From: Takashimella koratensis
Taxonomy: Eukaryota; Basidiomycota; Tremellomycetes; Trichosporonales; Tetragoniomycetaceae
Assembly (NCBI GenBank): GCA_003116875.1
Contig: BCKT01000008.1
Coordinates: 828,322 to 892,321, forward strand
Length of the DNA: 64,000 bases
Reading direction: 5' to 3'
The notes under the pieces are model-generated. The model was given only the letters and a program-made list of their open reading frames with translations. It was not told where the DNA came from and ran no database searches. Positions 1 through 64,000 of the stretch are shown one piece after another. Position 1 is the first letter of the stretch; each line of letters starts with the position of its first letter. The position numbers and the translations under genes are program-made.

Positions 1-1081
1 CTCCGCGGCGCAGAGACACGACCGCCTCTTTATAGGTAACCTCGCTCCCACCGTCGACGAGTACGCCCTCATTCAGATCTTCTCCAAGTTTGGGAAAATC
101 ACAAAGCTCGATTTCATGTTTCATAAGACTGGACCGATGAAGGGGAAACCAAGGGGTTATGCGTTTGTCGAGTACTCCAACAAAGATGTGAGTCGCCTTG
201 GCCTTGTCTATCCTCAGGCTGGGGGTGGGAATGAAAGCCTACGGGGTGATGCAGGAGGGTCAGAAGGAATCGGTTGGGCAGAGATGGGTTGAGCTAAATC
301 TCGTCCGCTACTTCTTCTCCGCGGCTATTCGCAAGGACGCTCTTAAAGCGCTAGTCAAGCTCAACGATCGACTTCTCCGTGGGCGTAAACTCGTCGTCAC
401 TTTGGCCAACGCGGTATGTTCCTCTTTCTCGCTCTACTCTTCTTGAGCCATGGTCATTGTCCAGCTCTCACTGACGCATTTGAAGGCTCCTCCCACAGAT
501 GATGGAGGCCAGTGGAGGCATCGGAAAGCTGGAGAGGCGGTCAAGCCTACCACTCTGTCACTGCTCAAGAGTCAACGCAAGCCAGGCGGGTAAGTTCATT
601 TCATCTCAATATCGAAGCTCTTCTTCTTCCGAGTTTCCCTCTCGTTCCTGCTCTCGCTGACCCCGACAGAGCCGACGCCCAGATCGCAGCGATGGAAGCC
701 AAATTGGCTGCGATGCAGAACCGACCAGGTCGATCAGCTATGCCCGACCCCAGCACGAGCGCCGCCGGCCTGTCTCGGACCGAGCACGAGGGTATCCTGG
801 AAGGCGATACAAATACCGCACTGGGTCGAGAAGCGGGTGAACAGGCTGCCGACGAGCTGGAGAAAGAAATGCAGAGGGAGTTGGAAGACGCGGCGGAACT
901 TGAAGAAGTGGGTGGGGGTAGCGAGAATGTAGCGGAGAAGCAGGAGAGCGAGGTGCAAACGACAGAGAAGGCAAGTGGAGAGGATATCGAGGAAGAGGAA
1001 GTTGGTAGAAAACGGCAAAAAGTCAATGACGAAGTACATCGGCGTGGATTGGCTGGATTGCCCAAGAAACCTGTATTCTAA
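1..1081 (+). CDS. RBM18-like RNA-binding protein, 5' end missing
   Basis: A single RRM followed by a charged tail, as in the RNA-binding protein 18 family. The window opens inside the RRM: RNP2 reads RLFIGNL and RNP1 reads KGKPRGYAFVEY. Splicing joins four exons: the first ends at the GTGAGT near 188, the second runs from about 347 to 413 and completes the RRM (ALKALVKLNDRLLRGRKLVV), the third covers about 486-590, and the last starts near 671. The C-terminal half is Glu-rich and ends in GLAGLPKKPVF, a Pro-Lys-Pro tail of the sort seen in RBM18 proteins. Role is inferred as RNA binding in the nucleus; the target is not known. The start codon lies outside the window. It converges with the cutC gene, whose stop is 167 bp away. 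Confidence 0.8.
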
Positions 1082-1247
1082 GAGACTCTGTCTCTCAATC
1101 CCCAACTATCGTCGTCGTGCTCGACACTGTCACGTACACTAGTGCATCACGACTTTCGCATGCACATTGCTTTCCATCTTCTACTTTATCTCGTACATGA
1201 TCTCACTACTAACACCAAAACACTAACCAGTTGGTCTTGTGCGCTGT

Positions 1248-2591
1248 CTAAGCCTTCTCCCACTCATCTAACAACTTACTAATCGCCGCAAGTTTGGTCG
1301 TATCCAACTTCCACTCTGCCGCTCCAAACCCCATCTCCACGCCCCTTGCCACTGCGCTCCCGGGACTGTCGTATGGGACGGCCGCAGAGGAAGAGAGGTG
1401 GAACTCGGGGAAACCAGGTAAGAGGGGTCGGAGTTGGGCGAGGGCAGCGGAGGAGATGCCGGATCCGATGAGGATAGAGAGGTGAGGGTAAGGGGTTGAA
1501 GCGGAGAAGAGGGAACGGAGGAGGGATGCACCACGGATAGCGGTGGGCGCTTGGCCGCTGGGCAGAGAGTTGAGCCTACTGGAAAAGGAAACAAGCGGAA
1601 AGCAGTGAAAAGAAGAGGGAGAGGAGGGGAAGAAGATACTTACCTAGTGAGGATGCGTGTGATTGATGGTATAGTCGAGATGTCTACGAGAGCTGGGACA
1701 AGGGCTGTCAGATGACCGACAGTATAATCACATCAAGGGCTCACCTTTCCGCCAGTCATTCGCTACATCAAAGGCTCTGTGGAAAGTGACTGCTCTGCAT
1801 CAGTAACCCCACTCTTCCTATTCCTCTCGGACTCCCTTGTACTTCTCATTTGATCACTCTCCCCACATGCGCTTGGACACTTCGCTCACCTGGTTTCCCA
1901 CCGACAGCACCGACAAGCGCGATCATCGCCTCCAAATCTACATCCCCGTTCGGCGTCAGACACCCAAAAACGAACCCGTCCGCACCCGCTTCGCCGAGCG
2001 ATTCTATATCGGCTTTCATCACCTGCCTCTCGAGCGGCGTATACACGAACGACCCAGACCGAGGTCGGACCATTACCTGTCGCCTAGAGTCAGACTGGCT
2101 CTCCGGCACTGCTACCTAGGTCGATGAGGTGCGATGTGGTGGGAACAGTATGGGATGGCACTGATTGAACATACCATGATACCGATCCCTCTTGATTCGG
2201 CGACGATACCGATCCCTCTTGACTCCACCATCCGCTTGATGTTCTTCACCAGGCCCACGGACGGTGTGAGCCCTCCACCTGGGTTCTAATCAGCTCAAAT
2301 AGCTCTGCGCCTTTCCTTCCTAACATCGCTTTCCCATTGATCCTGCCACTCTCCCATACCCGAAGACAGTTTCGATACTTTACCTTCAATGAGGTTGGCG
2401 CAGACTTCGAACCTGTCTCCCGGTCGGAGGTACGGCAGAGCCCTAAATCAAGTCAGAGACGACTCATTACAAGGCAGCAAAGAAGGAGCTAGGGCGAGCA
2501 GGTAGGGGACAAAGCGAGCGGGTGAATCAACTCACGACGCCACCGAGTCAAGCGAGTCGACGCATACCTCGACGGTGATCCGCCTTCCCAT
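1248..2591 (-). CDS. cutC: CutC-type copper homeostasis protein
   Basis: Seven exons on the minus strand join into a TIM-barrel CutC protein. The start ATG (2589-2591) gives MGRRITVEVCVDSLDSV, matching the family's first strand. Later exons give the family blocks NLIEGGGLTPSVGL, MVRPRSGSFVY, VMKADIESLGEAGADGFVFG, VTFHRAFDVANDW and the C-terminal phosphate-binding-like RILTS region. The stop is at 1248-1250. CutC is linked to copper tolerance in bacteria and is conserved in eukaryotes; its biochemistry is unsettled. One oddity is a 9-residue in-frame tandem duplication (ESRGIGI repeated) just before MVRPR, encoded by a 27-bp repeat at 2178-2225. It is divergent from the ABC gene with 248 bp between start codons. 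Confidence 0.88.
2178..2225. repeat. 27-bp tandem duplication inside cutC
   Basis: A 21-bp block starting at 2178 recurs at 2205 with one C/T difference, a period of 27 bp. It keeps the reading frame and doubles nine residues of CutC next to an exon end. Confidence 0.85.
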
Positions 2592-2839
2592 GGGTGAGAT
2601 GAAGACTAGCAGGAGCAGGAGAGAAGTAACGATGGAATGGGCGGTTCCAGAATTGACGGCCGACTTCAATCTCGTCCGGTAAAGTCAACCGCCGGTAACC
2701 CGAAACCAATCCGTCCAACAAATCTCGACTCGACTTTGCTTTTGATTGTTCGTACTTGTATCCACCTACCTCTGTCATCGACCTAGCTCCTCTCCCTCCC
2801 ACTCCCCTCCCCCACGCCTTTGTCGCGTCTCCCTTCTCC
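2592..2839. promoter_or_regulatory. Shared cutC / ABC promoter
   Basis: The 248 bp between two divergent start codons must carry both promoters. The right half is pyrimidine-rich on the plus strand. I see no clear TATA box. An in-frame ATG at 2756 could extend the ABC protein by 28 residues. Confidence 0.4.
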
Positions 2840-4889
2840 ATGCCTACGCTCCCCCTCGTTCGTATTCCCGCGACCGCTGCGGCTTTTCGATTCGGTGCGC
2901 CCGCTGGGTCTGCGCGGTCGTCTGCCCTGCTCCGGTTCGATGACGGATGGACCATTGGGCGTGGAGCTCGTGAAGGTTGGGCAGTAGTTGGTGATGCCGA
3001 AGGAAGGAAACTGGCTGTTGAGGTGAGTTGACAGTTTGACATCCCTTGCTCCCTGCGATCGTGGTTGCGGCAATCTATCAAAACGTGATCGAGAAGAGGA
3101 TGAGCCCATCCTCAGTTTTAGTCATGGCCTTTGAGAAGTTGACATCTCTACTCCCTGTCCCACCTTCATGCTCACTCGACGCTCCGCTCGCTCCCTCTCA
3201 GACTCTCCTCAGTCGCCACCGTATCAGTCCAATTCCCCCACCTCCCGGCCTATTCCCATACCTGACCACTCTCTCTCCTTCCTCCCCCTCTTCTCTGCGC
3301 CCGATCCGTCACCTCGCCTTCGCTCGTCCTCCCACCACTGGTGAATTCACCGACTTCACGGCTCGCTACGGTGCCTTGCAAGAAGAAGACCGACTCTCCT
3401 TCCGTCAAACTCTGTCCGCCCTCCACCCTTCACCAACCCCTGAAGAGATCCTCCGTGTCGCGAGGCTGTTACATATCGACCACCTATTAGATCTCCCGTC
3501 CGTCTCCCTGAGTTCGGGTCAGACGAGACGAGCACGGATCGCAGCGGCCTTGCTTACCCGGCCGGCATTGTTACTTCTTGAAGATCCAATGGCGGGGCTC
3601 GATGTGCGTTCGCGCGCAGAGGTCTCGGAGATCCTAGGCAGGCTAAACGAATCGGCAGATCCGAGAATCGTGTTGGTCCTCAGGGCGAAGGGGGCAGAGG
3701 CTCTACCGGATTGGGTCAACCATGTGGCAGAAGTGAAAGAGGGACAAGTTTGGGTGGGGCCAAAAGAGGAGTGGAAGAGTGAAGAAGTGCATAGAATTGA
3801 TGTGGTAGAAGATGAAGAAAGGGTAGAGGCGGAACCGGTGGTCAAGTTGACAGGTGTATCTGTGTCGTATGGGGAGGGAACAAGGCAGGTGAGTGAACTG
3901 TGGGAGAAGGGTTCTTTTGCGGACGAAGGAGTCATATCAAGTAGGGCGAAGTATCTGACATGTCCTCGCAGGTGCTGAAGAACGTCTCGTGGGATATCCG
4001 ACCTGGCGACCGGTGGCATCTTCAAGGCGCGAACGGTATGTAGTCTTCTCTTCATTCACGTCTTGGTTCTCACCCCCCTTTCCCCCTGGGGACGGTTACT
4101 TCCATCCATCCCATCTCTTCCTCATCTGCAACACTGACCTTCCCAGGCTCCGGAAAGACCACCCTCCTGTCTTTGGTCCTCGGGCACCACCCTCGCTCCT
4201 TCTCTCTCCCCTCCTCAGCACTCACTCTCTTCTCCCGGCCGCGACGCGAGACTCCCACACCTACCTTGCGCAAGCTCATCGGCCACACGAGTCCCGAGAT
4301 CTTTGCCGCTTTCCCACGCGGTATGGGTCTCAGTGCTCTTGCCGCTGTTGGGTCCGGGTTTGAGGGTGTTTTCTCTCGCCGGGACTTGACAAAGGAGCAG
4401 AAAGACCGTATCCTCTACTTGCTCGAATACTTCCGACCCCTTCTTATCCAGTCTCGACATGCCCCTGCTCCCTCGACTGGACCAGGAACGAAGCAAGGGG
4501 AATTGACAGCGGTGGATTTGGCGAGAAAGCAGTTCTCGCATTATACACCACCTCAACAGGCCCTGTTATTGTTCTTACGTGCGATCGCGAGCAGACCGCA
4601 GTTGTTGATTCTCGACGAGCCCGTGCAGGGCGTAGACGAAGCTATTTGGGCCCGGTGTCGAGAATTGTTGGATCAAGAGTGGAAGGAGATGAAGGTACAG
4701 GGTACGGAACAGGCGGTTATTGTGGTTAGCCATTACGAGGATGAGGTGAGTGATTTGGGACTTGTGGAGATGAGATACTGTACATGCCATGTGGAATCGA
4801 TGGCTGACCTTCTTTCTACACAGGTGCCTTGGTCAAAGACTAGAGGGAAGGTGCTCAAACTCATCGACGGGGTCGCGACAGTAGAGTAA
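2840..4889 (+). CDS. Twin ABC ATPase domain protein, YDR061W/ModF-like
   Basis: A soluble ABC protein with two nucleotide-binding domains and no membrane segments, built like yeast YDR061W and bacterial ModF. Domain 1 has the signature SLSSGQTRRARIAAAL and Walker B LLLLEDP but no proper Walker A P-loop. Domain 2 has a canonical Walker A, GANGSGKTT, split by an intron at about 4037-4146, and Walker B LLILDEP, while its signature is degenerate (YTPPQQ). A switch histidine is present in VVSHYEDE. Introns lie near 3023-3135, 3888-3971, 4037-4146 and 4747-4824. The first acceptor is not clean in frame, so that junction is uncertain. The start at 2840 has an alternative in-frame ATG at 2756; the N-terminus is Ala/Arg/Ser-rich, possibly mitochondrial. 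The cellular role of this family is poorly known. Confidence 0.75.
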
Positions 4890-5484
4890 ACAGAAACGTT
4901 TTGAACAAAAGGCGGCACCGAGTCGCTAAGCATCTACATTATCATCTCATGTACGCTTTACAATATTACCACCGGCACTTGGCGCGCGTGTTGTACTTTT
5001 GGTGGTCTGAGTGAGCTTGGTCACCTGCTCATTGAAAATTTTGACTTGCTCAACAAAGATGATCCGCACACTGACAGCAGGACCTCTTTTGTCGTCTTTT
5101 CCTGCCTCTGCCACTCGACGATGGGCATCGAGCCGTCTCATGAGACCTCCTGTTGCGCAGTCTCGAGATAGTCGGTAAAATGACGTTCCTTTCATCCTCT
5201 TTTACTATCCTTTGAGCTGGTGAAACAGACTCATCCCTTGGTTTTGTCCTCCCACTGACTGACGGGTGGATACAAACCTCAACTAGCTGGGTACTGATCT
5301 GCTGATGTCCATACTTTGTTCTCACCACCTCTCTGTGCTCAACTGCCGGTCACTAATCATCCACTTTATAGGCCTGCTTTACATCGACATACCGCGAGTA
5401 ATTGGACACATCGGACCGCAGCTGGAATAGTGATTTACCTGTCAAACAAGTCTACCACTTACGCCGTTACTTGCTGAACTCGAT
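4890..5484. other. Intergenic, no gene seen
   Basis: This stretch holds the 3' end of the ABC gene and the promoter of the protease gene. Open frames on both strands are short and show no family motif. I see no clear regulatory element. Confidence 0.5.
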
Positions 5485-6570
5485 ATGACCCGGTTGTCGC
5501 TGACGCTGGGTTTGCTTTTAGGCCGAAGTGAGTGAAAGACTGTCTTTGCTGTTGGTACCGTGATGACTACTCTCCTGAAATCAGCTGAACCAATGAGCAG
5601 TGGTCTGGGCTGGTGGGAACACGTTGTGGAATTCTGATGGGCCGCAGTACGAGGATGTTATCCAGGGTGAGTCCAACTCGTTGACACTTCCCTATATCCT
5701 CCTCCCCAGCCTTGTCTATGCTGACCAATAATCGGACGCCCTTTTCTTCGCAACATCGACACACCCCTCTGATCCTCGCAGTGAAAGACTACGACTGCTG
5801 GTTCGCCGCCGCCTCTATTGCCGTCACTCACGTTTCCCAAAACTGGGTTGAAAACTTGTACTACTTCCCCGGCACTCCACCTACTTCCATGGTCGCCAAT
5901 CCCGGTCCTGCTTCTGATACAGCGATCATCACCATCTTCAATTACCTCGACAGCTACAAACCCATCAATTTCACCGTCTCTGTCGCCAACGAATCAACTA
6001 CTGAAGATACACCGGGTGGAGTCTGGTGGCATTCGGCTTTAATGCAAGGGATCTACTTACTCGCTCACAAAGACGTGGATAGTAATGGGAATTCCCTAGT
6101 CGATGGGGTATTCGCAAACGCTACTTTTATTCCATACTATGGCGACGCGTATGTCGGGATGGAAATGTTGACGGGGTTTCCGGCCAGTATGTGGCAGAAG
6201 AATGATTCGTGGACGGAAGATTACTTGTTCTCTCAACTTTTGCCGGCACCAGCGACACCGGTCACTTTCTCCACACTTAGTAATGTCGCAGTCACGGTTC
6301 CCCCGATCGAGCCAGACCACGCGTACGGGGTGCTCAACGCTACCGAGTACGCGAATGGGACGCGCGTGATTTGGGTTCGGAATCCGTGGGGTGCAACAGA
6401 TTGTTTCCAGCTTGTAGGTTCTACTCGCCGGCTCATTCGCATGTTGGCTGGTACCTTGCTGACACCAATCCTTGTACACCCCACAGGCCGATGTGTTCAA
6501 TAATATCTTCGGGATTGAACACTTGAACAACTGGGATTCGCTCACATGGGAGAACCAAGGATGGGCGTAG
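5485..6570 (+). CDS. Calpain-like cysteine protease, probably secreted
   Basis: Three introns are needed: exon 1 (5485-5527), a small exon ending near 5667, the main exon from about 5781, and a last exon from 6487. Joined, the protein opens with MTRLSLTLGLLLGRMVWAGG, a probable signal peptide, then a calpain-type catalytic core. The catalytic Cys is in KDYDCWFAAAS, the His in EPDHAYGVL and the Asn in VIWVRNPWG. Between them lie several N-glycosylation sequons (for example NFT, NES, NAT), which fits passage through the ER. The domain is about 300 residues with no EF-hands or C2 domain. Most calpains are cytosolic and calcium-activated, so a secreted form is unusual. The exon 1 join (A|TG across the intron) is inferred, so the signal peptide is less certain than the protease domain. 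Confidence 0.75.
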
Positions 6571-6847
6571 CGACGGGGCGGTCGAAAGTGATCAAGAACA
6601 ATGCTTTTTCTACTGTTATGTATATTCATCAGTAACTCGACTTGATGCTGAGCGGTAAGCTTGGAGCACGATGATACCCGTCATATCGTATCGTACTAGA
6701 AATGCATACAGCCTCCTTCCACGGAAAAGGCATGTCGTAGCAGCTACATTTTCTTCCGATTACTACCTCACCCTCGACTCTCTGCAACAACGGGACTCCC
6801 GTGCAACTGACAAGTCGAGAGTTTACTACCAACCCAAGTACAGGAGC
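6571..6847. other. Convergent 3' region
   Basis: This is the space between the stops of the protease gene and SDH2. No gene is visible. Confidence 0.5.
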
Positions 6848-8399
6848 TTAAGGGTTGAATGCGGGCTGGGGGCGGTCGGTCGCCATCTCAAGCTTGAGCT
6901 TGGCGATAGCGGCTGCTGGGCTCAAACCCTTGGGGCATGTTCGCGAGCACTGCGGAGAGTCAGCAGATGTACCATAGTAATGCCGCTTAGCCGAGCGGAA
7001 TTCGCTCGGCCCGATCGATTGACGATGAGAGTAATCGCAAGAAGAACACTCACGTTGAAGATGGTGTGGCATCGGTAGAGAGACATCTCGTTCTGCATCT
7101 TCTCCATGCGGGAAGCACCGTACGAGTCCTGTTGTGGGTCAGCTAAGAGGAGACTAGGGCAGATCAGCTGATAACCCACCCTAGAGTCGGCAATCCATCG
7201 GTAAGCCTGCATCAAAACAGCGGGGCCGAGGTACTGGTCCTGGTTCCACCAGTACTGCGAGGTTGTCAGCTACCACCAAACTGTATATCGACAGCTGCCA
7301 CCTACGGAAGGGCAAGAGGTTGAGCAGCACGCGCAAAGAATGCACTCGTACATGCCGTCAAGCTTCTTTCTGTCCTCCTGAGTCTGGAGGAACTCGCCCT
7401 TAGCGGGAGGGTTGTCGTTCTTAAGGAAGGGCTCGATCGACTTGTATTGCTTGTAGAAGAGGGTAAGGTCGGGAACGAGGTCCTTGACGATGTACACTGA
7501 ATTACGTTAGATCTGCCATCGGGATGATATCGTGACTACTGCATCTGGCGCAAGAGACCGGGCTAGCGAAAAGGGGAAATAGGAGAAATGATCTTGACGT
7601 GGACTCACTGTGTGGGAGGGGGTAGATCTTGGAAGCGGCGGGGGTGTCTTTAGGAATTCGGCAGAGGCAGGCAAGCGTGTTGACTCCGTCGATGTTCATC
7701 GCGCACGATCCACAAATACCCTCTCGGCACGACCGGCGGAACGTAAGAGTGGGGTCGATCTCGTTCTTGATCTTGATCTGTGGGCGGAGGAGGGGAAGGG
7801 AGGCGAAAGTGTCAGCAGCGAGATCGAGTTTGAGATGATGTGAAATCGGTAATGTCGAACCAAGTCCAAGATACGTACCAAGGCATCGAGCATCATAGGG
7901 CCACATTGGTTAAGGTCAACCTGGTAAGTCTGGAGCTTTGGCTTCTCGCTCGGGGTGTCGGGGTTCTACATGCGACCGAGGAGTAAACGCATAAGGTTGA
8001 GTGGTTCAAATTGAGTGATCACATGGGAAAATGGGATCGGCGTGATGGACGAAGTCACAAGCGATTCACGATAGGTTATGAGAACGGATAGGTACCGAGA
8101 ACGTCAGCATCGGTACGATCGGAGCAGCACGCTTTCTACATTGTCCACACCCATCTGATCCGCACTCCCTTCCTCCAGGCCAATCTACATCGGACATATG
8201 ACTCAGATCGCCAACATACCCAGCGGTAGATCTTGAACTCCTTGATCTGCGGGGGCTTGGCGGTGGACGGTGCGCCCTCGGTAGGCTGGGCGAACGCGGT
8301 GGGGGCCGAAGACGAGACGGCGCGGGTCGCGGCGGCGAAAGGCGCGGCGACGCCCGATGGCTGAGTGCGAGCGATACGGAGGGCAGCGGTACGGATCAT
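6848..8399 (-). CDS. SDH2: Succinate dehydrogenase iron-sulfur subunit
   Basis: This is the complex II subunit B, which passes electrons from succinate oxidation to ubiquinone at the inner mitochondrial membrane. The start at 8399 opens an Arg/Ala/Ser-rich presequence ([20 protein letters not shown]). The 2Fe-2S cluster ligands are in [16 protein letters not shown], the 4Fe-4S ligands in [13 protein letters not shown] and the 3Fe-4S ligands in [14 protein letters not shown]. The quinone-site region [13 protein letters not shown] bridges an intron. The protein ends [14 protein letters not shown]. Several short introns split it; one falls inside the 3Fe-4S motif between HTIFN and CSRTC. All cluster cysteines are present, so it should be functional. 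Confidence 0.96.
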
Positions 8400-8949
8400 G
8401 ACAGGCGTGACGAGGTGGATGGTGAGGAAAGGGGAGGTAAGAGGAAGAGGGGAGGAGGGGTGAGTGGTGAGTGGAGACTAGGTGAAGAAGAGGAAGTGAA
8501 GGACAGGTGCGGCGGTAAGATCGAGCAGCGAAAAGGTGAGGACGAGGGCCAACAGCAGGTTATGGACGAAATGTTATTGGATCGCAAACTTTGTAATGGA
8601 CAAGAAAGGGGAATCGTAATTAGCCCAACAAGGGTTTGTAATAGATGCGAGAGGGGTCAATTACCGGGTGAAGTCGGGCAAACTGTATTTTGGCTCTCGT
8701 CACTTGTTGGTAGGAATGTTGGGAAACATTTTGATTCCGCGCAGCCAATCAGGTAAAGGCATTTACAACGACGGTGGAGTGACAGCCAGCAAGGAGGGTA
8801 CTGCACAAAGTAAAACGAACGAGTTGAAACGAGATGACAAGAGACATGATGCATAGTTGGGAGGGCAGTTGGGGCAGTCGGTCCCCCGCCTGGTATGGGG
8901 TGATCAAAAGTGTGAGATCAAGGCGAGCAGTACCTAGGCAAGCTTCGCT
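8400..8949. promoter_or_regulatory. SDH2 upstream region with CCAAT box
   Basis: This 550-bp space lies before SDH2 and behind PAM17. A CCAATCA sequence at 8745-8751 is a candidate HAP-complex site, about 350 bp upstream of the SDH2 ATG. HAP regulation of respiratory genes is known in fungi; its use here is inference. The part next to the ATG is purine-rich on the plus strand. Confidence 0.35.
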
Positions 8950-10049
8950 TTACTCAGAGTCCCCGGGAACACCATGCGACGCCTTGCGCTTGTATGCAGC
9001 CTGATCACGGAGCCACCGGCGGTAAGTCGCGAGGGACACAATCTGTAATCAAGAAACACCAGCATCAGCACATGCCCAAGTCCATGGTCTAGTCCCGCTC
9101 AGCGACAGCTCATAATCGCAAATCCCGCAACTCATAGCCTCCAAGATATCCTCAGTGAATCCGCCATCACCCACCTTTTCGCCATAAAAGTCGGGCGCAG
9201 GGTTGTTCACACTCTGGTAACTCGGATCCTCGCGGCGCGCGCGTATCCGGTCGTAGAAGACCTTGTCCATGACCTGGAAGGGGGAGGGGTTACCCCGGGA
9301 GAGCGAAGGGTGGGTGAGGGAGAAGAGGCCACCGCCGATCGATGGGCCCACAAGGTAGCCAAGTGCTGCGGAGGGTTAGTAGGAGGATAAGTAATAATCT
9401 CGGTAGCGGAGGGATAGGAGATTGAGACGTACCCATACAGCCAAGTCTGAGGTGAAGAAAGTAAGTTGAGCGCATCAACCAGTGATGAGATAGCACCAAC
9501 GTGCAAGACTTACGTAGCTCCACCGTACACCCACCTGCACGCTGTCAGTACTTGTATCCAGTAGAGCTAGACGTAGCCCTTATCTCTGTCCCAGAGTCAC
9601 TTACATCGGCTCAAGACCCATGATCGTTTGCGTCGGGTCTGCCTCAAGGCTAGCAAAGTACCCTCCGCCCAGAAGGAGACCCGCAAGCGTCGACGGGACG
9701 GTGGTGATTGATGCCCAAAGTCGGTGTTGGCGCCGCAGCGACAGGTAGTCTGGCCATGTGAGCGGAAGCTTGGACGGGGTCGACGCTGCGCCGGGGGTGG
9801 AGGGAGTAATGGGAGAAGAAGAGGAGGAAGTGGAGGAAGAGGTGGAGGCGAGGCGGAGGAAAGACTGGTGTTGCTGGTGTGGCCGGCGAAGGAGGGAGAG
9901 CGGGAGAGAGTTAGAAGCGTGTCGAAGAGTCACTACCAAGTGTCAGTAGATAAGAAACGTAGAGTGGAAAGAAGGGCAAAGAGAGGATACGCGGGTATCC
10001 TTGCCAGACTTGGTGACGGAGGGTGTATAAAGCAGACAGGTCACGTACT
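8950..10049 (-). CDS. PAM17: Mitochondrial import motor subunit Pam17
   Basis: Pam17 is part of the TIM23 presequence translocase-associated motor at the inner membrane. Joining six exons gives a Ser/Arg/Leu-rich presequence (LRHASNSLPLSLLRRP), the conserved block LTWPDYLSLRRQHRLWASI, a first membrane segment, the TQTIMGLEPMWVYGGATLG region, a second segment LGYLVGPSIGG, and the C-terminal block DFYGEK plus YRRWLRDQAAYKRKASHG. The stop is at 8950-8952. No ATG precedes the presequence in its own exon. The best model places the A of the start codon at 10049 and the TG at 9931-9932, with an intron between; the joined context CACCATGAC is a good start site. It is divergent from the F-box gene (226 bp). 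Confidence 0.88.
9933..10048 (-). other. Intron splitting the PAM17 start codon
   Basis: On the minus strand the intron starts GTACGTGACC and ends CTGACACTTGGTAG, with a CTGAC branch sequence 10 bases from the acceptor. Removing it joins CACCA to TGACTC and creates the ATG. Confidence 0.65.
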
Positions 10050-10275
10050 GGTGCTGGACGTCGGTAATGAGAATGAACAAGGATTTCAAGAGTGGAGATG
10101 AATCGTTTTTCAGCAGTGATGTAAGAGACGAGAGAGTACTTATCTGCACCCCCCATTTATGCACCCCCTGGGTACATTACCTGCGTCATAGCCGGAACCC
10201 GATCTCGTCCAGATTTCCACATCCATTGCCGCCTTCATTCACCATTGCACACCGTTCTCAGCGACCCCACCGAGC

Positions 10276-12486
10276 ATGAGCGGCCAGTCCACCCCTCGGC
10301 TTGGTCGCGGAGGACTAGGAGCCAGTGCTAGTCCCCACTTGACTGCGCAGTCACGAGCCAGTCTGAGTGAAGCCGAGGTCAAGACCGGTCTCCTTGACCT
10401 CCCGCCCGAAATCCTCGCGGAGATTGCCTCGTACGTTCAACCTCAGCTACTCAAGCCGCTTCTGCTCTCTCTCGTGACTTCTTCCATTACTGCTCTCTCT
10501 GACAAACCCCCAGGCTTCTCTCACTCACAGATGCGCTCGCATTCCTCTCGACCTCACGCTCTACCCTCTCTCTCACTCGGTCCAACGTCACCCCGATCCG
10601 CCCACTCATCCGCTCCCTCCTCGCCCAGTCTTCTTACCCTCAGACCCTGGCTGTCTTACCCCAGCTAACGAGCTTTGTCCCGCGCGATGGAGGTGCAATC
10701 TTCATCGATCTCTTGGTACGCGCACGTCCGAAGTGGATCATAGAGCGCCTGGAGTGTGGGAGGTGGTCCGAGGCGGTCTGGAAAGAGGCTTTTGAGAGGA
10801 GGTTTTTGCCAAGTTGGAAGAAGTATAAGCGAGAGGGAGATACCTGGAGAGCCGTCTTTATGAGGTCAGTAACCAAGGAGCGACAGAAAGTGAAGAAGTG
10901 AAATAACCGGTCTGGCGGTCAACAGGACGCTTGGGAAGCTTGAACATCGATACTCTGGTTGTACCCATGAAGAATCCTGGACGGTGAGCTCCCGCCTTTG
11001 CTCTGCCCCCCAGCTCCCTTAGTAGATTCCATAACCTACTGACTCCCTTTTCCCTGCTCTCAGCGGTTCGTCACCCTCCACCGCAACGGCTCCGGCAGCC
11101 TCAACAGAATGTACTCACGCACCTTTGACCCTAACGACATCTACGACGAAATCAAACACCAGAACAACAACGACATGTACGCGACCCAAGTCCGCGTGAT
11201 TGTGCATTTACAAGACGTGAGAATCATCGCGCTTGGGGTATTAGCGGACCGGTCAACATTCTTTGTGAATCCCAACGCACATAGGGTGTTACATCCGCCG
11301 TTACTGAGTTCAGTTCGGATTGTACGACATAGCCATGAGTACGAGTATGGTATTGACCCGCCTTGGACGGGTTACGAAGTTGGTCAAGAGGCAGTTGAAG
11401 CTATACCTCGAGCAAATGAAACGAGGTCTTCTGGACCACTGCCTATTCCTGTATCTCCAGACCACGAAGCGCATCAACTATCATGCTCGCAACAGCCTGT
11501 GACGCCCGAATCGAGACTTTCCACATCTTTACGATCCACTTTTTCAAGCTTCCTTCCAGGTCGGAACCGACGTACCTCCAGCGCAAGCGATACTGGTACC
11601 ACCCTAGCCTGGGGTGCAGAGCTCGACCGTTCCATCTCTGCCGAAGCGAGGAGGAGGTCTTGGAGTCTTAGCCGGACCCGATCGGGGGGTTTTACGCGGC
11701 CTACTCAGGTAGACACAATTCCTATCCCAGCAATGGCTCCTTCTTCTTCTGTAGGATCGCCGTTATCCCCTCGGGCTCAACTGGCGCCGTCGCCTCTCCC
11801 GCCACTGCTCGAGGACAACGCATCTCCAGACCAGAGCACCCTCGCCTCATCCTCGTCTCGAACCAATACTTCGACCCCACAGCCGCGATCCATCTCGTCC
11901 CCCACCTTGGCATCCTGGCCTACCCCTTACCCGACTTTGATCCATCCCACACCTGCTCGGAGCCACCGTCTGTACCCAAACTTCACCCCTCCGACCTCTG
12001 TCGAGGCCACCAACCAACCCTCCCACTCCGCCTCCAGGGGTGCCCCACCAACCGCGAGGAGACAAGAGCGGAAGAGGGTAGATGGGAGAGCAGCGTTTGC
12101 CGAAGTCGAGGACACGGACGCAACGAGTACCGAGCCGGTCGGCTTATATGGCGCAGACAGGTACGGATACGCGTGTGCTCCCGGGAGAGTTGGAAGGCCC
12201 GAGGACGGATTGTGGGGTGGAGGAGACGCGATGGCCGAGTGGGACGAAGAGACGCAACAGCGCCGACGATGGGTTGGGTCCATGATGTGAGTCAATGTTA
12301 ATCTCACCTGTTGTTGCATCAACGGAGGGCTGATTTAGGTTTGTGGCAGTATCGTTGCCCAACTCCATCCGAGCGATAGGACCGAAGCGGCTCCGGCCGG
12401 GTCTTCCCTGGAAGGTCCAATCGAAGGTGTCGGGGTCGATCTTGGACCAAAAGGGATGTACACGTCTTTGGATTGGGAAGATGTAG
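10276..12486 (+). CDS. F-box protein with long disordered C-terminal half
   Basis: The N-terminus has an F-box core, GLLDLPPEILAEIAS, continued after an intron by LLSLTDALAFLSTSR. F-box proteins bring substrates to SCF ubiquitin ligases by binding Skp1. After the F-box come a helical stretch (RARPKWIIERLECGRW) and a well-conserved-looking globular part (FVTLHRNGSGSLNRMYSRTFDP and VRVIVHLQDVRIIALG). From about residue 270 it becomes Ser/Pro/Thr-rich and probably disordered. Introns fall near 10431-10512, 10875-10925, 10980-11063 and 12287-12339; the last joins RWVGSM to a Lys/Arg-rich tail ending at 12486. I do not recognise a substrate-binding repeat, so the target is unknown. The last exon is the least certain. 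Confidence 0.65.
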
Positions 12487-13034
12487 CGGCGATCTTGCCT
12501 TGGGTGCATTTGAAGAGCTCTGGAGCGCATTCGAATGATCCCAGGCGAAGCGGGATGGGGTTTGATTAGAACGATGTTAGCGCTCCGACTTTGCAGCATT
12601 GGCAAAGAGCTGTCGTGGGAATGAGCGAGGTTGTATCCACCGAAACCATATGCACTGCTCTTAGTTTGGTACAATCATATTGGCTGCATTGTCTGTGGTG
12701 AATGAGCACGGAAGAAGAACCCTGGAAAAGTGGAAGAGTGAGAGGAACGAAAGAAGGGAGTTTGTATCTGCTGTAATGTTCTGTTTGGTCTTGAGTCTTT
12801 CGGGCAAGCGGGGAGCTTGGAATAGGTTTAAGGTACAGAATGGCAAGTGTCGAAGCCAAGGTGTCTACAAAAGGGCTTGTCGCCGAGACGAAATGTCAAA
12901 TCTGGAAAGGAAGAGATGTTGGTTGGGAGGTAGAAGGTTGAAGATGAGGATGAGTGACGAGCTACAATGTAGTGAGGGTGATTTTGGCAACGTCGTTTTC
13001 GGTTTTGAGGTCGCTGGCGAGAGCAGAGAGCTGA
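12487..13034. other. Convergent intergenic region
   Basis: The 3' ends of the F-box gene and of the secreted protein gene meet here. A 134-codon plus-strand open frame (12680-13081) has no family features and overlaps the neighbouring stop, so I treat it as chance. Confidence 0.45.
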
Positions 13035-14351
13035 TCACCGCCTTGACCCGGCGGTGGCTGTTGTCCATACGGTCACGGTAACAGTGGGAGCACACGAGCC
13101 GTCCACTTCTTCGTCACCGTCTCCCCTATCGTCTGTGCTGGTGGATGACCCGCTTCCCTCCCCCGAGTCGCCCGTTGGCCCAGACCCGGGGTTCGCCGAC
13201 GAGTCATTGGTAGTTCCGTCCTGAGTGGTGCTGCTCGACCCCATTGCAGTGTCTGCCCCACTCCCGTCACTTGACGAGCCTGTCGCTTGGTCGGTAGACG
13301 CCCCCTGACTTCCGCTGTCGATGATCTCATCGACCGAGCCCACGACGGTATCGACCAAGCTTGTCACAGCCAGTGCAACGGCATTTACTGCGCTCGAGTC
13401 GGCAAACAAGAGACTTGACCTCTCTTCGAGCGTCTCCCGACCCTCGTTGGATTCGAGAGCATGTCGGACGGACCCCATTCTTCGGATATTTTTGCGCGAA
13501 CCTCGACCGGGGCTGCTGGGTGTGTTGGGGCTGCTGGACCCGTGGCGGTGATGTCCGAGGCTGGCAGGAGGGACGGAAGAGGTCCCCACCGTGATGGGGA
13601 TTTCCCAGATCGGGTCCGAGGCGTGTGTAGTGTATGGGTCCGGAAGGCGGAGAGAATCAGGTAAGAACTCGCGCGAGTGACCACTGGGTTCGTCAGTTGG
13701 TTCACCAGTGTCGATGAGGAGGTCCGATTGGAGAACTGGAAGGGGTGATGAAGGGGGGGAAAGGAGGGAGACGTACCAGGAGATAGGTGCGCCTGTGGAA
13801 TCGGAGACGTAAGACCTAGCTCGAGAGTTCCACAGAGCCTGCTCCTCGTTATCCCAGAGAAAGTCGGCCCCATGGACTGCCAATACGCTGGGATCAAGCA
13901 ACATGACACACCCTGCACTTGCCGTCGCTGTCTCCCCGCTCCCTGCGCCTACACCCATCTCCGCCTCCCAATCCTCCACCCTACTGATCCCTCCTCTCCT
14001 CTCCACCTCGGCATAGATAGCAATCGTCCCTTCCCCCAAAACCCAGCTGATATCAGTCTCTTTCTCCGGCCTAAATGTAGACGACCACCATTTCCCGCCT
14101 CCGCCTTCTCCGCCGCCGACGGTGTGCGTGTGGGTGTGTGAGTGCGACCCGAGCCGAGTGGAGGACGGGACCCGGATCGAAGAGGGGCAGATAGGCTGCA
14201 TCGCCATAACGACAGGTGGGTAGTGAGTGGCTTCGAGACGAGCGAGGATGAGACACCCAGAATCGGCAGGATCGGCGAGTGGGACAGTAGGGGTGATAGT
14301 GAGTGCCGATACGGCAGGGAGAAGCAGGGGGAGAAGCAGAGCGGCGGCCAT
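13035..14351 (-). CDS. Secreted Ser/Thr-rich protein, paralog A
   Basis: The start at 14351 gives a strong signal peptide, MAAALLLPLLLPAVSA. The mature N-terminal domain carries conserved pieces shared with paralog B downstream: SGCLILARLE, MQPICPSS, a GCVMLLDP block, a PISCG join and RLPDP...IWEIPITV. An intron with GTACGT donor and CTGACGAACCCAG end (about 13693-13776) sits in the PISC codon, the same place and phase as in B. The C-terminal third is Ser/Gly/Thr/Asp-rich and ends in TVTVTVWTTATAGSRR. There is no clear GPI signal. It looks like a cell-wall or extracellular matrix protein, but no named family is recognised. Confidence 0.65.
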   Translation of the reverse strand: MAAALLLPLLLPAVSALTITPTVPLADPADSGCLILARLEATHYPPVVMAMQPICPSSIRVPSSTRLGSHSHTHTHTVGGGEGGGGKWWSSTFRPEKETDISWVLGEGTIAIYAEVERRGGISRVEDWEAEMGVGAGSGETATASAGCVMLLDPSVLAVHGADFLWDNEEQALWNSRARSYVSDSTGAPISWYVSLLSPPSSPLPVLQSDLLIDTGEPTDEPSGHSREFLPDSLRLPDPYTTHASDPIWEIPITVGTSSVPPASLGHHRHGSSSPNTPSSPGRGSRKNIRRMGSVRHALESNEGRETLEERSSLLFADSSAVNAVALAVTSLVDTVVGSVDEIIDSGSQGASTDQATGSSSDGSGADTAMGSSSTTQDGTTNDSSANPGSGPTGDSGEGSGSSTSTDDRGDGDEEVDGSCAPTVTVTVWTTATAGSRR

Positions 14352-14375
14352 GGTGAGTGTGAGGCAGAGAAAAAA

Positions 14376-14393
14376 GGGGGGGGGGGGGGGGGG
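14376..14393. repeat. Poly-G (18) tract
   Basis: A run of 18 G on the plus strand lies 25 bp upstream of the paralog A start, so the leader of that mRNA carries poly-C. Confidence 0.9.
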
Positions 14394-15806
14394 AGGGGGA
14401 AGGGGGGAGGAAGAGAGAGGAGATATGAGTAAGTGAGGTGACGGTGAAGTAGCCACGGGGAAGAGGCTGGCCAGAACTCAAAGATGAGTTTGGGTGTGGA
14501 CGGCGAGATCTCGGCGTATGCGTGTATGCGGTTGGGTGCGTGTGGGCGTGCGGGTCGAATGAGTTGAAAGTTTGGTGAGGGTGGGTGTTGATCACCGGAA
14601 TGCCTGCGCTTATTTATCCCATCTCACCCGACGTTATCAGACTCGACACCAAGACGAACACCACCAACACTGAGTACCAGCACCCGACACCCCAACTACC
14701 TAGCAACCCTAACAGACTACTGCTCTTCGCCTCTCTCCCGAAGATCGGGTCTCGACAGCCTCCAAATTCATCAGCTTCTCTTGTTCCTACACTTACCTAG
14801 CGCAGGCCGGATAGCACAGAACCTTGTCGCCGATAAGCTCTACACCCACGCTGAGGCGTTGATTTGCTCAAGTGTTCAGGTGTTCAGGTGTTCCGGCGTT
14901 CGTGGTTCCTGCCCTGCCCGCGTAATCCCAAACTGGGTCAAACAGAAATCCTCGCGTCCCTGCTATGAGTTTACGCCAAGCACCGGCCCGTATCTCGTGC
15001 CGTGCGTAAATTCTGCTTGCTCAAGGTTCAACTAGTGTCATCATAGCTGGATTCAACTCTATCTGACCTTGTTTGTGGAGGTTGTTGTTTATTGTTTATC
15101 GGCGAGCGGTGGAGGGGGGTAAAGTGTGGCGTAGAAGTGGAGTGGGTAGGACATGTCGTCAGTCATAACGCCACATTCATGTCTTGAAATGAGTCGTAAA
15201 AATCGACCATAGAATTAGTCAACCATGGGCACTGGAACGGCTTCCTCTGACCTCGGTTTCTCATCCCCCTGAGCGCGTACTTGGCAACAACAGCAGCAGC
15301 AGGTGCAGCAGCAGCAACAGGACACACGCGTGCTGCCTAACACAAGTTGTCAGACTAGCGTGTCTTCGCTGTATTAGTAACACACACCTGGGGAGCTACG
15401 TGGCGGAAAACAAAGACATTGTTCATTCAATCGTCAACCCTACCTTACCCCCCATCCCTGATCGAACAATTCTCTCGTCAATTCAATCCGACTTCTGAAA
15501 AACAACACCCAACAACAACAAAGAGACACAAGAGCATACACGGCGCAAGGAAAAGAAACAATTAAGGCACGCTACTGTCTACGTTACTGCTACTCTGTAT
15601 CCCACACCATCGTAGACCAGCGAGTGAAGCCAGTCAGTTCACTGTCCACCCGTCCTCTCTTCACTCTTCACGCACAACCAGACTACCACGAATCGTTCCG
15701 TGCACTATATACCTTTGGGTGGGAATCGGGTCTAGCTCTTTGCCCACTGGTCCTGAAATTGGGCGGCGTTCTGCTGGACCGGAAGACAGGAAGTCCTACT
15801 CTCGTG
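14394..15806. other. Intergenic, with CAG-rich repeat
   Basis: Between paralogs A and B I find no gene. A CAG/CAA-rich microsatellite lies at 15283-15320 and a short GTGTTCAGGT repeat near 14873-14890. The left part should hold the promoter of paralog A. Confidence 0.5.
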
Positions 15807-17878
15807 TTACTCTCTCGATCCCCAGACTCTACGCCCACCTCCACTGGTAGTGCTAATCCCACCGTTCCCATTTTCACTACCTTTTTCATCCTCTCCGTTC
15901 CCTTCATCTTCACACGACGAATTGGTGGTATTGCCGGAAATGAATATGCTGTTCAAGGACGAGACTAGCTCCGTCACGTTGTTCGCTACCGCATGTACTT
16001 CGTCCTCGCTGGCTGTGATGTTCGAGGACCCGTGCTTGGACTCAGATCCAGACCCTTCTCCACTAGCCGTCGAGTTTCCGGACGCATGTTTGTTCTCCCC
16101 GTCGTCTGTGGTCGTAGTGTTTGATCCGTTTGACGCGATAAGCAGTTCCGGTCGTCCGTTGGTGACTTCTGTCTCCGTACTCTTCTCGGCTCCCGTAGTT
16201 GTCTGCGCATCGGGGGAACGATCGGTACCTTTGTCTGTACCCTCCGTTCCCGTCGTCTTCGTAGCGCCCGTAGCATCCGTAGTGTCCGTAGAGTTCTCCG
16301 ACCCTGTAGCTAGCTTCACATCTCCTCCGAGATCGACTGCGATATCTGCGTTGACGCCGGTACTAACATCGCTCGAATCGGTCGGGCTAGAACCTATCGA
16401 AGAGAACGCGCCTGTCGCTGTGAATTGAGCGATAACGAGCGTGCCTACGGTCAGGCCGTCGGTGGTGATGATGGAGGTGGTGGCGGGTGTGACGGTGGGT
16501 ATTGCGGCGAAGGAGGTTTGCGAAAACTGGCCGGCGACGAGGCTGAGCCCCGAGGAGGAGGAGGATAAGGCGGCGGCACGGGAGGGGCTAGATGCCGAAG
16601 AGAGAGACGAGGGTGAAGAAGAAGTTGCAGATGAGGGGGAAGATGAGGATGCTGTGGACGTGCTCTTCTGGTGGAATTGGGTGAAACTGCTGACGGCGTT
16701 GGACGATGACGAAGGCGTACTCTGCGGCGAGAACTGACCGAAACCGGTGGAGGAAGATGTGGACATGCTACTGGAGCCGGGGGCAGACGAGGGTGTGGAT
16801 GAGGGAGCCGACGACCCCGCAGAGGACGACATACCACCAGGGGTGCTGCTTCGGGTCTTGCCGGCTTTGGGGGCTTGAGAAGACGAGGTCGAGGAAGCCA
16901 AAGAAAGGGGAGGTCCCACTGCCGATGTGGAGGATATCGGCGACGCTGATGAAGAGGTCGACGTCAATGTCGACTGGACCACGACTTTGCTTGAGCTTGA
17001 GGGTGTCGCCTCTGCTTTGGGTGCTGCTGAAGAAGTCGAGCTCGATGACGGTTCGACCACCGTCACTTTGGTAACAGTGACGACAACTACAGTGGGCGAC
17101 GCTGAAGTAGACTTGGCGGCAGACGAAGAAGGTGGAGAGTCGACTTCTGTAACAGTGACGACAGTGTCGGGTGACGTCGCTGTCACAGCGGGGGGGTCAG
17201 AGGTGGTTGCTGCGGCCTTGGAGGAAGACGGAGCTGCAGCGGGCGCTTGGTCGGCCGCCCCGCCGTTGGCGGCGATCGTGATAGCAGTCGACCAGATGGC
17301 GTCAGTAGAAGGGTCCGTGGGGTCTGGAAGGTTGAATCCCGAAGGAAGGTAAGTCGTGTCGGCTCCGCTATGGCGTGGAACAATTCTTTGTCAGCTACGC
17401 ACGAAGTTTGGTTTCATTTCACGTGTAAAGAAAGCAGATCCCTTGCAAGTACTCACCAGACAATCGGTTGGAATGAAGTCGGGTCCAGCAGAGTCCCCGC
17501 TGCGGTATTATCGTAAATTTCACCACTACTGTCTTCCCAAGTCAAGCTCCTGCCCAGTAGATACTCGACTTGTTGCTGGTCTAAGGAGTACACGCAACCG
17601 GCAGACGCTCCCTCGGTAGTCGCCACGACGTTCCCGTATATGAGGAGGTTACTCGATGCGCCGTCGCCCCCGGTCGAGATAGGCCAATCGATGGTGATTG
17701 TCCCAGCAGACGGACACAGAGGCGTCATCGCGGTGATGGTGGTAGGCGAAGACAGGCTCGCGAGTTGGCCAAGGATGATACAGTCAGTACCGGAGACGTC
17801 CATCGTCCATGACCCCGAGGACTGGGCGAGAGCGACCCCGGCAAGGAGAGCGACAGTAGATACGGCGAACAGAGACAT
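15807..17878 (-). CDS. Secreted Ser/Thr-rich wall-like protein, paralog B
   Basis: The start at 17878 gives a clean signal peptide, MSLFAVSTVALLAGVALA. The N-terminal domain parallels paralog A: TDCIILGQLASL, ITAMTPLCPSAG, LLIYGNV, AGCVYSLD, a PIVCG join across the intron (about 17358-17458), NLPDP and IWSTAITI. Then follows a long low-complexity stalk with Thr/Val runs (TVVTVTEV and VVVVTVTKV) and Ser/Thr/Ala-rich stretches, ending in an Asn/Gly/Glu-rich segment with many N-glycosylation sequons. The shared intron position and phase (TG|C in both) supports a tandem duplication. Likely a cell-surface protein; there is no clear GPI signal and no enzyme motif. Confidence 0.7.
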
Positions 17879-19276
17879 GGTGGCGAAAATCTGATTATGG
17901 GAGATGTTGTAAGAACGGGGAGAGAATAATGCAAACTGAGTAAAAGGTCAACGAGTGTGGGTGCGAGTCCAATGGGAAGCGCGTGGTGGAGGAAAAGAAG
18001 AAGAAAAAGAAGGAGGGGAAGAAGGAAGAAGATCAGATGTGCCTGCTTGAGAGGTATACCGAATGAGAGTACAACAAGAACCTGCTAGGTTTCTTGTCTT
18101 TGTAGGTGTCGTTGAGGTGAGAATTGTTGTCCGCTATTCCGTGTGATATTGTCTCCCCCTTCCACGAAATTAGCATGGGGTGAAGCTGAGAGCAATTCGG
18201 GTCTCCTCCCTTCTTTTGTCAACAGCTAGCAACGGCACCGCTGTCATCTTCTTGACGACAAATGAAGAAACAGTTGTCTTGGAGTTAAGGGGGTCATAAT
18301 CCCTTGTTTAGATGGTCACATCTAGATAATGCAAACACGGGGCTGGAACGGTTTCGCAAAGGCACTTGCTCGGCCACCCGGGGTACAAGAGAGGAAGGGA
18401 GTGTTGGAAACGGAGGGACGAGATGCACGGATTCAATTTGCGTTATCGCGGGTAGGAAGCTGTGAGAGGGAGAGTGTATGCCTTTGAAGGAGGTGACCGC
18501 AGGAGGAGAACAAGGGAGGAGCAACTGTGGGAAACGACAATGAGATCGATGGGAAATACATAAGGTGACAAATCACACCGAAGCTGTGTTGGCGTCATAA
18601 CAGAGTCTGTCGGCTCTGTTCTGTGGTTCGTATTGGGCCGGCACGGGATTGAGCGGCTTCTCCACTGCGGGTGGCCGGTCGTCCTCAATGGTCCGCAACA
18701 ACACTTCTTGTACCTGTGAAAGAAGCAAATCACTACTTGGTCTCAAAACCGTGGTCCCTTGCACACTCGCAACTTACGATGTAACCAGCACTGGCCGTTC
18801 CTTGGCTTGGATCCCCCCACACCGGTCATCTGACACGCCGCCGTCCGGGTGCATCGACCCGCCTCAGTGCCTCATTGCCACCTTGAGGAGGAAATGTGAC
18901 GACCGTGGGAAGACGTGTGGACGACCCGGCCGGCCGGTTGATGGGCGTTTGATTGTGCCGTAATACAACCCCTGCCTGGTCCGATTTCTTATCCCACTCT
19001 TCGCCCATCCCCACCACCACTACCACCCACTTCACCACCACCACTACTACCCTCGTCACCACCTCCCTCGTCCACCAACTCACTCCGACTGTCCCCTTCT
19101 CCTCCTTCGCGCACCTCTCACCCTTCCGTCACCGTACTGCTCCTCATCCCCCACCCAAACCACCCACGCCCACCTCCGACCCTGCCCGATCCAGTTGCCA
19201 CCCGCCCACCTCCACCTACCAGGTGACCAAGCCACCGACGACCCTCCTCCCTCGCCCACCACCCCGCAGGGTAAAC
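17879..19276. other. Intergenic, possible small minus-strand exon
   Basis: This is the divergent space between paralog B and the Yippee gene. On the minus strand, 18573-18716 after a CAG acceptor reads as a coding-like 47-residue tail (VQEVLLRTIEDDRPPAVEKP at its start), and frame-matched sequence ending SAGYI lies across a GTAAGT donor near 18779. I cannot find a start codon in frame, so no gene is called. The right end is rich in CCACC/CACCA, the likely leader of the Yippee mRNA. Confidence 0.35.
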
Positions 19277-20198
19277 ATGGGGCGATCGTTCCGTATCTAT
19301 CTCGCTGGGGAGACGACGTTCATGTGCCGCAAGTGCGGTAACCATCTGGCCGTTGGCGAGAGTGTTATCTCCAAGGTGAGCACGGGCACTGGCACGTGGG
19401 TTGAAAGTAGAGGAACGGGGTGGGGTTTAGGGATGAAAGGTGTACATGGGAGGGGCTGGGGTCTGCGACCGGGACACTGCTTGCCTCGCGAGCAGATATG
19501 AGGCATCCCCGTGGCCTTCTCGAAGGCAGCGGCGATGGGCAATGGGTGAAAGGCTTCAGGGTACCGGCTGCCGGCTGACTGTCTCGAAATTGGGGAAGAA
19601 CTCGGGCTGACCATGTGCCTAGCAATTCACGGGCCAACACGGCCGTGCTTACCTCGTCCACCATGCGTGAGTTGCTACCATACGTAGAATCTTTGACCAG
19701 CAACTACTCTACCTATCCTGTTTCTACCCCTGTGCTTGTCGTCGCGTTTGCTGACAGAATCAGCGTGAATACGTACACCGGTATGCCCGAGCCTCGCGAT
19801 ATGCGTACGGGCAAGCATATCGTCCGTGACGTCTTCTGCACCGTGTGCAATACCGTTCTCGGATGGAAATATGTGCGTTCATAGTCTGCCTATTGCTCTC
19901 CCTCTCCCTCTCCCTCCCTTCTACTCCCTATCACCCCTTCGTCCAACTCTCCACCCTTCTCGAACTCTCTCCCTTCCGTCCACTCCACCTCTCGTCTTAC
20001 ACCCATACCCCTTATTAGCTACCCTGCTGACCCTCTACCCGATCGCAGGACCTAGCATTCGAGCCCGATCAGAAGTACAAAGAAGGTCACTACATCCTCG
20101 AGCGCGAGATGATCACCGAGAAGCCCGAGGGCAAACACGGCGACGCGAAGCTCACGATCGAGGAGGTCCTGGTTCGGCCATTACTTGCCAAGGCATGA
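19277..20198 (+). CDS. Yippee-family zinc-binding protein
   Basis: Four exons give a protein of about 128 residues, the usual size for Yippee/Moh1 proteins. The zinc-binding pairs are in FMCRKCGNHLA and DVFCTVCNTVLGWKY. Other family blocks are SFRIYL, QFTGQHGRAYLV and EPDQKYKEGHYILEREMI. Introns follow ISK (donor 19375), HHA, and WKY. The start ATG sits before GRSFRIYL. The family is conserved in eukaryotes and related in fold to the cereblon thalidomide-binding domain; yeast Moh1 is tied to stationary-phase survival. The exact function is unknown. Confidence 0.93.
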
Positions 20199-23100
20199 TC
20201 AGCGCGCCGTAGAGCGCCCGAACGCCCGTCACGGGCGCTCAGCGTGGACAACTCGGCCTCTCCTCTCATCTCCGATCCTCGACCCTTGCACATCCCTGGA
20301 ACCCATGACTCACCTCCTCACGACCTCCACGCGATACATCTCTCGACCACGCTTCTACCAACGCCGCAATACACGCCCCCTCTTTCGTTCGGATACCCAC
20401 CATTTGTTGTGTCTATCTTTTGTTGTTGTTCATTTGTACCCAAACCCTAGCAAGCTGTTTCCATCTTCACCCGTAGTTTCGAGTTTCCTAGTCACCGCCC
20501 TGTTTCCTCCACGACCCCTGTTCGTCATCATCTTAGTAACATACCTGTAGTCTTTTCCTTTTCCCTGTTGTTCAACTCCGGTTATTCTTGTTGTACTACC
20601 TCGATCTGTTTCATGTACCGAATCAACTCGTACGACTGACGCTTGAACTTCGACTGACGACGATGGCTACACTCACCCTCGCTCCTTAGGTCCGCATGAT
20701 ATGCCTTCGACCATGCGCTGGAGATCTAACATACGGATCGGACTCGACCGACATCGACACGAGCGCAATCTGCTTTGAATGCTGCATATGGAATAGTGGC
20801 CTCCGTCAAGTGGTGATCAAAGGGTCACTTGGGATAGTCATTACAAAGGACCCACCAAAGCTCCTTAGACCTAGCTATGCCCGGAAACAATCCCCCATTA
20901 ATTGAAAGGATGGCTACAGGCTTCCGTTTTCGTCGTCTCCGTTCGTGACCACCCCGAGAGCGTCCGATGGCGTCACAATCCTACTCCATTGATTCTAGTG
21001 CGTTACACGGGATGGCTCAGCCTTCAACTGTCCCCTTTGGTCAGCGGTGTCGTGTCGAGGGATATGATTGTATGGCCAATCGAACTGGGGCTATGAACGA
21101 ACATGCTGAATGTTTTCTACTACTCACCCTCAACGCTGATACCTCGACATATTTCTCCGCTGACTCCGATAAACATCCCGGATCATGTCCACCTTCCTCC
21201 CTTCACCTCCTTTGACCGCCTTGCGCTTCCCGCTTTCCTGGCTTGTTCCATTTCTCCACCTCCTTCACCCGTCTGTCTCTTGTTTTTATCCCTTTGTCAA
21301 CCCGCGGCCTCATTCTCTTTCTGCTTTCAGCATAACCCGAGAACCCCGCTCTGAATTCCTTTTGACGTATTCCTTGCCCAGTCTGTCTTGAGGAGACCGG
21401 TCGTCTGGGGGTCGAGGTGACCCGGGGAGGAGAGCAGGAGAGGAGCGGGAGTGATTCCGGCGGACAGGGTATGCGGAAGGGGGTTACCGGCTGACCGAAG
21501 GATGCCTCCGCAAAAGTCGGTGAAACAAAGCTCGGATGGATCCGGAAAGAATCTACTGTAGCCGACACGAGCACAACCTCTGAGGCGGGGGACAGTAACG
21601 GGCTCAGACGTCAAGAGTTGGCGGCTCCGCCTCAGTCGCCACCTCAACTGCCTGGTCCACCCCGAGAACTCCTTTTCCCTTTCGGCCACCCGGCCACATG
21701 CAACACTCTCGGCGTCGGCGACGACGGAGAAAAGAATGAGAGTTTCCCCGTTTGCTCTCTCCATTGACACTTACCTACTTCCTTTCACCAAACCCCGCCG
21801 CTCGTATGCTCTGAATACTTGTCTTCCTTTATTACCTCGAGGATCTGTATTTCTTTCTTTCTCTCTTTTTCTCGTTATCTCTTTACGTCTTTTTGTCTTT
21901 TGTGTCGTTTTTGTCTTTTTTTCTTTCGGGGATCAAGATGCCAATGACGCAAGAGTGTTTCGTCTGTATCTAATCCTTTGTCTCTCAACCAAGCAGTGGT
22001 CGCTTACTACCTCCTCCACCACTGACCCTCCCTTGAGCTACCCACCTCCTCCCCGGCCTACTTTCTTTCAAATTTGGGATAAAATTCACCTCTTCAAACT
22101 GAAACGAATACCTCTCTCTCTCCGCCGGTCGGCCGGGTCTTGCATTCACGCCGAACTGTTTCGTGTAGCCACAAATGCGAATGGAAGTCATCCAATCGGG
22201 TGACCACAGCTAGGGTTTTGGGAATTGCGGGGTTGGAGAGGACGAGTTCCTTTTTGAACAACTCCTGTAGATCACGAATATCAATCACGAATCGTGACAA
22301 CTAGGAAGAAAGTGGGCAACGGTGTGGGGGATGGCTTTCATTCAAATAGAGGCCGATGCCGAATCCCCCACATACCTTTCCCAATTTCCCACACCTAACG
22401 GATCTAGTAGCTCATCGGCCATCACTTCGGGGCAACCACTGATCAACAACTACCGTACACATTTACCCACTTACCCATTTACCCACCTACCCACACTTTC
22501 CACATTCTTGCCAATCCTCTCCTGTGGCCACCTTTTTCCTCCCTCTGATCACCGTTACCACAAACCCACCCCGTTCTACAGATTCCTTCCCCTAACCCCT
22601 TTCCTTTCCTTTCCTTTCCTTCCTTCGCCTCCTTGACCAACCCCTATTCCCGTTCCTTGTCCACAGGACGCCTTTGTTCCCCTCGCTTTGCTAAATTGAC
22701 GAATTGAACGTTCATCTACATACTCCCTTCTGTAAGTCCAACTTCCCACCGCTCAGACACCTCCTTGTTCCCATTATCCCCACACCTCCGTTGACGTCCC
22801 CGCCCTCGCCCCTTGTCTTTGGCTTCTCCCTTCCTCCCCAATCCTCAATCCCACACCCACGCCTACGATCCGGATCAACACTGCCCCCCCTTGCGCACCA
22901 CCGCCCCGTGCTCGCTCTCTTTCTCCTTCGCCGCCCCTGGCTCCCACAGCTCGTGCAGTCGAATCATCTTTTCACACCGCCCATACGCGAAGTCGCCCTG
23001 AAACACCGCAGCTGATTTTCATTCCATCTCGCACGCGATATATATCCACGAGCCCTCGTCGTCAACCTCGACTCTATCAATCTTCAACTAAATCGTCATA

Positions 23101-24448
23101 CACTCGCGTTGATAGGGAGCCCTCCTCCGTCACTCTCACAGAGACCATCCTGCAGGAAAACTCGTCGCTTACTCGAGTTACTCCCGAAATCCACTAGCGC
23201 CTCGCCGCCTTGATCACCTTCGTCGCAACCCACTCGCCTCACCTCACAAAACCCTCTGCCCTCAGGCTGCTCCCCTGCCCATATCATCCACCCTCCCTCG
23301 GACCCAAGATCTGACCTCGGACCCACTTCACCAGCTCCCGAATCTACTTTTCTCTTCACCCTTTCTGCGCAGAAAGGAAACTTCAAAGGAAACTCCACGG
23401 CCAACGATCTTTTCATCCGAGTTTGACCCCGATCTGGGCTCCCATTTTGCCTCCTTGTAGAACAAGGGAACCCACCTCGTCCAACGCGTCACACCTCGCC
23501 CGTCCGACTCTACCTACGCACTCTTCCCCAGCCCCCTTCGTCCTCCACTTTTTCATACCCAGTCCCTCCCTTCATCTGCGCCCACCTACTGCTGTGCTCA
23601 CTTAGTCATTCGAGTCTGCACAATCCCCAGCTCCACTGCCCTTCTATTCATCATCCCCGTGCTCCGCGACCCCCCGCCTTCGGCCATAAATCGCGTTTGA
23701 GCAACCCACTACCTCACCCAAGGATCCTTTCTTTCCACCACCAATCTCTACGGTCGACTTTTGTCTTTGCCCAACAACTCACGCTCACCGATCCTCCTTG
23801 ATCGGCAAGAATAAAACCTCCCGAATTCGAAAGGACAAGTCGAGTCATTTCACTCCACATCTTTCATCTGCCATTGACCCACGCAGCAACGTAGCCCCTC
23901 CCCTTCCTTCCACTTCGCACTCTCACTCCTTCCGTCCTTCAAAGTGCCGACAATCTTCAATCTCCCGGAAATCGCTCCATCCATTGTTCCCTTCTGGCCT
24001 TTCATACCTCTTCACCCCTCCTTCAAGTGAGTAGTCTTTCCCTCGCTTTCACTTTCACAAACACTTTCACTTCGCTTTTCACCCGAGTGGGTTTTCTCAC
24101 CCCTGCTTCCCACCCCTCGAGTTTGAACGGTACCCCCTGTGGAGCGCACTAACCCTCGTAGGTCACCTAATCGATTGAACAAAGCGTAATCGCCTTGTCA
24201 AATTCCACGCACTTGACCAGCGGCACTTCAGTATAAGAGAAGTTTCCACGCTCCGATCTCTCACTGGAATAAATTCTCTCTTTGTTCTCAATCTTTGCTT
24301 TCATTCTCTCACCGGGTTTTGATTTCAACGCCGACACACCGAAGCCGATACCGGACCCCCAAACACTTCGTTGCCCGGTCCCCATCACCCCCACCGTCTC
24401 CCGCAGACCACTCTATCACATCACCACCCCTTGGCACAACCTTCTTCA
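20199..24448. other. 4.2 kb gene-free region before homeodomain gene
   Basis: No convincing coding exon is visible on either strand. The right 2.5 kb is strongly pyrimidine-rich on the plus strand (for example around 21830-21930 and 22560-22640). A TATATAT at 23038-23044 could be a promoter for the homeodomain gene, giving a leader of about 1.4 kb. A probable leader intron lies at 24027-24161. Many short upstream open frames would precede the coding start. Confidence 0.45.
24027..24161 (+). other. Probable 5' leader intron
   Basis: The donor GTGAGTAG at 24027, a CACTAAC branch sequence near 24147-24153 and the acceptor CTCGTAG ending at 24161 fit the splice signals used elsewhere in the window. 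Confidence 0.45.
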
Positions 24449-26042
24449 ATGTCGGCCTCACCACTCGCCATGCACCCGCGCCCCATCTCCCCTCCGATGC
24501 AACAAGCGCTTGGCCTCGTCGAGCGGCGCCCTCCTAGCCCCCAATACCTCCCCGACGCTGACATTGGCAGCCGCTCGTGGCGATCCATCTTACTCTCTCC
24601 CTCGCCTTCACCCGAGAAGACCGCACCCAGGAGGGACAGTATGATGTCTCGGCAAGAGAGCGACGAGTCGAGGCGAAACAGTGACGAGACGGTGGTAGTG
24701 GACAAAGCCCATTCGCCACATGGTGAGTCCATTTTTCCAATTTCCCTGATGCACCCCATCCTTTCGTCCCTCTCTCCTCCTTGGGGCGCTAGCTGACCAT
24801 CACGACAGAGCGCACACCTTACTCCCCCGGCCGCTCGCCTTACGACACGATAGTCCGACGGGGTAGCCTCCCTCTCTTCTTCCGCGAAACTCCTCGTCTC
24901 CCTCGTCTCGAAACCGGATCTGACCGATCTACGACCCCCTTACGCGAGATCGCCGACCTCAAAGCTGGGCCTGGTTCATCCCCCGACTCGCTCGACCGTG
25001 ATCATGACCACGACCGCCACAACGACCGCTGCCGCTCTCCTCGGAGCGTCCTTGGTCCTCGTCACTCACATGGTCCCTCCGCCTCCCCCGCTCCACCGAG
25101 GCTCACGCTCAGCCCGCCGCAGGGGGCACACGCTTACCCTCGACAAACAGCATCTAGCTTCTACCCCACACCCGTGTCTGTCTCCGAGCGCCAGCCACAA
25201 CCACGATGGGCCGACTATTCGTCGTACTCACCTGCCTCGCGGCGATCTCCTCCACGTGACTTGCCACTTGGCCCAGGAGGTAGTGCAGCACTTTCTCCGT
25301 TTGCGCCTCACCTTCAGCCAATGCAACAGCCCCTCCCGCCGAGCCATGCCCGCGCCCGTGCCCCGACTATGCCCAGCTACCTTCCCCCGGGCCAAAGAGG
25401 TGCTCTCCGCCCCCGACTCTCTATCCACCCATACGCTGCACCGGCACCCGGTCGCGAATTCCAGAGGTTCCACAGCGCTGGCGGGTTTGAGCCCCGTCCA
25501 GCTATTCGAGACCGAGTGACTCTCTCGCCCGCCTCAGCTATTAGCCCAGGAGGATACAAGGCCCCACGTAAACGAGGTTAGTTTATCTTGTTGCCAGGCT
25601 GGAGCTACAGCTGACCAATCCTACAGCCGATGATACCCAGCTTGCTATCTTGAATGAAGTCTTTGAACGCACTTCGTATCCCTCCACAGCGGAGAGGGAG
25701 GACCTCGCTCGTCGATTGGGTATGACATCTCGCAGTGTTCAAATTTGGGTGAGTCCATTTCTCCTTCTCTTGATCTGTATCAGAACCACTGCTAACTCCT
25801 GATAGTTCCAGAACCGACGCCGCGCTGTCAAAGTCGAAGCCATCTCAGCAATGCAACGTGCTGAAGCTGAAGCTCGACACAAGGAACCTCCCATGATGGG
25901 GTGCCCTGCCCCGCCGCCGTACATGTACGACCACCTCGAACCTACCAGGCCCACCCCGGCGCTCTCGATGACCGAGGGGGCCTTTGTGAAGCGAGAGCGA
26001 TTGAGCCCCAACTCGTCAGAGCGGCTTCACCCGCATCTATAA
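24449..26042 (+). CDS. Homeodomain transcription factor
   Basis: A typical 60-residue homeodomain lies in the C-terminal third, built from three exons. It runs from PRKRADDTQLAIL through helix 2 (TAEREDLARRLGM) to the recognition helix RSVQIWFQNRRRAVK, with Trp48, Phe49, Asn51 and Arg53 all present. It has no TALE three-residue insertion. Upstream are about 330 residues rich in Ser, Pro, Arg and His, probably disordered, including SPEKTAPRRDS. The C-terminal tail is Pro/Met-rich. Introns are at about 24723-24808, 25577-25626 and 25750-25804. The start at 24449 has an alternative in-frame ATG at 24371. Expected role is sequence-specific DNA binding in the nucleus; whether it acts in mating or filamentation is unknown. 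Confidence 0.85.
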
Positions 26043-26321
26043 CTCCCTCTGCCCTGTTTAGAACTTGTGATCTAACTTATGGTCTGTTTGGTATTCCTCA
26101 TACCCCTTTTGCGTTTAGTTGATTTTGTTTTACACTTTTCTGCTTATGGCTGCTTATGGCTTTGGACTGATGATGTACAGTATACCGTGTCTCGCTCTTC
26201 CGTTCTCTGCTCCATCTCATCTCCACGTCCAAAATGTGTCCTATGCGAATCCAACTTCATATCCAACATGCAATCCAACCTCTATTTTTTTCAATATGAT
26301 AAATGAATTCCCAACTCAATG
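26043..26321. other. Convergent 3' region
   Basis: This AT-richer space separates the stops of the homeodomain gene and ERO1. No gene is seen. Confidence 0.5.
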
Positions 26322-28553
26322 CTACAGTTCCGTCTTGAGAGTAGTCGAGATAAACTCTTTAATGACTTGGATGATTCTACGAAGTGGACCATGGTCTAAC
26401 TGTTGCCAGCATACGTCAAAGCAGCCACGACAACTCCGGCGAACGGCTTCGGCTGCTGACAGTGCCGCGGCGAGGAGAGCCGATGCCCATTGTGGAACGA
26501 CTCGTTTGGGTGGGGAAGGTATCTGGGTCGTGTTAGCGGTTGGGAGATGGAGACTGAGGGCTTGACTTACCCGCTTGGTGGTATGATCTCTCCCGTGACT
26601 GGCAACAGCCTCAGCAGCCTGTGTCTCGGCGTATATCCGCCTGAACTGCTCAACCGACGCGAGACTTTCGCTGACTCGGTGGAGGGTGTTGAACAGGGCG
26701 ACGACCTCGGACCGTTGCAACAAGTCGGGGTTGACTTTTGGGCTGCACAGAGGCGGTCAAAATGATGGTTCTTAGATATGATGGTGAAACCGCTCACTCT
26801 AATGCCTTGTCGTCAAGCTCGAAAAGGATCTTGAGCGCGGTGCCGAGACCCGAGACTTGGAGTTTACCCCATAATCGACACTTGTCGCACCCTACGCAGT
26901 CCATGATCCTGGACACATTTCTGAAATGCGTCTTGAACTGTTCCTTCAAGATCTGCTTGACGTTAATTCGGATTCTCAACCATCCCACTTCTACCTCTCC
27001 CTTGTTCGGAGGTCTATTCAAACTTACCACCGCGTCTTCTCCCAGGAAGAAATCACCCTCGTCGAACCCTTTCCCACCCTCGCTGTTCTGGGCAAGCTTC
27101 AACACCGCGTCCAATGCCGACCTCGCCTGAGTATCTTCCTTGCGCTTGGCTCGTACCCGGTCGTCGATCACCTTAACGAGTGGGGCGGTCGCGATGTCGT
27201 AGGATCGGAAATAGGGCGCAGCTCTAGCGACTGCGCGAAGGAGGAGGAGGGCATTGAAGTAGACGTTGGAGAGGCGTTCAGGATGAGTAGCCAGTCGGGA
27301 GATGAAACATTGCAGGTTGGGCGCCCACTCGCCAGTCTGTTGGTCAAGGTATTCGGCGCAGATATGGATCGAGATTGACGCGTGAAGACCTGTCACCGTG
27401 GTTAGCGCCAACTGTGAGAGTCGTTATGGAGCTGAGAAACGGCGCTGCTTACCAGAGATGACACGGTAGTAGACCTTCTTCTCTTCGCACATATCTGTCT
27501 CAGCCCCGCTCAGAGGCGACTTTACCATCTCCGTTCCCCACCCTTCACTAAGCTTCGAGAACCCCCAACCTCCGTCCTGCATCGGTGCGCTCACTCCGCC
27601 TGCACCCACTACCGCCGATGCGAGTCGATCAATCCCGGCCCCACTGGACCCAGGGACACTGCTGCCAGATTGCCGCCGACCGGTTTTCTGCGCCTCCACA
27701 GCCGCCTCGGAAAGGCCAAAGCAATTTTCCTCGTAGATTGCGCGCCAGACATTGTGCGCAGAGTCGCCGGCGTAGCCCGTGAATCGTTCGGGGTTGAGCG
27801 CAAGGTCAATATATTGGCCATCTAAATGTCCAGCACGATCAGTTGACGAACATCAAGAGGGGGGAAAGATTGACAACTGACCTGGTGTCGCGTCGTCTTC
27901 GATGTAGCAAAAGTCTTGCTCGCGGAAGTAACAGCTTGAGATGCCCTCGTCCTTGAACAATGGTTAGTCTTGCCCTTCCCACCCCAGATCTCAACTCACA
28001 TCCGCAGAGGCGACACGGACCTCGCTAAGAGCCCTCGCTCTCCACTTGTTCGGAATCTCAGACTACCCAGTCCATATCAGCTCAGCTCTTCCCACACGTC
28101 TATGTGTAGACTCACATCATCGGCAGCCTCCACGCCGCAATCCCTGTTCATGCAAAACCCATTCTCGTGCCAGAACGGACACTCGCGGAACAAGTCGACT
28201 TTGTAGTATCGAAAGAACGGGAACTTGACAAGATCATGTAGTGCCGGGAAAAGATCTTTGTTTAGGCTCTCGACGGTCTCGTATGCGCAATGAGTAGACT
28301 CGATGGGACCAGAGGGCTGTGGGTAGATGTTGGTGTTGGTGTAGGTGGCTTTGTCAGCTACGTCCAGGTTACACTTTGTAGAAACGTGATGGAGGAACGC
28401 CAGGACTGAGATGGTACGTACGATGCAGTAACCTTCGGCCTTGCCCTCGAGGACGTTGCGTGCAACGGTACTGTCTGGGAGATGTGGACCGTACAGGCTC
28501 GACGCGGACGCCGAGGCTACAGCCAAGGCAGAGACAAGAACGCTGGCCAGCAT
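26322..28553 (-). CDS. ERO1: Endoplasmic reticulum oxidoreductin 1
   Basis: ERO1 is the FAD-dependent thiol oxidase that reoxidises protein disulfide isomerase in the ER lumen, passing electrons to oxygen. The start at 28553 gives a signal peptide, [17 protein letters not shown]. The active-site CXXCXXC is in [16 protein letters not shown]. The FAD-pocket helix regions are visible as [31 protein letters not shown] and [17 protein letters not shown]. The exit region [15 protein letters not shown] follows. Cysteines of the N-terminal shuttle region are in [11 protein letters not shown] and [13 protein letters not shown]. About seven introns occur. The last exon, after a KR|IPSP join, ends in a helical tail with no HDEL signal, so ER retention must come from elsewhere. 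Confidence 0.94.
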
Positions 28554-29052
28554 GCGTTCAAAAGTTTCAATTGGAGTGGAGAAATTCGAGCGGCGAGCGG
28601 CGAGAGTTAGAGTGGTGAGTGGAGTGCGCAACAGCAGCGGTAGCAAAGGATCGCGCCCTGGGCAAGTGGGTTCAAAAGGACATGCGCAGGGGTAGTGTCG
28701 AAGTGTGGATAGAGGTGAGAGGTTGTTGTGTTGTTGTTTGAATGGTGAATGGGCTTTGTCATGAACCGAGTGTTCAAAAAATCAACGTGTCAGTGTCGAC
28801 GTGTTTCCTGGCTGTGACTCATCCATCCATCCCGTAATCCCGTTCCTGGTTTCGGCGGCCTCGGACACGGGTGGCGTCGGGCATCCTCAACTGCATTCCG
28901 ACTGCGTCCGAGCACGGCAGTGCACGTCCTTGCTCAACCTAGCACTAAGCACAACACGCTCCATATGACTGTCCTTGCATACCAAGATACTAACTACCCC
29001 AGTAGCCATTTTTAGAAAAACATATAGGCAAGTCTAGATAATGACGAGCCCT
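28554..29052. promoter_or_regulatory. ERO1 upstream region
   Basis: About 500 bp between the ERO1 start and the MET10 stop. An unfolded-protein response would be expected to drive ERO1, but I find no exact UPRE. Repeated CACGT-like pieces occur near 28785-28805. Confidence 0.3.
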
Positions 29053-32000
29053 CTAGTAAACCTCGAGGACGTATCGCTCGTCCTCCTTCAACGCCTCGAT
29101 GTACTCCTCTGCCTCCTTTCGCTCCATCCCGGCCTCCTCCGTGAGCGAGCTGACGAGCGCCTCGAAAACATCGGGGACGGGCCACGTCGGTCCACAGAGG
29201 TAAAAGTATGCCGCGTCCTTGCCCTTGCCCGTCAACATCTTGGCGAGCATCTTCTTGTCCTGCTTCATCTTGTGCTGGATGTACACCTTGTCCTTGCCGT
29301 CACGCGAGAACGCGAGACCCGCGTGCGAGATGATACCCGAAGCGATGTAGGCCTCGATCTCCTCGCCGTAAAGGTACTCTTGCGAGCGGTATCGGGAACC
29401 AAAGTAGTAGATGAGAGGACCGACCTCGATGCCCTGAGACTGCTGCCAGGCGCGGTGCTGCATGAACGCGCGGAAGGGGGCCGCACCGGTACCGAGACCA
29501 GCCATGATGATCGGCTGGCGGTCATCGGGAGAGAGCTTCATGACGGAAGGCTTGATCGAGACGGTGACCTTGGCGCCAGGCTTGAGGTCGGCGAGGTAAC
29601 GCGTGCACTGACCGAAACGGGGCGAGCCTAAAGATAATCAGTACAGCTTCAGACAAAGCAGGCGAAAGTGACTCACCTTTCGAGTCAATCCAGTCCACAG
29701 TGACGATAAGCAGCTCGACCTTGTCGCCAACTGCCTTCTGACTCGAGGCGATGGAGTAGTGACGGGGCTTGATCTCGGGGATGAGACCAATGAGCTCCTC
29801 GATACTTGGTCGGGCGGTGCGGAATCGCTGGAGGACATCGGCGAAGGTGACGGTCTCGTTCTCCGCCATCTTCTTGAACAACTCGGCACCCTCGGGGGCA
29901 GAGATGAATTTGAGAGTCATCGCGTCCGCCTTGGTAGTTGCCAACTTGGCGAGTGCCGCGTAGAACGCCTTGCCCGGTCGACCGAACAGGTCGACGTTCT
30001 GCTGCAAGAGCTGGAAGATTGTGCGGGTCTCCATGGTACCTGGCTGGGTCGGGTTGGGGAACGAGACCAGCGCGTCGGCCTCGAGGCCGTACCATTTGCA
30101 GAAGTCAACAACCTCCTGAGTGTCGTTCCAGCCGTGGATACCGATAGCCTCGCCAATCTCGTACTTGAGACCAGTACCACTGGTGTCGAGCTCGAGGTGG
30201 AAGACGTTTCGGTCGTACGAAGCGGGAGTGAGACGGCGGTTCTCCGACACGGTGACGAGGAAGGTCTCGTCGGCGGTGCTGGGTCGGAGAGCCTTGATAC
30301 CGGGTCCATCAACCTCGGCGTCGACGGTCTTGGCGTCGGGGACCGCGAACGCCTCGCGGAAGAAGACGTGGCGAGCCGCGAGTTCCCACGAGGTAAGGAC
30401 AGCCTTCTCCTCCGTGTCGAGATTGATGAGACCAGCCTCGCCGGGGAGGGCATCCCACGACCACGCCTCCTTAGCGGCCTTGGTCAAACCCTCGGCGTCA
30501 ACCTCCCACTCGGCAACGTCCGCTTGCGGGATTTCGCTGAGCGCGGCCTGGGCGTCCTCGACCTCGTCTCGACCAAGCTGGTTGCAGTAGAACGCGTCGA
30601 GAACCTTCCAGACACCCTGAGGAAGACGCTGGTTGCCGGTGTAGAGCAAGAGGAACGCGACTTCCTGACGGATAGGGTTGAGAGGCGAGCTCGAGTCGAG
30701 GTCGAGAAGGAAAACGCGGAGCTGCTTCTCCTTGATCGTCTGAATCTCACGGGCAGAGAGCTTAACGGAAACCTCGGACTCAAGCCAGGGGAGGTCAAGA
30801 ACGACAATAGCGCCTTGCTTGGCGGAGGCGAAGACGTCGACCGACTTGTGAATGTTGGCGTCGGAGACCCAAACAACATCGCTCTCAGTCGCAGGAGTGA
30901 TCGGGGCGACCGATCCCGATGCGATGGAGAGGACGGAGAGAACACCGCGAGCAGAGGACGAGCCGTACTGGGCGAGGTCAGTGGTGACGTTGGGCGAGGA
31001 GAGGAAGAGGTGGGCAAGGAGCTGGGGCAAGGGGGACAGGGGAGCGGTGAAGAAGGAGATCGTCTTCCCGTTGGCGGAGGCAGCGGGGGTGGGCGAGGGG
31101 TTGACAGATGTCTTGATGATAGGGAAAGCCGACGAGCTGCTGGACTGGGGGGCAGAGAAAAGGGCCGCGAGGACGAGAGCCTTGAGAGCCTCGGCGTCGG
31201 CGCGGGTCGGGCCAGTAACGTGGACAGTCTTCTTGCCGCCCTTGGTCAAGGCAGCGAGGAGCGCCTCGGGAGACGGCGAGAGGGTGTTGAGGATAACGTG
31301 GGGCTTGCCAGTGAGGGAAGAAGCGGCGTGCGACGCAACAGCGAGATAGAGCTCAGATGCAGAGTCGTCACTGACGGTGAAATCGTCGATCGAGCCTGAC
31401 GAAGGGAAGGTGAACGAGGTGGTTTGGCGGCCCGAGTAGGTAGTCTCGACGACGTGGATGAACTTGCCCTGGGTGCCGTAGAGCTGAGCACTGGAGGCGA
31501 CAATGTCCGAGCCAGAGGAGAAGACGACGGTCCAGTCCTCGGGAAGAGCGGTGAGCGCCTTGAGAACGCCTGGGGAAGCGAGGGCGTCGGAAAGCTCGAG
31601 CGAGGCGGAGGGCTCAGTCGAGGCAAGGTGGATCACGACGTTGCCCTGGATAGCGGAGAGGTGAGGGGCGAGGAACGGGAGGGTCGAGGTACTGGCGAAG
31701 ACGGAGATCTTGCCGGTCCCAGCCTTCTTGGCGAAACCGGCGAGCTCAAGACCAGCGCCCTCGCGGGTCTGGACCGAGTGGACTTTGCCGAGAGTACCAT
31801 TGGCGCCCTGGGCGTCCCAAGCAGCAACCTTGGCGCCAAAGCCAACCTGAACAGCGTCGTCGTACACCCAAACGGCAGAGGACGACTGAATAGCGAGGGC
31901 CTCGAGAACCTCGATCGCGGAGCCAAAGACAGTCGCGCCTGCCTTGGTGGTAGGGACGGGCTGGGACGAAGCGATCAAGTTGGTGAGATAGCCACTGTCG

Positions 32001-32245
32001 GTCGGGGACGGGATGACGCTAGGGAGGTTGGCGTCAACAACGGATTCCGGGGTGGCCTTGGAGATGGGGCTCTTGGAGTTGTCGCCGCCAAACTCGGAGA
32101 CGGCGGTGCTGGTCGCGCTGTAAGGGGTGGACGTGCCATCGGCATCGAGGTTGATGCCCTGGTTTTTGTTGGTGGCGAGGGAGGCCTTGGTGGCGGGGAC
32201 GCCAGGCGGGGAGGTGAAGGCGGTGGTGATGGCGACGGGAGCCAT
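29053..32245 (-). CDS. MET10: Sulfite reductase [NADPH] flavoprotein subunit
   Basis: This subunit moves electrons from NADPH through FAD and FMN to the haemoprotein that reduces sulfite to sulfide, for Met and Cys synthesis. The N-terminal ~450 residues have the pyruvate-oxidoreductase-like fold typical of fungal Met10. A linker with FYCNQLGRDEVEDAQ leads to the ferredoxin-reductase part: NVFHLELDTSGTGLKYEIGE, GLIPEIKPRHYSIASS for FAD, IMAGLGTGAAPFRAFMQ and YFYLCGPTWPVPDVFEALV for NADPH, and the terminal aromatic ERYVLEVY. A single intron of about 50 bp (near 29627-29676) interrupts 3.1 kb, far fewer than neighbours. Codons end in C very often, which suggests high expression. Length and domain order are normal. 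Confidence 0.95.
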
Positions 32246-32468
32246 GGTGAGCGGAGGGGTGGGGGTGATGGAGAGGTGAGAGGAGGAAGAGGGAGAGGGT
32301 GGGGGGAGTTATACACAGGGGAGGGGGGGCCGGAGACGTGGATGAAGAGGTGAGAGATGGGGATGACCAAGGTATCCTCCCAAAAAAAAAAGCGAAGGTG
32401 TGATTCCGGTGGATGTTCCAGATTTCCCCACATCACCCCAGAATTACCCCACTTTTTTCCGAATTCGC

Positions 32469-32474
32469 CACGTG
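32469..32474. promoter_or_regulatory. CACGTG box upstream of MET10
   Basis: A palindromic CACGTG lies 224 bp before the MET10 ATG. In yeast the Cbf1 bHLH factor binds such boxes at sulfur-assimilation genes. A similar use here is inference. Confidence 0.4.
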
Positions 32475-32815
32475 GGATCCCTCTCCAACCGATGGCGTGA
32501 TTGGTGCAAACTCTGCTCCCAGCCTGGTCCCAAGTGGCGACCGGGCCGATGCCGATGACGCGACAGCCGAGGCAGCAGGATGAAACATGGAGGAAACAGA
32601 GCGAAGGCTACCTGCTTGACGGTTGATCCGGAGACGGTGTTAGTCGAGGACCGCCCAGAGAGAAGCGGCTCCTACAGCCAGCTTAGTATCTCTCGTTTCC
32701 CGCTTACGTGACTCCACAGCTACTGCTTTGTCCTCGGTGGAAGCCCAATATTCAAACCGATAGTCGAAAGCTTACGCCACGAAACTGCAGCTCACAAGCA
32801 CCATTGGGCGATGCA

Positions 32816-32822
32816 TATATAA
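32816..32822 (+). promoter_or_regulatory. TATA box of array member 0
   Basis: TATATAA lies 67 bp before the first following ATG (32889). Confidence 0.35.
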
Positions 32823-32888
32823 TTCACCCTACATTCACCTTGTTGCATACTCTTGACCACCGTGCGCTCATCGACTACGCATCTGTCA

Positions 32889-33206
32889 ATGTTGTTGACA
32901 AACTTGACGACCTCATCTTCAACATCAATGACTACTTTATTCACCATTTTTAGGGCCTCAACTTTCATCCCGGATGTCAGTAGCTTGACCATCGCTTGGC
33001 TGCCACCAGAGTCGAAGTGGACCACTCTCGCCGAGACTATGCATAAAAGCGTCATTGACGAAATCAGGAGTATTGATGCAGACGGAGCAGACGTTCTGCA
33101 AGATGCTTGGGACACTCTGCATACCTCTCTACAAAGGCCAAACTGGTCGGGTGACAAGGGCAGTGACGCGCTGGAATGTATCACGGCTTCTACCAGTTTA
33201 CGGTAG
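32889..33206 (+). CDS. Divergent array gene 0 (degenerate?)
   Basis: The first ATG after a TATA box opens a 105-codon frame. Its middle, SLTIAWLPPESKWTTLAETM followed by an SIDADGAD stretch, resembles the W-L-P core and following helix of the island's gene family. It then diverges. A short frame with family-like intron signals (33212-33331) follows in another phase, so this may be a frameshifted or decayed first copy. A minus-strand frame of 169 codons covers the same DNA, so the strand is not certain. Confidence 0.35.
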   Translation: MLLTNLTTSSSTSMTTLFTIFRASTFIPDVSSLTIAWLPPESKWTTLAETMHKSVIDEIRSIDADGADVLQDAWDTLHTSLQRPNWSGDKGSDALECITASTSLR

Positions 33207-33211
33207 AACAT

Positions 33212-33423
33212 ATGCCCGCCACCGACGAGCACTTCGATAGTAAGAGTCGAGAAGCTGCGATTAGTTGCTTGAAGCTTTGCACAGCTCTTCTCGTCAAACA
33301 TGCCCCCTCTGTCATGTCAATATTGGAGTGAGTTGAGTCTGCAGTTGTCGGCTTGAATGCGGACTGACGCGTTGTAATTAGTGGGCGACAATCAATCGCC
33401 AAGCGTGGAGTCAGATCGCAGTG
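33212..33423 (+). pseudogene. Array fragment, repeated at 37895
   Basis: A 38-codon frame starting MPATDEHFDSKSREAAISCL closely matches MPVTDEEFNSKSQEDAVSCL at 37895. A GTGAGT donor (33328, phase 2) and a CTGACG...TTAG acceptor ending 33381 fit the intron seen in the family, giving a short second exon to 33423. It is probably the 3' part of array gene 0, out of frame with it. Confidence 0.4.
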
Positions 33424-34066
33424 AAGAGCGACGCGGGACATGGACATAGCTGCTAGGTCGTGTAGACTCGCAACCAGTGTTGAGTATCGGAAACTTGAGC
33501 AGATGTGACTGCAAGGGCAATGCCTCGCCGTGTAGTTCGTCGAATCACCGACCATCTTGACTCATGAGTTCGACACGCACTGTGGTCGTCCCCTCCTCGC
33601 CCAGCCCTCGGGTTGCTCTCGCGCACACAAAGTGGACGAAGATGAAGCCACACTACTAGAAGGATCACCTTAGACTTGACCCAGCTCCCAATCCGGGGGC
33701 TCTTTCCTCTCACGTTGTGTAGAGGCGTTTACAGTACGGGACGCCTGGGGAGCATTCCTTTGACAATATACACCGATTCAAGTCTCCAAACGGTTTCACA
33801 GTCCTCAATCAAAAGAAACGCGACAAACAAAGGCTGTAACATATGCGTGCAGCGCAAGCGTTGCATTTGAAATCATCCTTTCTAGAGGCGGATAGCCTTG
33901 CATTTAACTCCGACCAGCTCTCACTTGGGCGGCAAGCCTGGTGGACCCCCTCTCAGATAGATATAAGGCGGCGGTTCACATCCCCACGCTCCGCTCATTT
34001 TCGAGCAATATCTCTGCAACGTTTAGTAGCACAGCTAAAACATCACCGCGAGACGTATCTTTACCA
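33424..34066. other. Array spacer
   Basis: No gene is seen apart from the promoter of member 1 at its right end. Confidence 0.45.
33962..33967 (+). promoter_or_regulatory. TATA box of array member 1
   Basis: TATAAG, 100 bp before the ATG at 34067. Confidence 0.5.
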
Positions 34067-34576
34067 ATGGCAACCAACACAACTTCTGACACCTCCATCG
34101 AAAGGGAATGGACTGAAAGTGACATCCCGACGTGGCTTCCCACTGACCAGCGGGGACGCTCTGAGCTTGCATCAAAGCTCAATGCCTGCGGATGGGTCTT
34201 TGCGGTCACCGTGAATCCGGAATGGGAGTTGTTACCCACAGTATCCAATCAGTACCTGCTGGATTACTGTCTTCCCGAAGGTAATACTGTCACCCACACG
34301 CTTATGACGAAATTTGCAACTCTTGCCAAATCAGTTGGCGATGCCAAGGGGCTCGCAGAGCCTCACGGAATAGAGGTCATGGGCAAACTCGGGTGAGTGC
34401 AGTTGTGACTCATGCAGCACTTGAGGCGCTGACATCGACATTGCAGAACCGAAGAGAACAACACCCTCGTCCAAGCCGCTCTTCAAGGAAGGCTGTTCGC
34501 AGACTCGAAGAGAACGATACCCAGCAACCTTGTTGCCCTTGTGATGCCCACCCAGAACCCGGTCGAGAGTGTCTGA
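34067..34576 (+). CDS. Array gene 1, novel W-L-P-x-D family
   Basis: An unrecognised intracellular protein of about 152 residues with no signal peptide or membrane segment. Exon 1 has the family core DIPTWLPTDQRGRSELASKL, a helix, then LPEGNTVTHTLMTKFATLA. A 54-bp intron (34393-34446, CTGAC branch, phase 2) joins KLG to TEENNTLVQAALQGRLF. It ends NPVESV. No frame break is seen. Start chosen because it is the first ATG after the TATA box and because other members start at the same distance before the core. Confidence 0.65.
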
Positions 34577-35269
34577 TTGAGCGTTTGTGCTTCATAGTGA
34601 TGCATCAATTTTGACCTTGCTATATATGACAGGGGCATGATTAAGGCGTGCTCACCGACACCCCAAATCAGCATTGGCAAAGCTCACCTATCCAGGTGCG
34701 TTCTCCTTCTGGTCCGTCCACCTGGCATCTGCTTTCACACACATCACCAAGAGCTTTGAAAGGGGCAATAGCTCCTTGTCTATCGGTTATCCACCCCTCC
34801 CTCCTTGTATACCCTCCCCGGGCCCCTCCCGTTAGCCCACCCTTTCCTCATTCTCTCATCACGAAGCCGCTCTTCGATAGATGTACGGGTTTTCGACTTA
34901 CCACGGACTGAAGAGTCTAGAACTTTCCGAAGGCTTTATCATTCTCCCTCTCCCTCTCCTCCCTCTCTCTCTCTTTCTCTCTCTTTCTCTCTCTTTATCT
35001 CTCTTTCTCTCTCTTTCTCTCTCTTTCTCTCTCTTTCTCTCTCTTTCTCTCTCTTTCTCTCTCTTTCTCTCTCTTTCCCTCTTTCTGTCTCTCGTTCTCT
35101 CCTTTCAACGTATGGCATCCTTTCTCTGGGTAGCGCAGTTGCACCGAACAAGACATTCCTTTTGCTATTCGGGAGCATTTTTCACGCCCACATGTGGGGT
35201 GGCAAGATATATAAACCCGCCCCAACACTCACCGCTCTCATCCCGATTGTTCACCCACTTGAATCAGCA
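34577..35269. other. Array spacer with CT-rich repeat and orphan TATA
   Basis: Contains the 10-bp tandem repeat at 34971-35080 and a TATATAAA at 35208-35215. That TATA box now lies before an insertion but would be 54 bp from the member 2 ATG without it. Confidence 0.5.
34971..35080. repeat. CT-rich 10-bp tandem repeat
   Basis: About 11 copies of a CTCTTTCTCT unit; one copy has an A in place of C near 34997. Pure pyrimidine on the plus strand. Confidence 0.9.
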
Positions 35270-35585
35270 CTGCTTTGTCAGGTATGGCGTCTGAGGACGC
35301 CTGAAGTGGTCCGAGCGCTCCCGAAGTACCTGGGATGCCGAGAGGGGACCGAGCGGGGTGGCGCAGGCCGAGGTCACGGAGAACAATAAGACCACTAGTA
35401 GAGGCTATGCAGCGCTGCGGCGCACGGGCCCACGAGCGGCTGCGGCCGCGCAGAACAACGGGGATGCATGAACGACGCGCGAGCGGTCAAGGCCGACCTA
35501 GTGCACTTAAATAGCAGCCCGTAGCGTCGAGAGATGAATCCCCAACCCGTTGAAACCTAACAGCTTTTTTCGTATTGCCTGACTC
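35270..35585. mobile_element. Possible small insertion (solo-LTR or MITE-like)
   Basis: A ~316 bp GC-rich segment is flanked by a 7-bp direct repeat ATCAGCA (35263-35269 and 35586-35592), as a target-site duplication would be. Near its ends are the inverted hexamers GTCAGG (35277-35282) and CCTGAC (35578-35583). It has its own TTAAATAG at 35508-35515. Taking it out would bring the TATATAAA at 35208 to the normal family distance from the member 2 ATG. No coding region is inside. Class is unresolved. Confidence 0.45.
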
Positions 35586-35591
35586 ATCAGC

Positions 35592-36076
35592 ATGTCTTCA
35601 ACAATCGCCGACAACACGACGAGTACCAGTTCCATTCCTGATTGGCTGATGACGGACGAGGAAGGACGCACAATCCTTTCCAATCTCCTGTTTGAGTCCG
35701 CTCTTGAATTGGCGAAGACCATCGACCCTACTTACCGATCGATGCATCCCACCCGTGCACCTCATGCCACTTTGCCTGAAGGAGACTCGGGCTTGCACAG
35801 GGCGATGGAGAAATTCCGTCAGCTCGGCTCAGACGTCTTGAACGCAGACAATGAAGACGCCCAGAAGAGACTGAAGTAAGTTGATCAGCCTATGCAATGT
35901 GTCGATTATATCGCAAGATCCTGTTGCTGATCTGTCATATTATCATGGACAGCACCCCCGAAAACGATACTTTCGGAAGAGCCGGTAGGGAGAGTCGCAT
36001 TTTCAGCGAAAACGACAACAAGACGCTTCGCTCTGATCTTCTTGCTCACGTGCAGACATCCATCAATCCCATTTGA
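35592..36076 (+). CDS. Array gene 2, novel W-L-P-x-D family
   Basis: About 136 residues. Core SIPDWLMTDEEGRTILSNLL, then ALELAKTIDPTYRSM and LPEGDSGLHRAMEKFRQLG. The phase-2 intron (35876-35952) joins KRL to NTPENDTFGRAGRESR, and the protein ends AHVQTSINPI. Intact frame. Its start codon overlaps the right copy of a 7-bp direct repeat that flanks the insertion upstream, so its promoter may now be supplied by that insertion. Confidence 0.62.
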
Positions 36077-36826
36077 TTGTGGGGGACCACTTGATGACGA
36101 CTCTGCGTCGTCCATGAAGTGATTCACTTATGAGGGACGAGCGAGAGGCGGAGATGAAAGAACGAGGAACAAGAAGATGAGATAGTCAGAGAAGGACGAT
36201 TCTTGCATTGAGATTGGTCAACTATCCGTGCTTTGTTGATTTGTAAAGCCACTCCTTCACCTGTTCACAAGCTTCGCTGCCATGCCAAATGGCGGTGGGA
36301 GTCCTATCAAACCCACGCCGGATATTTGTCCGTACAGTCGGCATGCTTCACTTTACACTTCTCGAAGTCCCACTCTCGTCGCTCGTCGTAACCACTATCA
36401 CGATGCCGACAGCTGTCTAGTGGCTACCAACTAATGCAGTGTAACGCCTTCTATAGTGGAAAACCCTCCCTTCCTCCCACCCCCCTTTCTCTGCTTCCCC
36501 GAAACAAGACATGTACAAAGCCCTCGCCCCCCCTGCTATTTCCTTTGAACATGAACAAACTTGGTGGAGCTCACCGGCTTCAAAGGAGAGTAGAGCCTCG
36601 GCCCAACCGAGGGCAAGAGGAGCTGTCCTGCCACGTTCCTCCTTTTAGACAGTGGAGCCAGTGCACTGAGCACGACATTGAATGCTCGTTTTTGGGGGAC
36701 TTTTTGAAAGCCCGCATGGAAAGTGGTAAGCTATAAGCAGTGGAACGGACTTCCCCTCTCCTTCCCTGCTGTTTCTCCACCCACTACTGAAAACACTCTT
36801 TCACAACAAACAACGAGCTCTTTACG
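36077..36826. other. Array spacer
   Basis: No gene is seen. A short C6 run lies near 36480 and the promoter of member 3 at the right end. Confidence 0.4.
36732..36737 (+). promoter_or_regulatory. TATA box of array member 3
   Basis: TATAAG, 90 bp before the ATG at 36827. Confidence 0.5.
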
Positions 36827-37379
36827 ATGGATCGCACAGCCCAATCCGACTCGAACGTCGATCCCCCGAATCACACCCCTCTGACGACGGGGCCTCCGAG
36901 CTTCAGTCCGGCCCGGAATGGCTCCCCACCGATCCCAAGGCGCGCGTTGAGCTTGGAAGGACAGTTCTCCTGTACGCCTTCTTCACTGCCAGTCAATTCT
37001 TCGAGAATTTCCATCCAACGTCTCTGGATGACCGGCTCCCCCTCGACGATTCGATGCCATGGGCGATGCCCGTGAGGAACATGGAATTTCTCGGTGACCA
37101 AATCATGGACACTGACAGTGCGAGAGCCCAGATCCCGGAGTAAGTGTACCGAGTCAAGCGGTAAGACTTCTTCTCCTTGACACACTGCAACCGCCGTCAG
37201 CTGATCAGCACTCTGTTTTCAGCACGCTGGGAAACCGAATGCACGTCAATTCGGCTCTCACTCATGCAAAGAATGGCTCCTTGGCGGACCTCAAGAAGCG
37301 TCTGTTTTCCAAAGGACAACGGTCCACTTGGCGCAAGGGACCTCTTTCACGCCTTGAAAGTTTTTTCCGGGATGTCTGA
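36827..37379 (+). pseudogene. Array gene 3, frameshifted
   Basis: The only ATG after the TATA box opens one frame, but the family core (SGPEWLPTDPKARVELGRTV, from about 36907) is in another frame. The break lies between the start and the core, and a CCCCC run near 36863 is a likely site for a one-base loss. Downstream all is normal: the helix, a phase-2 GTAAGT intron ending at about 37222, and a second exon starting TLGNRMHVNSALTHAKNGSL and ending SFFRDV. It is either a recent pseudogene or a sequencing error in the C run. Confidence 0.55.
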
Positions 37380-37750
37380 TGTGGGCGAGGAGGAGCTGGA
37401 GGCTCCATGACATTCGAGAATGATGTTGGGGAGATCAACGATGCGAGACATGGGTGATACTGCTTGACATGCATGAGAAAGGTGAATTGACTTTCGAGAG
37501 TGGTGATTTGATTTTGTCAACGAGAGTACATAATTCTCCCTTAATATCATCGAAAAAGAGGTACAACGGAAGCTGCTAAGAGAAGGAGAAAGGGTATTCT
37601 TTGTCCATTCAAACGCCATATCACGTCTTTGGACGGTGTTGACCCTGGAATCCTACCTTCAGATGCCCGCTTCTCATCTCCGGCTAGCCTAGTCCGCCTA
37701 CAAGTGCAATCACTACTCCGCTTGATCCCGACTGCGAAAAAACTTCGCCT
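37380..37750. other. Array spacer
   Basis: No plus-strand gene. The stretch near 37590-37640 resembles DNA near 41390-41430 by eye, which hints at duplicated spacers. Confidence 0.3.
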
Positions 37751-38038
37751 TTGAAGACTGTGTACAGACCTGCAAAACCCGTAAATCCTCTTTCTCAAAG
37801 CCTCGAAGAGCCGCCACAATTGATTGGTAATTTGGCAATCAACGCTATCGCCTGTGAGCTATTTATCCTACATTGTGTTATTACGGACAAAAATATGCCC
37901 GTCACCGACGAGGAGTTCAACAGCAAGAGTCAAGAAGATGCGGTTAGTTGCTTGGCACTTTGCACGGCGCTCCTCGACAGGACATGCGAACCCTGTTATG
38001 CCAGCTATCATGTGAGTTTCACTTTGTTCAGCTTCTGA
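37751..38038 (+). pseudogene. Array fragment, partner of 33212
   Basis: A 95-codon frame; from 37895 it reads MPVTDEEFNSKSQEDAVSCL, closely matching the fragment at 33212. It lacks a W-L-P core and a TATA box at the usual place. Likely a decayed duplicate. Confidence 0.35.
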
Positions 38039-38343
38039 GAGTGCAATAAAGTGGGCTCAGAAGTTCACCGGGGGGCCGCAGTTGGTGGACAAGTATTCGG
38101 TATCCCCGACTGGAAGTACAGAGCTGAGTCGCTGACTGCATGACGCCGCTGGTTTTCGTCCCGTACGGTATCTGTTTGAAGGATTGGACATTGTTGCGGG
38201 TACGGCTTGACAGTACCAACACAGCTCGCCTTGCTCCCTTGTGTTGACTACACAGCCAAAACTCCAGTTTTCTCAGGAGCTGACCCAAGACCTCGGACCC
38301 GCTTGTCTTGGAAAAAGGAAGGTAAACCAGCTTACCCTCCGAT

Positions 38344-38344
<1 letters not shown>

Positions 38345-38390
<46 letters not shown>
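38345..38390. repeat. Poly-C (46) tract
   Basis: Uninterrupted C run about 340 bp before the member 4 ATG. Confidence 0.9.
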
Positions 38391-38644
38391 ATACGGTGCT
38401 GGCTTGTTCTTTTGAAAACGGTATTTGGTATGAATCCTGCGCTGTCAAGCCTCCCACAAATAACTCCTTTCGATCGGCGATATTTTTGTCTCCGGAATGG
38501 CAGCGATCAAGGCAAAGGAAAGCGGACAGACATCGCCCCGTGAGGCAGTCTAGTAATTCCTTTCTTTCGTTGACAGCGCAGAGGTTTACTTCCGACATAG
38601 TTCGGCTGACACCCAATGGGCATGTTTGCTTGTGTGGCGAAAGT

Positions 38645-38652
38645 ATAAATAC
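38645..38652 (+). promoter_or_regulatory. TATA box of array member 4
   Basis: TATAAATA, 76 bp before the ATG at 38728. Confidence 0.55.
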
Positions 38653-38727
38653 CGAGCTCTCTTTCCTCTTCCCCCTCATCCCTAACACTTTGCGCAACAG
38701 ACTACCATAGCTACCAGTCTATCTTCG

Positions 38728-39228
38728 ATGGGATATAACACAGAGATTGTCAAGGTCTTCAAACCACCGTCAGCCCCAAACACATCCACCATCCCTGAGT
38801 GGCTCCCCTCGACTGATGCGGAGCGCAAAGAACTGGCCTGGTCCGTCCGCAAAACTGCTTTTGAGTTGGCGGAAAGGATTGACCCTACGTTTGTTGATCG
38901 GAATGACTTGAACTTTTTCGACGACCCCGAAAATCGAAAAAGTCTCGGGACCATATTTCCAATTGGCAGTTCCGTTTCGCACACTTTGATGCGTCTATAT
39001 GATCAGCTCAGCTGTGGTATCATGTACGCCGACGATGAGGCCAGTAAGAAAAGTCTCAAGTGAGTAGTTTTTCTCCCTGGAACGTCGTCAAGAACGAAAC
39101 GCTGACATCTATGCATTAGCACCAATAACAACTTAATCCTCATTCGGGCTGTTTTGAACCGGCAAGTGCCCACAGATCCTGAGGTACTACTTCCCACTGA
39201 GATCACAGAGATTGCGCAGTCCTATTAA
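38728..39228 (+). CDS. Array gene 4, novel W-L-P-x-D family
   Basis: About 146 residues. Core TIPEWLPSTDAERKELAWSV, helix TAFELAERIDPTFVDR, then a segment VSHTLMRLYDQLS and YADDEASKKSLN. The 60-bp intron (39060-39119, CTGAC branch) is phase 2. Exon 2 reads NTNNNLILIRAVLNRQV and ends TEIAQSY. Frame intact, with no signal peptide or transmembrane segment. Function unknown. Confidence 0.65.
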
Positions 39229-39485
39229 GTCAGAGTCAGATGTGAGGGTATGCTGCTTCTGCCCCTGAAGCTTATGCATCGAAGTTTATGCATCGAAGTT
39301 GATTATTTTGCTCGATCCTTATATTATTTCCCCAGTGGGAAGATAATTTACCACTGAGCCCTTTGATGGGCAACAAAACTTTCCTTCCAGCCTCTATGGT
39401 TGGCGAACCTCGCCTTTTGTTACTAACGGCTCAAATAGCGTCCTTGTCATTCAGCGTCCAGCCATGCCTCCGAGAGCCCGCTTCA

Positions 39486-39486
<1 letters not shown>

Positions 39487-39552
<66 letters not shown>

Positions 39553-39580
39553 TCCCCCCCCCCCCCCCCCCCCCCCCCCC

Positions 39581-39610
<30 letters not shown>
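39487..39610. repeat. Interrupted poly-C tract with 30-bp spacing
   Basis: 124 bases almost all C. The interruptions are T at 39521, T at 39551 and 39553, and G at 39581, and the tract ends with T at 39611, so the breaks repeat every 30 bp. Confidence 0.9.
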
Positions 39611-39613
<3 letters not shown>

Positions 39614-40048
39614 TCTCTCCCTATTTGAGTCACACTCCCACGCTTGGATCCCCCGACTCTCCGACAGGTTTGTCAACGACCAAGGAGGGAAGCGAACAGC
39701 GGTACCACCCGACAGTGCTGCTGATTGGCAGAGCGAAAGGTTATACGTTTGGCGGTTGAGAGTCGTTGACTTGCTGACTAACGATTGGAATGTACAAGTA
39801 ACGTGCGCCATTGTCTCTGGTAGTAGGTCTGGGTTATTTTGTTTGATCCTTTGTCTGTACAGTCTGCTCCCAGCTGACTCATGCCACTCTCCGCTTGGCA
39901 CACCTTTCCCTCGGAGTTTTTGGTCTTGACAAAAGATCGACAAAGGAGGGCCAGCTAGCTCCTCCGCTAGTGCAGTATCCCACCACTGAAACCGACGTTG
40001 TCTGCGCTTTCCGGGGATAAGTGGATGTCCACCCCAGAATTGGTGAAC

Positions 40049-40054
40049 TATAAG
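40049..40054 (+). promoter_or_regulatory. TATA box of array member 5
   Basis: TATAAG, 92 bp before the ATG at 40146. Confidence 0.5.
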
Positions 40055-40145
40055 GGTGAAGTAGAGCACAGTCCTGCTCTCACTGCGTTTCTCTTTCTGC
40101 TCTATCCGAAACCCTCTTCGCAGTATATCACGCACACCCACCACA

Positions 40146-40683
40146 ATGAAGCTCGCCACCGAACCAGACACGACCCATACCAATGCAGCTCAACCGGACA
40201 CATCGGTCGTTAGCGAGTCGTCTTCCATCCCGGATTGGCTCCCGACCGACTTTGAAGGGCGCTCTGACCTTGCGAAGACGGTTCGGAAATATGCCTTCCT
40301 CATGGCCAGGTCGGTGGATCTAAATTTCAAGCCGACAGATCTTAGCCTTGCTGTCCAAGTCCCCCAGGGGGTCACTGGTGCCCACAAGTTTGTGCAGAGC
40401 ATCGACTATCTCAGCTTCGACATCATGTACGCTGATGAGGTTACCGCTCAGTCTCAACTCAAGTAGGTTCATCCGCTTACCTCCACTCTACTACTTCCAT
40501 GGGAGACTCTACCTGACGGGCTGCGCCCCGAATACCTTCAGCTCTCCGGCGAACGCCGCACTGGTTGAAGCTGCCCTCCTTACAGCCCAGAACGGATCAT
40601 TGCGCACCGTGGAGGAGGGACTTTCAGGCGCTAAGACTCCTCCCAGCATGCGGGAGCCCGGCGACAACGCCGAGAGAAGTTGA
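40146..40683 (+). CDS. Array gene 5, novel W-L-P-x-D family
   Basis: About 152 residues. Core SIPDWLPTDFEGRSDLAKTV, helix YAFLMARSVDLNFKP, then VPQGVTGAHKFVQSIDYLSF and YADEVTAQSQLN. The intron starts GTAGGT (about 40465), weaker than in its sisters, and ends at about 40540 with TTCAG; phase 2. Exon 2 reads NSPANAALVEAALLTAQNGS and ends DNAERS. Frame intact. Confidence 0.65.
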
Positions 40684-41628
40684 GATTCTCTGGTGGTCCT
40701 TTCTTGTCAGAGCTGAGTGGAAGGACACTGCGAGGAGGTGAGCTGCGACATACATGAGCATGATGATTTGAATAGTGTACCTGCGTAAGTCCGATATGAT
40801 GTCCTACACAGAGCTGTCCATGCATTTGACTTGCAACCGCAAACTATTGCTCGGTCCATCAACGAGCATCCTTCACCTTCATGTCGGCATAGAGTGAGGT
40901 ACTGTTTGCAAAGATTGGCGCAGTAAGCGATCACGGTCTCTCATCCCTTTTCACACCAAACTCGGCGCGGTTTGGAGTCATATTCGATATTCTCAGCCCG
41001 CAGGCATTCAAACTCACAAGACGATCAAGGGCGTGTTCCTGTGTACTGTGCATGATGATAGGCGTTAATCGTGCCTAAACCCATTGCAGTTCATTGAGGG
41101 CAAGGGTGCCTCGATGTGACACTCCTTCCGGCTCTCCGGCCTGAGACTTGCCTATAAGTACAGCAGTTCCACTGCCTCTCTCTTACGTCTCCGTCTGTCC
41201 TTCGCAATCAACTATTGAAAAAAAACTCTTATGTTCAGACAGAAACGTCGCGGTATGAGATAACCAGAGCTGGCAGGACTCGAGACGGCAGAGGCTGCTC
41301 ATTCCTTTTGAGCCGAAGATCTCGGTGATGTTTCATCATGCCAAGTATCGGCTGTGGCAACGCCCGGCGCAAGTGGAGGAAATAGCCCATTCTTTTCAGC
41401 GTTCAACGTCATTTCAAGTGCACGACGCGCATGTAGCAATGATGAGTCTCTTTTGACTAGCTCAACCGCTGGCAGATGAAAGGATCCGTCGGCCCTTTTT
41501 CGGCAGCAAAATGTTTGCTTGCACAGCCTTGCGAGACTTTCCCCCACACTCCCACTCTCCTCACTCCTCTATATATGACCATGCTCTAGCTGGATTGCAG
41601 ATACTAAACACCCATCCACAGCTTCTCG
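40684..41628. other. Array spacer with a relic gene start
   Basis: A TATAAG at 41153-41158 is followed 73 bp later by an ATG (41231) whose frame stops after ten codons. This looks like the leftover promoter and start of a lost member. A minus-strand frame of 82 codons (41299-41547) shows no known motif. Confidence 0.4.
41570..41577 (+). promoter_or_regulatory. TATA box of array member 6
   Basis: TATATATG, 52 bp before the ATG at 41629. Confidence 0.5.
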
Positions 41629-42171
41629 GTGATCATGACATCGACCCGAGACCACGTATCGACGTTCGCCACAAGCCCACCCAGCACTGATGGCCCGCCT
41701 AGCTGGCTCCCCGCAGATCGTCAGAGACGTCTAGACCTGGTTGTCGGCGCCCAAGTCTCTGCTTATCTCATAGCCTTAGAATCCGATGAGACTCGGAAAG
41801 ACTCTCTCCTCGCTCAAATCGGAAGTCTGAGCCAGGAGTCGGCAGGCGAACTGAATCTGAAAGCTTTAGATCTAGGTACCTTGCCCAAGGGGACCACCGA
41901 CGCTGAACGTTTGATCGGAATGTTCATGAACTTCAGCCAGAAGGTCCTGTACGCTAACAGCCTCGAAGGCAGAGTGTCTTTGAAGTGAGTGCGCGATTGG
42001 GACGTATGAAGTGGGTTCGACCGCTCATGTTTTGAAGTTTTCAGCACCGAGAGCAATGCAACGCTCGCCGCCGTTGCTTTCTCTCGACATGTCTATGAAG
42101 GTGGTAGGTTGATAAAACCGCTGCTTGATCTGATTCAGTCCTCTCAAGGCAACAATCCGAATAAAGGCTAG
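41629..42171 (+). CDS. Array gene 6, novel W-L-P-x-D family
   Basis: About 162 residues. Core GPPSWLPADRQRRLDLVVGA; the middle has an extra stretch (ETRKDSLLAQIGSLSQES) not seen in sisters, then LPKGTTDAERLIGMFMNFSQ. The phase-2 intron starts at about 41985 and ends at 42045 (TTTTCAG). Exon 2 reads NTESNATLAAVAFSRHVYEG and ends NNPNKG. A second in-frame ATG lies at 41635. Confidence 0.62.
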
Positions 42172-42790
42172 CCTCCCTTCTTCAACGCTAAGTTACTAGT
42201 GAGATACACGATTAGCTACCTCCACGACTACTTTAGGCATTGCAAAGCTATGTTATGACGCGCTGTCTCGTTCTGACGATTTTGGGTTATCGCAGAATTG
42301 CTCCTACCTGCGGGTAGTTCCTTACTGTCTGGCTTAGTCTACGCTGCGCTATGACGAGCATGTACTGTATGTCCACCTACTGGAACTCGAAGGGGAGAGC
42401 ATGCCGCTATCTTTCTAGCTGTCTACACCTTTGATGGCTAACAGTATCGGTGGTATATGACGACCTCAGTATTTTTCACTATGCAAAGGAGTGAGCGCTG
42501 TGAGCACCATCAGCAGAGCGACAAAACACATACTTGCAGTATGTCCCTTCCATTCAGGTGGTGAGCGGGCGCAATCGATCTTTGAAATCCTTTATCTAGT
42601 TCAGCTTTGGACAACTGAAAGGAATACTCGGGGCTTTCTTCATCTCAGTGATGGCTGTACAGATGTCATTGCCCTCCCCTCCAAAAACCAGAAAGTGCGC
42701 TGTTTCCATATAATGTCTCGTTCACTTGTCGAGTTTGCTCTATTCTTCCCCAATTCTCGCTCACACACAAACAGACCCACACATCTCAAT
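42172..42790. other. Array spacer
   Basis: No gene is seen besides the member 7 promoter. The open frame from 42491 is continuous with member 7 but starts before its TATA box. Confidence 0.4.
42709..42714 (+). promoter_or_regulatory. TATA-like box of array member 7
   Basis: TATAAT, 77 bp before the ATG at 42791. Confidence 0.4.
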
Positions 42791-43314
42791 ATGGATTTGA
42801 AAGACATTCTTAATCCTACCTCCCAAATCAGTACCCGTGGCACTCTACAATGGCCCTCTACGAACGAGGATTATAAGGAAGTGGCCATTCGTGCGATGCT
42901 TGCTTGCTATCAGCTACAATTTTATATCTTAGAGGGAAAGGACAATCAGAGCAGAGACAGAGCAGGACTCTCGGAAGGAACAGCCTCTGACCAGAACAAG
43001 TTCGAGGCTGCCAAAAAGCTGGTTGAGAGGTTGCAGAAGTTTAGCTTGGCTCTTGAGTCTGCCGACACGGCAGAAAAGAGGATAGCTTTGCAGTGAGTGC
43101 AGTACAGTACCTTAGCCGTATAGCGCACGCAACGCTGGTGCTCAGCTTTTTTTCGTCCAGGACCGAGGATAACATGACGCTTATCGAGCTGGCTTATTCT
43201 CGGAGCTTCTTTGAAAGAGGAACCCGCAATATCCGAAAGGATCTCCTCGATCTTCTCCAGCGTTCCGGCGTTGATATTGACACCAAGACGGAAGATGTCA
43301 AATCAAGAGAGTGA
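42791..43314 (+). CDS. Array gene 7, divergent W-P family member
   Basis: About 152 residues. The core is altered to TLQWPSTNEDYKEVAIRAM, so the W-L-P-x-D signature is partly lost. The helix is followed by LSEGTASDQNKFEAAKKLVE and SADTAEKRIALQ. The phase-2 intron (about 43095-43161) ends in TCGTCCAG. Exon 2, TEDNMTLIELAYSRSFFERG, matches the family pattern well and ends VKSRE. Frame intact; the most divergent intact short member. Confidence 0.58.
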
Positions 43315-43762
43315 AGGATTCCGATTGATCAATGTTGGAGCGAATCGACAGCGCCTAAACCACTCTCCATATCAGTAGTCGTAGCTGCAGCCAGCCATGC
43401 GTATGCACATAAAACTCATTCCGCTTACCTACATGATACTATCGTGAGAGACAGCGCGGGTGAGGACAGCAATTTGTATACCTGAGCAGGTTGCTCTCTC
43501 TCTCACTCTCTCTCTCCTTACCTTTCGCATTAAATGTCATTCAGTGCAGCTTGTCCAGAAGCTCATCACCACTATCCCGCTGGAGCGCTGCAAGAGTCTA
43601 TCCGTCAATACACTGCATTGTGCCAACAGTGGTGAAAGGTTGACTCTTTTCTATACCACGTCCGACCGACCAGTCCAGACCACACCTCCTTTCAACAAAT
43701 TATTTCTGGCAAAGATAACGGCTTGTGTGATACATGTCTGGGGAAAGCAGTCCTTTAAATGT

Positions 43763-43777
43763 CCCCCCCCCCCCCCC
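43763..43777. repeat. Poly-C (15) tract
   Basis: A C run 51 bp before the gap and about 380 bp before the member 8 ATG. Confidence 0.9.
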
Positions 43778-43828
43778 TCATGCCCCTCTCCCTCGCCCCA
43801 ATCACGCGGCATGAGAGGAGGTCCTCTT

Positions 43829-43996
43829 NNNNNNNNNNNNNNNNNNNNNNNNNNNNNNNNNNNNNNNNNNNNNNNNNNNNNNNNNNNNNNNNNNNNNNNN
43901 NNNNNNNNNNNNNNNNNNNNNNNNNNNNNNNNNNNNNNNNNNNNNNNNNNNNNNNNNNNNNNNNNNNNNNNNNNNNNNNNNNNNNNNNNNNNNNNN
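43829..43996. other. Assembly gap (168 N)
   Basis: Unknown sequence between a C-rich left flank and a T8 run. Open frames drawn through it are not meaningful. Confidence 0.99.
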
Positions 43997-44152
43997 CTTT
44001 TTTTTTCGATAATGGTTGGTTTGTTCTAAAGTGAACTCCGGGAACAATTAAAGGGCGGGCGCTGGTTTGGGACACTCGACTCCTCTCCCCAATTCCACAG
44101 AAAACATCGACTCCCTCAAATCATTCGAGCCTCACATTCTACTTTCTTCAAC

Positions 44153-44701
44153 ATGCATGTCCCTTCGGTCATTGCTCTCCTCATTAACAGGTCCAACATC
44201 AACACTCCTCTCCTTTCGTTCAACAGCAGGTCCGATCACCCTCCGTTGCCACCCGGATGCGGTGCCAACGAGCTCTTTAAACTGGACACATCAGCGCTCA
44301 AACACAACCGCAAACGAATAGGAGGAAACCTTGCCACTGCGGCGTTTGGCATTGCTCATCATCTGGATCCCAACCTCCGACAGACCCTCCGCACTACTGA
44401 ATATCTGTCCGACCCGAATCTTTCGATGCGACGTACGGTCCGATCCCCTGAAGGTGATACTCGGGGGGGCAAGCTCGTCACCGATCGAACCTCCTCGGGA
44501 GCTTGCTGAACGGAGAGGATGCCTACGCTGTCGACATGCGCTCCATCAGAGGGTAAGTGCCATCAACGCTTGGTACATACGGAGAGCTGATCAAAGTATT
44601 TTAGAAAACTGGAGTTTCTGGCCGAGAATGTGGAGGCCCTGCAGGATGACGTCGAGAGGTTTTGGAGAAAGGAAGAGAAGGAGGTGCGAGACGACACTTA
44701 G
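44153..44701 (+). pseudogene. Array gene 8, frameshifted and divergent
   Basis: The start at 44153 opens a frame with RIGGNLATAAFGIAHHLDP, matching the family helix, followed by SPEGDTRGG. The W-L-P core is not recognisable. After a G7 run at 44463-44469 the matching sequence (SNLLGSLLNGEDAYAVDMRS) is in another frame, so an indel is likely there. It rejoins family structure with a GTAAGT intron (about 44543-44603, phase 2) and exon 2 KLEFLAENVEALQDDVERFW ending EVRDDT. Probably broken, or a sequence error in the G run. Confidence 0.45.
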
Positions 44702-45313
44702 CTCATCCAAGCGCTCCGAGGCGTCCTCATATCATTTTAGGTGCACGTCCCGTGTGCGCCTTTCAATGCAGCTCCTCGGCGCGGCCTTAGCTATCCTCAC
44801 ATGCATTGGTGTAAACCGACGTTTTTTGACTGCCCTCAAGGGAGCTTGATTCAATCTAATTCAGAGTGTCCCAGATCGTCCCACTCCGGTGTCTTACAGC
44901 TCAAGGGAGCTGGCTACTGGATAGCCGGAGATAGAACAAAGGCAGGTGGACAAGCTCACCCGCGCATGCTCAGTGGTCCACATATAGCTTGGGCATCCTT
45001 TGAATACCGTGAGAAATTACGCTTTCTGCAATCAAGCTGGCTCTCCTGTTTTACTTGAAGTTCCGACATTGTGAATCTCTCGAGGGGACGCCCGGCTCTC
45101 CTTTTTCATCAGTGAAAAGCATGAGATCATCATCGGCCCTTAGTTAGTAAACTCTACATGGAAAGCCAGCAGGTGGTGTTTGCCACCCCTGTTCCCCACC
45201 CCGTATAAAGGCCAAAAGGACTTCTCACAAGCACCCCATCTCCCTTATTGGACGTTTTTTTTCCACCTAGGCCACTAAAGAGACATTTATACCAACACGA
45301 CACACTCACAGAC
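44702..45313. other. Array spacer
   Basis: No gene is seen. The right end holds the promoter of the first long member. Confidence 0.4.
45204..45210 (+). promoter_or_regulatory. TATA box of array member 9
   Basis: TATAAAG, 104 bp before the ATG at 45314. Confidence 0.55.
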
Positions 45314-45941
45314 ATGTCTGAACACCAACGCGAGACATCCAATGGCATCGGCCCTTGGACTAACATCATCGAGGCATTCTACAGAATGACCGGGTTTACT
45401 CTTAAGACTATTTCAGAGGACACGGCTACCTCCCACCCTGCCCCGTCTTGGTGGCCGGAAGACCTGCAACTACGCTCCAACGCCGCAAGTAAGCTCCTGT
45501 CTATCTCATTCCAGATCGCCAGCGAGATCAACCCCTCGTTCACCGAACGCGCCAGGACTTGGGCAGCCCAGGCTCATATTGACGGCAAGCTACCTTGCCA
45601 TCCACGTGAGTTGTTCCCCACAGTCGATGAGACAAGGTATCGAGACGATTCAGAGTACAAGAAGGATTACAAGCAGATGGTCGGTTCGTATGAGCTCAGT
45701 GATCATATCGCTATCAAGAATTTTGCCGGACTGGAGGAGTTCTCTCACAAGCAGTAAGTGTTCAGCCGTGCAGTCTCCTCGCTCCCCCTCACTCCCTTCC
45801 TCTATGTGTCCTGAGAAAATGGTTAACATGCCTTATCATGTTTACTCCAGCGGCGACCCCCGAACGTGGCTTGAATGGTGCTGGAATGTTGACGGCTGGC
45901 TCCCTGGAGGACCCGAGAACATGAGTATCACTGCGGATTGA
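45314..45941 (+). CDS. Array gene 9, long W-W-P-x-D subfamily
   Basis: About 177 residues, longer at the N-terminus than genes 1-8. Core PAPSWWPEDLQLRSNAASKL, then ISFQIASEINPSFTERA, a variable part, and a well-defined block YKQMVGSYELSDHIAIKNFA. A phase-2 intron starts at about 45756, and exon 2 gives GDPRTWLEWCWNVDGWLPGG ending MSITAD. The same core, intron phase and gene size place it with the others. It forms a close pair with the next gene. No signal peptide or known domain. Confidence 0.65.
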
Positions 45942-46457
45942 ACGATTACGGAGTTTAGCCCTAGTGATCTTTGTGCTTTGCCTTTTGAATCGTAGTCGAC
46001 GATGTCATGAATGGTGTGACTGCTTTTCGCTACCGGTACAGCCCGAGAGTGCTTTTAAGGAAAGAGGTCTTCGAAGCCCACGTGTGCCCGGACGAGGAGA
46101 TCTCACGGCCGGAGCTTGACATGTGCCCGACTTCCTCCTCGACTACTGTCAATACCTTCAAAGCTGGCCCTCCGTTGTCTTTAACCTGAGGGTACTCAGT
46201 TTGTACACACCGAGGGGAAAGAGAAACATTTAAGGTATTATCTCCGCCCAGTGCTTGGTACGCTTATCGGGCAAGTGGTATCGCTCCTTTCGGTCCGGTA
46301 GGTGATGTTGAACGACCGACAACCAGCCCGAGTTCACTCTGCATTTTGAAACGTGAGCGGTCGCGCCTTTGTCTTCGGTTAAAATATTGAAGCGCCGACG
46401 ACTTTGGCTCAGTCAGCACTGGGAGACACCATGTTAGGAGAGTATCTCGTGTCGGCA

Positions 46458-46491
<34 letters not shown>

Positions 46492-46590
46492 TTGCGGAGA
46501 GGTCAGACTGTCTCTCTCCAAGCGACAACATCTCCTTCCATCCATTTGCCCGCCCGTCATCCCGTCAGCATCAGACGATCAAACGTAAAC
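45942..46590. other. Array spacer with (TA)14
   Basis: No gene is seen. The TA repeat lies where other members have their TATA box. Confidence 0.45.
46461..46488. repeat. (TA)14 microsatellite in promoter
   Basis: 28 bases of alternating T and A, ending 103 bp before the ATG at 46591, in place of a normal TATA box. Confidence 0.9.
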
Positions 46591-47257
46591 ATGACCAACT
46601 ATGCGCTCAACCCCTCCATGACTGACGGCAGCTGGAGCGTTGACATCCTCGCTACACTCCTTGGCTGGCAGGGGAACAGATCCACTCTGGGGTCTATTCC
46701 AGAGGGAGCTTCAATCGACTCCGCTGACGAGGGTCCCCCTGACGGCCACCCAGCATGGTCTTGGTGGCCTGACGACAGGGATGAACGCAGCAAAATCGCA
46801 AGCTGATGTCCGTCGCCTTTCAAATCGCCAGTGAAATCGACACCGGTTTCGAAAACCGCGCCAAGTCCTGGTGGGCAGAGTCCGACCAGCAGGGGAAACT
46901 ATACGGTCCTCTTCTCGATCTGTTTCCGCAGGTCGATCCCACGAGGGGGGAGAGCGACCCAGAGTACAGGAAGGATTTCTCGGCCATGGCGGGTTCTTAC
47001 GAACTCAGCGATTACATAGCTACCAAGAACTTTGAAGGTCTGGAAGAATTCTCGGAACGCCAGTGAGTGATCGTGCGAAGAGCCTTTTTCTGGGTTTTCT
47101 TCTGTCCTGGATTGAGAGGGAACTGACGAGCCTCTTTCGCCTCTCACATTCAGCGGCAATCAGCAATCCGGAGAAGTGGATCGAGTGGATCAAGCTTCCG
47201 GAAGTCAAGGGATGGATGCCAGGTGGACCGGAGGGAACAAGTATCCTAGCAGACTGA
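46591..47257 (+). pseudogene. Array gene 10, long subfamily, frameshifted
   Basis: A close sister of gene 9. It starts in one frame with PAWSWWPDDRDERSKIAS and stops at 46804, then continues in another frame with MSVAFQIASEIDTGFENRAK and YELSDYIATKNFEGLEEF. At the break gene 9 codes for ASKLL, and here the DNA looks like a GCAAGCAAG sequence that lost one GCAA, a 4-bp slippage deletion. The intron (donor near 47065, acceptor AATCAG near 47171) and exon 2 (NPEKWIEWIKLPEVKGWMPG, ending SILAD) are intact. The damage seems recent. Confidence 0.6.
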
Positions 47258-47445
47258 ACCGTTATGTACCGCCCCTCAGCACCGAGCATGAATCTCATAC
47301 TTACCAATCGCAAAAGATTTGCGCATAACATCTGATAGATCAAGTATGAGTGGTTCCACGCCATTAGTAACAGTACAACTTGAGATTGAAATGACCCAAA
47401 TCCAAATCACTACCCCGTGCTACGATTGAAGCTGCAGCGAGCCGC
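47258..47445. other. Convergent end of array and USP gene
   Basis: Short space between the last array gene and the USP stop. This marks the right edge of the island. Confidence 0.5.
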
Positions 47446-48714
47446 CTAGTCGTCGCGGGAGTAATCACCCGAGAGACGCTCTCGACTACGCTCTCTGCTC
47501 CGGCTCCTGACCAAGGTTATATCACCCGGTGCAACGAGGGCCGCGTATTGTCCGCGTTTGGGGTCGGCTTGGCGCTTCTCGAGTGTTTTCTTGACTTTGC
47601 GTTCGGGGCGGACGACGATGACGGGGACGGGGGAGTGAGAGACGGCGTAACGCGAGACAGAGCCCATGCCAGGTGCTAAGGTATGTCAGCAGTGGCCGAA
47701 GGGCGCAGAGAGAGGGAGAAGGTTGGACGGAGACGTACCACCGAATGCCTTGGACCAGGATTGAAGACGAGATCGCTGGCCTTTGGTTCCGACGACCAGA
47801 GCTAGAGAAGGTCAGCAAAGTTCATGCCAAGCAGATATTGACAAGATCCTTCTATCATAGTACTTACAGTCTGGGCGGTAGAGCGCGATCATCTTGAGGA
47901 TCATATCGGTGATCCGGCCAACAACAAACTCGACAATGACGGAGATCTTAGTTGGTTGGTCAGCATGGGCATGAAAACGGAGCCGGCAGTGATGGACATG
48001 CCTTTCGGTTATCCTCCTCGTTGTTCTTGTTGAGGATGGTAGTGAGCAGTTCTTGTGCATCTTCCTTGAGCTCATCCTGAGCCTTCATCGATGATTTCTC
48101 TGCTCAGTGTCAGCTTAGGTTCGCTATAGAACGGGGAGCTAAGATCTCACCATCATCGGCGAGCTCGATCACCCGTAGAGCAACGACTTCGTCCCCATCC
48201 TCGACGAGCTCGGACATGAGCCAGTCGAGGGCGTCTTCACCCGATTCGTCAGGCGAGACGGCGACGAGGAAGACACGTGTGTTTCTGGACCGCTTGTACC
48301 CTTCACTCTTGGCCTAGCAGTGTGTCCTTGGTCAGCGCTCACACTCATATTCCATCCCAGTCACGCGACCCGACTTACCTGGCAAGTGAACGCAAACAAC
48401 GTCGCGGGTCCAGCTTCAAACGCCTCGAATCCTACTTTTCGGCGATACTTTCCATCCACGCTCGAGTTTGTCAATGTCCTTGGCATGTGGCCCGATCCGG
48501 ACGAGTTGGGTGTCATTGCGCCCGACGAGGGGTCCGAGTGGAGCATGACGCGTGATGAGGACATGGCGGAGAGTAAGAGAGGTGCGGTGGGCGGGGAGAG
48601 GCTGTCTGGAGCCGCGGTGCCGGTGCCGCTGGAGGTGGCGGTGTGGTGTAGAGATGGAGTGGAAGAGCCGGGAGAGGAGACGGATTTCTTGAGTGCTGGG
48701 CGGATGGAAGTCAT
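47446..48714 (-). CDS. Universal stress protein (UspA) domain protein
   Basis: The start at 48714 opens a Ser/Thr/Pro-rich N-terminal region of about 90 residues, followed by a UspA fold: NTRVFLVAVSPDESGEDALD as first strand, ELVEDGDEVVALRVIEL, VEFVVGRITDMILKMIALY, and the nucleotide-loop region LVVGTKGQRSRLQSWSK with GSVSRYAVSHSPVPVIVVRP. The C-terminus is basic and Arg/Ser-rich (RSRSRERSRERLSGD). Such fungal USP proteins have a variable N-terminus and unknown exact function; ATP binding is inferred from the loop, which here has G-T-K-G-x7-S in place of the usual G-x2-G-x9-G-S. Introns split it about five times. Confidence 0.88.
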
Positions 48715-49173
48715 GTTGGGCGAGAAGGGGGTGGGCAGGGAGAGGGAGGGGTGGGGAAGGGGACCAGGTGGTGATGGAAAAGGAGGCAACAGGCGCTAGG
48801 CGCACAGGATAGGAGAGAAGGGAGGGACGGGAGGAGAGAACCGGCAAAGGGAGAGGAGGTGTGATGAGGGAAAACGATAGAGGTAAACGGGTGGTCACGG
48901 GACTCGGCTGTGGGATCCCAAGGTGCTCGCGAGGGTGTCGATGCGACGGATGAGTGACAGGCGACGGCGATGGGGATGGCGATGGTGAGGATGTGAGATG
49001 GTGGATGGTAGATGGTGAATGGTGCGGTTGAGATATCGGGAGGATTAGGCATCGCCGTTGCCGTCTATTTGTGCGTCCAGGCACGGCCAGACACCGGACA
49101 ACCTAGCTTGGCACCGACTTCTGTCTTTCTCTCTCTCTTCATCCCATCTCATCACCTCTCATCCCCCCACCCC
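48715..49173. promoter_or_regulatory. Shared USP / ARV1 promoter
   Basis: 459 bp between divergent starts. The USP side is purine-rich on the plus strand; GATGG repeats occur near 48966-49020. No clear TATA box. Confidence 0.35.
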
Positions 49174-50316
49174 ATGCCGGTCTGCACAAACTGTGCTCAC
49201 CCAGCTGATCACGTCTACACCACCTACGCGACAAAGTCCAACGTCCGTCTCGGCGTCTGCGTGAGTCGTCGTACCTGCTGTACTCCCTTCCATCCAGTCA
49301 TGATCACCTTTTCCACCTTTCCTGTCTTGGAGTCGTTTTGGGTAGATTCTAGCGCTGACTTGCCCAGCCTCGATGCGACGCCTTTCTCGATCCGCTCATT
49401 GAGCACCCACCGCTCCTTATCCTCCTCGACCTCGTGTTGCTCAAGCCCCGCGTTTACCTACACCTCTTGTTCAACCGGGGCGCACCTCCTCTTGACGCAG
49501 AGGCGATCTCCGGCTCCAGGAGCACCACCCCCACCCCCTCATCTACCGACACAAATGAACATGCCTCGTCCAGGGCTCGGGCCATCTACACCGACCTCGC
49601 CAAACTCGGTACAGCCACCATCGCCGCAGAGTCTATCGTTCGCCTTCTCCCGCTCCTCACTGCTGGAGATGCGACATGGACCATAGCAATGAACACATTG
49701 CTTGTCGTGTTGGTCGAGTACGTGTCACAGCACATGACAACGACGGTCCTTGCGATGGCGGCCCTGTGGGCGAGAGGATGGTATCCGTGTCGCGAAAACT
49801 CTGTGCTCCGAGATGGCAGACAGGAGAACTTTCTGTAAGCACTTCTTCATCGAAAACAGCTCCGGGTATCCTCGCTGTCTGGAGCTCACTCTCATCTTTG
49901 CTCTCAGACCTGCGCTTATCCCGCTCACACTGCTCTACGCGACTCTCCTCCCTCTTCTCCTCCAGCTCTTCCTTTCGATCTGGTACACTCCCCCACCCTC
50001 AATCCACGAACCTCTTCCATCCAACGTTCTCTTCTCCCCCCTCTCTACCCTTCCTTCTCCTCTTCTCTCCCTCCTCCCTCCTTCCTTCCTCTCTTCTCTC
50101 CGCGACTTGGAGGCCTCTTTGGTGCATGCGTGGGCGGGCGCAGATCGGGTCTGGGCGGGGACCCGATTGCTGAGCGGGATGAGCAGCGGGTTCGGACTCC
50201 GCGTACTACTCCCTACTAAACCGGCAGAGACCACTCTCATCGTTCTAGCTGGCTGGATGGCAGCAGCTGTCAGTGGGAGAGCAACAGAGACGGTGTTGAT
50301 ACAGTTGTATTCCTAG
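49174..50316 (+). CDS. ARV1: Arv1 lipid homeostasis protein
   Basis: Arv1 is an ER membrane protein needed for sterol distribution and early GPI-anchor synthesis. The N-terminal Arv1 homology domain is clear: zinc pairs CTNC and CPRC (the latter across an intron), the YATKSNVRLGVC stretch, then FLDPLIEHPPLLILLDLVLL and KPRVYLHLLFN. A polar linker is followed by several membrane segments, including ATLLPLLLQLFLSIWY and ETTLIVLAGWMAAAVS near the C-terminus. Introns lie near 49261-49369 and 49838-49896; a third, at the GTACGT near 49711, is possible. The ATG at 49174 gives MPVCTNCAHPADHVY. Confidence 0.88.
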
Positions 50317-50354
50317 TAACAAACATGCATGGCAGGGTACTGTGATGAATCATG

Positions 50355-53254
50355 CTATGAAGACATTTCAACATCTCCCTCAGTCTGGGCGGCATCGGCG
50401 GCGTCTACGACTGGCGCCTCAGCGATCTCAGCTGTGGGCTCTGCGACGTCGACAGACTCTTTCGCCTCGCTTTCCTCCGTCTCAATCGGCGCTGGCTTTG
50501 CAGCCTCGACCGACTCCTCTGCCTTCACTTCAGTAGCCTCCTCTCCAACAGCAGGCGCCTCGTCCTCTCCCTCTGCTGCATTCTCCTCAACCTGATCCTG
50601 CTCACCCTGTCCCTCCAGCTGCTCCTCTGCCTGCGCCCCTTCCTCAACTTTGACGTCTGCCTTCCCCTCACCACCCTCTGCCTCATCGCCTGCCCCTTCT
50701 ACCTCAACTCCCTCGCCGTCCACCTTCTTCAACCCCGCCACATCCGCCTCTTCCTCCTCAATCTTCTCGGCGTCCTCCTCCGGCTGTCCCGCTGCCGCCG
50801 CGGCCGCACGGGCTTCGTTGGCCTCGCGCGCGTTCTTAACGAGTAGATGGAGGTCGCGCTTCCCTGTGAGGGCGACGAAGTGACGCAGCTCGGTATGTGA
50901 TGCCAGACGAAGTGCACGCCAAGTCAGGTTAATCTTGCGCTGAATTTGGGTGAGCAAATGCTGTCGAGAGGGAGTGGGAGATAGATGAAACTTTGGGAAT
51001 GATTTATCACTTACCTCGGTGTTCTCAGCCGGTGGCTCGTTGCCCATCGCCTTGTCGTCTTCCTCGTCGACCTCGATTCGAGTGATCTCTTCATCAAGAG
51101 ATTGCATCGTAGCAGATCTGGTAAAACCATCAGCTAATCAACCCAAATTATGTAGTTTTAACTGATCGCTTACCTCTTCCAACCCTTGAGCTGGTCAATG
51201 CTGTGAAATCCCCTGTTCCACAGGCGCGAGAGCGACCTGGACCCGAGTTTGAATGGGTACTGCGCAGGTGGTGCTAGTCGCCTCTTCCATAGTTCTGCCG
51301 ATTCGATCGCTGATCCCTTGTCCAGTTGCGGGATCTCCCACGCGCCCTCAGGACATTGCTCGTTCTTCCATTGCGCCTTGGAATCAAAAACAAATCGGTC
51401 AGCGAGAAACTCATCTCAACACCTCCATGGTCGATTGAAACAACCCCAGATCACTCACATATCTCCGCTCGCGATCCATAAGCGCGACGACCGTCTCTTC
51501 AAACTTCTGACCATCGGGAGCCATCTTGCGTAACTCGTCCCGAATTGAGGAAACAGTGTTCTTCACCCAGAGCTGGTTATCGCCATCGATCACAAACGTC
51601 TTGGGCATACCGCCTGTGTAGAGCTGTTTGGTCGCGCTGGCGGGTGTGAGGTTTAAGAGAAATTGGAAGAGGATAAAGTACTGGACGAGGATTTGGCGAC
51701 GGAACGATGGGTCGGCGATCTGAGGCAAGTCAGCTTCAGTCTGGCACTACTCAAAGGATAGCTAACCTCATGTTGGAGTAATCGCCTGCCAGTGAGGTAA
51801 CGTGGATAGAAGAAACTCTCTTCGTTATCCCCCGTTTCATCACGCTTGCGTTTCTTCCCCACCTCCCCTGCTGAATCCGTCTCTTTCCCTCGTAACTCGC
51901 GCTCCCGCTTCGTCTGTTCGTACAGCTTTGGCAAGAGAAAATCCGTCTTAGCTCGGAACTGGTCAAATGGAGTACGCGCTTCTTCCCCTTCTTTCCCAGC
52001 CGAAACGGCCGGTCCGTCAAGGCTTGGTGGGTTGGAAAAGTATTGTTGTAATGACCAGAGTGTGGAGTAGAACTCGGATTCGGCTTTGGCCTTTGATTCG
52101 CCTTCAACGACTATTAATGCAATCACACATGGTCAACTAAGTTTCTCTTCCAGAACGAGTCAGACTCACCTGCCTCGTCAACCTTGGCTTCCTCCATATT
52201 CACGTCCCCATCCCCCTCTTCCTTTGCTTCACCCTCTCCGGTCTCTCCTTTGCTCTCCTCGACGCTCGGCTCTTCCTCCCAGGTCGTCTTGATATCGTTA
52301 TAGTCCCCACGCATATTGATTGCGCTCTTATCTGCGATCCCGATCACCGATGACGCAAACTGATGCACACGACCACGGAAGACGAGGCCCTCTGGCGTGC
52401 GCGGGAGGGTACGGAGGAAAGCGTTGATCGTGCGGAGTAAAGGGAGAGCCTTGCCCTTGGACGCAGGCATATCCTAAGCAAGAGACGTTAGAACGAGAGC
52501 GTTGAGTACGCAGAAAAAATAAAGAGAGGGAAAGGCTTGACATACCTTGGTGAATCGCTTCGATCGGGTCTCGACGTACGTCCAGAGCTCGTACCAACTC
52601 GACTGCGAGATGAGCTCGACCAGGTCTTCCAACAACGGGATGAAAATCGCTCCTGGTTCCAACAGTAGAACATCTGTCCATCCGTCAGCTTCACTCGCCT
52701 CCTCAGTGAGCCCTCAACTCACCGGAGAAGGCGTCGTAGACGACCTCGTAGAGAGTCAAAGCGATATCCAGTCTATCTTGCAAGGCCGTTTGGAACCGAG
52801 TTGCCGTTTCCGCATCGGTAGCGTCTTCCGGCTCGACGACCTATCACATTTGATCAACATTGTCCTATAGCCTCCAACGCCCATCCGAATCTGAAGCTAA
52901 ACGTACCTGTTTATCTATGATCGGGGTAACAACGAGGTCCCTCCCGACGAGCTCCAGAACACTTCGTACAATCTCCGCTTTCCGACTCTTCGCGCTAACT
53001 CCTGAACTCGAGCCCTCGCTGTTCTCCTTCCCCTCTCCCTCAGTATCCTCGGAAGCAGTTGAGGCAACGTATCCAGCTGCCGCGCTTGAACTATCCCATA
53101 TCGCCTGAACCTGAGACCGGAGCGAGTCTGACGCCAAGGGAGCAAGGGAAGGAGGGAGTGGGCGGTGAGCGAACTCGGGCTCGCGAAGCGTCGAAACGCT
53201 CTGAGCGAGGGAAAAGAGAGCGTCCCGGATAAGAGGGTAGAGAGTCGTCGCCAT
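50355..53254 (-). CDS. HPR1: THO complex subunit 1 (Hpr1/THOC1)
   Basis: THO couples transcription to mRNP packaging and export. The joined minus-strand exons give the elongator/Hpr1 fold: KAEIVRSVLELVGRDLVV, DRLDIALTLYEVVYDAFSG, AIFIPLLEDLVELISQSSWY, KALPLLRTINAFLRTLPRTP, VFRGRVHQFASSVIGIADKS, then IADPSFRRQILVQYFILFQF and QWKNEQCPEGAWEIP with LWNRGFHSIDQLKGWKR. The C-terminus is a long acidic Glu/Ala-rich tail ending EGDVEMSS. The start at 53254 gives MATTLYPLIRDALFSL. About eight introns. Divergent from SNRNP27 with 221 bp between starts. The stop is 39 bp from the ARV1 stop. Confidence 0.9.
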
Positions 53255-53475
53255 GATACAAAACGATGGGCAGTCTACTCCCTGGCGCTCTGGGTTCAAT
53301 GTTAAACGGGGGTGGTTGATGAGGACGAGGTCAAAAGTAGAGGGTTGTCGATTCCCGAGTTCAAAATCCGCTCATGGATTAACGGAAGCAAATTCGGGAT
53401 CACAAAATGCATTCAAAGGACGGTCACTCGAGTTGCAACTTTCAACTTCACCCATCTACCCTCAACAACACCACC
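53255..53475. promoter_or_regulatory. Shared THO1 / SNRNP27 promoter
   Basis: 221 bp between divergent starts. No TATA box is seen. Sequence before the SNRNP27 ATG reads CACCACC, a good start context. Confidence 0.4.
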
Positions 53476-54735
53476 ATGTCTAGCCGTGGCCCACCTCAGG
53501 AGGACAGGTACGCTCGCCCGTCGAGGCCTCGAGACAGGAGTCGCAGTCCCCGGCGATACGATGACCGCGGTGAGTCCTCGCTTCGATTCTTTATCCCCGC
53601 TCTCGTCTTTCTTCCATCTATAAACCCTTTTGCCTATCCCTCGCCACCCAACTGACTTGCTCTTGCGCCTGATGTCAGACCGCACGGAGCGTAGCGATCG
53701 TGGAGATCGGGGCTACGAAAGGCGTGATGATCGGCTCCCGTATGGCCGTGAGAATCCGAACAATGAACCAGACTACCGACGGTCGGACCGGGACGGTGAT
53801 AGACCCGAGAGAGGGGAGAGGGGGGAAGTGAGGGAGAGGGAGAGTCAGCGAGGGGGCTACGATAGGGGAAGGGGAGGGTACTCTGGTCGAGGTGGGGACC
53901 GTGATGGGGACAGGGACGGTCGGGACCGTGGTTACGGGAGGGACAGAGACGATGGGCGGGATCGGTACGGCGGCGGCGGACGAGGAGGTGGTGGTGGAGG
54001 TGGAGGGTACGGTGGCGGGGCATACGGGGGACGAAGGTACGATGATGATCGGGACAGGGATAGGGATAGACCTCTGGATAGAAGAGCGATTGAGGAAGGT
54101 CGAAGACGTCGTGAAGAGGAACGCGCAAAGGGGATCAAATACGACGCGGACGGGAAACCGATCCTTCCTGATAATGGTGAGTCAGATCTTGGGGTTTATG
54201 GGGTTGCGTTCCTTGTTGGAAAAGTTGGAAACCGGTGGTGGATTGGATGGGGAGAGCGGGGTGGACCGTGTAGTGTGATGGGTCTGGTATGGTGCCGGAT
54301 GGGATGGCTTAGAGGGCATGTTGGAAGGGGAAAGTACCCCCGTTGAAACTATTACTGACACACATCGCAGAGGAGGAAGAGGCGTCACCCGCTCCTGCTG
54401 CCGAGGACGAAGAGGAAATGGACGAAGAGACGGCAGCGATGAACGCCATGCTTGGCTTTGGCGGATTCGGGACTACCAAGGTGAGTTTATACTACCTTTC
54501 TCCTCTCAATCCTCAATCCCCTCTCTCTTTTCTTTTCTTTTCCTTCTTCCCCTCTTTCTCGTCCTAGATGTCATCCACGACACGCCAAGGAAAGCTAACA
54601 CTGACGACCCATCCGCAGAAAAAGGGAGTCGAAGATAATATCGACGGAGCGGCCAAAGTTCACAAAGAGAGGACTTGGAGACAGTACATGAACCGACGAG
54701 GCGGTTTCAACCGACCTCTCGAGAAGATGAAGTAA
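53476..54735 (+). CDS. SNRNP27: U4/U6.U5 tri-snRNP 27 kDa protein
   Basis: A spliceosomal tri-snRNP protein. The N-terminus is Arg/Ser-like (PRDRSRSPRRYDDR), followed by long Arg/Asp/Gly repeats and an RGG/poly-Gly run (about residues 130-155), then RRRREEERAKGIKYDADGKP. The diagnostic C-terminal block is complete: MNAMLGFGGFGTTK, then after an intron KKGVEDNIDGAA and TWRQYMNRRGGFNRPLEKMK. Introns are at about 53570-53678, 54178-54370 and 54481-54618. The RD-rich middle is longer than in the human protein and probably disordered. Confidence 0.92.
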
Positions 54736-55042
54736 AGGCGGTCGCAGATCGGGTTTTTTCCCTTCCCCTGCCCGATGGTACAATCGTATCTCGAGTCAAA
54801 GCCCATGGTCTGACAGCGGTAACAATCATGACCGATGAGACTATTATATGCATGTGACTATCATTGAATAAGATCATGTCGTGCTAGCTGACGCCCGACC
54901 CAATGCTAGAATCATACTGCACAAGTTGACTACTTCTCAGATCATTCGTCTTCTCCGATATAAACATTCCGTCTTCATCTCATACAACCATCCTTCCCTC
55001 CCTCCATCGCGACTTCTCGTATATGCTCATGCCTCCCAGTCG
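54736..55042. other. Convergent 3' region
   Basis: The 307 bp between the stops of SNRNP27 and the transcription factor gene. No gene is seen. Confidence 0.5.
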
Positions 55043-58000
55043 TTACTGAGCCTCGGACGTGCTATTGGCAAACTTTGTCAAGATGTAATTGAGGAACGCG
55101 GTCTCGTCATCTGGTGTCGGCTCAGATCCACTACTAAGTCGTAATCAGCTCACTGTCCCTTCATTCCCAAACAACCAGATCCTTGAGTTCACAACTCACC
55201 CTTCTTCCTCTCCCGTTTGGGCGATGGCGAACGGATTGAACCCCATCTGATCCATCGACTCTCTCCCTCCAAACGCCGAGAAATCAAAATTATTCGATCC
55301 AACGCCAGGCTGTCCAAACTGTGCAATTCCAGAGACCTGACCTTGCCCTCCTTGCTGCATCTGTTGCTGCATCTGGTCGGCAGCGAAGAGGGTCGAGTCT
55401 GTTTGGCCCGCAACGACCATGGCCATCCCTCCCATTGGGTCGTCCGGGGAAGAATAGGCGTCCATGGTCGCAAACGATTGCATCTGCTGCATTTGCTGCA
55501 TCTGCATCTGTTGCGGGTGCTGGTGTTGCTGGTGCGGGTGCGGGTGCGGTTGTTGGTGCGGATGTTGGTCGAAAGGGTTCTGGGGTCCCTGCATCTGATT
55601 GATGGGAAGCATTGAGGGCGGGAAAGTCGGAGAGGGCGGGTCGGGGAAATGTGCGAATGCATTCTCTGGCGATTCCCACATTTCGCTTCCTTTACTCTGC
55701 CGTTTCCCCGACGGAGGCTGGAGCGGGCGCGGTTCTCTCCTTAACTGCGAAGGGGGAGGCGCGTTGCCAAATGGCTGGTGGACATCGAGACCCGGCATCG
55801 AAGGGGCCACGTAACCCCAAGGCGAAGAGGAGATTGTGTTCCCCGGCACAGATCCAGCCCCATTGATGAGCCTCGCTCGAGCCGCTTGTCGCTGCTCTTC
55901 CATCTCCCGGCGCTGTTGCAGCCGCAATTGCCGTTTCTCCTCCTCGGCCGCGCGCCGACCCGTGTTGGTCTTGGCCAAACCAAGGAGGAGGTCCGCGGGC
56001 GTGTTCTCGTCCGTTCCCTCGCCTTGGCGTGTGGAACCGTTCTGCGCATGCCCGTTGGATTGGGAAGATCGGCCGCTGCCTTTGGCAGTGAGAAACTCGA
56101 CGATCGCAAGCTCTTCCTTGACAATAGGCTCGGAAAGGCGGCCTTGGTCGTCTCGTGCTCGACCAGAAACAACGTTCAAAAGCTGTCGAAGCTCGTCCGC
56201 TTGAGGGGAATCAGGGTCGACTAGGGGATTAGCAAAAGTTACGAAGATCAGACTCACGTTTGATCGTCACTCCAAGGACCATGTACGAGTTGAGTCTGTG
56301 TCATCGTCAGCTATATCCAATCCCAATGTGCTAGCAGTCACACGCACACTCTGTATCCTCCACTGTTGATGACTAGGTCCCCCTTCTCTAACATGAACGA
56401 GCGTCGGTTAAGGAGATCCGCCTTGGCCGACTCAATCGCTGCGTTTCGCGAGTACGCATACCGACCATCCTGTGGCTTCCTTCGAAGGAGGTATGGCCTG
56501 CCCACTTCGTCAGCTTGAATGGATCAAAATCCCGCGAAAGCTGCTCACCTGTTGAGAGTGATGCGGGTGTAATACCATTCGCAAGCCAACAAGTGCCTCT
56601 GGACATAGATGTACGGGTGCGTCGAATCAAACGTTCTGTCTGGCATGACCATGGACAAGAACGATGGCAGTGAATCTCGGAATGCAATGAGCTCTTTATC
56701 GAGGTTCAACACCGTCGCGTAGTCTGGTAACTGGATCGCAAACGTATGATAGGCTATCCGGCCCATAATTTCTGCCAGCCGGTGTCTGCGGTGTCAGCGA
56801 CTCGCCTGGACAATGGTGCTTACCTAACAATGACGTAGGTGTAGACTGTCGGAACGCTCAACGGGTGACCTGCCGGGTCGAAGTCGTTGCTCTCGATCTC
56901 TTCGTCGTTCAAATTGGCCGGCGGCTTTGTATCCGTGTGCGCATCCGAAATAGACGCCGGTCGACCAACTAGTAGAGCGATCGTTCGATCCAGGTGATAC
57001 AACTGCACCCAGGCTCTTCGGCGGATCTCAATCTCCCGTTTATCCGTCAAGTTGAGCACAGTGCCGTCTCGATACAATCCGAGCTGAAATGCAGTCGTTA
57101 GTGGCGTTGATCCCTCGGCTGGACGCCGAGTGAGCAGCATGTATCGAGATGCCAATAAGCCAGCGAACAAGACATCGAGGTTATCTCGCTGCAAAGCTTT
57201 GGCGTACTCGAGCCCGGACCGAGCGGACCCGTAGAACCGTCGAGACCACGCGAGCTGCTCGTCGGCGACGATGATATCTGTAGGTGCTGACAAGGCGGCA
57301 ATCGCGAGCTAGACGGATGGTGAGCTAGGGTCGAGGGCAAAGATGATTCAAACTTACCACGATGAACATTAGTGGTAGCCATTTCAGCGTATCTGCATCG
57401 ATCTTGGGACTAGTCGGGTTCCGCGAAATCGAGTCGAAGAATGCTGCGTATTTACGCTCAAATGAAGGTCGGTTCATCTTATATCTTGTCCAGCTGCACA
57501 TGGTCAGTTTTGTTCGCGCACAGCTACTGCTAAACGCCTTTGTAAATCATGAGCTGCTACTCACTCGATATCCCTAAGATACCGTCAGCTCTGTGTACAT
57601 TTCAGTCCTGATGAGCCCAACTCACTTGAAATACAGGTGCACCAAACCATCTGCTATCCGCCGTCCGGGAACACCGGAGATCAACCATTCCAGATGATGC
57701 TTTGAGATTCCACTCTCTCTCAACACTTGCAAGATGTCTCTCAGATCTCCATTATCCTCCACCGACAAACTGATCATACGACCTTCTCTCACACCCCAGC
57801 CGTACCCGCTGCGCCCCGACGGCGTGCTAGGCGATATCGAAGCCGGAAAGAGACCTGACGGTGGTGGTTTGTGCGCGTAAACCTGGCGTGGAGGTTCGGA
57901 ATGTGACGGTGCAGATTGAGGGTGGAAAACGTCTTCACCCGAAGTAGCGAGGGAGGAGACGTCGGGACTAGAAGCATCCGCGGCGGTCGCCGATGATCGA

Positions 58001-58621
58001 GCGACGACGGTCGCAGGCATTGAAGTAACAAGGCGAGTGAGCATCCCCTCGATAGCTGATAGTCGCGCATGCACATCGTTGTTGCTAAAGGACGAGTGTC
58101 AGAAGAAGAAACAGACCAAGTCCCTCGGTTACGTGTCATCCGAACGACCATGTATACTCCACTCACGCATTGGGATCCTCGACGCCATTGAGAAACGGTC
58201 GACAGAGGTTGGGCACTCTCCGTGCGACGCATTGCGAGCAAGGTTCTTTTCGATCGCATTTCTGTTTACGGCGATGGCATTCGACGCATGAGAAGTGGAC
58301 ACGGGTGCGCTTTGTTTCTCTTCCTTGACGAGCGGCGGTGGGCGAGCCCGACTCTTCTTCAGTGACGGGGTCGACGGAAGCCGTACGCTCCTTGATCCGC
58401 TCGGCCTGCACCGGCGGGGCTTTGCGTTTTCTGTCCCGCTCGCCCGAGGGCGGGTCGGCGGCGGAAGAGGAGGAGCCCGAGGTGGAAACCTGAAGAGAGT
58501 GAGAGAGGTGGGATGGAGGGAAAGGATGGGAGGGGGTGGAGGAAGGGTGGGGGGAAGTGGGCGTCGAGGTGGCGGAGGATGCGAAATTGGGGGCCGGCAA
58601 GGTAAAGCTCGAGCCGGACAT
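55043..58621 (-). CDS. Zn2Cys6 fungal transcription factor
   Basis: The N-terminal zinc cluster is CVECHRRKQKC followed by CSQCVARRVPNLC, a CX2CX6CX5CX2CX7C pattern, preceded by a basic stretch (GRETKRTRVHFS). A coiled-coil-like dimer helix follows (VHARLSAIEGMLTRLV). The middle homology (Fungal_trans) domain is visible in LQRDNLDVLFAGLLASRYML, LGLYRDGTVLNLTDKREIEI, RRRAWVQLYHLDRTIALLVG and HPYIYVQRHLLACEWYYTRI. The C-terminal third is Gln/His/Pro/Met-rich (residues coded around 55480-55570), a likely activation region, and after a last intron ends LTKFANSTSEAQ at 55043. More than ten introns. The target genes cannot be told from the sequence. Confidence 0.88.
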
Positions 58622-59050
58622 GGCGGGAGGTTGGTGGGGTCGTGAGAAACAAACGGGGGAATCAATCGAGAGGGAAACGGTGGGAGGATGTCGAGGGGGC
58701 CGTGGTTTATGCGTGACTGTGGTATTCACAACGAGGGGGTATAGGGATGTTGGAGGATGCAAGGTGGGGTGGGAGGGGAGGGGAGGGGAAGAGGTTGTTG
58801 CGATGGGGATAGTGGAAAAGGTGAAAAATACTGTACATGCGGCGAAAAGAGTCGCTCAAGTCACGTGATTCTTGGAGTGGGGTTACCCGGTGGAGGCCTC
58901 GGCGACGGCCTACTCGTCAGCTCTCACCATCGACCCCTCCTCCTCCCTGTCCATCGCTCACCAACACCAGCTAGACAGCGAGCGAGCAACCCATCGAGCA
59001 CCACTATCAACCTCTCCGACACTGCTCTCTCACTCCCTCTCTCTCCCAAG
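58622..59050. promoter_or_regulatory. Shared transcription factor / DDB1 promoter
   Basis: 429 bp between divergent starts. A TCACGTGA palindrome lies at 58860-58867, a candidate bHLH site. No clear TATA box. Confidence 0.4.
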
Positions 59051-62000
59051 ATGCTCTACATCGCATCGGTAAGCGCCTCGTTTCCGATTAGTCCGTATCG
59101 CACTGACCCATCTCCCACCTCGGCCTCGCCCCGCCCATTCCTAACTGACCGCCCCGTACCCCGTGTCAGGCCCTCAACCCCACTCCGATCCTACATACCC
59201 TCAAAGTCGATGGTCTCGTGGCCCCGGGAGTCTCGTCCCTCGTCGTGGCTAAACCCGACCGGATCGAATTGTGGGACGTAGGATCCACAGGTCTCGTACA
59301 GCGCGCCGAGTTGCCGGTGTGGGGTGCCGTCGTCGGTCTCGACAAGGTTATCACGGATGTAAGTTTCCAATGTGCCCTCGATCTCGTGACCCTCCTTCTT
59401 ACTGAATAATCAACAGAACGTCCACCCTCATTTCCTCGTCCTGCTATCCCCACCCAACGCCCAACTCTTGCTCGTGACATACTCTTCCATCCCATCTCCA
59501 TCACTAGTCATCACCTCCGCTACTCCGCTCTCCCCTCCGTCCCTCACTCTGCGGAAACAAGAGTATTTCACAGGCGTCATCGCAGACGGTCTACTTGCGA
59601 TCGTCGCCCTGTGGACTGGGGTTCTTTCATGTGTCGAGATCGAGGTGGAAAAGGACAAGGATGCGAAGAAACGACGGACTAGTCATGCTGGAATGGACGT
59701 GAATGGCAGTGGTAATGAACGGCGGCTACTCAAGTTCAAGGATAGCTTCAACCTCAAGTAAGTCAAATTCAAAGATTTGCTCAGCCAGTGAATTCGTCTG
59801 ACACATGCAGTATCCGAGAGCACAACCTGCTCAGTCTCGCGTTCGCACCCGATACCGCTGCCGACAGCCACACGATCACTTTCCTCTCCCTCTCACCCAA
59901 CAACAACCTCTTCTTCCAACCCCGTTCTCTTTCCCTCACCACCCACGCCTTTACTGACCTTGCGGGGGCGATCGACGTCGTGTGTCCCCTCGACTCGTCC
60001 TACATCATCACCGACGAGACCAACTACAACGACGTTCCCTTCTCGTGCCCTGCGGCTCGCCGCGTCCTTGCGATACCCAACACAAACCGAGCCGCTACAG
60101 AGCGCTACTTTGTCGTAATTGGAGACGAACATTGCGTTCTCTACTCTGTAACGAACCGATCACACACAACTCCCAGAAAATTCCGGTCGGGATCGGGAGT
60201 GCAGGGCACTGCAACGAGTCCCCGAGCCAATGCGGTTCTACGTAGCCCACAGTCGGAAATGACGAGCGGGTCAGGAAAGCGTCGCAAGTCCAGTATGACG
60301 GGGAAGGGCTTTGAGTTCGATACTGGAGATAAATTTGAAGTCAAGCCCGTGTTCCGGATCCGACAAGGGTTTGGCACTGTCTTAGCGTGAGTGTGTCTGA
60401 TGGGTGTTTATTTTGGAGAAAACTGATAGTCGTGTAGAGAGACAGTGATTGAGAGCCACTCGACGGGAGCGAGCGTGCTGATTGGAGACGAATGTGGCCG
60501 GCTGACTGCCATTGGATGGGAGTTTGAAGCGTCCGATGGCCTCACCGAGGAGATGGAAGGCAAACGAGGCAGTGTGAGAGTACGCACTGTCGACCTCGGT
60601 GTGGTGAGTTGACGTCTACTCTCTTGCTCTCTGATTCACCAAGCTGACTTGTTCAGACCCCACCGCCTTCGAGTATCGTGTACCTTGACAACTCGCACAT
60701 CTTCGTTTCATCCGCATGTGGCGACTCATCGCTATTCAGTCTCAGCCTGCCCATGTCCAAACCCTCCTTCTCGCCCATCTCGCCATCTGCCGAGTCGTCC
60801 GCGCGCCGGATCAGCAGCAGGGGCAAGGGTAAGGGAAGGGAGAGTGCAGAGGAAGGGGACTGGGTCGTGGTTCTTGATCGCGAATCAAAGGGTTCGATTG
60901 AGACAAGGGAGAGGTGGATGAATATCGCTCCGGTTAGGGACTTTTGTCCTGTTGTCGAGGAAGATGGCAGTCTGGTGAGTAACAGGGGATTATTGAAGAT
61001 TGAGTGGAGTACAAGCTGACCCGGAGGGTTATGAAATAGTCGCACTTGGTTGTAGCGTCTGGTGCTTCTAATGCGAACTCACTTCGGATCGTTCGCAGCG
61101 GTGTTGGAATGGATGAAACGCTTAGCGTGGAAGGAATCGAGGGCGTCGAGCGAATCTTCAAACTGTCCTCATCGCATTCGTGAGTTGTCTAGGTCCTCTC
61201 GCCAACTTTGAGAATTACTACTAATGCAGCCACAGCCCCACACCCACACTTCTCCTTTCTACAGGAAGCAGCACCTCTATTTTACAGCTAGACCCCGACA
61301 TTGCCGAAGTGGAGATTAGCGACGCCATCGCGTCCCAGCCGACACTTGCAGCCGGCACAGTCACCGAGGGTACTGCGCTAATCCAAGTCACCCCGGCCGG
61401 CGTGTTTATCTGGTCAGACGTAGAATCAGCAGCAGCGGTAGCTTCGGCCCCTGTCGAGACTACGGCGGAGATTGTTTGCGCACACGTCATGGATAACGTC
61501 GTTGTAGCTGGACTTCGAGGTGGAGTGGTCGTCGTGTCTAGCGCGACAGCCAATGGCCTTGAACAAATTGCGTAGGTTCAAGTGGGATATACCCCCCGAT
61601 TGTTTTCGTCTTTCCACTCACTGACACCCTCTCCAGGACGTGCAAAGTCAACGCCGAGGTCTCCGCTGTTAGCGTCCTCGTATCACCCACTCTGCCATCG
61701 ACCATCATCGCCATCGCTACGTGGTCAAACGAGATCCTCGTTTCTCCTCTTGACCAACTCCACCTCGGTGACAGCTCCGTCAAGACCCTGCCTGAGTCTT
61801 CTTTACCCGTCTCGCTCTTCCTCAAACCATGTTCTTCCAAAGCCACGAGCGGGATCGACCTCCTTGCGGGCCTCAGTGACGGCTCGATGGTCACGTACGA
61901 GCTGGCACCTGATGTCGATAGGCCAAGTATGGTGGTAATCTCGCGAAGAGCGTTGTCATTGGGGAATTACCCGCTGCAGTTGCATCCGGCGTCGATCACG

Positions 62001-64000
62001 TCAAGTGCGGAGGAAGAGGTGGTTGCGATTGGGATAAGCGATAGGTTGTCTGTCTTCTTCGAGAGTCGCGATAGGGTTGACGTCTCGAGCAGTGGCCAGA
62101 AGGTAGGTGTGTCGTGTTAGGCATGAAGCCACCTGGGAGAACCTTGAGCCATTGCTGATACCTGTCTCCTTCCCCTTGTGCGTCACAGGGTGTGACGGCG
62201 GCGGCAGCAGTCTCTTGCCCATCCCTCGGCGACGCTCTTATCCTCGCCACCGCCCAAGGCCTATCGTTCACCAAAATCACCAGCCTCAAGAAACTGCAAG
62301 TGCAGACGCTCGACCTGGGTCCCAAGTCGGTCGGCCAGGTCGCTTGGATCCCCGAGATTGGGAAGCTCGCGTTGGGAACAGCTACAAGAACGCTTGATGT
62401 GGATAATGGTGATATTATCCAATCTGGATCTTTCGAGTTGCGCGACGCTACAAGTCTTGAACGTGAGTGGCTGTTGCCTCTTCAACGGATATCGATCATT
62501 CAGTTGCTTTTCCCTCAACTAACCCCGTAACGGTCTATCATTTTGCTAATTGAAACGACCCCCAGTGCTCGCCGATTTCGACCTCGAAGATCGAGAAGAA
62601 ATCACAACCGTGGAACCCGCTTTCCTCTCAGGTCGTCAATACGTCGCAGTGGGAACTGCTATCTTCTCCTCTGAAGACGCCTTTAACGAAGTCATCTATG
62701 ATGGTCGGACCAATGTCCGCGCAGAAAAGGGGAGGCTGCTCGTCCTTGAGCCTGTGTTCAGTTCCGAGACGAATCGGTGGGATATGGGTTTGTTCACAGA
62801 GGTCGAGACGGTAGGACCTGTGCTTGATATTAAAGTCATTCATGGGTTCTTGGCTGTCGCGGCAGCTAGCAAGGTGAGTTGATATTAGACGTAAAACACC
62901 ACAACCACCACCCACAACCACCCATCTCGTTGGCTTCTGTCATCTAGCGGTGTTCTTCCCAATCTAGAGATATCGTTGACACGCCCAGGTCTCTATCCTG
63001 CGACATGACTTACCTCGAAACGAGCTCACCGAGCTCTCTCATTTCAACTACGCCTTTGTCGCGCGCTACCTCGCCGTCTCTCCACGTACCTCTGCTCACC
63101 CGGAAGACCGGTTGGTCGTTGGAGATGGGATGCGGAGTATCTTCGTGCTTGATGTGGACGAAGAGAGTGGGGCGATATTTGGAGACCAGAGGGATTTGGC
63201 AACTCATGCTGTCTCGGCATTGGGCACGGTCGCTGATGATGGACCTGGAGTGATCATCTCCAATGTGAGTGAAAGAGAGGGGTGGGCTTGGGAAGGAGTA
63301 GGAGAAAGAATAGGGTGGAAGCTGATACGCACTAGTCCGAATTCGATCTGTTCACTTTCAGACTCAAGGATGAGGTTGAGACGGCAGCCAGATTTGGGCT
63401 TCACGAAGACATTGCCCGCTTCCGATCCGGTAAGTACAGTCCACCTACCCGTTTTCATCCTGCCCGATCCCCTTTATGACATACAACACTAACGCGAACC
63501 CACGCAACTCAGGCTCCTTCGCACCGGCCTCATCAGCGACCGAAGTCCTTCGTCCCGACTTGATCTTTGCAACTATCGACGGGCGTCTAGGTATGGTCGG
63601 TGAGCTTACACCGACCGCTTCGCAGACGCTTGTAGATTTGCAACGGAATATGAACAAGTATATCAAGGGACCCGGTGGGGTCGATTGGAAGACGTAAGTC
63701 CCGGATTGCATCGGGGTCAACGGTGGTTTTGAGCTTTAACTCTTGTGTTGGTGGGCTTGAATGGCTTGGTTGGCTTGGGCGGGAGCTGATGGAATCGCAG
63801 GTTTAGACAATGTGGCGCGGAGAGGATCAAGCGCGACACGGCGGGTTTTATCGATGGAGACTTGTATGTGACTCGACGCCAATTGTCTTAGTCTACTCTT
63901 CCAGTCCTTTACTCCATACCAGAACTCTCGCTGACGCGTATACTTCTGTTCTCAATATCTCTCTCTCATCTTCTCCAATCTTCTCCAATCTTCTCCAATC
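59051..64000 (+). CDS. DDB1: DNA damage-binding protein 1, 3' end missing
   Basis: DDB1 is the triple beta-propeller adaptor of CUL4 ubiquitin ligases. The start at 59051 gives MLYIASALNPTPI, then VVAKPDRIELWDV and FTGVIADGLL in propeller A. The B region holds WMNIAPVRDFCPVVEEDG and VVASGASNANSLRIVRSGVG. The C region holds FAYFVARYL-type sequence, VVGDGMRSIFVLDVDEES, FDLFTFRLKDEVETAARFGL and a run before FIDGDL, the family's C-terminal helix. At least a dozen introns. A basic insertion (PRKFRSG...KRRKSS, near 60175-60300) is extra relative to animal DDB1. The gene runs off the window inside the intron after FIDGDL, so only the last exon is missing. Confidence 0.92.
63971..64000. repeat. Three 10-bp repeats at window end
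   Basis: TTCTCCAATC is repeated three times and may continue past the window. It lies in the last DDB1 intron. Confidence 0.85.

Follow-up and report, generated by a model that had tools for sequence, protein, structure and literature searches.

We analysed the window, a 64,000-nucleotide stretch of contig 8 of Takashimella koratensis (genome 25.1 Mb in 24 contigs), and found a head-to-tail array of two-exon genes on the plus strand at 34067-47257 (Table 1), as a preliminary description of this DNA had proposed. Nine supported family members make up the array (g1-g7, g9 and g10). The figure of at least ten genes given earlier is reduced to these nine; two further units, g0 and g8, are doubtful. 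MET10 and ERO1 lie to the left, and to the right lies a gene whose tail weakly resembles Usp, followed by the gene for THO subunit 1. Of the flanks named in the preliminary description, MET10 is clear (FAD_binding_1, E 2.6e-52; NAD_binding_1, E 4.2e-7), whereas the Usp match, at 18.3 bits, falls below the Pfam cut-off of 24. Between g7 and g8, 168 consecutive N (43829-43996) mark an assembly gap or a withheld stretch, so a promoter or a unit may be hidden there. Two intergenic spacers hold long C homopolymers (38345-38390 and 39487-39610), of a kind common genome-wide. Also within the array are two copies of a short ORF (33198-33296 and 37881-37979; MPxTDExFxSKS...SCLxLCTALL) that are 80% alike, with 4, 5 and 7 differences at the three codon positions over 28 codons; they are not assignable to the array family and are perhaps relics.

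We modelled the genes with two exons, picking donor and acceptor pairs by likeness among members, and for g10 selecting the acceptor by resemblance to g9. Seven models are intact (g1, g2, g4, g5, g6, g7 and g9) and encode 135-176 aa. The nine modelled introns (g1-g7, g9 and g10) all read GT...AG, are 54-101 nt long and, in the models chosen, are all in phase 2, which bears out the conserved gene structure described previously; a CTRAY branch-like site is present in six of them. Reading frames are broken once each in g3, where the ATG at 36827 is out of frame with the WLPTD part and the break falls in the N-terminal part, and in g10. Either break could reflect decay or a sequencing slip.

Table 1 Features of the array, in window positions.
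Feature	Position	Exons and introns	Strand	Remarks
g0, doubtful unit	32889..33206		+	ORF with IAWLPPESKWTTLAE; profile E 17, not significant; TATA at -73
g1, intact	34067..34576	exons 34067-34392, 34447-34576	+	
TATA element of g2	35208..35215		+	384 nt upstream of ATG; 97 nt without the LTR
Solo LTR	35276..35562		+	287 bp (TGTCAGG...CCTAACA); between TATA and ATG of g2
g2, intact	35592..36076	exons 35592-35875, 35953-36076	+	core WLMTD
g3, broken	36827..37379	exon 1 to 37139, exon 2 37223-37379	+	
g4, intact	38728..39228	exons 38728-39059, 39120-39228	+	
g5, intact	40146..40683	exons 40146-40462, 40542-40683	+	
g6, intact	41635..42171	exons 41635-41984, 42045-42171	+	
g7, intact	42791..43314	exons 42791-43092, 43161-43314	+	divergent (W-P without L)
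g8, doubtful degenerate unit	44153..44509		+	no WLP core; profile E 0.17 and 0.34, not significant; no TATA found
g9, intact	45314..45941	exons 45314-45753, 45851-45941	+	divergent subfamily (SWWPED)
g10, g9 paralogue	46591..47257	intron 47063-47163, exon 2 47164-47257	+	frame break near 46806

The relatedness of the members was examined by profile and sequence searches. An exon-1 profile containing neither the correct g3 row nor any g9 row was run against six-frame pieces of the whole window and recovered both genes (g3, E 1.1e-7; g9, E 7.4e-6). Scores against the profile were 33.9 bits for g7, with a best shuffle of 6.4 (464 of 500 shuffles reported), and 21.2 bits for g9, with a shuffle maximum of 3.7 (368 shuffles reported). 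Pieces of g10 were not significant against the same profile (4.2 and 0.4 bits, with the second exon mis-set); g10 aligns with g9 at 54% identity (E 4.1e-25). Neither g8 nor g0 reached significance. Searching the genome with g5 returned g5 itself and g2, g3, g4 and g1 (E 5.2e-9 to 0.00135), with no further hits; g4 found g5, g2 and weakly g1, g9 found g10 and weakly g1, and g7 found itself alone. We conclude from these sequence comparisons that the nine units are one paralogous family, with homology beyond chance, in keeping with the local family proposed earlier. The tryptophan-proline core ascribed to all members holds for most of them: the Trp is invariant in all eight aligned rows and the Leu-Pro that follows it varies (WLM in g2, which reads W-L-M-T-D, WP in g7, WWP in g9), and g8 has no such core. 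Similarly, the second exon begins T/S-x-x-N in all seven of g1-g7, and the full T/S-x-x-N-x-x-L-x-x-A motif given for it occurs in three of these (g1, g4 and g5). It is absent from g9, whose exon 2 has no detectable homology to that of other members.

We found no copies outside the array in the organism's own genome with g5, g4, g9 and g7 as protein queries; distant copies could be missed, since g7 matched only itself and g5 missed g6, g7 and g9. A motif pattern had nine matches in the genome, four of them in the array, and its reversed control had six. The five matches outside lie in pieces scoring at most 10.1 bits, even though the pieces had been selected by the motif, and they look like chance. 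Seven members were scanned, and at most one of them matched any given family in Pfam (whose listing mostly filters out weak matches above about E 0.1), NCBIfam, PADLOC or PHROG. The best match among PDB sequences was a designed bundle (E 0.091), and no relatives emerged among 5.8 billion proteins. The preliminary claim that the genes match no known family is supported in these collections. The absence of relatives is weak evidence, as the searches miss some array members and the protein set holds no close kin: MET10 has at least 67 relatives there at 54-65% identity among the matches listed, scored within the 7995 candidates with most common words, and those named belong to Kwoniella, Cryptococcus, Dioszegia, Kockovaella, Cutaneotrichosporon, Vanrija, Saitozyma, Tremella and Trichosporon and include a Tremellales. 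On these relatives the fungus would fall in or close to the Tremellomycetes.

These searches bear on whether the array is a branch of some known family that has diverged rapidly and lies beyond sequence search, such as the N-terminal region of a homeodomain partner or another helical domain. Such a branch could go unseen, because only short helices are recognisable and the protein search relies on common 5-residue words, and g2 alone comes near HEPN_AbiU2 (E 0.094). Against it, no Pfam, NCBIfam or PADLOC family was shared by more than one member and no PDB sequence fell below E 0.09, and we regard this origin as quite unlikely. Membership of the HEPN (AbiU2-like) family itself was rejected: one member in seven matched, at 12.6 bits against a Pfam cut-off of 26.8. 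We also found no description of the family in the literature searched. The family is undescribed in the databases and literature searched and was seen at one locus only, copies as distant as g7 being out of reach of these searches. As a set of apparently lineage-specific tandem paralogues at one locus, it is of a known kind. Lineage-specific tandem orphan families of fungi form a kind rather than a homology group, and the array shares with them paralogues at a single locus, the lack of a known domain and a mixture of intact and broken copies. It differs from them in the apparent age of its copies, each of which seems to be under constraint, and in the well-placed TATA element that nearly every copy has.

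We next consider the proteins, whose hydropathy, charge and signal peptides were assessed by simple scales rather than dedicated predictors. Eight members (g3 as a piece) showed no strong hydrophobic stretch, the highest 19-residue hydropathy mean being 1.07, and all eight carry a net charge of -2 to -9. No start resembling a signal peptide was seen in the seven intact models, in which the N-terminal 8-residue hydropathy mean reached at most 0.80; on these scales the proteins show neither signal peptides nor membrane spans, as had been stated, and a secreted effector or surface protein was rejected on the former count. A structure model of g4 exon 1 had a mean pLDDT of 73.2 and a block mean of 85 at the WLP segment, with helices at 30-51 and 83-99 and short helices at 67-70 and 104-109; its confidence is middling, having been built from an 8-row alignment with exon 2 absent. 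The model gave no significant fold match, a result that carries little weight because the query is a small helical piece. The proteins are small and acidic, probably intracellular and predicted to be mostly helical.

The preliminary description had read the great divergence among members as diversifying selection or birth and death and had proposed computing dN/dS. We found pN below pS in each of the 15 pairs whose alignment spans 60 codons or more, including the best pair, g9/g10 (0.28 against 0.74). The same held for 35 of the 36 exon-1 pairs; g2-g7 departed from it, over an alignment of 18 codons that is no better than chance, so that no excess of nonsynonymous change over the gene was found; alignment by protein score favours low pN. 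Diversifying selection is therefore not borne out by the long pairs, and as synonymous sites have reached or come close to saturation, old or site-specific episodes of positive selection fall outside the comparison. Neighbouring genes are the most similar (Mantel rho -0.56, p 0.004, nine members), which points to old stepwise tandem duplication; the members include no young pair, and hence nothing suggests that rapid turnover is still under way. Birth-and-death evolution, also invoked earlier, stands in a mild sense only, with g3 and g10 broken, g8 degenerate and a solo LTR before g2. Judged from these sequences, the copies look old, to have diverged without homogenisation and to be mostly under purifying selection, with a few (g3, g10 and g8) decaying.

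This pattern also bears on the suggestion that the array is a conflict or allorecognition locus, that is, a set of polymorphic recognition or killer-type genes under balancing or diversifying selection. Tandem, diverged paralogues with broken members and no known family would suit such a locus; the excess of synonymous change in every long pair and the lack of a young pair speak against it. Allorecognition proteins of the HET/NLR type have a HET, NACHT, NB-ARC or lectin domain, and Pfam listed none of these in the seven members scanned. The wtf genes of fission yeast are likewise multi-copy, with some copies broken and LTR sequence nearby, as here, and killers of this type have several membrane spans and act by killing or biased transmission in meiosis. 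The array differs from them in that its proteins show no stretch resembling a membrane span, and in having neither a young copy pair nor a sign of diversifying selection. Neither HET, NLR nor membrane features turned up, and PADLOC gave no match; the proposed link to conflict or allorecognition gained no positive evidence, and we hold it to be very unlikely.

The units share a promoter element. Ten of the 11 units have a TATA element at 63-130 nt upstream of the ATG, counting g2 with its LTR left out and g10 by way of an AT microsatellite; g8 has none in this distance window. The chance expectation was a mean of 0.33 under a Markov model, with a maximum of 3 in 2000 resamplings. At the same distance the element was found in none of six other long ORFs of the window, a small set that excludes MET10 and everything within 32000-47500 and in which some ORFs may be non-genes or start elsewhere than the ATG used, and at 6 of 174 other ATGs within the array. 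Motif (widened from a first scan) and distance window were chosen after the sites had been seen, and the controls were run with the widened motif and the identical window; a narrower motif retains 9 of 11 units, losing g7. Despite this post hoc choice, the gap between array units and controls is wide. Since nearly all units have the element in common, the duplicated unit seems to include the core promoter.

In g2, a solo LTR separates the TATA element from the ATG, and without it their distance is inside the family range. Matches to this LTR number at least 41 genome-wide, including its own copy and one short partial piece (40 of 83 candidates scored); the nearest other copy scored, on contig 5, is 99% identical. 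Six other copies were viewed by eye, three with 5-bp target duplications (L022, L024 and L026) and three without, and the flanks of the g2 copy have only GCTT common to both sides. Farther upstream of g2, at 34942-35086, lies a long CT microsatellite that shows a periodicity of about 10 nt. The LTR in the g2 leader, together with broken g3 and g10 and degenerate g8, would fit an old, declining family of mostly non-functional or weakly expressed copies. Seven intact two-exon models, the TATA elements in nearly all units and codon-level constraint in pairs with near-saturated synonymous sites argue otherwise, and we consider a locus composed mostly of relics unlikely.

On balance, we lean modestly towards a locus for acidic helical proteins of 135-176 aa, small and probably intracellular, that arose by stepwise tandem duplication of a promoter-gene unit, is constrained with a few members decaying, and encodes TATA-inducible, partner-binding bundles. 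The duplicated unit would run from the TATA core promoter and the leader through both exons and the phase-2 intron between them, and the family would have grown by its stepwise local duplication. In the proteins, the IPxWLPTDxxxR segment may cap the first helix, which with the second (LPxGxxxxHxLM...YAD) and an exon-2 helix would make up a small, partner-binding bundle; such a bundle, in which the Trp segment would be the fixed face, is weakly indicated. Copies may then differ in partner or timing through their N-terminal tail and mid loop, both of which are variable.

The TATA promoters would make for inducible genes, with stress or development as the probable trigger, by analogy with ascomycete yeast rather than from the basidiomycete lineage. 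PMC3553024 describes TATA genes of S. cerevisiae as highly regulated and stress-responsive, and yeast duplicates with TATA promoters as regulated and stress-responsive, and PMC3296765 reports faster expression divergence for TATA genes. The array resembles the duplicates treated in PMC3553024 in consisting of duplicates with TATA promoters, and differs in being a single family that occupies one locus in a basidiomycete, for which induction is predicted. To this extent the shared elements lend only indirect support to the link with stress suggested previously. A bolder version, in which a new fungal family with its own fold forms a one-locus bank of helical proteins, each specific to its partner and separately induced from a TATA promoter that nearly every unit has, for self/non-self or stress signalling, is a long shot.

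The family was matched by nothing searched, and its whole duplication unit, promoter included, is legible at one locus. The array suggests that wide divergence among tandem copies need not imply an arms race, and the pattern here looks like age together with constraint. Should co-induction of its genes hold, the array would lend itself well to studying the joint divergence of promoter and protein after tandem duplication.
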